Source: a virus. Taken from it: 31,683 nucleotides of DNA. The notes below the pieces were generated by a model. The model ran no database searches, was not told where the DNA came from, and worked only from the letters and a program-made list of their open reading frames with translations. The DNA lies in IMG/VR virus record IMGVR_UViG_3300038306_000104, positions 1 through 31,683 of that record; one strand, written 5' to 3'. Each line of letters begins with the position of its first letter. Positions within the stretch are counted from its first letter, which is position 1. Positions 1 to 31,683 of this stretch are shown piece by piece. The position numbers were made by a program, and so were the translations under genes.

Positions 1-439
1 CGTATGAAAGGCTCTGTCTCCAGCATGAATGACTCCAATTTTCTTCACTAAATGCACTGTAACACTCGTCACAAGCACTGCCTTCTTCCTTCTTTATAAC
101 CTCAAGACATTTGAGGCACTTGCCATCCTCTCCTATGTTTTGTTGGTGTGCTTTATCACATTCACAGTCTTCAAAATGTGCCTCACATATCATACATGAG
201 TAACATGAATCACAGTCACAGTCATTTACATGCCTATCACATTCTTCACATCTTACACATGAATCACATTCACATTCATCACCACATTCACAGTCGTCTC
301 GACAGTCGCCATTGCAACCACCACCTGAACCGTCTACCTCTACTGAACCATCATGATGAAACTCACCATCATGTATTGCACTAATAAGGATAGAACCTTC
401 AGGCTCTACGCCTACGGATAGACATTTAGTGAGCTTCAA
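1..439 (-). CDS. Cysteine-rich putative metal-binding protein, C-terminus beyond window
   Basis: The minus strand is open from a TTG at 439 to the left edge (146 codons, no stop seen), so the protein is truncated by the window. The first ~45 residues are ordinary. A very dense cysteine block with acidic spacers follows (DCRDDCECGDECECDSC, VRCEEC, DCDCDSCYSCMIC), then two further pairs (KCLKC, CDEC). Such CxC/CxxC spacing suggests binding of several metal ions. The TTG overlaps the stop of the upstream gene (TTGA), which fits translational coupling, and no ATG lies in frame near the beginning. The histidine-rich reading of the opposite strand is the shadow of these TGT/GAT codons. No family is recognised. 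Coding status is likely; the exact start is less sure. Confidence 0.6.
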   Translation of the reverse strand, partial: MKLTKCLSVGVEPEGSILISAIHDGEFHHDGSVEVDGSGGGCNGDCRDDCECGDECECDSCVRCEECDRHVNDCDCDSCYSCMICEAHFEDCECDKAHQQNIGEDGKCLKCLEVIKKEEGSACDECYSAFSEENWSHSCWRQSLSY

Positions 440-807
440 AGAGACTCACCTCTATCGGTGTTCATTCTATCAAGTACTATCTTGTAAGTACTTATCATCT
501 CATTCAACCTGCTCTCAGCCCTTAGACACCATTTTTCCAACTCTTTTTCAGAGTATGGTTGCCTGTAAACCTTGTTCATCACATTACGTGATAACAGTCG
601 TGAGTTGCTGAATACACTCTGGTCAGTAGATGTAGTATTAATCAGGTAGAGATGTTCATCTTCCTGAATTGGTACTACATAACTGTACTCACCCTCATAT
701 TCAGTACGTAGGCATGCTATCATGTCTACATATTCTTTGTTAGCTTCTGCTAACATCATTATTCCCTCGTCAGTAGGGACTAATTTGATGCCCAATTCAA
801 CAACCAT
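436..807 (-). CDS. Hypothetical protein, 123 aa
   Basis: This is an ATG-started frame whose start shares one base with the stop of the preceding minus-strand gene (TAATG), and whose stop overlaps the TTG start of the next gene. It is therefore the middle member of a three-gene coupled operon. The sequence is soluble, has mixed charge and ends in a probable helical region (residues ~85-115). No motif, membrane segment or known family is recognised. It probably belongs to the accessory or early genes of the virus, but nothing in the sequence fixes a function. Confidence 0.65.
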   Translation of the reverse strand: MVVELGIKLVPTDEGIMMLAEANKEYVDMIACLRTEYEGEYSYVVPIQEDEHLYLINTTSTDQSVFSNSRLLSRNVMNKVYRQPYSEKELEKWCLRAESRLNEMISTYKIVLDRMNTDRGESL

Positions 808-1205
808 TAGGGTGTCTCCTTGTTCACCAATAAGGCACTACCTGCCCTATCAAAGGCTAAAAATCGCATTTCGGGTGTCAATTTTCTATACAGTTTAGCA
901 ACTCCACTAATAACTTCACGACTTGCACTCGTATCGTCATTGGTTCGTACGCTAAAGGCACGTAATTCAATCAACTTACAGTTCATCTCCCTTGCGTATG
1001 CGTTAGCACCGTCTAGGAATTCCTGCATTAATGGATTCTCAGCTGAGGCATTAAAATTCTCAGCCTGTTTGGAGTCAATACTCATCAAATGCTTTACAGC
1101 CTTGAGAGCCTGACTAGACTCAATACTACCTTCTCTTACACCATTCATAATCATCTCGATTACCTCAGATGTTTTGAAGCTTCGGATTTCAGTCTTTTCC
1201 ATCAT
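807..1205 (-). CDS. Hypothetical protein, 132 aa, first gene of left operon
   Basis: This is the first gene of the leftward three-gene operon. An AT-rich TATA-like element (minus strand, around 1223-1231) lies about 25 nt upstream of the ATG at 1205, matching the promoter spacing used elsewhere in the window; a second ATG follows immediately. The protein is mainly helical and charged (residues 1-60), then has a mixed segment ending KLTPEMRFLAFDRAGSALLV. No cysteines form a metal site and no membrane segment is seen. The family is not recognised. Coupling to the two downstream genes suggests joint expression and possibly a joint role. Confidence 0.65.
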   Translation of the reverse strand: MMEKTEIRSFKTSEVIEMIMNGVREGSIESSQALKAVKHLMSIDSKQAENFNASAENPLMQEFLDGANAYAREMNCKLIELRAFSVRTNDDTSASREVISGVAKLYRKLTPEMRFLAFDRAGSALLVNKETP

Positions 1206-1256
1206 AGTTTCTTCTTGCTAGGGTAAATTAATACTACCTAGTATCAAAAAGTAGGA

Positions 1257-1484
1257 CTAGTAGTCCATTGGTTTGCCACATTTAAGGCAGTAGTTGTCCT
1301 CATCACGTTCGTGTAAAGGACATTTTATATTGTCTAGACCTCTGAGAAACCCAAAGGTATAGACTTCTTCATCATATTCCATGATCATAATAGGACTAGT
1401 ATCAATAAACACACTACATACACAGTAACATAACTCTAAACAAGAGCATATACTGTCATATATAGAGACGTTTTGATTTGACAC
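1257..1484 (-). CDS. Small protein with C-terminal zinc-ribbon half
   Basis: The frame begins with GTG at 1484 and ends MDY. The C-terminus carries a compact zinc-binding pattern, CPLH then YCLKCGKPM, of the zinc-knuckle type frequent in archaeal virus proteins. The N-terminal 30 residues hold five cysteines in an odd hydrophobic context (SICSCLELCYCVC). This part may be genuine or may lie upstream of the true start: in-frame ATGs at residues 32 and 34 would give a ~43-residue protein. A weak TTTTAA element sits about 22-25 nt upstream of the GTG. The function is unknown; nucleic-acid or protein binding is only inferred from the zinc motif. Confidence 0.5.
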   Translation of the reverse strand: MSNQNVSIYDSICSCLELCYCVCSVFIDTSPIMIMEYDEEVYTFGFLRGLDNIKCPLHERDEDNYCLKCGKPMDY

Positions 1485-1499
1485 TAGTCATGATAATAT

Positions 1500-2290
1500 T
1501 CCCTTAAAACCATACGTACGTACGTAATCGTACTACCGTAGGTTTTCTAGTTACAAGTGTCCCCGTAAGGGGTGTTCTTTATACTACCGTTTGTGCCTGA
1601 GATTTGGTCTTTGTAATTGCCTAGTACGGCTAACCTATTCATCAGGTCATCTGTTTGGTTACGTACATACGTACGTATAATGTCTTTCAAGTGGTTTCAG
1701 TTATTAAGGATGTTTCACCACCACTAACTTTTCAAGTAATTTCTTACCAGCCGACTACGCCTAGAGCCACTCTCGGTATGAGTTTATGCCTACTAGTACG
1801 TACGTACTGTCTATAAGAAATGGTGATAATTCACCAAATTCATAGGTAGTCTTACGACTACGTTTACCTCAGATGTTTCGCCAATCATACTATACGTACG
1901 TATTGGTTTATCACCTGATTTGTCTTACAGTTATAACTTTCCCCTTTCGAGTGCGTGCTCTGTTGGACACGTTCGACCATCATAAAGTGATGTTTAGGCT
2001 CATAGTAACCCTTTAAGATTGAGATATCTCTAAGGTTCTATTAGACACGACTACCCTCGACACATTGGCGTATGCTGAACGAGTTCTCATACTCATTCCG
2101 TGCCTAGTGCCTATTAATAGCCCTATCACCAAATGGTTCATAGGTTGAGTCCTAAGACTAACAACTTGAACTTGTGGTCTAAGAAAGCGACCACGCCTGA
2201 GAGATCATCTCAGACAACCCTTAATGCGTATCGGTACATATAACATTTCCACAGTGTTTAGGAACGAATAACCCGTGGGTGGTCGACATA
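1500..2290. other. Gene-free structured block with repeated palindromes (origin or large ncRNA candidate)
   Basis: About 790 bp hold no convincing gene on either strand, and the GC content is visibly higher than in the coding regions. Four TACGTACGTA-type palindromes occur at 1513-1526, 1660-1677, 1796-1807 and 1892-1903. A module TCACCAAAT..TTCATAGGT followed by a hairpin occurs twice (1830-1861 and 2125-2158), the hairpins being GTAGTC/GACTAC and AGTC/GACT. Other perfect stems: CCCC-GTAA-GGGG (1561-1572), GTGGTC/GACCAC (2174-2194), CTGAGA/TCTCAG (2197-2213). A minus-strand TATA box lies at 2283-2293. The layout fits a replication origin with iterons or a long structured RNA; the sequence alone does not decide. 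Confidence 0.6.
1513..1903. repeat. Four dispersed TACGTACGTA palindromes
   Basis: Copies are TACGTACGTACGTA (1513-1526), TACGTACATACGTACGTA (1660-1677), GTACGTACGTAC (1796-1807) and ATACGTACGTAT (1892-1903), spaced about 147, 136 and 96 bp apart. All are self-complementary or nearly so, as expected for binding sites of a dimeric protein. The second and third are followed by related sequence (TGTCT..AAG), so they sit in a larger repeated context and are not simple-sequence noise. Confidence 0.7.
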
Positions 2291-2293
2291 TAA
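2283..2293 (-). promoter_or_regulatory. Minus-strand TATA box facing the gene-free block
   Basis: The minus strand reads TTTTTTATATG here. With the ~26-nt spacing seen elsewhere, transcription would begin near 2262 and run leftward through the whole gene-free block toward the gene ending at 1257. This is the best evidence that the block is transcribed, either as an RNA of its own or as a very long leader. Confidence 0.4.
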
Positions 2294-2417
2294 AAAATCC
2301 CATTTTTGAGAATTAGAGGATATATATATGTTATGAATCGGACAGGACTGGAAATAATTGATAATCAATATATTATATAAAGATACATTTATATTATCTG
2401 TTTCATTATAAATAATT

Positions 2418-2684
2418 ATGTTAATAGAAACATTGGTTATATGCTCATTAATAATCAACGCACCATATTATGACTGTGATGAAACATGGCAAATATATAT
2501 TTTTGATAAAGATTCATGGAAATATTGTACCGAATATAACAGTTATGCGTGTGCGAAATGGTTTCCAAAAAGAATCTATATAGGATTAGACCATTATGAT
2601 TCATGGAAAGATAGTTGCGGTCATACATTATTATTTCATGAGTTAAATCATCTTAAATATCTAAGTGAAAATTATTGTCATTAA
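2418..2684 (+). CDS. Small exported HExxH (zincin-like) protein, 88 aa
   Basis: The frame starts at ATG 2418 with a TATA box (CATTTATATTA, 2386-2396) about 27 nt upstream, giving a leaderless transcript. Residues 1-15 are hydrophobic and resemble a signal peptide or membrane anchor. Residues 74-78 read HELNH, the zinc-binding catalytic HExxH motif of zincin metallopeptidases, in the context GHTLLFHELNHLKYL. Cysteines at 20, 37, 45, 67 and 87 could form disulfides outside the cell. The protein is much shorter than usual zincins, so it is either a minimal enzyme or a domain fragment. A lysis or cell-surface role is inference. It is the only plus-strand gene in the left arm and its 3' end overlaps the convergent nuclease gene by 32 nt. 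Confidence 0.75.
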   Translation: MLIETLVICSLIINAPYYDCDETWQIYIFDKDSWKYCTEYNSYACAKWFPKRIYIGLDHYDSWKDSCGHTLLFHELNHLKYLSENYCH

Positions 2685-3201
2685 AGTCATAGGCTGGGGA
2701 CTTTAAACCATAACCGTTTAACACTCCCTTGTAATGAATGTGTCCAAGTACCTCATATAGGTTTGTGCCTAGACTGAGAGAATGTTTCCTTATATACTCT
2801 TTCTTTAGGAGATAGGCTTCCTTTGATTTAGTATCTCCCTTGCCTATGAACGAGACCTGTCTACTTTTACTATCAAGAATTGCATTGTTTATAAGTGTCG
2901 GGGTGGTTAGGATATATTCGTCTCCACAATCAAATACCCAGTAGTCAGCCTTTGTGGTACTTAGTGCACTGGGCTTGCCTCCGAATGAGGTTTCTATTAC
3001 CAAGTTTCCCGTGTCTTGTGATTTCCTATCTCTTTTAGCCTCTACACTCTTTCTTAACTCTGGGATGTATATGTCATAGTCTTTGAAATATCCTTCCTTT
3101 ATATAGGCGTGGGGGAAGTTCTTGTTCAACTCGTCCAGCACCATGCCCTCAAAATTTTTGCCTACGGCAAGATCCTTATGAAACGTGTCATTGACACCCA
3201 T
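2653..3201 (-). CDS. PD-(D/E)XK-family nuclease candidate, 182 aa
   Basis: A leaderless promoter (minus-strand GATATATATAAGG, about 3219-3231) sits ~26 nt before the ATG at 3201. The N-terminal half has the PD-(D/E)XK arrangement: an early acidic helix (GKNFEGMVLDELNK), then YDIYIPE followed by a beta strand with KSVEAKRD, where D and ExK are the expected metal and catalytic residues. Holliday-junction resolvases and phage recombination nucleases share this core. The C-terminal half (residues ~85-182) is not recognised. It probably acts on viral DNA in replication, recombination or packaging. The gene converges on and overlaps the HExxH gene. Confidence 0.65.
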   Translation of the reverse strand: MGVNDTFHKDLAVGKNFEGMVLDELNKNFPHAYIKEGYFKDYDIYIPELRKSVEAKRDRKSQDTGNLVIETSFGGKPSALSTTKADYWVFDCGDEYILTTPTLINNAILDSKSRQVSFIGKGDTKSKEAYLLKKEYIRKHSLSLGTNLYEVLGHIHYKGVLNGYGLKSPAYDFNDNNFHLDI

Positions 3202-3231
3202 GTTATGTAATCATATATCCCTTATATATAT

Positions 3232-3513
3232 CTATCTCAAGAAATGACCTAAGATAAACCCCATGACTCCTATACCACCTAGGACTATAACAGTGATGGC
3301 TGTGGAGACTTTAACATTTTCTCTATCCCAGATTTTCTTTGCTCTCTTATCACACTCGTTACATCCTTCTGTTATTCTACCCGTCTTAAAGTCGGGGATA
3401 AAACAACAGAATGACCATGTATTACTACGACAATTTGGACACTCCATTGAATGTCTAATCTTGTTTATACCCGAAAATTCATCTAATGTATCTTCTCTGT
3501 CGTCCCAGTTCAT
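3232..3513 (-). CDS. Zinc-ribbon protein with C-terminal membrane segment, 93 aa
   Basis: The start is placed at ATG 3513, two bases downstream of the stop of the preceding gene (TAGAATG). A longer frame from GTG 3543 exists but its extra residues lie inside that gene. Two cysteine pairs (CPNC and CNEC) about 34 residues apart form a zinc ribbon, and further cysteines (SFCCF) lie between. The last ~20 residues (TAITVIVLGGIGVMGFILG) are a membrane helix, so the zinc domain is held at the membrane, probably on the cytoplasmic side. The function is unknown. It is co-transcribed with two upstream small genes. Confidence 0.65.
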   Translation of the reverse strand: MNWDDREDTLDEFSGINKIRHSMECPNCRSNTWSFCCFIPDFKTGRITEGCNECDKRAKKIWDRENVKVSTAITVIVLGGIGVMGFILGHFLR

Positions 3514-3514
3514 T

Positions 3515-3655
3515 CTAGTCACCCTTTGGATAACAGTCTTCACATAGTATATTATACCCGTTGGATAACTTCACGTTACTTTTAAAGCAGTTATGACATA
3601 ATCCTCTAGTATTATCTTCTTTAACTAAACCCAATAGTTTTCTTATTCCGAACAT
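3515..3655 (-). CDS. 46-aa zinc-knuckle protein
   Basis: This is a short frame, ATG 3655 to TAG 3515, with a clear treble-clef-like pattern: CHNC, a 14-residue spacer, then CEDC, preceded by a basic N-terminus (MFGIRKLLG). Its start overlaps the end of the upstream gene by 13 nt and its stop is two bases before the next start, so it lies tightly inside an operon. Such mini zinc ribbons are common in archaeal viruses, where they often bind nucleic acid or polymerase; here that is only a guess. Confidence 0.65.
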   Translation of the reverse strand: MFGIRKLLGLVKEDNTRGLCHNCFKSNVKLSNGYNILCEDCYPKGD

Positions 3656-3843
3656 CTATTAATACATTCCTTTAGAACTTTGATTCTATAGTCTCTTTCT
3701 TTGGAGACTGTTTGATGTTCAATCATATGTAATACACTCTTAAAGTCTACTAAATGTTCTTTACGTTGTTTGTCATCACTGTACATGACTATTCCTTCAA
3801 ATCTTCCATATATAAATCTTTCGATAACCCTGCTATTAGACAC
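3643..3843 (-). CDS. Hypothetical protein, 66 aa
   Basis: The start is set at GTG 3843 because a TATA-like element (minus strand GTGTATAAC, 3865-3873) lies 26 nt upstream, the spacing of leaderless genes in this window; a TTG at 3846 is the alternative. The protein is charged and soluble (FEGIVMYSDDKQRKEH...), without motif or membrane segment. It is the first gene of a three-gene group with the 46-aa zinc protein and the membrane-anchored zinc ribbon. No family is recognised. Confidence 0.55.
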   Translation of the reverse strand: MSNSRVIERFIYGRFEGIVMYSDDKQRKEHLVDFKSVLHMIEHQTVSKERDYRIKVLKECINRCSE

Positions 3844-3903
3844 CAACAGTAACTATCGTTCTCTGTTATACACTTGCTGTGATTCTTGTGAGTATTATGT
3901 TTA

Positions 3904-4212
3904 TTATTTAATTTCATTGTTAATTGTCAAGCCGAAAGATCCATCAGATGTCTCGATATTATTCATCTCCACACCGTCATCTATATCATTCTTTGGTATT
4001 GAAATATCGTCCTTGTCCGAAGCATCAATTACATCTTTGGTAGTAGACACCAATTCCTTATTTTTTTTATTTTGTTTATCCATCCCATCTAACATGATAC
4101 TTGCCTGTACCCTTACTAGACACTTTCCTAGTTTATTGAATGAATGATCGCCTATTATTTCATTGCAGGCGATACATGTCATTCGTTTAATCTGTTTACT
4201 TCCAAATGTCAC
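3904..4212 (-). CDS. Hypothetical protein with N-terminal CxxC, 102 aa
   Basis: The longest frame begins at ATG 4233, but the TATA box (minus strand TTATATAATG, 4231-4240) touches that ATG, so the transcript would start inside the frame. GTG 4212 lies ~26 nt from the box and fits the leaderless pattern; ATG 4182 (MTCIACNEI) is the alternative. Residues after the start contain CIAC and a later cysteine. The C-terminal half is acidic, rich in D, N and I and probably disordered. The function is unknown. Confidence 0.5.
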   Translation of the reverse strand: MTFGSKQIKRMTCIACNEIIGDHSFNKLGKCLVRVQASIMLDGMDKQNKKNKELVSTTKDVIDASDKDDISIPKNDIDDGVEMNNIETSDGSFGLTINNEIK

Positions 4213-4243
4213 ACTTCTATATATATGACACATTATATAAAAG

Positions 4244-4453
4244 TTACGCAGATAAAAACTGATATGCTTCTATAACTCTCTGCTTTCGTCCTTTCATCTT
4301 TGGAGGAAACATACAACATGGACATTTATTATCAATTAATAAATTTTTATTAATCCATGAATCACATCTGTTACAATGTGAATGTGTTTTATATGGATCA
4401 CCAAATGGTCGTTTACTCTCAACTCTACTACACACACCTTTACATCCTTTCAT
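4244..4453 (-). CDS. Small zinc-finger protein, 69 aa
   Basis: A TATA box (minus strand ATTTATATAATG, 4471-4482) lies ~24 nt before ATG 4453. Cysteines and histidines are arranged as CKGVC near the N-terminus, then HSHCNRC, then CPCC, followed by a basic PPKMKGRKQR stretch. The central pair and CPCC, about 14 residues apart, fit a zinc ribbon. The basic tail suggests nucleic-acid contact, which is inference. It is a single gene with its own promoter, 20 bp beyond the upstream membrane-protein gene's promoter region. Confidence 0.65.
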   Translation of the reverse strand: MKGCKGVCSRVESKRPFGDPYKTHSHCNRCDSWINKNLLIDNKCPCCMFPPKMKGRKQRVIEAYQFLSA

Positions 4454-4488
4454 AGTATGGAATGATATATAACATTATATAAATGTTT

Positions 4489-4668
4489 CTAACGCCACTC
4501 TTCTAATGAATCTGGAGATATCTCATCTATATTAACAATTTTATATTTAGATGTATTTTCAATCGAAGATGGTTTAGCAAAGTAATAAAGCCCCACTATC
4601 CCCACTGGTATGAGTATGATTGTCCCAAGACAAAACAACGATAAAAAGAATAATAGAATCTTTGACAT
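4489..4668 (-). CDS. 59-aa single-pass membrane protein
   Basis: The frame runs ATG 4668 to TAG 4489. Residues ~4-31 are strongly hydrophobic (LLFFLSLFCLGTIILIPVG, then IVGLYYF), followed by a short polar tail (KPSSIENTSK...). This indicates an N-terminal membrane helix with a ~28-residue exposed C-terminus. A TATA-like ATTTTTATTA (4691-4700, minus) lies 27 nt upstream. It is too short for a family call; a small virus membrane protein, possibly acting at exit or entry, is speculative. Confidence 0.55.
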   Translation of the reverse strand: MSKILLFFLSLFCLGTIILIPVGIVGLYYFAKPSSIENTSKYKIVNIDEISPDSLEEWR

Positions 4669-4729
4669 ACTTTATACATGTGAAAGAGTAATAAAAATCT
4701 TTCTAGAAGATTTCTAATTAAAAATTATT

Positions 4730-4765
4730 GTATGACATATGTATGACATACATATGTATGACATA
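4730..4765. repeat. GTATGACATA repeats forming a 10-bp palindrome
   Basis: GTATGACATA occurs at 4730-4739, 4741-4750 and 4756-4765. Within them CATATGTATG-A-CATACATATG (4736-4756) is a perfect inverted repeat with one central base. It lies just upstream of the leftward membrane-protein promoter, so a dimeric repressor or activator site is plausible. Confidence 0.6.
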
Positions 4766-4997
4766 CTACATACACACGATATTATACATATAATTAAAAT
4801 TAAATGTTTAGATCCATGGTAGACGATTTCGCCTATAATAACACTAGGACATTAAGATCCAAACAGGTTGGATGATGAATCTTACGTGTTCATCAAGTCA
4901 CGACCTGCGACAACGAGGTGCTTTAGTGCCAAATATGTTCTAATTGACCTGTATATATTACGTGAATATATTATATAAGTTTTTTGATATTAAAATT

Positions 4998-5094
4998 CTA
5001 CCCCAAAAGTTGTATAATACGATCAAATATTTTTACTTTCTTTTTGTTGCAGGTGACGGCTTTATCCACGTTGCAACGGTTAATATAGGGGTAG
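4998..5094 (+). ncRNA. Candidate small structured RNA
   Basis: CTACCCC (4998-5004) pairs perfectly with GGGGTAG (5088-5094), and flanking AAAT/ATTT nearly extends the stem. An inner hairpin GTTGCA/TGCAAC lies at 5046-5077. A plus-strand TATA box (TTATATAA, 4971-4978) is ~26 nt before the 5' stem, so the predicted transcript would begin where the stem begins. No known RNA family is recognised and the orientation is inferred only from the TATA box. Confidence 0.35.
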
Positions 5095-5302
5095 ATTTGG
5101 TCTAAGAGGGCTACCGTTCGTTTCGGACTGTTTCGGGTAATCCCTGAAGACTGATTATCAGTAATGTCCACGTAATATAAACTTAACTAAAAGCTCGGTT
5201 TTTAGGGGTCTATAGAATATATACCATAGTGTTGGAGTATGGCATGCTATCAAAAAGCTCGGAAATCCGAGTCTATATCTTATATATGTCTTCAAAACCC
5301 CG

Positions 5303-5319
5303 TTTTTGCTACGCAAAAA
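5303..5319. terminator. Hairpin terminator candidate after the leftward 70-aa gene
   Basis: TTTTTGC-TAC-GCAAAAA forms a perfect 7-bp stem with a T-run on either strand. It lies 12 bp beyond the stop of the leftward gene ending at 5331 and could end that transcript. Confidence 0.4.
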
Positions 5320-5330
5320 TATATGTTATA

Positions 5331-5543
5331 TTAATTATCATGTACGTGATGTTCTTTATCATAATTTATTTTGTCCTCGCACAAGAACGATAACTTCCAG
5401 AACGTCTTCTTGTCGTCCATACCCAATGCCTCTGGGTTTTTCCCAAAGCATAATTCGAACCAGCGTATCACTGTTTTATAATCGTGTAATTCAAAGTCCA
5501 CCATATCACTGTTAAATACTATGTCCTTTAAATACTTTAACAT
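5331..5543 (-). CDS. Hypothetical protein, 70 aa
   Basis: The open frame extends to 5651 and would add a hydrophobic N-terminus, but that extension runs antisense to a well-supported plus-strand gene and through its promoter. ATG 5543 (MLKYLKDIVFNS) is preferred because a minus-strand TATA box (around 5565-5573) lies 26 nt upstream. The protein is soluble and charged, with an ELHDYKTVIRWFELCFGKN helix and a histidine-rich end (EHHVHDN). No family is recognised. Confidence 0.5.
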   Translation of the reverse strand: MLKYLKDIVFNSDMVDFELHDYKTVIRWFELCFGKNPEALGMDDKKTFWKLSFLCEDKINYDKEHHVHDN

Positions 5544-5583
5544 AACAACAAACTTTATATTAGTATTATATATTGTATAATAC
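5544..5583. promoter_or_regulatory. 40-bp overlapping divergent promoter
   Basis: Only 40 bp separate the leftward ATG (5543) and the rightward ATG (5584). The rightward TATA (CTTTATATTA, 5553-5562) is ~27 nt from its start, and the leftward TATA (centre ~5569) is 26 nt from its own. The two boxes are interleaved, so the two polymerases probably exclude each other. Confidence 0.5.
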
Positions 5584-5724
5584 ATGAGCAAGGACAAGAT
5601 TGAGGCTATAAGGGAGAATACCCCAACAATGATTAAAAAGGAAGTAGCCAAACCCTGTTCTTGTATCCAAGATACAGGACGAGATATTAGATGTCCTGAT
5701 CATGGTGATCCTGACAAAATCTGA
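5584..5724 (+). CDS. 46-aa cysteine/histidine protein
   Basis: A short frame from ATG 5584 to TGA 5724 with a correctly spaced TATA box. The N-terminal half is charged (KDKIEAIRENTPTMIKKEV); the C-terminal half holds CSC, a nine-residue spacer and CPDHGD, a likely zinc-binding knuckle. It is the first gene of the rightward strand and lies 62 bp before the portal gene, which has its own promoter. The function is unknown. Confidence 0.6.
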   Translation: MSKDKIEAIRENTPTMIKKEVAKPCSCIQDTGRDIRCPDHGDPDKI

Positions 5725-5757
5725 CACCATGTCAAAATATGTTATTTATACAATAAG

Positions 5758-5765
5758 TTTATAAA
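5758..5765 (+). promoter_or_regulatory. TATA box of the portal operon
   Basis: TTTATAAA is centred 25-26 nt before ATG 5787, implying a leaderless portal mRNA that probably continues through the next two overlapping genes. Confidence 0.6.
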
Positions 5766-5786
5766 CTATTATATATTCATTATACT

Positions 5787-7649
5787 ATGGGTTTACGTGC
5801 TAGAATCAGTAGTATTAGAAACACCCTTAGCCCCGTAAACAAAGGTTATACAGAATCAACTACTAGACCTTCTGTAGCACAACCTTATATGGCAACTGAT
5901 ACAGGTGCTAAACTTCCTATATTCCCATTCCCTCTCATAATGATTTATGAGTTGGCAGATAACATTGATGCTTTACGTATTCCTATTGAGACTCTAAACA
6001 GAGAAATGTTCAAGAATGGTTGGCAGATCACCGAACGTTTCAAGTACAAATGTAATCAATGTAGTAAAGAATTTCAATATGCTCCTAATGTAGCAGTTGA
6101 AGGTGAAGAACCAAAGAAGGTACAACAAATACAATGTGACTCATGTCAAAGTTATGATTTACGAACCCCTGTACCAGAGCACCGTAAGATTATTGAAGAT
6201 TTGATAAATAAACCTGTTAATGGAAACGCCCAAAATCTGGAAGACGTATCTAGACAATTAGAAAGAGATTTAGAAATAGCAGATAATGCTTACTTGCTTT
6301 TATTAAAGAATTACTTTATTGATGATATTACTGGAGAAATTGATGAATCTAAAACAGAGATAAAAGAACTATTAAGAATTGATCCACCACAAGTCGCAAT
6401 GATTGCCGACTCTGATGGTAGAATCGGTTATGATGATAAGAGACAAAAGATATTTGTATGTCCTAGATTCGAACATAGAGATGCTAGATTATATAATGAT
6501 AGATGTGATCAATGTAACGCTAAAGCCCTAAAGGCAATATTAGAAGTTAACTCTGTTTACTCTATAGGTGTACCACATCCTAAGAGAGTAATTTATGCAG
6601 AGGGTGAAGTTATATGGAAAGCAGGTAAATACAAACCATCTTTAATCTATGGATTCTCTCCTATCTATGCCGTATGGAGTAAGGCTATGGCTCTATCTCA
6701 TATGGATGAATATGTCAGAAAATACTTTGATAAGATGAGACCACCAAGAGGACTCTTAGTTGTAGCATCAAGAAACTATGAAACCTTTAGAAAGTCATGG
6801 GATGCACTTGAACAAAAAGCAACAGAAGACCCATACATGATTCACCCACTTATGGTAGAGTCAGACAAGGGTGGACAGAATATGGCACAATGGTTAGACT
6901 TTACTGGTACATTACAAGAGTTACAGTTCATTGAAGTAAGAAAAGAGTTAAGACAAATTATTGGTGCAGTGTATGGTGTGTTACCTTTGTACTATGGTGA
7001 GATGGTAGGTGGATGGTCACAAGAGGGATTACAAGTTACAATTACAAATCGTGCTGTCAAATGGGGTCAAGACATTCTATACAAATCATTCTTTAAGAAA
7101 TTTGTAGAGTTGATGGGTGTAGATGACTGGGATCTCAGATTAGAAGCAGGAGAAGAGAATGATAAACTATCTGAACTACAAAGAGATGGAGTAGAAATAC
7201 AAAACATGGCTTTACTTCAACAGATGGGATTCAAAGTTACAAGAACCCATACTGGTGAATACAATGTTTCCCAAATACCTGAACCAATAGATGAACTACA
7301 GATGGGTAGAGGTAGAGGAACAGCAGCCCCTGAAGAGAACAGACAAAACTTTGCAGGTCAACCACAACAGAATAGACCATCTGATGTAGGTGGTGTAACC
7401 CAAGGTTCACCTAGTTCTGGTGCAGGAACTTCTCTCTCTCAGAAGAACTTCCCAACAGGCATTACCCCAGATAACTTTGATGTTGTGAAAAAAACATTAC
7501 AATCAGCAATGGATTACAACTGGAAGAAAACTAAAACAGTTGATGAACTTAGAAAGTTTACAGGAATTACAGTAAGAGAAGCACGTAACATTGTACAGAA
7601 TGAATTTGACATGGTGAGAAAGTGGGAAGATGACGAAGAGACATCATAG
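5787..7649 (+). CDS. Portal protein, 620 aa
   Basis: Size, position and sequence fit the portal of tailed viruses, the dodecameric ring at the capsid vertex through which DNA enters and leaves. The central part (residues ~255-480) has portal-like stretches: a conserved LIYGFSPIYAVWSKAMALSHMDEY helix region, then an ELRQIIGAVYGVLPLYYGEM segment and a GWSQEGLQVT loop. Unusually, residues 89-120 form a zinc ribbon (CNQC...CDSC), and a second Cys/His cluster lies at 225-243 (C, H, CDQC). The C-terminus (from ~495) is Gln/Gly-rich and then helical. No terminase gene is in view upstream, so the packaging motor must be encoded elsewhere. The next gene overlaps by 20 nt. Confidence 0.85.
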   Translation: MGLRARISSIRNTLSPVNKGYTESTTRPSVAQPYMATDTGAKLPIFPFPLIMIYELADNIDALRIPIETLNREMFKNGWQITERFKYKCNQCSKEFQYAPNVAVEGEEPKKVQQIQCDSCQSYDLRTPVPEHRKIIEDLINKPVNGNAQNLEDVSRQLERDLEIADNAYLLLLKNYFIDDITGEIDESKTEIKELLRIDPPQVAMIADSDGRIGYDDKRQKIFVCPRFEHRDARLYNDRCDQCNAKALKAILEVNSVYSIGVPHPKRVIYAEGEVIWKAGKYKPSLIYGFSPIYAVWSKAMALSHMDEYVRKYFDKMRPPRGLLVVASRNYETFRKSWDALEQKATEDPYMIHPLMVESDKGGQNMAQWLDFTGTLQELQFIEVRKELRQIIGAVYGVLPLYYGEMVGGWSQEGLQVTITNRAVKWGQDILYKSFFKKFVELMGVDDWDLRLEAGEENDKLSELQRDGVEIQNMALLQQMGFKVTRTHTGEYNVSQIPEPIDELQMGRGRGTAAPEENRQNFAGQPQQNRPSDVGGVTQGSPSSGAGTSLSQKNFPTGITPDNFDVVKKTLQSAMDYNWKKTKTVDELRKFTGITVREARNIVQNEFDMVRKWEDDEETS

Positions 7650-7860
7650 ATGCGATGAAACATGTGAGATTCATAAAGAACTTACAGATAAAGTCAAAAA
7701 GAAAACAAGAAAGGTTAAAACTCCCAAATATACAATATTTGATGACACCTTGACAGATATGAAAAAAATAACTGACGAGGTACAAAATGATGATGTGTTT
7801 GTATGTCTACAAGATTGTCTAAAAAAATTGATTGGAATAAAGAAAGATCATGGCTACTAA
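7630..7860 (+). CDS. Small basic protein downstream of portal, 76 aa
   Basis: It starts at ATG 7630 inside the end of the portal gene and ends 11 nt inside the following gene, so it is translationally coupled on both sides. The N-terminus is His/Cys-rich (RHHRCDETCEIHKE), followed by a lysine-rich stretch (TDKVKKKTRKVKT) and a C-terminal half with two cysteines. It is unrecognised. The overlap with portal makes a morphogenesis role plausible. Confidence 0.6.
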   Translation: MTKRHHRCDETCEIHKELTDKVKKKTRKVKTPKYTIFDDTLTDMKKITDEVQNDDVFVCLQDCLKKLIGIKKDHGY

Positions 7861-8296
7861 GTTAAACTTAGATTCTGGTGGTACAGACATTGGTAACAAG
7901 ATAGTTGACATACATCAAAAGAATGAATATACTAAAGTAAACAATTATAAGGAAGGTCTATGTTTCGGTTGTTTTGGTTCTAATGTAGTAGGGGCACTTG
8001 TATCTGACATATGTGGAGACTGTGCTGGAAAGAAGGGTAGAGAACCGTTATTAGTATCAATAAAACCAATCTATTACGGAATGTGTCACTTTTGTGGTGT
8101 ATATAAATTCAACATGGAACAGATTAATTGTAGGTTATGTCAGAAATGTCATAGAAAAACAGCTAATCATATGAAAGAGTATAATAAAGTAGGTGGTATG
8201 CATGGTGCAGATCCATTCTGGAAATCAATGAGAAGAAAACATGGAAAGGATTGGAAACAAATAATGTCTAGTGGTACAAAGTCTTGGAGACGTTAA
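7850..8296 (+). CDS. Zinc-binding protein with two Cys clusters, 148 aa
   Basis: The first metal cluster is CFGC...CGDC (residues ~38-59). The second is CHFC, then CRLCQKCHRK (~78-101), followed by a basic, tryptophan-containing tail (FWKSMRRKHGKDWKQ). The cluster plus a histidine-rich following segment (ANHMKEYNKVGGMHG) is faintly like HNH-type endonucleases, but no clear catalytic pair can be assigned. It overlaps the preceding gene, and its stop overlaps by three bases that of a converging minus-strand gene. An enzymatic or packaging-accessory role is possible, not shown. Confidence 0.65.
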   Translation: MATKLNLDSGGTDIGNKIVDIHQKNEYTKVNNYKEGLCFGCFGSNVVGALVSDICGDCAGKKGREPLLVSIKPIYYGMCHFCGVYKFNMEQINCRLCQKCHRKTANHMKEYNKVGGMHGADPFWKSMRRKHGKDWKQIMSSGTKSWRR

Positions 8297-8733
8297 TCAT
8301 TCTTTAATATAAGAATAATCCTATCTAATTCAAAGTCATAATATCTATGATCATAATCAATTATTTTATTCTCATTTCTATACACTGCATCAAAATACCT
8401 ATCAACCTTCCATTTCAATGATGGTTTTCTAAGGAATCTAGAATTAAACTCTAACTGCATCTTTTTCCTATTAAATTTGATTTTTTCATATTTTATTAAT
8501 TCAGTACCTTCATTCTCATGTTCACCTAACGTACCATTCCTAAAATGTACTAGGGATTTTTGTAATAATGGTCTCTCCTTTTGATCATTGGTGTTAGTTA
8601 CAATATATAATTTATTCTTATCCTGTATATACATATCAATTATCTTTATTCTTCTCATTTTATCTTCTGTATGCCCTTTATAGAAATGATCAAATCTCAT
8701 CATATTATCGAATATATATATTGCAGATGCCAT
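8293..8733 (-). CDS. Isolated minus-strand gene in the head module, ~146 aa
   Basis: This is the only minus-strand gene between portal and the right end. The frame is open from ATG 8748, but the TATA box (minus strand CTTTATTTA, 8761-8769) favours a start near GTG 8739 or ATG 8733; 8733 is used. The protein is basic (KIKFNRKKMQLEFNSRFLRKPS) with many Y, I and D residues and no cysteine, motif or membrane segment. Opposite orientation and its own promoter suggest a late-acquired accessory (moron-like) gene or a regulator. The function is unknown. Confidence 0.55.
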   Translation of the reverse strand: MASAIYIFDNMMRFDHFYKGHTEDKMRRIKIIDMYIQDKNKLYIVTNTNDQKERPLLQKSLVHFRNGTLGEHENEGTELIKYEKIKFNRKKMQLEFNSRFLRKPSLKWKVDRYFDAVYRNENKIIDYDHRYYDFELDRIILILKND

Positions 8734-8772
8734 ATACACTAAATACATATAGAAGGTTAATAAATAAAGTGT
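8734..8772. promoter_or_regulatory. Second ~40-bp overlapping divergent promoter
   Basis: The leftward TATA (8761-8769) lies beside the rightward start (8773), and the rightward TATA (CTAAATACATA, 8739-8749) lies beside the leftward start (8733). The geometry is the same as at 5544-5583. Confidence 0.45.
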
Positions 8773-8982
8773 ATGGTTGATTTAGATGAAGATGAATCAT
8801 GTGAATGTGGTGGAAGGGTTTATAGTTATGTTGGATTCAAAATGTCTTTAGATTTATGTTACAAATGTGGTAAATTTCATTGTAAGACAGATATAAAAGG
8901 TGATGATTTTATTAGTTTCATAGAGGAAAATTCAGATTTAATACCTCATTTAATAAAAATGAAATACCTTATACCTGTGTAA
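8773..8982 (+). CDS. Zinc-ribbon protein, 69 aa
   Basis: Starting at ATG 8773, the N-terminal half contains CECGG, a 15-residue spacer and CYKCGKFHC, a classic zinc ribbon. The C-terminal half is acidic and helical (GDDFISFIEENSDLIPH). The promoter lies in the shared 40-bp region. The function is unknown; it could be a small transcription or protein-interaction factor. Confidence 0.65.
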   Translation: MVDLDEDESCECGGRVYSYVGFKMSLDLCYKCGKFHCKTDIKGDDFISFIEENSDLIPHLIKMKYLIPV

Positions 8983-8983
8983 T

Positions 8984-8991
8984 CTTTATAA
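8984..8991 (+). promoter_or_regulatory. TATA box of the 81-aa membrane protein gene
   Basis: CTTTATAA is centred 26-27 nt before ATG 9014. Confidence 0.55.
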
Positions 8992-9013
8992 CTATGTTTA
9001 AATAATATGTTTT

Positions 9014-9259
9014 ATGGAACAATTGTTTAATTCATTTGTTGAACCACTGTTATTAACAATGATGATAGCAACAGGTGGGGGAGTTGTAGCTTTCTTCAAA
9101 AAAATGAGTAAAACACAGAAAGATTTATGTGAAACTGTATCAAGATTAGAAAAAACACTTATTATTTTAGCTAAAGCAGTTGATAGACAGACCAATCGTG
9201 CTCACCCAGATAGTGACTCTGATTTAGATGATTTAGTCAAAGAATTACTAGATAAGTAA
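9014..9259 (+). CDS. Membrane protein with coiled coil, 81 aa (holin/spanin-like candidate)
   Basis: Residues ~10-28 form one membrane helix (PLLLTMMIATGGGVVAFF), followed by a basic KKMSKTQK and a long amphipathic helix (~32-62) of coiled-coil type, then an acidic end (DSDSDLDDLVKELL). This one-helix-plus-coil plan is seen in small phage lysis proteins and in some tail or membrane-docking proteins. It is followed by another small membrane protein with its own promoter. Lysis is an inference from topology only. Confidence 0.65.
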   Translation: MEQLFNSFVEPLLLTMMIATGGGVVAFFKKMSKTQKDLCETVSRLEKTLIILAKAVDRQTNRAHPDSDSDLDDLVKELLDK

Positions 9260-9289
9260 ACTTAAATACTACACTGTAAGAATTTGTCT

Positions 9290-9553
9290 ATGGTAGACCC
9301 ATTACTTGCAGTAGTTCTCGCAACAGTCGCAGGTTCAGTACTGAATACCATTAGAGGATTTCTAGGTTCTCCTGAACCAGTATATGATATTAAGAAATTC
9401 TTTGGTGCAGTAATTGTATCTGGATTCGCAGGACTCGCTGTAGCACAAACAATATCAACATCTGGAATAGACGTTTTAGGATTAGTCCTGATTGGTCTTA
9501 TGGCAGGTTTCACAGTAGATTTCGCTGTATCCAGAGCAAAAAAAACTCAGTAA
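9290..9553 (+). CDS. Three-helix small membrane protein, 87 aa (holin-like candidate)
   Basis: ATG 9290 is chosen over TTG 9284 because an ACTTAAATA element (9260-9268) lies 26 nt upstream. Hydrophobic segments at ~4-20, ~38-53 and ~60-78 and a basic C-terminus (SRAKKTQ) match the size and topology of phage holins. The two sides are joined by a polar loop (RGFLGSPEPVYDIKKF). The position between portal and protease is unusual for lysis genes, so a structural membrane role remains possible. A hairpin/poly-T terminator follows. Confidence 0.65.
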   Translation: MVDPLLAVVLATVAGSVLNTIRGFLGSPEPVYDIKKFFGAVIVSGFAGLAVAQTISTSGIDVLGLVLIGLMAGFTVDFAVSRAKKTQ

Positions 9554-9590
9554 CAGTTAGTTACTAAAAATCCTTTTTATTCTATTTTTT
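9549..9590 (+). terminator. Hairpin plus poly-T terminator
   Basis: AGTAAC-AGTTA-GTTACT (9549-9565) is a perfect 6-bp stem followed by T-rich DNA (9573-9590). It overlaps the stop of the three-helix membrane protein and precedes the protease promoter. Confidence 0.55.
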
Positions 9591-9605
9591 TATCTCTACA
9601 ATAAT

Positions 9606-9613
9606 CTTTATTA
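9606..9613 (+). promoter_or_regulatory. TATA box of the prohead protease gene
   Basis: CTTTATTA is centred 26 nt before ATG 9636, giving a leaderless mRNA. Confidence 0.55.
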
Positions 9614-9635
9614 GTATTAATGTAATCTTTTATAT

Positions 9636-11288
9636 ATGGCAAACATACTTCGATTTAACCAACTTACCACATCTCTAAAGAGTATGGAGTCAATCAACTC
9701 TGACGAAAGATATTTTGAGGGACTACTCACTGTGCAGATGAAGGATAAGCAGGGAGAAGTCACGATTGTAGATGAACTTTACAAAGTGTTACCAATCTGG
9801 ATGGATAGAGGTGCACCAATATCTGACACTCATAGTAATAGAATCATAGGAAAAGGTATCAATTATTCTAAAACAGTAGTTAAAAATGAACATGGTGAAG
9901 ATTTACCAGCAATTAAAATTACAGGTAAGATTTACAAGAATTATGAACTAGATAATGTTATCTGGGATAAAATCAAAAGTAAAGAGTATAAGGGATTATC
10001 ATTTGGTGGAGCAACTCGTTCTAACAGAACCCCAATGAAAATGAAAGATGGATCAATGGCATATGCATTATCCAATTTAGAACATTATGAGGTTGCAGTA
10101 TGTAAAGATCCAGCAGTACCAATGGCAATCATTACAGATTATAATCCTATAGCAAAAGCAAATTATTCATCAAGTAGAAGAGATGATGATAAAATGGTTA
10201 TTCAGTGTACAAATATGGGATGTTATGTAGAAAAAGCAGATCTAAACGAATCACAAACATTTGAGCAAAAGGTAGAGGCACTTGTAAGAGAGGGTAAGTC
10301 AAGAGAATCAGCAGAAAAGATTGTAGGTTCATTTGTTCATAAAGAGAGAACATTTGGTCATTCTGATGGTAAAGTTGAGTATAAAGATCCTAATGATAAA
10401 GAAACTAATACTGATAAAATAATGGAGAACGCTAAAGAGTCAGCAAAGAAACCACATTTAAAAAATACATCTGCATATCAAACTGAAGCAGGTAATGATC
10501 AATTAGGTGGTCAAGGTAAAACAGAAGATGATAAAGATAAACGAGAAAAAGAGGATGAAGAGAAAGATAATGATGAGGTTAAACGTAGAGACCATTCTGA
10601 TGCAGGTGGAGATATACATTCTATGTATAATCAAAATGTAGGCAGAGAAGCATCATCAGGACGTAAATTGAAAGGTGATACAACTGCAAACCAAGTTGGA
10701 GGCGTAAGAGGAGGATTAGATCCACATTTTCAAGGAAGTGGAGAAACCAATGATATTAATATTGTTCAAGAAGAACCTGAAAGAGCCGAAGATAAAGGAG
10801 CAGCAAATATTAAACTAGTTAAATCAGAAAGAGTGGGTGATATGAATTCTCCGTCATATGAAGGAGCTTATAATGAAGGTGCTGATGATGTTAGAGAGAA
10901 TATCAAGTATGGAGCACCAAAACTTACAACTGATCTTGCTCATAAAGTGTTAGGAGCAAAAAAAATTAAGGCAATCAAATACTCTCTTGAGAAACACGCA
11001 CAAATACAACAATTAAAGAAGATAAAAGGAAAATTACCTGAATTAGGAGATGTAGATACGGAAGATTTTGATAATGATCAAACATCACAAGGTCAATCCT
11101 CAAATCAAAAATTCCATAATCATTATGATCCTATGACACTTGATCAATATGCAACCAGTGATATTAAAGGAGATTCAAATAAATTACTTAATATTAAACT
11201 TAGAAAACACGCACAAACACAAACATTAAAAAAGATTAATAATTCACTTGGTGATGCTCGTGGATGTACTGAACATCTTCACGAATAA
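9636..11288 (+). CDS. Prohead protease with long C-terminal scaffold-like extension, 550 aa
   Basis: Residues ~20-170 match the caudovirus prohead protease fold (HK97 gp4-like/U35 serine peptidases), which trims scaffold and capsid during maturation. His66 in ISDTHSN and Ser122 in GLSFGG are the likely catalytic pair, and EHYEVAVCKDPA matches the conserved strand near the domain end. After a FEQKVEALVREGKSRESAEKIVGS helix (~209-232) the chain becomes long, charged and probably disordered. The C-terminus has a duplicated KHAQ-x-Q-x-LKKI motif (~453-464 and ~524-535). The family is usually 150-250 aa, so the ~380-residue extension probably serves as scaffold or capsid-binding tail. Confidence 0.8.
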   Translation: MANILRFNQLTTSLKSMESINSDERYFEGLLTVQMKDKQGEVTIVDELYKVLPIWMDRGAPISDTHSNRIIGKGINYSKTVVKNEHGEDLPAIKITGKIYKNYELDNVIWDKIKSKEYKGLSFGGATRSNRTPMKMKDGSMAYALSNLEHYEVAVCKDPAVPMAIITDYNPIAKANYSSSRRDDDKMVIQCTNMGCYVEKADLNESQTFEQKVEALVREGKSRESAEKIVGSFVHKERTFGHSDGKVEYKDPNDKETNTDKIMENAKESAKKPHLKNTSAYQTEAGNDQLGGQGKTEDDKDKREKEDEEKDNDEVKRRDHSDAGGDIHSMYNQNVGREASSGRKLKGDTTANQVGGVRGGLDPHFQGSGETNDINIVQEEPERAEDKGAANIKLVKSERVGDMNSPSYEGAYNEGADDVRENIKYGAPKLTTDLAHKVLGAKKIKAIKYSLEKHAQIQQLKKIKGKLPELGDVDTEDFDNDQTSQGQSSNQKFHNHYDPMTLDQYATSDIKGDSNKLLNIKLRKHAQTQTLKKINNSLGDARGCTEHLHE

Positions 11289-11351
11289 CCAACATAATAT
11301 AAACGTTTACACAATCTTTATAAGCACTTATATAATAGTTTCTATAACAAC

Positions 11352-11909
11352 ATGACTATCGAAGAAATCGCAAAATCAAGCGACGACAAGAAAGTAGAAG
11401 AAAAAGATGAAGAGAAAGATGCTAAAAAATCTTTTGATGAAACATTGATTGAAACTCTTTCAACTTTGACAGAACACGTTAAAGCACAATCAGAATCCCT
11501 AGTTGCACTCGATGAGAGACTTACAAAAGCCCTCGAAGAGAAACCAGAGACTCAACTGGACTTCCCAAATACTTCAGATGATGAAGGAATTGGTGAAGAC
11601 GTAAAAGTCCCAGATACCTATCAATCCAATTCTGTTCAAGCAGAATTAGATGCTGATGGCGAAGGTGCAGAGAAAGATCCAGAAGACCTTGTTATGCAAG
11701 AAAAATCTGAGAAAACTAACTTTGATTTCACCACTGAGACTCCAAGACCAGCAGCATCTGTTGAAACTATAAACAAATCAGAGCAATCTGAATTGAATAT
11801 GGTTCTAAAAGATGCACGAGAACAAGGTTTCGACAGTTTATCTGTCGTAGCACAACGAATTTTGAAAGGTGATTACTACACTCCTACACAAGAGGAGGCA
11901 TGGTTCTAA
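11352..11909 (+). CDS. Acidic scaffold-like protein, 185 aa
   Basis: Very acidic, with a helical coiled-coil region (~25-65, SFDETLIETLSTLTEHVKAQ then SLVALDERL) followed by a disordered acidic linker and a C-terminal helix (NMVLKDAREQGFDSLSVVAQ) ending near AWF. Position between protease and major capsid protein, charge and length fit a scaffolding protein or capsid delta-like domain that drives procapsid assembly and is removed by the protease. The stop codon is shared with the capsid start (TAATG). CTTTATAAG (11316-11324) and CTTATATAA (11327-11335) are promoter candidates. Confidence 0.65.
   Translation: MTIEEIAKSSDDKKVEEKDEEKDAKKSFDETLIETLSTLTEHVKAQSESLVALDERLTKALEEKPETQLDFPNTSDDEGIGEDVKVPDTYQSNSVQAELDADGEGAEKDPEDLVMQEKSEKTNFDFTTETPRPAASVETINKSEQSELNMVLKDAREQGFDSLSVVAQRILKGDYYTPTQEEAWF
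11892..11898 (+). promoter_or_regulatory. Strong Shine-Dalgarno GAGGAGG before the capsid gene
   Basis: GAGGAGG lies 10 nt before ATG 11909 but only 1 nt before ATG 11900. This decides for the downstream start and shows that the capsid protein, unlike the leaderless genes, is translated from an internal ribosome site. Confidence 0.6.
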
Positions 11910-13123
11910 TGGTTCAAATCAGAACTATTGACGAACTAGAGGCACTCTATTATGGACAGAATAGAAACCTAATCAGAAAAGCTGATTCCCCTGTTACTAC
12001 ATCAACATCTGGCGTTTTCAACGCTATATTTGGTGCATATGCATGGGCTCAACTCAACTTAGAAGCAAATGCTTTTGGTATCTTACCAAAAGTTCCTTGG
12101 GACAAATCTGGTTGGAGGGCAATCACTGCCAAACCAACTTTGAATACGAACCAAGGTAATACAACTCTAGGTGGTACTTCTGAAGGTGGAAATATTGCTG
12201 AAACCGTAAAGCCAACTTTACAAGAGATTGACGTCAGACCAAAAACTGCTCAGTTGCCATTCAGTGCATCTGAAGTTATGGAGTGGCTCGCAACTCACAG
12301 TAAAGACGATATCTGGGGAGGCTTAGGCTCACTCAGATTATACATGGCTGTTCAGCATAAAGAATTCATGAATAGAATGTTGCTCGCAGATGTTGAATCA
12401 GAAGCAGCAGGAGCAAGTGCAAATAACGCAGGTACAACCAATTTCGAATCATTGGATAGAATTATTTCTTCCAATGCAGAAGAAACAGCATTAGGTGGTA
12501 CTTACGATGGAATGTACGATCCTTGGGCAGCTAACGCTACCATTGACCGTGACGGTTCAAGCACTTTTGACTGTACTGTTGAATCAGCATCAGGTACAAT
12601 AGGAACAGATGGTGTTCTTACCGATGATACACTACGAACTTTCCTTAGAAAGATCCGTATTGCAGCAGGTAAAGATCCAAACGTATTCCTAGGTTCTCAC
12701 GAAGTTTATTCCGAAATACAAGGCTTATACATGCCTTCAGTCCGTATTCCAAACCCTTACGGTGAAGCATTAGTACAAGTTGATGTAAACGGTATCCAAA
12801 CTTTCAAAGGAACTGGAGTCGGAATTCACGTAGATTCTATCTATGGTATCCCATTCATCCCTTCAAAAGATGCCCCATCTGGTGGCGGAAATGAAGTCGG
12901 AAGACTATTTGCATTAGATACTTCTGATGCAGAAGGTTACGGATATCCAAGAATTGGAATTCAAGTCGCAATCCCAACTGAGTACTATGAAGCAACACGT
13001 AGAACACCAGCTTATCCATTCGTGAACAACGCTTTCGTTGAGAAAGGTGTTTACAGAACAATGGGTGAAACCGTTTGTCGTCACTTCAAATCACAAGGTA
13101 AGATCAGAGACATTAAACTCTAG
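11909..13123 (+). CDS. Major capsid protein (HK97-fold), 404 aa
   Basis: Directly after protease and scaffold, with the size of HK97-type capsid proteins. The sequence has the expected mix: an N-terminal helix (TIDELEALYYGQNRN), a loop with VPWDKSGWRAITAKPT, a helix KEFMNRMLLADVESEAAG that resembles the spine helix, and a C-terminal beta-rich part with YGIPFIPSKDAP and QVAIPTEYYEATRRTPAY. The start is ATG 11909, justified by the GAGGAGG site and the TAATG overlap. Codon choice is richer in C-ending codons than in neighbours, consistent with very high expression. A poly-T terminator follows. Confidence 0.8.
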   Translation: MVQIRTIDELEALYYGQNRNLIRKADSPVTTSTSGVFNAIFGAYAWAQLNLEANAFGILPKVPWDKSGWRAITAKPTLNTNQGNTTLGGTSEGGNIAETVKPTLQEIDVRPKTAQLPFSASEVMEWLATHSKDDIWGGLGSLRLYMAVQHKEFMNRMLLADVESEAAGASANNAGTTNFESLDRIISSNAEETALGGTYDGMYDPWAANATIDRDGSSTFDCTVESASGTIGTDGVLTDDTLRTFLRKIRIAAGKDPNVFLGSHEVYSEIQGLYMPSVRIPNPYGEALVQVDVNGIQTFKGTGVGIHVDSIYGIPFIPSKDAPSGGGNEVGRLFALDTSDAEGYGYPRIGIQVAIPTEYYEATRRTPAYPFVNNAFVEKGVYRTMGETVCRHFKSQGKIRDIKL

Positions 13124-13138
13124 TCGAACCAAAATAAA

Positions 13139-13153
13139 TTTTTTATTTTTTTT
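13139..13153 (+). terminator. Poly-T terminator after the capsid gene
   Basis: An almost uninterrupted T-run begins 16 nt after the capsid stop, the typical archaeal intrinsic signal. Confidence 0.6.
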
Positions 13154-13158
13154 ATTAC

Positions 13159-13168
13159 ATTTATATAC
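13159..13168 (+). promoter_or_regulatory. TATA box of the PEFG-CTERM gene
   Basis: ATTTATATAC is centred ~26 nt before ATG 13189, so the gene has its own promoter independent of the capsid transcript. Confidence 0.6.
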
Positions 13169-13188
13169 CCATCTCTATAAACAAACTC

Positions 13189-13617
13189 ATGAAGTATTTA
13201 TTACTCATGTTACTCGCAGTGACATTCATACCATTGGCATACGCTGACTATTCTTTAGAAGCATATGTTTTGGACGATTCAAATACTGTGGTGATAACAG
13301 GGGAGTCTGTTTCATTGGAAGAAGTTACTTTCATTGTTCAAAGTCCGTCTGGAAACATCATTACAGTTGATCAGATAACTCCGACACATACAGGTCAAAT
13401 AACAACCATGCTGACAGCAGGTGGTGCATTATGGAGTGAAGATGGTATTTACACTGTCAAAGTAATACAAGAAGGGATATCTGAAACCATTGATATAGAG
13501 TTATTGGATGGAAACATAGTCCCAGAATTTGGTGTGATAGCAATGATGATACTTGCAGTGTCAATTGTATCAATATTAATGATAACATCAAAAAGTAGAC
13601 TGTTACAAAGAATCTAA
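13189..13617 (+). CDS. Secreted PEFG-CTERM protein, 142 aa
   Basis: Residues 1-19 are a signal peptide (basic start, LLLMLLA core, AYA before the likely cleavage). Residues ~21-108 are a beta-rich extracellular domain with QSPSGNIITVDQITP, typical of thaumarchaeal cell-surface proteins. Residues 112-115 are PEFG, followed by a membrane helix (116-133) and a basic tail (KSRLLQRI). This is the complete PEFG-CTERM tripartite signal recognised by archaeosortase, known from Nitrosopumilus and relatives. It sits between the major capsid protein and other virion genes with its own promoter and terminator. It may modify the host surface (superinfection exclusion, exit) or be taken up from the host; its location suggests a late-stage role. 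Confidence 0.85.
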   Translation: MKYLLLMLLAVTFIPLAYADYSLEAYVLDDSNTVVITGESVSLEEVTFIVQSPSGNIITVDQITPTHTGQITTMLTAGGALWSEDGIYTVKVIQEGISETIDIELLDGNIVPEFGVIAMMILAVSIVSILMITSKSRLLQRI

Positions 13618-13697
13618 CAGTCCACACCTTTATTTTATTTAAATGTTTGTCCAATGTTACCAACTTTTAGTTTCTGTAAAAACTTAGTTAACTTATC

Positions 13698-13720
13698 TTA
13701 GTTAACTTAACTAACTTTTT
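13698..13720 (+). terminator. Inverted repeat plus T-run terminator
   Basis: TTAGTTAA-C-TTAACTAA (13698-13714) followed by CTTTTT. A direct copy of part of it (TTAGTTAACTTA, 13684-13695) lies just upstream. It ends the PEFG-CTERM transcript or serves as an operator. Confidence 0.5.
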
Positions 13721-13780
13721 ACACGATAAGAAGAGATATAATATAGGGCAAGAATTTATATAATATGAATGATCCTCAAT

Positions 13781-13789
13781 CTTTATATA
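13781..13789 (+). promoter_or_regulatory. TATA box of the 130-aa virion protein gene
   Basis: CTTTATATA is centred 27 nt before ATG 13812. A second box ATTTATATA (13755-13763) lies farther upstream. Confidence 0.55.
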
Positions 13790-13811
13790 TGGTTGATATT
13801 GATATAGAATA

Positions 13812-14204
13812 ATGGCAATCACAATCGCACAGAATTCAGACCATAAGAGTCTAACAGGAAAGACTTTGTCAGTCCAAGCAGAATTGACTTCTAAACTAAA
13901 GTCATGTGTAGTAGATGTCACCTATGGTGCAGCAGATACTTACACAACTGGAGGAAACACAGTTGACCTTTCTTTGGGTGGTAGAATAAGCACAGTTATC
14001 GGAGCAGAAATACTTCATAGTAATGCAGGTCTACTTTTGCAATATGTCCCAGCAGCAGCAGGGGCAGCAGCCACAGGTAAGATTAAAGCTTATGGTCAAG
14101 AACCAACGAGTGCCACAGCAACAGTTGTAGCTCTTGGGGAATTAGATGCTAGTGATACGGCAGTCAATTCATTGACCATACGTATTAGAGTATTTGGTTT
14201 CTAA
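13812..14204 (+). CDS. Small virion protein, decoration-like, 130 aa
   Basis: Gly/Ala/Thr-rich and beta-strand-rich, with phage head-protein phrasing such as DVTYGAADTYTTGGNTVDLS, an Ala-rich PAAAGAAATGKIKAYG loop and a final strand TIRIRVFGF. Similar 110-140-residue proteins lie after the capsid gene of many siphoviruses and serve as capsid decoration or stabilising proteins. It has its own promoter and poly-T terminator, which suggests strong expression. The exact family is not certain. Confidence 0.65.
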   Translation: MAITIAQNSDHKSLTGKTLSVQAELTSKLKSCVVDVTYGAADTYTTGGNTVDLSLGGRISTVIGAEILHSNAGLLLQYVPAAAGAAATGKIKAYGQEPTSATATVVALGELDASDTAVNSLTIRIRVFGF

Positions 14205-14207
14205 ACC

Positions 14208-14221
14208 TTTTTTTTATTTTT
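14208..14221 (+). terminator. Poly-T terminator
   Basis: CTTTTTTTTATTTTT starts four nt after the stop of the 130-aa virion gene. Confidence 0.55.
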
Positions 14222-14227
14222 AATAAT

Positions 14228-14237
14228 GTTTATATAT
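14228..14237 (+). promoter_or_regulatory. TATA box of the 89-aa virion protein gene
   Basis: GTTTATATAT is centred ~25 nt before ATG 14258. Confidence 0.55.
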
Positions 14238-14257
14238 GACTAATTGTACAATTAATT

Positions 14258-14527
14258 ATGGTAGAACTTAATCATAATGTTGCTAATGTTAACTCTGATG
14301 GTGTAGTAAAAGGAGGTCACGGAGTTATTGTAGGAGTTAAAGTAACAAAAGCAGGTTCTAGTGGATCTAAAATAGAATTAAAAAACGGTGTTGTCAGTGG
14401 TGCACCAGTTGAATTTACTGTATATGCAGAATCAACTCAAGATTTAGGTAATATAAATAGACGTTTTGAAGCAGGTATTTATGCTGATATCACAGGCGAT
14501 GCAGAGTATTTAATAATATTTAAATAG
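14258..14527 (+). CDS. Small beta-rich virion protein, 89 aa
   Basis: Beta-rich with glycines (VKGGHGVIVGVKVTKAGSSG) and a C-terminal AGIYADITGDAEYLIIFK. The composition and a turn such as GIYADITGDAEY are typical of small phage capsid-associated proteins that present one beta-barrel. It lies between the decoration-like protein and the head-tail adaptor. The promoter is its own. The role is inferred from position: capsid cement or vertex protein. Confidence 0.6.
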   Translation: MVELNHNVANVNSDGVVKGGHGVIVGVKVTKAGSSGSKIELKNGVVSGAPVEFTVYAESTQDLGNINRRFEAGIYADITGDAEYLIIFK

Positions 14528-14547
14528 AAAGCAACAGTTATATATTC

Positions 14548-15171
14548 ATGGCAGTAACATATTGTACAGTCGCTGATGTCTCCGATTTTTTACGTGTTCC
14601 AATCACTGCTACTACTACTCCAAATAAGACTCAAGTTGAAAAGATTATAAATCGAAAGGAAGAGGAGTTAGACAGACGTATAGGTCATACGTTTGGAAGA
14701 AATAAAACAGCATCAAGAGAAGTTCACGATTTACCATTATTATACACTTATGGATGGGGTACACCACTTTTCCTTAAACATAGAAATTGTAGAGATTTAG
14801 ATCCAGCATTGGGTGACAAGATAGAGGTATGGGAAGGTGCAGGTAGTACTTATACTGATATTCTAGGTAACTCACAATGGTATGACTTTGAACCAGTTTA
14901 TGGTAAACTATTCCTTAGAGGTTATATATTTACAATTATTAGAAAACATAGATGTAGAATTACATATCGTTATGGTGATGATACAGTTCCATTAGATGTA
15001 GCAGATGCATGTATTAAACTTACAGCAATAGATCTATTGAATTCTAGTTTCAGAATGGATATACTTCCAACTGGTGGAAATGGTGTAGATATGGGTGCTT
15101 CTAAATCTGATTGGAGAATTGATATAGAGAATTGTATAGATAATAGACAAGAAGTATTCTTTATACCATAA
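14548..15171 (+). CDS. Head-tail adaptor (gp6-like connector), 207 aa
   Basis: The N-terminus (YCTVADVSDFLRVPI, then a helix KTQVEKIINRKEEELDRRIG) is the hallmark of the HK97 gp6/SPP1 gp15-type adaptor that docks under the portal. The middle is beta-rich and contains an insertion (residues ~50-120) with WGTPLFLKHRNC. The second helical part (VADACIKLTAIDLLNSSF) completes the helix bundle. An ATTTAAATA box (14518-14526) 26 nt upstream lies inside the end of the preceding gene. The next gene begins 4 nt after the stop. Confidence 0.75.
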   Translation: MAVTYCTVADVSDFLRVPITATTTPNKTQVEKIINRKEEELDRRIGHTFGRNKTASREVHDLPLLYTYGWGTPLFLKHRNCRDLDPALGDKIEVWEGAGSTYTDILGNSQWYDFEPVYGKLFLRGYIFTIIRKHRCRITYRYGDDTVPLDVADACIKLTAIDLLNSSFRMDILPTGGNGVDMGASKSDWRIDIENCIDNRQEVFFIP

Positions 15172-15175
15172 TGAT

Positions 15176-16492
15176 ATGCCATCTAAACAAGCAAAATATG
15201 TTCCAAATCTATCAGAAATAGAACAAACCGCTAAAAATACATTCACAAATAAAAGAAGTGCTGTAGATGCAATGGTTCATCAATTAGTTGCTAGAACTAA
15301 TGGTGATATATATTTAAAATTTAGAGAATTAGGAATGGATTATGTACCATTTAAATTAGTGTATAATTCTCGTCCTGTATTAAGAGAATTAAAAAAAGTA
15401 AATGATACATGGTATAAGAAGTTTAGGACAGCACGTTCAATACGTTTAGAGATAGATCATAAATTCACAAAAGCATATTTTCAAAAAAAAATAACATTTG
15501 AAAGTTGGTTATCAAGTAAATATCCTGAAGTGTCAAAAATACATTATTTTCATATTAGAAATATGGGTGAGGAACACCCAAATATATCTAAATATATAGC
15601 AGAATTTAATAGAGAAGTACCTGTTGAAAAACAACATCCTAAACTTCAAAGTGATCATAACAAGGCTTCTATTTTAGCAGCACATATTACAGAAAAACGT
15701 GCCGAAACAGTACAGGAGTATAGAATCTTTAAATCATTTACTGGTGAACAGTTATCAAAGTTTCTAGAGAATGAAAAATATATATTTTCAGGTCAATTAT
15801 TAAATAAAAAAGCAGAACCTAACATGGCAAAATTCTTCAAGGCAGATACAAATACATCTGATATAATAAATAAAGTATTAAAAGAAGTTCTAACTAAATT
15901 CAATGATGATTTTCTAGAATTTGATTTGAATAATATATTAGAAAGTAAACATATGAAGGAAAAATATACTGAATATAATTCACCTAGAAGTGAACAGCAT
16001 CAGAAATGGTTAGAAGAATTACCTGAAATTGAAGCACAGTGGAAAGTGAAACCCAAATTTCCAAATATTAAAAATATAAGGACATGGTTTCTTAAAACAG
16101 GATTGTTTAAATCATATAGATTTAATGATTTTCAAAACATAAAAACAGTTAAAGGAAGAAAGAGTTTCATAGACAGTTCTATATTTCTTATAGCAAATGG
16201 TATTTACACTAGAAAATTAGGACAAAAAACATTCAAATATACAAGAGACCCAGAAACACCAAATGCATCATTTCGTAAATATAGGGAAACTGCTGGGGCT
16301 AAGATTAAAGCATCTACCATGATGAGACGTTCAAAGTTAGATATACGTTCTAGAAGAAGAAAGGATAAATATGATAATTGGGATAAAGAGATAGAACGTA
16401 TTTCAAGAGGTTGGAATAATAGAGGTACTAAATACTCTAGAATAAGACGAACCAGTGGAAATACTCGTAAACCAAGGAAAGATCCACGGTAA
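15176..16492 (+). CDS. Basic structural or assembly protein of unknown family, 438 aa
   Basis: Lysine/arginine-rich throughout, strongly helical, ending in a very basic tail (RRKDKYDNWDKEIERISRGW, then RIRRTSGNTRKPRKD). It sits where head-closure and tail-completion proteins are normally encoded and starts 4 nt after the adaptor, so the two are probably co-translated. At 438 aa it is two to three times longer than such proteins, which are 100-180 aa. It may be a fusion, a minor head protein or a DNA-binding injection protein. No recognised motif was found. Confidence 0.65.
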   Translation: MPSKQAKYVPNLSEIEQTAKNTFTNKRSAVDAMVHQLVARTNGDIYLKFRELGMDYVPFKLVYNSRPVLRELKKVNDTWYKKFRTARSIRLEIDHKFTKAYFQKKITFESWLSSKYPEVSKIHYFHIRNMGEEHPNISKYIAEFNREVPVEKQHPKLQSDHNKASILAAHITEKRAETVQEYRIFKSFTGEQLSKFLENEKYIFSGQLLNKKAEPNMAKFFKADTNTSDIINKVLKEVLTKFNDDFLEFDLNNILESKHMKEKYTEYNSPRSEQHQKWLEELPEIEAQWKVKPKFPNIKNIRTWFLKTGLFKSYRFNDFQNIKTVKGRKSFIDSSIFLIANGIYTRKLGQKTFKYTRDPETPNASFRKYRETAGAKIKASTMMRRSKLDIRSRRRKDKYDNWDKEIERISRGWNNRGTKYSRIRRTSGNTRKPRKDPR

Positions 16493-16523
16493 ATTTAATA
16501 AGTAACATACTATTATATAAATC

Positions 16524-16940
16524 ATGGGTGCTTCAAATCTATATGCAACAGTATCTGATACCAAATCACTGTTAGCCGATAATTGGACTATTGGAAACTT
16601 ACCAGATGTAAGTTTTATGTGGGATGAAAGATCAACTGGTTTTATGGATGATAGGAGAGATTTTATACTTTTAACTCCAACAAACGAGGATGCTCAATAT
16701 TTTAGTCTTCACGGTGAGGATTTTTTACACTATATAAATGTTAAAATTGATGTACATACATTCCAGAATCTAGAATATCATGAGAATGTGGTTAATGAGG
16801 TATTTCGAATAGTAAAAGCAAATATAAGAAGAACAAATTATGTTGACCTTGTGATTGCTTCATCATATCATGAAAATGATATGTTTAGAAATATATTTAG
16901 GCATACCATAATAGTCAGATATAGAAAATTGAATCCATAG
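16524..16940 (+). CDS. Tail terminator/completion protein candidate, 138 aa
   Basis: Position immediately before the tail-tube gene and size match tail-terminator proteins that cap the tail and join it to the head. The sequence has the usual alternation: an N-terminal helix region (SDTKSLLADNW), strands DFILLTPTNED and YINVKIDVHTFQ, a helix YHENVVNEVFRIVKANI, then strands VDLVIASS and FRHTIIVRYRKL. AATTTAATAA (16492-16501) is 27 nt upstream of the ATG. Assigned mostly by order and predicted fold. Confidence 0.65.
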   Translation: MGASNLYATVSDTKSLLADNWTIGNLPDVSFMWDERSTGFMDDRRDFILLTPTNEDAQYFSLHGEDFLHYINVKIDVHTFQNLEYHENVVNEVFRIVKANIRRTNYVDLVIASSYHENDMFRNIFRHTIIVRYRKLNP

Positions 16941-16945
16941 ATAAA

Positions 16946-16953
16946 CTTTATAA
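16946..16953 (+). promoter_or_regulatory. TATA box of the tail tube gene
   Basis: CTTTATAA is centred 26-27 nt before ATG 16976. Confidence 0.6.
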
Positions 16954-16975
16954 GTCATAATTATAATATAAATTC

Positions 16976-17956
16976 ATGGTTAGAACTGGTGCTCATGCAT
17001 ATGTAAAATATGATTTCGAGACTTCATATGGTGCTGGAGGAACTGCAAATAAGAAATTTGGTCTACAAGACAAATTATCCAGTCTATCATTAACTAATAA
17101 TAGAACCAATTTATCACAATTAAATCAGAATACTATTCATAAATTCGCTTACGGTCAACAACAAGGAACTGCCTCAATGGGATTTACACTTTCAAATCCT
17201 TGGATATTTGGAGCAATTTTAGGTGCACCAGCACCATCAGGTTCATCACCTAACTATATTTATACTTATGGAGCAACAGCAAATCTTAAAACTCCACGAA
17301 CTATTCGTATGGAAGTTGGTATTGATGGAGTTTCAGCAGATGTTGTTAGAACATTAAAAGGTGGCTTAGTAAATAATATTTCATTATCAGCCGCAGTTGG
17401 TGGAATGGTTGAAGGTACAGCGGATATTACTTATGGACAAGAAACAGCACCATCATCATCATTAGGTACAGCCCCTTCAGAACCATCACAAGAATTTCCT
17501 TATACTTTTGCACATGCAGAATTAACATTAAATGATACAGTGGTTGCACAATGTCAAGATGTAAATCTATCCATTGCACAAAACAGTGAATTATTATACA
17601 GATTAGGATCACATTCTGCAACTGATTCATACAGAAGAGTTTTAGATATTACAGGTTCATTTAGAGCATCCTTCATTAACAAAGATTTATTAGAAAAACT
17701 ACTTGCACAAATCAAAGCAGATAGTTCTACAACTTATCAAGAAGAAGTAGATGCTTCTGGAGCAACAGCAAAATTCAAATTAACATTCATTCAAAGTTCT
17801 ACTAACCAAGAAATTGTTATAAATATGACAGGTCTATCAATATCTGACTTGGCAATATCTGGACTAGAACCAGTAGAACCAATATTTGAAGAGATTAACT
17901 GGCAAGTTAAAACTATACAAGTTGTTGCAAAATCAACAGCAGCCACAGAGCCATAA
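16976..17956 (+). CDS. Major tail tube protein, 326 aa
   Basis: Its place between terminator and chaperones and its beta-rich Thr/Ser/Gly composition identify the tube protein. Characteristic stretches are LSLTNNRTNLSQLNQNTIHK near the N-terminus, paired strands in GGLVNNISLSAAVGGMVEGT, DVNLSIAQNSELLYRLGSHS and a C-terminal LTFIQSSTNQEIVINMTG. The second half looks like a repeat of the tube fold, so each monomer may contribute two barrels. It stacks as rings around the tape measure. It has its own TATA box and is probably strongly expressed. Confidence 0.75.
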   Translation: MVRTGAHAYVKYDFETSYGAGGTANKKFGLQDKLSSLSLTNNRTNLSQLNQNTIHKFAYGQQQGTASMGFTLSNPWIFGAILGAPAPSGSSPNYIYTYGATANLKTPRTIRMEVGIDGVSADVVRTLKGGLVNNISLSAAVGGMVEGTADITYGQETAPSSSLGTAPSEPSQEFPYTFAHAELTLNDTVVAQCQDVNLSIAQNSELLYRLGSHSATDSYRRVLDITGSFRASFINKDLLEKLLAQIKADSSTTYQEEVDASGATAKFKLTFIQSSTNQEIVINMTGLSISDLAISGLEPVEPIFEEINWQVKTIQVVAKSTAATEP

Positions 17957-17963
17957 TCATAAG

Positions 17964-17972
17964 TCTTTTATA
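17964..17972 (+). promoter_or_regulatory. TATA box that fixes the TTG start of the tail chaperone
   Basis: CTTTTATAC is centred 27 nt before TTG 17995, where no ATG is available, supporting a leaderless TTG start. Confidence 0.5.
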
Positions 17973-17994
17973 CTATAAATTATAAACATTTATA

Positions 17995-18390
17995 TTGGCA
18001 ACCAAGTCATTTAAAATAGATTGGAAAGATACTAAAGAATCAGTAGAATATGAAGATGATATTACATTTGGTGAATTAGAAAATATATTAAATAAATGTC
18101 TTGATATGACAGATGTTAGTAAACCAAAGGTTAATATTCCATTATACAGACAAATGATTTTAACAGCAGTTATAACAAAAGCACCTTTTCAGATAAAAGA
18201 GATTGCAGAAATTAGAAATCTTAAATCTAGTGTAGCAAAAGTAATCATGAAGGAGGTCATGAAAGACTACCCTTTAGCAAAATATCTGGAAGAATGGGTG
18301 GAGACTTTCGTGGGGGAGATGGAGCAAGAAACAACTCCTCAATTTACTACTTCTTCGCAAGGGAATTCGGTTGGACAAAACATCAAGTAG
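17995..18390 (+). CDS. Tail assembly chaperone, short (G-like) form, 131 aa
   Basis: Begins with TTG (SFKIDWKDTKESVEYEDDIT after the start), supported by promoter spacing. It is a beta N-terminus followed by a helical domain, the usual plan of the gpG-type chaperone that coats the tape measure during tail assembly. It lies between tube and tape-measure genes. The reading frame carries the heptamer C-CCT-TTA at codons 93-94, where ribosomes can move to -1 and join the downstream frame. Ribosomes that do not shift end at 18390. Confidence 0.75.
   Translation: MATKSFKIDWKDTKESVEYEDDITFGELENILNKCLDMTDVSKPKVNIPLYRQMILTAVITKAPFQIKEIAEIRNLKSSVAKVIMKEVMKDYPLAKYLEEWVETFVGEMEQETTPQFTTSSQGNSVGQNIK
18270..18276 (+). 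promoter_or_regulatory. -1 ribosomal frameshift site CCCTTTA
   Basis: In the chaperone frame the codons read ..C CCT TTA.., a perfect X-XXY-YYZ slippery heptamer. After the shift both tRNAs re-pair (CCC TTT). The -1 frame is open from 18216 to the stop at 18482, so the site lies within the permitted overlap. Confidence 0.7.
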
Positions 18391-18482
18391 ATGACCAACA
18401 TATAGGGTATCTTAACGGAATCATATATGAATATCAAGAAGAAGCACGCAAAGATAGAATAAATTTAAATAGACGTAAGTAA
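18276..18482 (+). CDS. Tail assembly chaperone T-like extension, made by -1 frameshift
   Basis: Continues from the slip site in the -1 frame for 68 residues to the stop at 18482, giving a fusion of about 162 aa. Its content (YYFFAREFGWTKHQVDDQH, then LNGIIYEYQEEARK) matches the T-part of phage chaperones: an aromatic/GWT segment followed by a helix. An internal ATG (18294) exists, but no promoter or ribosome site supports independent translation. The extended form would recruit tube subunits to the tape measure. Confidence 0.7.
   Translation, partial: SKISGRMGGDFRGGDGARNNSSIYYFFAREFGWTKHQVDDQHIGYLNGIIYEYQEEARKDRINLNRRK
18462..18471 (+). promoter_or_regulatory. TATA box of the tape measure gene
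   Basis: AATTTAAATA, inside the end of the chaperone extension, is centred 26-27 nt before ATG 18493. Confidence 0.5.
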
Positions 18483-18492
18483 TAAGATTTAT

Positions 18493-20472
18493 ATGTCAGC
18501 AGTTCCTCAAGATGATGATTTTAATATTGAGATAGGTATCAAGAATCTTCAGCAGGCTATGAAGGATATATCTAAAACTGTCAATGATAGTTTAACTGCT
18601 GGTGTTGATAGAAAGACATTAAAGTATACAGAGTTTCTTAAAAGACAATCAATAATGGATAAACAAAGAAATCAGTTTTTAGAAAAACGCTATAAATTAA
18701 TGAATAATGCACGTTCAATGGAATTATTAACACGTAGTACTGGTAGTGGAATGATGGGTGGGGCAATGAATTTTATGTCAGGAATGGGAAATGCAAAGAT
18801 GGGGGATTTACAAAGACTAAAAGAGTTAAAAGGTGAAGAGAGATCAAAAATATTAGATCCTATTGAAGCAAAAGAAAGAAATAAATTACAAGGAATGAAA
18901 TCTATCAGTATATTAGAAAATATATCTGACAGACTTGATGATACTTTTGGTGGAACATCTAAATGGAATAAAATGTTTGGTGGTCATGGTAAAATGGCAG
19001 CAGGAGCAATGGGTGTAGGTGCTGTAGGTGGAGGAATATCATTGGCAAAAATGGTAATAGATAGTTCACCAGCATTTCAACAGTTGCTTAAACTCACAAA
19101 GTTTGCAACTACTCTTATTCTCAGACCTATAGGAGATTTCTTTGGATTCGTATTCAGACCAATACTTATATTATTACTTCGAAAATTTATTATACCATTC
19201 TATCAAAAGGTATATCCTTGGTTTATTAGAAATGGTAAGATTTTAGGAGAGTTACTTACATCATTTGATGGATTTGGTGATGCAATAGGAACTGCATTTA
19301 CATCAAGTTTAAAAGTACATTTAGCAGAATTTGAAACAATGTTTGCAAAATTCTTCCCAAAGTTAAAAGTAGAAGATATACCAAAACCAGAAGATCCTGC
19401 AAAACAAAATGTTATTGCTTCAAAGAAGATGGATGAATTGGTTGAAGTTACTAAAAAAGCATTACCAGATCCTAACATTCATGGGGTTCTTGCTAAACTA
19501 ACAACAAAACAAGTAATAGCAAACACAAAAGTACCAGCATTAGAAGATAAAACAAAAAAAGTTATGAAAAAATTACCTGTAAAATCAAAAACAATGGATT
19601 GGACTGATGGTGGTAAAGCACTTAAAACAGGTGCTAAAGTTGCTGCTGATTCTGCAAAGGCAGCAACAACTGCATCAAAAGTTACAAGTGGGGCATTAAA
19701 AACATTAAAAATATTAGACAGAGTAGCTGGGCTACCAGCAGAGATTGCAATAAAAGCAATAAAAGGAACTACACAAATAGTTGGTGGTGCATTGAAAACA
19801 TCTATAGGAACAGCAGATAAATTAATTACAGGTGGTGTAGGAGGGAAGGTTGCAAAGACTGCAACAAAACCAGCAGTTGAAGCAATAGGTAAAGTGTCAG
19901 GAGTAATTGCTGCAAAATTAGCAGGAAAGACAGCATCCAAATTTATACCAATAGTTGGACAAGTATTAACTGCAATAGATGCAGCAGGATCTATTATGAA
20001 GCAATATGCACCAGATCAATACGAAGGAATACATTCAGGTGGTGTAGGTTTAATGAAAGGTGTTGTAGGCGAAGATATAGCAGAAGGAGTAATGGATTTT
20101 ATTGGATTCGGTAAACAGTCTACAGCAGAACAACTTGTAGGATTAGCAGGAGCAGGAGCAGATTTAGTTACAGGTAAGAAAAGAGAAGAAAATGAAGGTG
20201 CGTTTGGATGGGGAGGAGGATTTTTTGGATTGGCACAAGGAGGAATTATAAGAGAACCAATTAAAGGTATAGGTAAATCAGGTCAAAAATATATGCTTGG
20301 TGAAAGTGGGTCAGAAGCAGTAATACCTATGAATAAGATGGGTGGTAATTCAGGAACAACAATTAATATAACAGTAAATGGTAGTATATATTCAGATAAA
20401 GATATGCTTAAATTCCAGAGAACTATAATGAGAGCCATAGAATCAAGTAATACGAGGAAAGCAAGACTATGA
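18493..20472 (+). CDS. Tail tape measure protein, 659 aa
   Basis: Starts with a helical N-terminus (FNIEIGIKNLQQAMKDI). It has hydrophobic segments at ~190-250 (LILRPIGDFFGFVFRPILIL) able to enter a membrane and a long Ala/Lys/Thr-rich helical middle. The C-terminus is typical of tape measures (GLAQGGIIREPIKGIGKSG, then LGESGSEAVIPMNKMG and INITVNGSIYSDKD). It sets tail length and is released into the cell at DNA entry. At 659 residues, using ~1.5 Angstrom per residue of helix, the tail would be roughly 100 nm (estimate). The stop overlaps the next start (ATGA). Confidence 0.9.
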   Translation: MSAVPQDDDFNIEIGIKNLQQAMKDISKTVNDSLTAGVDRKTLKYTEFLKRQSIMDKQRNQFLEKRYKLMNNARSMELLTRSTGSGMMGGAMNFMSGMGNAKMGDLQRLKELKGEERSKILDPIEAKERNKLQGMKSISILENISDRLDDTFGGTSKWNKMFGGHGKMAAGAMGVGAVGGGISLAKMVIDSSPAFQQLLKLTKFATTLILRPIGDFFGFVFRPILILLLRKFIIPFYQKVYPWFIRNGKILGELLTSFDGFGDAIGTAFTSSLKVHLAEFETMFAKFFPKLKVEDIPKPEDPAKQNVIASKKMDELVEVTKKALPDPNIHGVLAKLTTKQVIANTKVPALEDKTKKVMKKLPVKSKTMDWTDGGKALKTGAKVAADSAKAATTASKVTSGALKTLKILDRVAGLPAEIAIKAIKGTTQIVGGALKTSIGTADKLITGGVGGKVAKTATKPAVEAIGKVSGVIAAKLAGKTASKFIPIVGQVLTAIDAAGSIMKQYAPDQYEGIHSGGVGLMKGVVGEDIAEGVMDFIGFGKQSTAEQLVGLAGAGADLVTGKKREENEGAFGWGGGFFGLAQGGIIREPIKGIGKSGQKYMLGESGSEAVIPMNKMGGNSGTTINITVNGSIYSDKDMLKFQRTIMRAIESSNTRKARL

Positions 20473-21479
20473 CATTAAAATTACAATTATTTAAAATACA
20501 TCCACAATCATATACATCTAATACAAGTGTTGCAACTACCCAATATATGATAGAAAGATTTGAAACTACAGCATTTGAGTCATTAAACATAAATTTATCT
20601 TCACCAATATCACCAATGCCATTACCAGAAGATACAGCAGATTCTAATCTATTGGTAAAAATGGAAGGTAATACAAAACAGATTAGATTTTCATGTAAAT
20701 TTGATTCTAATTTAATAACATTGGCTCAGAATACAACCCCATTTGTAGAATCTAAATTAAAATATAGAGGAACAAATATTAATGTTGATGAAAACACAGA
20801 TGGAACTATAATATATGAAGATAATTCAGAAACTAACAATGTTGCATTGGTTGCATTATTTACTGAAAAATTTGAATCCAGATCAATTACAGATTCATTT
20901 TATTTCAGAGTATATGATACCACTTCAACAGCAGATAATAAAGCATTATTTGAGGGAACTGGATCTATAACATCCATAGATACATCAGTAGACTCAAGTT
21001 CACCTGTAGTTTGGACAGTAAACATTGATTTTATAGTAGGTGATGTAATATCAATTTATGATGCAGATACACCTGATGAAGTTGACAGTCTGGAAATAAC
21101 ATCTTCTGCCTCTGGAGAATTACAATTTGTATGGAAAGATCCAACAAGGGTAGGTGGTACAGCCGTAACATCATTTATGTTAGAGTGGCAAAATAATGAT
21201 ACTAATGATAAACAATATGAAACACTTGATTATACAGAATCACGGGTTGTAGCAGAAGGAGTATTTGATTCAGCAACTGGTAAATATACTAGGGTTATAT
21301 CAGGGTCAACATCGGCAGGGGTTAGAGTAAATTTTACAACAATAATACCTACTGTAGGAGCAGGAGTGGATGCTGGATATGTAGTGGATTCTGGAACAAG
21401 ATATACCTGTTATGTTACTGCACGTAATACTGGAGGATCAGGAGTTAAATCTGACAGTATTATCGTGAAGGCACAGTAG
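20469..21479 (+). CDS. Distal tail-like protein with FN3 domain, 336 aa
   Basis: Coupled to the tape measure by ATGA. The N-terminal ~195 residues are beta-rich and resemble distal-tail (Dit) proteins: a segment of KMEGNTKQIRFSCKF and a closing VWTVNIDFIVGDVISIYD. Residues ~205-336 form a fibronectin type III domain (LEITSSASGELQFVWKDP, TSFMLEWQNN, SGTRYTCYVTARNTGGSG). It would form the hub ring at the tail tip, with the FN3 domain displayed for contact with the host surface. The gene ends 9 nt before the tail hub start. Confidence 0.7.
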   Translation: MTLKLQLFKIHPQSYTSNTSVATTQYMIERFETTAFESLNINLSSPISPMPLPEDTADSNLLVKMEGNTKQIRFSCKFDSNLITLAQNTTPFVESKLKYRGTNINVDENTDGTIIYEDNSETNNVALVALFTEKFESRSITDSFYFRVYDTTSTADNKALFEGTGSITSIDTSVDSSSPVVWTVNIDFIVGDVISIYDADTPDEVDSLEITSSASGELQFVWKDPTRVGGTAVTSFMLEWQNNDTNDKQYETLDYTESRVVAEGVFDSATGKYTRVISGSTSAGVRVNFTTIIPTVGAGVDAGYVVDSGTRYTCYVTARNTGGSGVKSDSIIVKAQ

Positions 21480-21488
21480 GTGTAACAG

Positions 21489-23390
21489 TTGAAATCTAAT
21501 GTTAAATTATTAAAAACAGATGCAGTTACTGGTAAAGTATCTGAGATAGATGTTAACCATGCAGAAATATCACGAGATGGTTTAAGAGCAGTGGATTCTG
21601 GAGTATTTACATTCACATCAAAATTAGATATAAATATAGGTGATGAGATTAAATATATTCAAGATGTTGCAAACACCAAACATCTCCGTGGGGCATATTT
21701 GTTTCAGGGAACTGTGTTAGATGAAAGTGGATATAATGTAGATCCAGTGGATCAAACACATTCAACTATATCAGGTTATACAAATTATGAAGGATTAGAT
21801 TATTCATTAAATACAATACCCAATCATAAGTTTAGAGGAATGTATGAAGGAACAGTATTATCTAGTGGTAAAGGTGCAATACTTGAAAATAAACTACAAG
21901 AGGACGGAACTACACCTGTTCATGATTTTTCTGGTGATTTTGAAATATATGCTTGGGTAACTACTCCATCATCAGGAACTGCTGGTGTAATATATTCTAA
22001 AACTGATATTAATGATGTAGGAATAACATTAAAACTTAATAAATCTGGAAGTAATTTCTATCCAAGTTTTGATTTCAAGAATAATTCAGGAGGAAGTTCT
22101 AAAAATGTAAGTACGTATGGAGTAAAAAATATAACATATAACTCAACAGCATTAATAAGAATACAACGTGTAGGGAATGATTTTAATTTATATATGGTGG
22201 ACGGAACAGAAAATACACCATTTAGTTCAGTAGATGGTAACTATCCATATAATCCATCATACCCTCATAGTGCAGGATCTTTTAATGTTCCATCACAAGC
22301 AACCATTGGATCTGATGCCTCTTCTTGGTCAGTAAATTCTGTTATTGGCACAGCAAATAAATTTGGAGGTGAATTACATCAACTTAGAATATATTGTGGA
22401 GGTAATTTAGATCATCAAAGTGCATCACAAATATTCTCATCCAGACCAATACCATTAATCATGAAGTTAGCTGGTACTATATGGAAGATAGAATCTAATT
22501 TGGATGAAAAGAAGGTATTTGTAAAAGGGTTTGGAAAAGTAATTACAGATACCTTAGTTAGTGAGACATTATTAACAACAGGAACAACAACTGGTGAATG
22601 GTATTCAGGGTCAGGTGCTAGAATATTAACAGCATTTACAAATGTATCCTCACAGGAGGTAGTAAGAGCAATAATAGCAAAACTGAATACAAAATTATCT
22701 GGAACACAGACATTCAAACTAAGTGTTATTGACACAACTGGAACAAGTGCAAATATAAATACATATACTGCTGAAGGTAATTTTCTTGAAATAATAAATC
22801 AATTAATGATGATAGGTACTGGAAATGCAAATCCTACATCATTCTATATATCACCAAGAGGTAAATGTATAATAGAAGTTAAAGACATTGATATGACTAA
22901 CACGTTAACGTTCAAACATGGTAAATATCAAATTAGTCAAGACGGATTTGACGATACAAGTACGGTAAATGACTTGTATGTGTCAAGCCGTGCAGGTGGA
23001 AGTTTTGGTATAGTTCATGCAGATAACACAGTATCAATTAATAAAATAGGATTATATTCAAGGAGAATTTTAACACCACAATTAACTGATGCAGCAGCAG
23101 TTACAATATTCAAAGATAATTTTATAGGAGAGTTTAACAGTATTAACACTAGATATACAATACAGTGTCCATTCTTGTTGGATTTTATTAGAGAAAATTT
23201 TCAAGTAAAAGTGATAAATTCAATCAAATCATTAGATAAAAGTTCAACCATAAAATCTATAACTTGGACTTATCCTGAATCAAGAACAATAATAGAGACA
23301 GGTGATTTCTTACTTGATGGATTTGATTTAGAGAAAGTATCAGCAGATACCATAAACAATATAATCACAGATACTAACCTTAATCCATAG
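21489..23390 (+). CDS. Tail hub protein with inserted LamG-like domain, 633 aa
   Basis: Starts at TTG 21489, with a GGTG ribosome-site remnant 8-10 nt upstream and no ATG in frame nearby. The N-terminal ~60 residues (EISRDGLRAVDSGVFTFTSK, IGDEIKYIQD) and the part after ~315 (LIMKLAGTIWKIESN, KKVFVKGFGKVI, then a helix EVVRAIIAKLNTKL) look like one baseplate-hub fold of the gp27 type. Between them sits a jelly-roll module of ~245 residues (HLRGAYLFQGTVLDESGYN, FSGDFEIYAWVTTPSSG, ATIGSDASS, GGELHQLRIYCGG) with the phrasing of laminin-G/concanavalin-like lectin domains. The insert probably binds host glycan. Confidence 0.7.
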   Translation: MKSNVKLLKTDAVTGKVSEIDVNHAEISRDGLRAVDSGVFTFTSKLDINIGDEIKYIQDVANTKHLRGAYLFQGTVLDESGYNVDPVDQTHSTISGYTNYEGLDYSLNTIPNHKFRGMYEGTVLSSGKGAILENKLQEDGTTPVHDFSGDFEIYAWVTTPSSGTAGVIYSKTDINDVGITLKLNKSGSNFYPSFDFKNNSGGSSKNVSTYGVKNITYNSTALIRIQRVGNDFNLYMVDGTENTPFSSVDGNYPYNPSYPHSAGSFNVPSQATIGSDASSWSVNSVIGTANKFGGELHQLRIYCGGNLDHQSASQIFSSRPIPLIMKLAGTIWKIESNLDEKKVFVKGFGKVITDTLVSETLLTTGTTTGEWYSGSGARILTAFTNVSSQEVVRAIIAKLNTKLSGTQTFKLSVIDTTGTSANINTYTAEGNFLEIINQLMMIGTGNANPTSFYISPRGKCIIEVKDIDMTNTLTFKHGKYQISQDGFDDTSTVNDLYVSSRAGGSFGIVHADNTVSINKIGLYSRRILTPQLTDAAAVTIFKDNFIGEFNSINTRYTIQCPFLLDFIRENFQVKVINSIKSLDKSSTIKSITWTYPESRTIIETGDFLLDGFDLEKVSADTINNIITDTNLNP

Positions 23391-23399
23391 TATAATAAT

Positions 23400-23408
23400 C
23401 TTTAAATA
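23400..23408 (+). promoter_or_regulatory. TATA box of the 199-aa virion protein gene
   Basis: CTTTAAATA is centred 26 nt before ATG 23430. Confidence 0.55.
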
Positions 23409-23429
23409 TATAAACTTTTAAGTGATATC

Positions 23430-24029
23430 ATGGTTACATTAGTAGAAGGATCACAATATGAAGTCCCAACTTCAATCGATCCAAAAAACAACATTTGTGT
23501 TGTAAAAACAAGCACAGATGGAACAAAACAATGGTTTTATGGAGCTAATATAGTAACTAACGATGGAGACATCTACTATGCAAAAAGAGCATGTGGAGAA
23601 AGCCCATCAACCAATGAAAACTTTGGAGCAATAGCAGCAGGAGCAGGAGCAACCTGTGTTTTAAACAACCCAGCAAGCTCAGACACTACAGCAAAAGCAG
23701 ATGATTATGGTGAAGTAAACAATCCTATAGTCACTTCTGGAGCACAAAAAGACTGTACTACAGCATACCCAAAGACTAATGACGGAGATGCAGATAACAC
23801 TGGATCAGGTGTTGATGTAGTCACATACAAATTCTCATGGACTACCTCACAAATTGATACAAGTGCAGGCAACGCAATCACAGGTGGTTGTATTGTTGAC
23901 AAAGCAGCAACTCTAGCAGACGGTGTGAAAATCCTAACTCATTGGAACTTTAGTAGCCCAACTAGCTTCCATAAAACCAGTACAGATACATTAACATTGT
24001 ATGTTAATCACACAATGAATGGCGTATAG
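23430..24029 (+). CDS. Probable abundant virion protein, 199 aa
   Basis: A beta-rich, Thr/Asn/Gly/Ala-rich protein with four cysteines (CVVKTS, RACGES, ATCVLN, KDCTTA) and a fifth (GGCIVD), and a final strand TSTDTLTLYVNHTMNGV. Asparagine codons favour AAC (about 10 of 16), unlike the AAT-rich tail genes around it and like the capsid gene, hinting at strong expression. It has its own TATA box and a strong poly-T terminator. A tail-tip or decoration protein is likely; no family is recognised. Confidence 0.6.
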   Translation: MVTLVEGSQYEVPTSIDPKNNICVVKTSTDGTKQWFYGANIVTNDGDIYYAKRACGESPSTNENFGAIAAGAGATCVLNNPASSDTTAKADDYGEVNNPIVTSGAQKDCTTAYPKTNDGDADNTGSGVDVVTYKFSWTTSQIDTSAGNAITGGCIVDKAATLADGVKILTHWNFSSPTSFHKTSTDTLTLYVNHTMNGV

Positions 24030-24039
24030 TAATACATCA

Positions 24040-24062
24040 TTTTTTCTTTTTTTTTGCTTTTT
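24040..24062 (+). terminator. Strong poly-T terminator
   Basis: TTTTTTCTTTTTTTTTGCTTTTT lies 10 nt after the stop of the 199-aa gene, the longest T-run in the window. Confidence 0.65.
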
Positions 24063-24112
24063 ACCCCTAATCTTAACGGAATATTAATATACCATTAACC
24101 ATTATGTTAAGC

Positions 24113-24271
24113 ATGTCTAAATTATCAATGAGTAAGATATTTAATTTATTAGAGAAACTTAACATGAAATTTCCTGACGGAAAAGGTGGACTTGATGACA
24201 AAGTCAGATTTGAGGAAAAATTAAGTTTTAAATTAACTAAAGGTAATGGGAAGGTAATTAGTGGTAAATAA
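24113..24271 (+). CDS. Small basic protein upstream of the tail fibre, ~52 aa
   Basis: ATG 24113 is preferred to 24104 because the TATTAATATA box (24082-24091) lies 26-27 nt upstream. The protein is short, basic and helical (MSKLSMSKIFNLLEKLNM) with a Lys-rich end (LTKGNGKVISGK). Its stop shares a base with the fibre start (TAATG), so it is coupled to the tail fibre and may be a small fibre-assembly partner. That role is inference. Confidence 0.55.
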   Translation: MSKLSMSKIFNLLEKLNMKFPDGKGGLDDKVRFEEKLSFKLTKGNGKVISGK

Positions 24272-26631
24272 TGGTACGAAAAGCAATTTATAAACACGCT
24301 ACACAAGTAGATACTGCAACATATCCAGATGATGGTTCATCCCCAGTCGGTTCTAATGAATGGAATGAAGCACCAGATCAAGCAGGAATGATTGGTAATA
24401 CTCCAACAACATCAACAATTACAATAGCAACTGGTGTAGCAACAATAACAGATTCAGTTACAGTAGTAGCAGCAGAAACTGGCACTACTGACACTTTAGA
24501 TAAACTATCAATTACAAACACAAATGAATTCGATCTTGTATATCTCTTCGCAGATACAGGTGATACGATTACACTAACACATACTTCAAGCCCATCAGCA
24601 GACGGTCACATAGCAACTGTGAGTTCTGTAGATGAAACACTTTCTTCCACAACCCCAACAATACTTATCAGGAAAGGTAATTACTGGTACGGTTACGGTG
24701 GAGGAGTGGTTAATGCGGTAAGCGACATCGGGGATGTAACCATTACTTCAAACAGTGCAGGAGAGATTTTAAAATGGAATGGTTCAGCATGGGTTAATAA
24801 TACTTTAGCAGAAGCAGATATTGGTTCAGCAACAGCAGTTGCATTAAACACATCTAAAACAGGAATTACAAGTGGACAAGCAAGTGCAATAACAGCAAAT
24901 ACAGCAAAAGTTACTTACCCTTCAGCAGATTCAACTAAACTAGCAGGGATTGAAGCAAGTGCAACTGCTGACCAGACTGGTGCTGAAATTAAATCTGCAT
25001 ATGAGGCTGAGACTAATGCATTTACAGATTCACAATTTACAAAACTATCAAATATAGAGACATCAGCCACTGCTGACCAAACTGATGCAGAAATCAGAAC
25101 CGCAGTTGAAGCAGCCACTGACTCAAACGTATTCACTGATGCTGATCATTCTAAATTAAATGCTATTGAAGCAAGTGCCACAGCTGATCAATCCAATGCA
25201 GAGATTGTAGCTGCCGTAGAAGCAGGTACTGACTCAAACACATTCACTGATGCTGATCATTCTAAATTAAATGCAATAGAAGCAGCAGCAGATGTAACAG
25301 ATGCTACAAATGTAAATGCAGCAGGAGCAGCCATGTTATCAGATACAACCACAGCAGGTATGGGATTTGTAATTGATGAAGATACATTATCTTCTAATCT
25401 TGATACAAAAGTTCCAACACAACAAAGTGTAAAGGCTTATGTAGACTCAGTTTCAGCATCAGATATTTCATTACAAGGAGATTATAATGCAAGTACAAAC
25501 TCCCCAGATTTAGATACAGCCCCTTCAGGTATATCAAAAGGAGATCACTATGTTGTATCAGTAGCAGGTACATTCTTCAGTGAGGCATTACAGGCAGGGG
25601 ATTCACTAATTGCTAAACAAGATTCACCTACAACATTTGCACACTGGATTTTAACAAATAACAATTTAACCACACCTATTACAAACAACGAAGTATCAGT
25701 AACAGCAAACATTGCATTATCTAAATTAGCAACCGATCCTGTAGCAAGAGCAAATCACACTGGAACTCAAGCAGCATCAACCATTTCAGACTTTGATACA
25801 GAAGTTGCCAATAACTCAGCAGTAACATTAAACACTGCTAAAACAGGAATCACATCAGGACAGGCTAGTGCAATTACTGCCAACACAGCTAAGACTGGAA
25901 TTACAAGTGGACAAGCATCTGAAATTACAGCCAATACAGCTAAGACTGGAATTACAAGTGGACAAGCAAGTGCCATTACAGCAAACACATCAAAGGTTAC
26001 AAACGCAACTCACACTGGAGATGTTACAGGTTCAACATCATTGACTATCGCAACAGGTGCAGTAGATATTCCTATGTTATCTGCAACAGGAACAGCAAGT
26101 TCTTCAACATACCTTAGAGGAGATAATTCATGGGGTGCAGTAACTACATATTCTGCACCAACTATTGGAAGTACATCTATTGCTTCTGGTGCAACTGTTA
26201 CAACCATAGCAGGATTAACATTAACAACACCTAACATTGGAACACCTTCAGCAGGAATATTAACAAGTTGTACTGGTCTACCACTAGCAGGACTTACAAC
26301 ATCAGCAAAAACAGAAGCCCTAATTATCGCTTGTTCAGATGAAATTACTGCATTAGCAGGTACTGAAACAGCCAAATTCGTTTTACCATATGGTTTTGAA
26401 GTTACTAAAGTTAAAGGTTCATTAAATACAACAGGTGCATCCAACGTGGTTGCAACCATTCTTAGAGGTGCAAGTGCATTAGCAACCGTTACAATATCAG
26501 GTACTACAGCAGATGATGCATCTCCAACAAATACAACTGGATCAGAAAATGATGTTATCTCAATTTCCATCGGTGGAGCAGATGCAACTGCAACAGGATT
26601 AAAAATATACATAATAGGATATCGTACTTAG
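24271..26631 (+). CDS. Repeat-rich tail fibre, 786 aa
   Basis: The N-terminus (~1-150) has an attachment-like beta domain with RKGNYWYGYGGG. Then come three tandem 35-37-residue units beginning KL..IE.SATADQ (24937-25272), a typical trimeric phage fibre repeat. A segment with VPTQQSVKAYVDS follows, then 17-residue units NTAKTGITSGQASAITA (one near 24846 and three at 25831-25990). Next is LRGDNSWGAV, then a Thr/Gly-rich TLTTPNIGTPSAG and a C-terminal beta domain. All these elements are familiar from marine phage tail fibres. It probably trimerises and binds the cell surface. Coupled to the preceding small gene. Confidence 0.85.
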   Translation: MVRKAIYKHATQVDTATYPDDGSSPVGSNEWNEAPDQAGMIGNTPTTSTITIATGVATITDSVTVVAAETGTTDTLDKLSITNTNEFDLVYLFADTGDTITLTHTSSPSADGHIATVSSVDETLSSTTPTILIRKGNYWYGYGGGVVNAVSDIGDVTITSNSAGEILKWNGSAWVNNTLAEADIGSATAVALNTSKTGITSGQASAITANTAKVTYPSADSTKLAGIEASATADQTGAEIKSAYEAETNAFTDSQFTKLSNIETSATADQTDAEIRTAVEAATDSNVFTDADHSKLNAIEASATADQSNAEIVAAVEAGTDSNTFTDADHSKLNAIEAAADVTDATNVNAAGAAMLSDTTTAGMGFVIDEDTLSSNLDTKVPTQQSVKAYVDSVSASDISLQGDYNASTNSPDLDTAPSGISKGDHYVVSVAGTFFSEALQAGDSLIAKQDSPTTFAHWILTNNNLTTPITNNEVSVTANIALSKLATDPVARANHTGTQAASTISDFDTEVANNSAVTLNTAKTGITSGQASAITANTAKTGITSGQASEITANTAKTGITSGQASAITANTSKVTNATHTGDVTGSTSLTIATGAVDIPMLSATGTASSSTYLRGDNSWGAVTTYSAPTIGSTSIASGATVTTIAGLTLTTPNIGTPSAGILTSCTGLPLAGLTTSAKTEALIIACSDEITALAGTETAKFVLPYGFEVTKVKGSLNTTGASNVVATILRGASALATVTISGTTADDASPTNTTGSENDVISISIGGADATATGLKIYIIGYRT
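24937..25272 (+). repeat. Three ~35-37-residue tandem fibre repeats
   Basis: The units start KLAGIEASATADQ, KLSNIETSATADQ and KLNAIEASATADQ and end in FTD..H/FT. The last two are closely alike also in DNA, suggesting recent duplication. Confidence 0.75.
25831..25990 (+). repeat. Three 51-bp (17-residue) tandem fibre repeats
   Basis: Units of TAKTGITSGQAS(A/E)ITAN in tandem; an isolated copy lies near 24846-24900. The high DNA similarity makes the copy number likely to vary by recombination. Confidence 0.75.
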
Positions 26632-26640
26632 GAATAAATA

Positions 26641-27888
26641 ATGGATAAAGACTTTTTCCTGAAGAAAAGTAGGGAATATAATTCACCATTTATTACACAT
26701 CCATTTAGATATGCAGAAGCTGAAAGTGAACCTGATACACCGTCAAATATGACAGCACAACCAGCAAGTGGATCAATAATTAATTTATCATGGAGTGCTG
26801 TTGAGGCAAATCCGAGTGTAACAGGATACACAGTTGAAAAAAGTACTAACAATTCAAATTGGACTCCTGTTACAACCACATCTTCTACAAATCCAGATGC
26901 AACAGGTTTATCAGCAAATACATTATATTATTTAAGAGTTAAAGCCAATAATAGTTTAGGTTCAAGTCCATGGGTGTCAGTAAATACAACATCTGGTGTA
27001 ACAACACCAAGTGGAAGTAGAGCAGTTCTTGGAGGAGGAAGATATACAGGATTTGTAAATACAAATAATATGGAATATTTCTCTACATCATCATCAGGAT
27101 CTAGTGCAACTTTTGGTACTTTACTTGCTGCTAGATACGAACACGCAGCTGCTCATTCAACTACAAGAGGAATATTTGCATTGGGATACCCTCCTTCAGG
27201 CTCATCGATGGAGTATATAACAATAGCAACTACAGGAAATTCATCTAATTTTGGTACTTACAGTATTACCACCTCAGGTGCAGGAGGTTTAAGTGATGGT
27301 TCAAGAGCAGTGTTTGGAGGAACAGGTTCTACAGGAACTCAGTATTATGTAAATTATTATGTCACAATAGCAACTGCAAGCAATAGTACACTTTTTGGTG
27401 ATATGAGGTCTGGAAATTATCAGTGGACAAAATTCTATCAACCAGCTACAGTAGCATCACATACAAGAGGAATATTTGCAGGTGGAGGTTCTAGTTCAAC
27501 TCGTAATAAAATGGTTTATATCACAATAGCAACTGCAAGTTATTCTCAGGATTTTGGTAATTTGACAACGAATGAAAATGGAAAGAAAGGCACAGATAAT
27601 CGCACAAGAGGAATATTTTTAGGTAGTTGGGATTCTAACACTATTTGTTATATAACTATTGCAACATTGGGCAATGCCACTGACTTTGGTGATATGACAG
27701 TTGATAAAGCTTCTTTTGCTACTGCTGGAAATGGAACTTTAGGATTTTTTGCTGGAGGAAGAAGACGTGGAACTTATGCATGGCAGTCAGATATTGCAAA
27801 ATCTACAATAGCAACATTAGGAAATTCATCTAATTTTGGTAGTTTGAGTGCAGCTAAATCACAATCTACTGGTGTAGACAACAGTTAG
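26641..27888 (+). CDS. FN3 plus Kelch-like propeller tail protein, 415 aa
   Basis: It starts 9 nt after the fibre stop. Residues ~32-125 form an FN3 domain (DTPSNMTAQPASGSIINLSW, YTVEKSTNNSNW, NTLYYLRVKANNSLGSSPW). From ~127 on, blade-like repeats of ~45-50 residues follow with RG-I-F-A-x-GG at the front and MEYITIAT-x-GN-x-x-x-FG at the back, five or six copies, ending near GNSSNFGSLSAAKSQSTGV. This repeat is common in proteins of marine phages and probably folds as a beta propeller. A receptor-contact protein at the tail tip is likely. Confidence 0.75.
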   Translation: MDKDFFLKKSREYNSPFITHPFRYAEAESEPDTPSNMTAQPASGSIINLSWSAVEANPSVTGYTVEKSTNNSNWTPVTTTSSTNPDATGLSANTLYYLRVKANNSLGSSPWVSVNTTSGVTTPSGSRAVLGGGRYTGFVNTNNMEYFSTSSSGSSATFGTLLAARYEHAAAHSTTRGIFALGYPPSGSSMEYITIATTGNSSNFGTYSITTSGAGGLSDGSRAVFGGTGSTGTQYYVNYYVTIATASNSTLFGDMRSGNYQWTKFYQPATVASHTRGIFAGGGSSSTRNKMVYITIATASYSQDFGNLTTNENGKKGTDNRTRGIFLGSWDSNTICYITIATLGNATDFGDMTVDKASFATAGNGTLGFFAGGRRRGTYAWQSDIAKSTIATLGNSSNFGSLSAAKSQSTGVDNS

Positions 27889-27898
27889 TTTATATATT
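27889..27898 (+). promoter_or_regulatory. TATA box of the 263-aa gene
   Basis: TTTATATATT is centred 24-25 nt before ATG 27918. Confidence 0.5.
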
Positions 27899-27917
27899 GG
27901 AATAATTATTACATAAT

Positions 27918-28709
27918 ATGGATTATATTGAAATTTTTAATAAAAATAAAAATTTATCTACATTAAATGAAACCCAGATAAAAAAAATTATATCAAGATT
28001 ACCAGAATATAAGGAAGGTGTATCCCTAATAGGTCATGGAACATCACAAACAAGTTATTCATTACAAACAATGCAGATGATTAGTGACTCACCATTATCT
28101 AGAATGAAGCAATGTTTATCACAAATTGATCAAAAATATCAAGCATTACAATCAACATATTGGTCATTAGAAAAAAAGAAATTGTCAATATTAAAATTAA
28201 TTAATAAAACTGATGCTCATTCTAAATTACTTGTTAGTGAATATAATTCTTACATAGAGTCAAACACAGTATTAATGAATCTTACATTAAGGGAGATTGG
28301 TATGTTCCAAGATATGTATGATTCCATCAAAAAGAGTAATAATATACCTGATAATTGGACAGAAAAGGATTTTGAAAAACAAGAGATAGATCATATGATA
28401 AGGAGTTCATTTAGACTTGGTATTCAGGATTTAAGTTCTACTGGTCGTACATCAAATGCCGTTGTAGAATATTGGGAACAGTTAGGTATACATCCACAAT
28501 TAGCAGAAACATTGATAAAAGGATATTTAACATCAATTCAGATGAGGATAAATAAACAAGAATATGTTACTATTAATGAAATGTATGCTTTTTTAGATCA
28601 AATGGTATTAGAGTTCAAATATTCCTATAAAGATGCATTAAAGAGGATTGGTTTGAATGATATAGGTAGTGAAGAATTTATGGCTAAAGGAAATACAAAG
28701 CCACAATGA
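27918..28709 (+). CDS. Conserved marine-phage-type protein, helical, 263 aa
   Basis: An almost entirely helical soluble protein. Its central features (SRMKQCLSQIDQKYQALQST, then YDSIKKSNNIPDNWTEKDFE and a KQEIDHMIRSSFRLGIQDL helix) resemble, from memory, an uncharacterised protein found beside tail-fibre genes in cyanophages and pelagiphages. The function of that family is not established; it may help fibre assembly. The stop overlaps a tiny downstream ATG (ATGA). Confidence 0.65.
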   Translation: MDYIEIFNKNKNLSTLNETQIKKIISRLPEYKEGVSLIGHGTSQTSYSLQTMQMISDSPLSRMKQCLSQIDQKYQALQSTYWSLEKKKLSILKLINKTDAHSKLLVSEYNSYIESNTVLMNLTLREIGMFQDMYDSIKKSNNIPDNWTEKDFEKQEIDHMIRSSFRLGIQDLSSTGRTSNAVVEYWEQLGIHPQLAETLIKGYLTSIQMRINKQEYVTINEMYAFLDQMVLEFKYSYKDALKRIGLNDIGSEEFMAKGNTKPQ

Positions 28710-28756
28710 AGCAATTTTATTATCTATGTGGATTACCTAAAAATGTAGATGAATAG
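28706..28756 (+). pseudogene. 16-codon remnant resembling a sulfotransferase N-terminus
   Basis: It starts at ATG 28706 overlapping the preceding stop (ATGA) and reads MKQFYYLCGLPKNVDE before TAG. The same frame continues with YRLEPFWREE and another stop. The opening is like the start of phage and bacterial sulfotransferases (FYxxxGLPRxG), whose phosphate-binding loop begins at GLP. A decayed or deleted sulfotransferase gene is a possibility; a chance match is also possible in so short a stretch. Confidence 0.25.
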
Positions 28757-28945
28757 TATAGATTAGAACCGTTTTGGAGAGAAGAGTAAAATATTATATA
28801 AATGTTTTTAATAATGTAACAAATATCGACAAACGATAATATTTATATCATATAAGAACTAGAATTAAACATGTATACTAAACAATATTATATAACTTCG
28901 AAACATATATGGTATAAGGCAGGATAATAAATAATCTTGACTGTA
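28757..28945. other. AT-rich intergenic stretch before the giant repeat gene
   Basis: About 190 bp with several TATA-like sequences (for example around 28790-28800 and 28842-28850), but none at the usual ~26 nt before ATG 28946. No gene, hairpin or terminator can be supported. The giant gene may therefore have a leader of unusual length. Confidence 0.4.
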
Positions 28946-31683
28946 ATGAGTCAAGTTTTTCAGACAAACATATTCCAATCTAACATATATCAAGGGGAAT
29001 GGGGAGGTTACACATTCCAATCCAATGTATTTCAAGGTAAATACAAAAAGAAAGTGTTCCAAAATGATGTATTACAATCAGATATATTCTCAGCAGGTCA
29101 CATATACTCCAAAGTATTCGATGTAACAGATATTATAATAAAAACAATCAATGAGTCATTAAATATAACTGTCAATATAACCAACATAAGAAGTTTAATC
29201 AGAATAACTAATGAATCTATATCAATACAACAATTCAGATCAAACCTTAGAGAATTAATTAAACTAGTATTAGAGAGTTCAAGTATATCGGACAACCGAA
29301 ACTCCACTAGAGGGTTGATGAGGTTGGCTGATGAGTCCATACAATCAGATGAAAACATTACAAAGTATCAGATTATAATAAGGAATCTAGCAGAGGGTAT
29401 ACAGCCATCAGAATCAAAATCCATACTAAGAGGACTGAAGAGAACCATATCAAATACATTATCAGTATCTGAGGTAAAGAATAAGGCTAGTGGATTAACC
29501 AAACATATATCTGACACATTATCAGTGCAATCATTCAGAATAAAGACAAGACAGATAGTAAAGAAGGTTGCTGATACAATACAGTCATCTGAAACAACTA
29601 ACAAATTAAGAGTATTAAACAGATCAATATCAGAAACTATACAATCATCTGAGATATTAAATCCACTCAGAACCCTTGTAAGAACTGTATCTGATAACGT
29701 GTCAATTCAATCATTCAGAGTTAAGACTAAACAAATAATTAAACATATATCTGACACATTGTCAGTGTCATCTGCATTTACAAAGTTAAAATCAATGACC
29801 AAACTTATAAATGAGTCATATCAGTTAGTAGAGAATGATATTAAACTAAGATCACTTGGAAGGATAATCAATAACACAGTCCAATCAACAGAAGGAATAA
29901 TAAGATTAAGAGGTCTTACTAGATTGATAAACGAGTCAGTTACAGTGCAAACATTTAGATTGAGAACACGATATATAATAAAATTATTAAATGAATCAAT
30001 TCAATCATCTGAAACATTCTACCGTTCAGTCAGTAGAATATTTAATGAATCAATACAAGTTACAGTCAATAGATTATTCCAATCTGATATATTCCAGAAT
30101 ATATTCCAGAGTGGTAGTGAGGCTTTAAGATTAATGAGTAAGGTTAAATTAATAAACGAATCCATCTCAGTACAGACCTTCAGATACAGACTCAGAACAT
30201 TAACTAGAATGGTAAATGAATCTATCCAGTCATCAGAAGGAATTATAAGACTCAGAGTGTTAACTAGATTATTTAATGAATCAATCCAAACCGCTGAGGG
30301 ATTAGTTAAACTCAGAGGTCTCACTAGAATAATAAACAATTCAATATCAATCCAAACGTTTAGACTAAACATAAGACAATTAATCAAACATATATCTGAT
30401 ACAGTAAATTCAACTGATAATACAATTAAACTTAGAACCCTTGGTAGAGTAATTAATAACACAATTAACACCTCAGAAGGAATACTTAAACTTAGATCAT
30501 TAACCAGAACTGTATCTGATAGTGTATCAATTCAAACGTTTAGGTTAAACACAAGACAGATAATTAAACATATATCTGACAGTGTAAGTGTATCAGATTC
30601 ATTAGTAAGGTTAAAATCAATTACTAAATTATTATCTGAGTCAATTCAGTCATCTGAAGGTATCATAAGACTTAGAGGAATAACCAGATTAATTAATGAG
30701 ACCATACAATCATCCGAAGGAATAACAAGATTAAGAATTCTTACCAGAATGATTAACGAATCAATCTCAATTCAATCATTTAGATTAAGAGCAAGAGTTA
30801 TGATAAAATTATTAAATGAATCAATTCAATCATCTGAAACATTCTACCGTTCAGTCAGTAGAATATTTAATGAATCAATACAAGTTACAATCAATAGATT
30901 ATTCCAATCTGATATATTCCAGAATATATTCCAGAGTGGTAGTGAGGCTTTAAGATTGATGATCAAAGTTAAACTAATCAATGAATCCATCTCAGTTCAA
31001 ACCTTTAGGGATAGACTCAGGATTATAAAAAGAATACTAAACGAATCAATTCAGTCCTCTGAATCATTCCGTAAATCAATGACAATGTCATTTAACGAAT
31101 CAGTTCAAGTTAGATTTGGTTATGTATCAAGAAATTCAATGTTGAGACTAATCAACGAATCTGTATCAATCCAAACCTTTAGGGAAAACCTTAGAACAAT
31201 AATTAGAATTATCAATGAATCCATACAATATTCTGATGTAATATTGAGATTGAGAGTATTGACAAGACTTGTTACTGATAATGTATTTGTCAATGAATCA
31301 TTGATACATTTAAGCAGTATGTTACGAGTTGTAAATAACACCATATCAATATCATATGTAAATGTAAATCTTAGATCATTAATCAGAACTGTATCTGATA
31401 ATGTATCAATCCAAACATTTAGATTAAACACACGTCAACTCATCAAACACATATCTGAATCAATCCAATCATCTGAAACAATTACAAGATTATTAACAAT
31501 AGGAAGAATAATTAATAATAATTTATCTGTAAATGAATCAACTATAAAATTAAGAGTACTTATAAGGAACATAAATGAATCCATATCAATCCAATCATTT
31601 AGAGACAGATTAAGAATGTTAATCAAACATGTATCTGAATCATTATCAATATCTGAGGGTCTAACTGAACTCAGATCTATAAA
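28946..31683 (+). CDS. Giant 20-residue-repeat protein, 3' end beyond window
   Basis: Open without a stop from ATG 28946 to the edge (912 codons); a TTG at 28937 is an alternative start. Residues 1-~60 are rich in FQ motifs (VFQTNIFQSNIYQGEW, VFQNDVLQSDIF). From ~65 the chain is a tandem repeat of ~20 residues, roughly L-R-x-L-x-R-x-I-N-E-S-I-Q-S-S-E-x-I-x-K, in two flavours (SIQSSEGI and SISIQTFR). About 40 units are visible. The triad is NES, NNT or NNS in many units, giving N-x-S/T sequons, and SDS/SDT/SES in others. Two insertions with FQSDIFQNIFQSGSEAL interrupt the array. It probably forms a long fibre or adhesin at the tail. Minus-strand frames across it are shadows of the repeat. Confidence 0.8.
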   Translation, partial: MSQVFQTNIFQSNIYQGEWGGYTFQSNVFQGKYKKKVFQNDVLQSDIFSAGHIYSKVFDVTDIIIKTINESLNITVNITNIRSLIRITNESISIQQFRSNLRELIKLVLESSSISDNRNSTRGLMRLADESIQSDENITKYQIIIRNLAEGIQPSESKSILRGLKRTISNTLSVSEVKNKASGLTKHISDTLSVQSFRIKTRQIVKKVADTIQSSETTNKLRVLNRSISETIQSSEILNPLRTLVRTVSDNVSIQSFRVKTKQIIKHISDTLSVSSAFTKLKSMTKLINESYQLVENDIKLRSLGRIINNTVQSTEGIIRLRGLTRLINESVTVQTFRLRTRYIIKLLNESIQSSETFYRSVSRIFNESIQVTVNRLFQSDIFQNIFQSGSEALRLMSKVKLINESISVQTFRYRLRTLTRMVNESIQSSEGIIRLRVLTRLFNESIQTAEGLVKLRGLTRIINNSISIQTFRLNIRQLIKHISDTVNSTDNTIKLRTLGRVINNTINTSEGILKLRSLTRTVSDSVSIQTFRLNTRQIIKHISDSVSVSDSLVRLKSITKLLSESIQSSEGIIRLRGITRLINETIQSSEGITRLRILTRMINESISIQSFRLRARVMIKLLNESIQSSETFYRSVSRIFNESIQVTINRLFQSDIFQNIFQSGSEALRLMIKVKLINESISVQTFRDRLRIIKRILNESIQSSESFRKSMTMSFNESVQVRFGYVSRNSMLRLINESVSIQTFRENLRTIIRIINESIQYSDVILRLRVLTRLVTDNVFVNESLIHLSSMLRVVNNTISISYVNVNLRSLIRTVSDNVSIQTFRLNTRQLIKHISESIQSSETITRLLTIGRIINNNLSVNESTIKLRVLIRNINESISIQSFRDRLRMLIKHVSESLSISEGLTELRSI
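29978..30136 (+). repeat. Long near-identical duplication inside the giant gene, copy 1
   Basis: About 159 bp matching 30803-30961 with only two or three differences. It contains the FQSDIFQNIFQSGSEAL insertion. The offset is 825 bp (275 codons), so the reading frame is kept. Confidence 0.75.
30803..30961 (+). repeat. Long near-identical duplication inside the giant gene, copy 2
   Basis: The second copy of the element at 29978-30136. The flanking repeat units are more diverged, so the match points to a recent duplication or gene conversion of this part. Confidence 0.75.

Follow-up and report, generated by a model that had tools for sequence, protein, structure and literature searches.

A gene-free block in a tailed-virus contig is a composite of three things, namely a conserved DNA element, a candidate RNA part and a group of palindromes; the finding is real and interesting, but composite. 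The best-supported reading, towards which we lean, is a locus in which a family-wide DNA element is combined with a clade-specific structured RNA, with a possible role as origin. We also propose, tentatively, that thaumarchaeal tailed viruses have a family-wide 90-bp control element with a probable link to the origin and, after it, a slot of interchangeable content: a small protein gene in some viruses, a new and rapidly evolving structured RNA in others.

The virus and its gene-free block

Few marine microbes are as abundant as ammonia-oxidising archaea. To our knowledge, little is known about the replication of their tailed viruses, or about the use that these viruses make of structured RNAs. 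The window (the whole stretch of DNA analysed, 31.7 kb) carries genes for a portal, a major head protein (11900-13123) and a tail. Left of about 5.7 kb its genes lie mostly on the minus strand, the structural genes being on the plus strand, and the gene-free block sits within the leftward gene train. A Thaumarchaeota genome bin contains one relative of the window's portal and the archaeal-type helicase MCM is encoded in related viral contigs, so that the host is most likely a thaumarchaeon and the contig that of a thaumarchaeal tailed virus. Eighty viral loci were collected through the portal protein and a portal alignment. The only close relative of the window was the B virus (L004), which aligned with the 3' part of the block. 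The features discussed below are as follows.

1451-1480, minus strand: promoter-like sequence CAAATCAAAACGTCTCTATATATGACAGTA for the downstream leftward genes
1513-1526: double palindrome TACGTACGTACGTA adjoining the downstream promoter
1668-1677: palindrome TACGTACGTA, site 3
1797-1806: palindrome TACGTACGTA, site 2, in a context common to the B virus
1807-1836, minus strand: likely RNA 3' end, hairpin UGGUGA-AUUA-UCACCA, then UUUCUUAUAG
1812-2241, minus strand: candidate structured RNA of about 430 nt, ends approximate (from fold z, GNRA hairpins and clade membership)
1831-1861, minus strand: module copy 2, hairpin GUAGUC-GUAA-GACUAC (GNRA loop), then CUAUGAAUUUGGUGA
1893-1902: palindrome TACGTACGTA, site 1, within the RNA region
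2126-2161, minus strand: module copy 1, hairpin with UUAG loop, then ACCUAUGAACCAUUUGGUGA (direct reading)
2174-2194, minus strand: perfect hairpin GUGGUC-GCUUUCUUA-GACCAC
2197-2213, minus strand: perfect hairpin CUGAGA-UGAUC-UCUCAG
2242-2328, minus strand: conserved element of about 90 bp (A-tract/T-tract, CCATR-type core, end ..AACACTGTGGAAATGTT; profile search)
5787-7649, plus strand: portal gene, anchor for relatives (PHROG 18178 portal, E 3e-39)

The block had been put forward in a preliminary description as one gene-free unit, either a large structured RNA or a replication origin. Its gene-free nature was confirmed, the gap spanning 1485-2417 with no ORF above 53 aa within the block. The four palindrome sites were confirmed and comprise five exact copies of TACGTACGTA (1513, 1517, 1668, 1797 and 1893), and eight matches with at most one mismatch occurred in the window vs 0.34 expected. 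The duplicated module TCACCAAAT..TTCATAGGT was likewise recovered (1831-1847 and 2126-2145, 295 bp apart), a short hairpin adjoining each copy. "At least six" perfect stems became five of at least 6 bp (1.6 expected), and both strands folded better than dinucleotide shuffles (z -4.1 for minus, -2.9 for plus). The block was indeed richer in GC than the window as a whole (0.415 vs 0.339), but not richer than the left genes (positions 1-1000, about 0.41). Searches of Rfam, INPHARED and PLSDB with the block returned no match, none of the Rfam covariance models, GOLLD, ROOL and OLE included, reached its gathering score, and no tRNA was present in the window. The block did not hold as a single unit, the palindromes of one relative (L017) lying about 4 kb from the element. 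Of the two functions first suggested, the RNA is supported in the window's clade and the support for an origin is indirect.

A family-wide DNA element, its slot and the downstream promoter

The element was recognised with a profile built from four viruses (L002, which is the window, L004, L014 and L017), and this profile matched further relatives with E down to about 1e-11 in loci outside it. After iteration the element was found in 58 loci, representing 39 distinct sequences and always in the same orientation; in 38 viruses (38 tree rows) it lay 1.3-4.5 kb upstream of the portal. The profile had no match in eight loci where the sequence upstream of the portal measured at least 2 kb; most of these were too short to reach the position of the element in every lineage. 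The window and four long contigs each had a single copy of the element, and an independent downstream gene led to it again, beside that gene, in two contigs outside the profile (L243 and L245). Its minus-strand consensus reads TTGTAT - about 15 - AAAAATnGnTTTTTTCnCCATRnGnACT - about 25 - AACACTGTGGAAATGTT. Direct CGAYTTGTATC repeats (TAATTTTTT), one to three in number and often spaced 11 or 22 bp, stand just upstream and end at the element (examples are L012, L059, L071 and L074).

RNAalifold found no base pair and no consensus secondary structure in the element, which ruled it out as an RNA structure. Since its sequence is conserved but its structure is not, the element is read from its sequence as a DNA site. 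It is not the minus-strand TATA box first described there: TTTTTTATATG (2287-2297) proved to be the window's variant of a T-tract that appears as TTTTTTCNCCATR or similar in most relatives and is followed by CNCCATR or similar, and the TATA promoter was ruled out because the box is not conserved in homologues. We take the element to be a family-wide cis-acting DNA element, whose sequence, copy number, orientation and place are observed and whose role would be one of genome-level control, most plausibly replication initiation. Its predictable place in dozens of genomes makes it a direct target for origin mapping.

A single-copy, strongly conserved, non-coding sequence could also be a packaging site (cos/pac). 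Yet TerL was about 23-30 kb distant in the records used to compare element positions, and similarly long contigs had different starting points, which is evidence against fixed ends. The cos/pac reading was rejected on the distance of TerL, and we consider it very unlikely.

The sequence to the right of the element has the appearance of an insertion site. In the window it is occupied by a gene for 182 aa (2653-3201, minus strand), with relatives, mostly at 43-57%, in many other viral contigs; an HNH-like gene takes this position in the B virus.

The content of the 500-1000 nt that follow the element on the minus strand differed by lineage. Many lineages other than the window's had an ORF of 65-150 aa in this slot, usually plus-strand and directed towards the element, and in L017 and L062 a downstream gene directly followed the element. 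The preliminary description took a conserved reading frame in homologues as an argument against its proposal; frames were encountered only outside the window's clade, as small ORFs that are unrelated. Two otherwise diverged viruses shared a 179-nt segment with 95% identity (offset 562-740 in L059, 733-910 in L066). A short Cys-containing ORF lies there immediately ahead of the next gene, and we read the segment as a recent transfer into the slot. The post-element blocks of L243, L245, L246, L068, L019 and L117, some of them with an ORF, folded about equally on both strands (z -3 to -8) and are perhaps long DNA hairpins. A class II glutamine-amidotransferase-like protein (MCVIICxEDGKYP..) is conserved in the leftward operon of this virus family (e.g. 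L012 4265-5122, minus strand), and its gene adjoins one for a Cys-rich protein of 320-420 aa.

Palindromes showed a far narrower distribution. In all viral contigs, TACGTACGTACGTAYGGT was found in only three distinct viruses, and the double-palindrome arrangement occurred outside the window only in the B virus and in virus D (L017). In the latter, the array lies about 4 kb from the element and again adjoins the promoter of the same downstream gene; the palindromes therefore accompany the downstream promoter rather than the element. Their probable role is to bind a regulator or initiator protein. Promoter-like sequences similar to that of the window were located at the 3' border of the block in three relatives (L012, L015 and L014); in L017 one stood beside the same gene.

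The block could also serve transcription control only, as a bidirectional T-tract terminator with an operator cluster and a downstream promoter, its hairpins having no further role. The A-tract/T-tract on both strands, the upstream genes that end just before the element, the plus-strand ORFs that face it in many relatives and the promoter-like sequence at the left edge are in line with this. A plain terminator, however, is not expected to be conserved over 90 bp, in single copy and at one place per genome, and transcription control alone leaves both the covarying hairpin and the strand bias of GNRA loops described below unexplained. We consider this explanation unlikely.

A candidate RNA in the ORF-less clade

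The slot was ORF-less in eight viruses, the window included, which a single branch sets apart in the portal tree (support 86/85; unlabelled rows such as L068 were not counted). Their blocks had a raised GC content (0.39-0.46). Four of them (L012, L014, L059 and L066) share the hairpin NNNNNGGUAG-GAAA-(stem-loop)-UAUAA-CURUCNNNNN, in the outer stem of which both sides were changed in 7 of 14 pairs. Compensatory cells numbered 12 vs 3.6 in shuffles and at most 1 in slid controls, this covariation being carried by only four sequences. One G-U pair was kept in all four members, which indicates the minus strand as the RNA strand.

Consensus folding was mostly strand-specific, with z of -3.7 (minus) and -0.5 (plus) for L014+L061 and -4.1/-1.9 for L012+L066+L059, L012+L066 alone being the exception (-3.6/-4.5). 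Single sequences gave -4.9/-1.1 (L012), -6.0/-2.5 (L059) and -4.4/-2.7 (L015). Fold energy alone is no proof, as the ORF-bearing blocks of L245 and L246 fold at z of about -7 on both strands. Stems closed by a GNRA loop numbered 15 on the minus strand of nine ORF-less blocks (expected 3.0, sd 1.8; four of these overlap the element's end) and 0 on the plus strand (expected 1.5). The motif TTTT[AG]CT(T)AA, chosen post hoc, was found at the same place (offset 459-615) in 5 of 8 ORF-less blocks, where it may mark a common 3' boundary. A full-length alignment of the clade's RNAs is unreliable at 40-55% identity. A DNA-pattern search for the hairpin in all viral contigs yielded only new matches devoid of outer stem and element, and a search through the downstream amidotransferase gene uncovered new elements and no new hairpin. 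Altogether, the RNA reading in the window's clade draws support from the compensated substitutions, the strand preference of consensus folding, the confinement of GNRA loops to one strand and the portal tree, which shows a single origin.

The covariation analysis that had been suggested as a check on the RNA thus gave compensatory changes in four relatives, while the covarying hairpin itself was absent from the window, the B virus and L015 (its best match in the window's block scored 7.1 bits vs 49-62 in members). Given this absence, we infer the RNA of the window from clade membership and moderate folding evidence, and the stretch from about 2241 to 1812 is probably a structured minus-strand RNA. 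Positions 1812-2270 folded with z -3.8 on the minus strand vs -2.4 on the plus strand, and the RNA part displayed two GNRA hairpins on minus and none on plus. The consensus fold of the window with the B virus (pair A+B) was weak over the RNA part (-1.3 minus, -0.9 plus) and about equal between strands over the whole block (-3.0/-2.8); the minus strand of the B virus RNA part, taken alone, folded no better than shuffles (-0.96). At the likely 3' end, the window's hairpin UGGUGAAUUAUCACCA with UUUCUUAUAG aligned with a B virus hairpin followed by UUUUUUACUAA, the counterpart there being a hairpin with TTTTTTACTAA at L004:3569-3602. A UAUGAA..UUUGG motif related to module copy 1 was also present in the B virus (L004:3817-3834).

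The ORF of 65-150 aa found exactly there in many relatives raises the question of whether the block is the decayed remnant of such an ORF. Compensatory changes are not expected from decay, however, and the eight ORF-less viruses make up one clade with shared RNA features and raised GC; decay is thus the explanation to which we give least credit.

Under the favoured composite reading, the region would be transcribed leftward during infection, and the window's clade would produce a structured non-coding RNA of about 400-550 nt from the minus strand downstream of the element, ending near the hairpin and T-rich tract at about 1812. Most of the palindromes would lie between this RNA and the promoter that serves the next genes. 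The transcript may fold and take over, as an RNA, the part that a small accessory protein plays in relatives; in other lineages the same slot accommodates an unrelated small ORF. On the more tentative reading of an interchangeable slot, the RNA would belong to a viral RNA class not described before and would function at the viral origin or from it.

Replication and comparison with known systems

An origin at the block is plausible. In its full form, this reading makes the block the viral replication origin, with initiator sites in the element and in the repeats or palindromes, DNA secondary structure in the hairpins and a viral MCM loaded with help of host Orc1/Cdc6; it is compatible with an RNA being made there too. 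We regard it as possible, though doubtful. MCM was encoded in 11 of 11 long relatives, in none of which Orc1/Cdc6 exceeded the cut-off, and no initiator gene was found beside the block. Host oriC lies beside cdc6 and contains ORBs (CCTGGAGTGGAAATAAAGGGGT), from 29 sites of which a matrix was built. With this matrix, the three best matches of the 64.6-kb record L098 fell in its block, two of them inverted and 134 bp apart; ORBs were also present in L099 and L114, and 7 of the 13 matches across all relatives fell in the block (p 4e-6). The element itself terminates in GTGGAAAT, the ORB core, and one to three CGAYTTGTATC repeats precede the element. The block further combines a very long non-coding stretch with a single-copy conserved DNA element, and is the second longest gap in G004 and G005, where the longer gaps are at piece borders.

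Other observations speak against an origin. No full ORB occurred in the window or in most clades, and the best match of the window (14.1 bits) was outside the block; two or more ORBs flanking an AT-rich stretch were absent from the window and present in L098 and L114. Even in L098 the ORBs lie 400-850 nt away from the element, and the palindromes are limited to three viruses. The GC skew, proposed earlier as a check, has a minimum within a few kb of the element that is explained by the gene-strand switch; as the skew simply tracks gene direction, it was dropped as proof of an origin. The presence of ORBs in one subclade points to use of the host initiator by viruses that encode an MCM of their own.

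Host-type ORBs (GACTGGAGTGGAAAT..) occurred as inverted and direct copies in the blocks of L098 (7393-7837), L099 (7445) and L114 (7485-7909), with tandem TCTCTTTAAATACTTC repeats between the copies. Host cdc6 loci (L180 and L184-L212, thaumarchaeal oriC) displayed two direct ORBs 61-62 bp apart, an inverted ORB about 100-170 bp away and repeated TTGTTAACAA palindromes.

Archaeal chromosomal origins are intergenic, rich in repeats and palindromes, and have ORBs beside cdc6 (PMC4010727, PMC4164010). The block is likewise intergenic and rich in repeats and palindromes, its element ends in the ORB core GTGGAAAT, and its relatives L098 and L114 possess real inverted ORBs. It differs by the lack of a detected initiator gene and, in the window, by TACGTACGTA palindromes instead of ORBs.

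Thaumarchaeal mobile elements recruit MCM, according to the available text of PMC6563490. The head-tail proviruses treated in that text had no identifiable replication genes, and the conserved site of the present block is not mentioned in it. The likeness is in an element-encoded MCM that is expected to draw in the host replisome.

GOLLD and ROOL are large structured RNAs of phages and prophages, of unknown function (PMC12286853). The candidate RNA differs from them in being shorter, in having no Rfam match, an archaeal host and a window devoid of tRNA, and in changing fast in sequence while being tied to a conserved DNA element. Like them, it would be large, structured and encoded by a tailed virus of prokaryotes. 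Were a structured RNA to stand in for a protein gene in one clade, the range of large viral RNAs of the GOLLD/ROOL type would extend to archaeal viruses.
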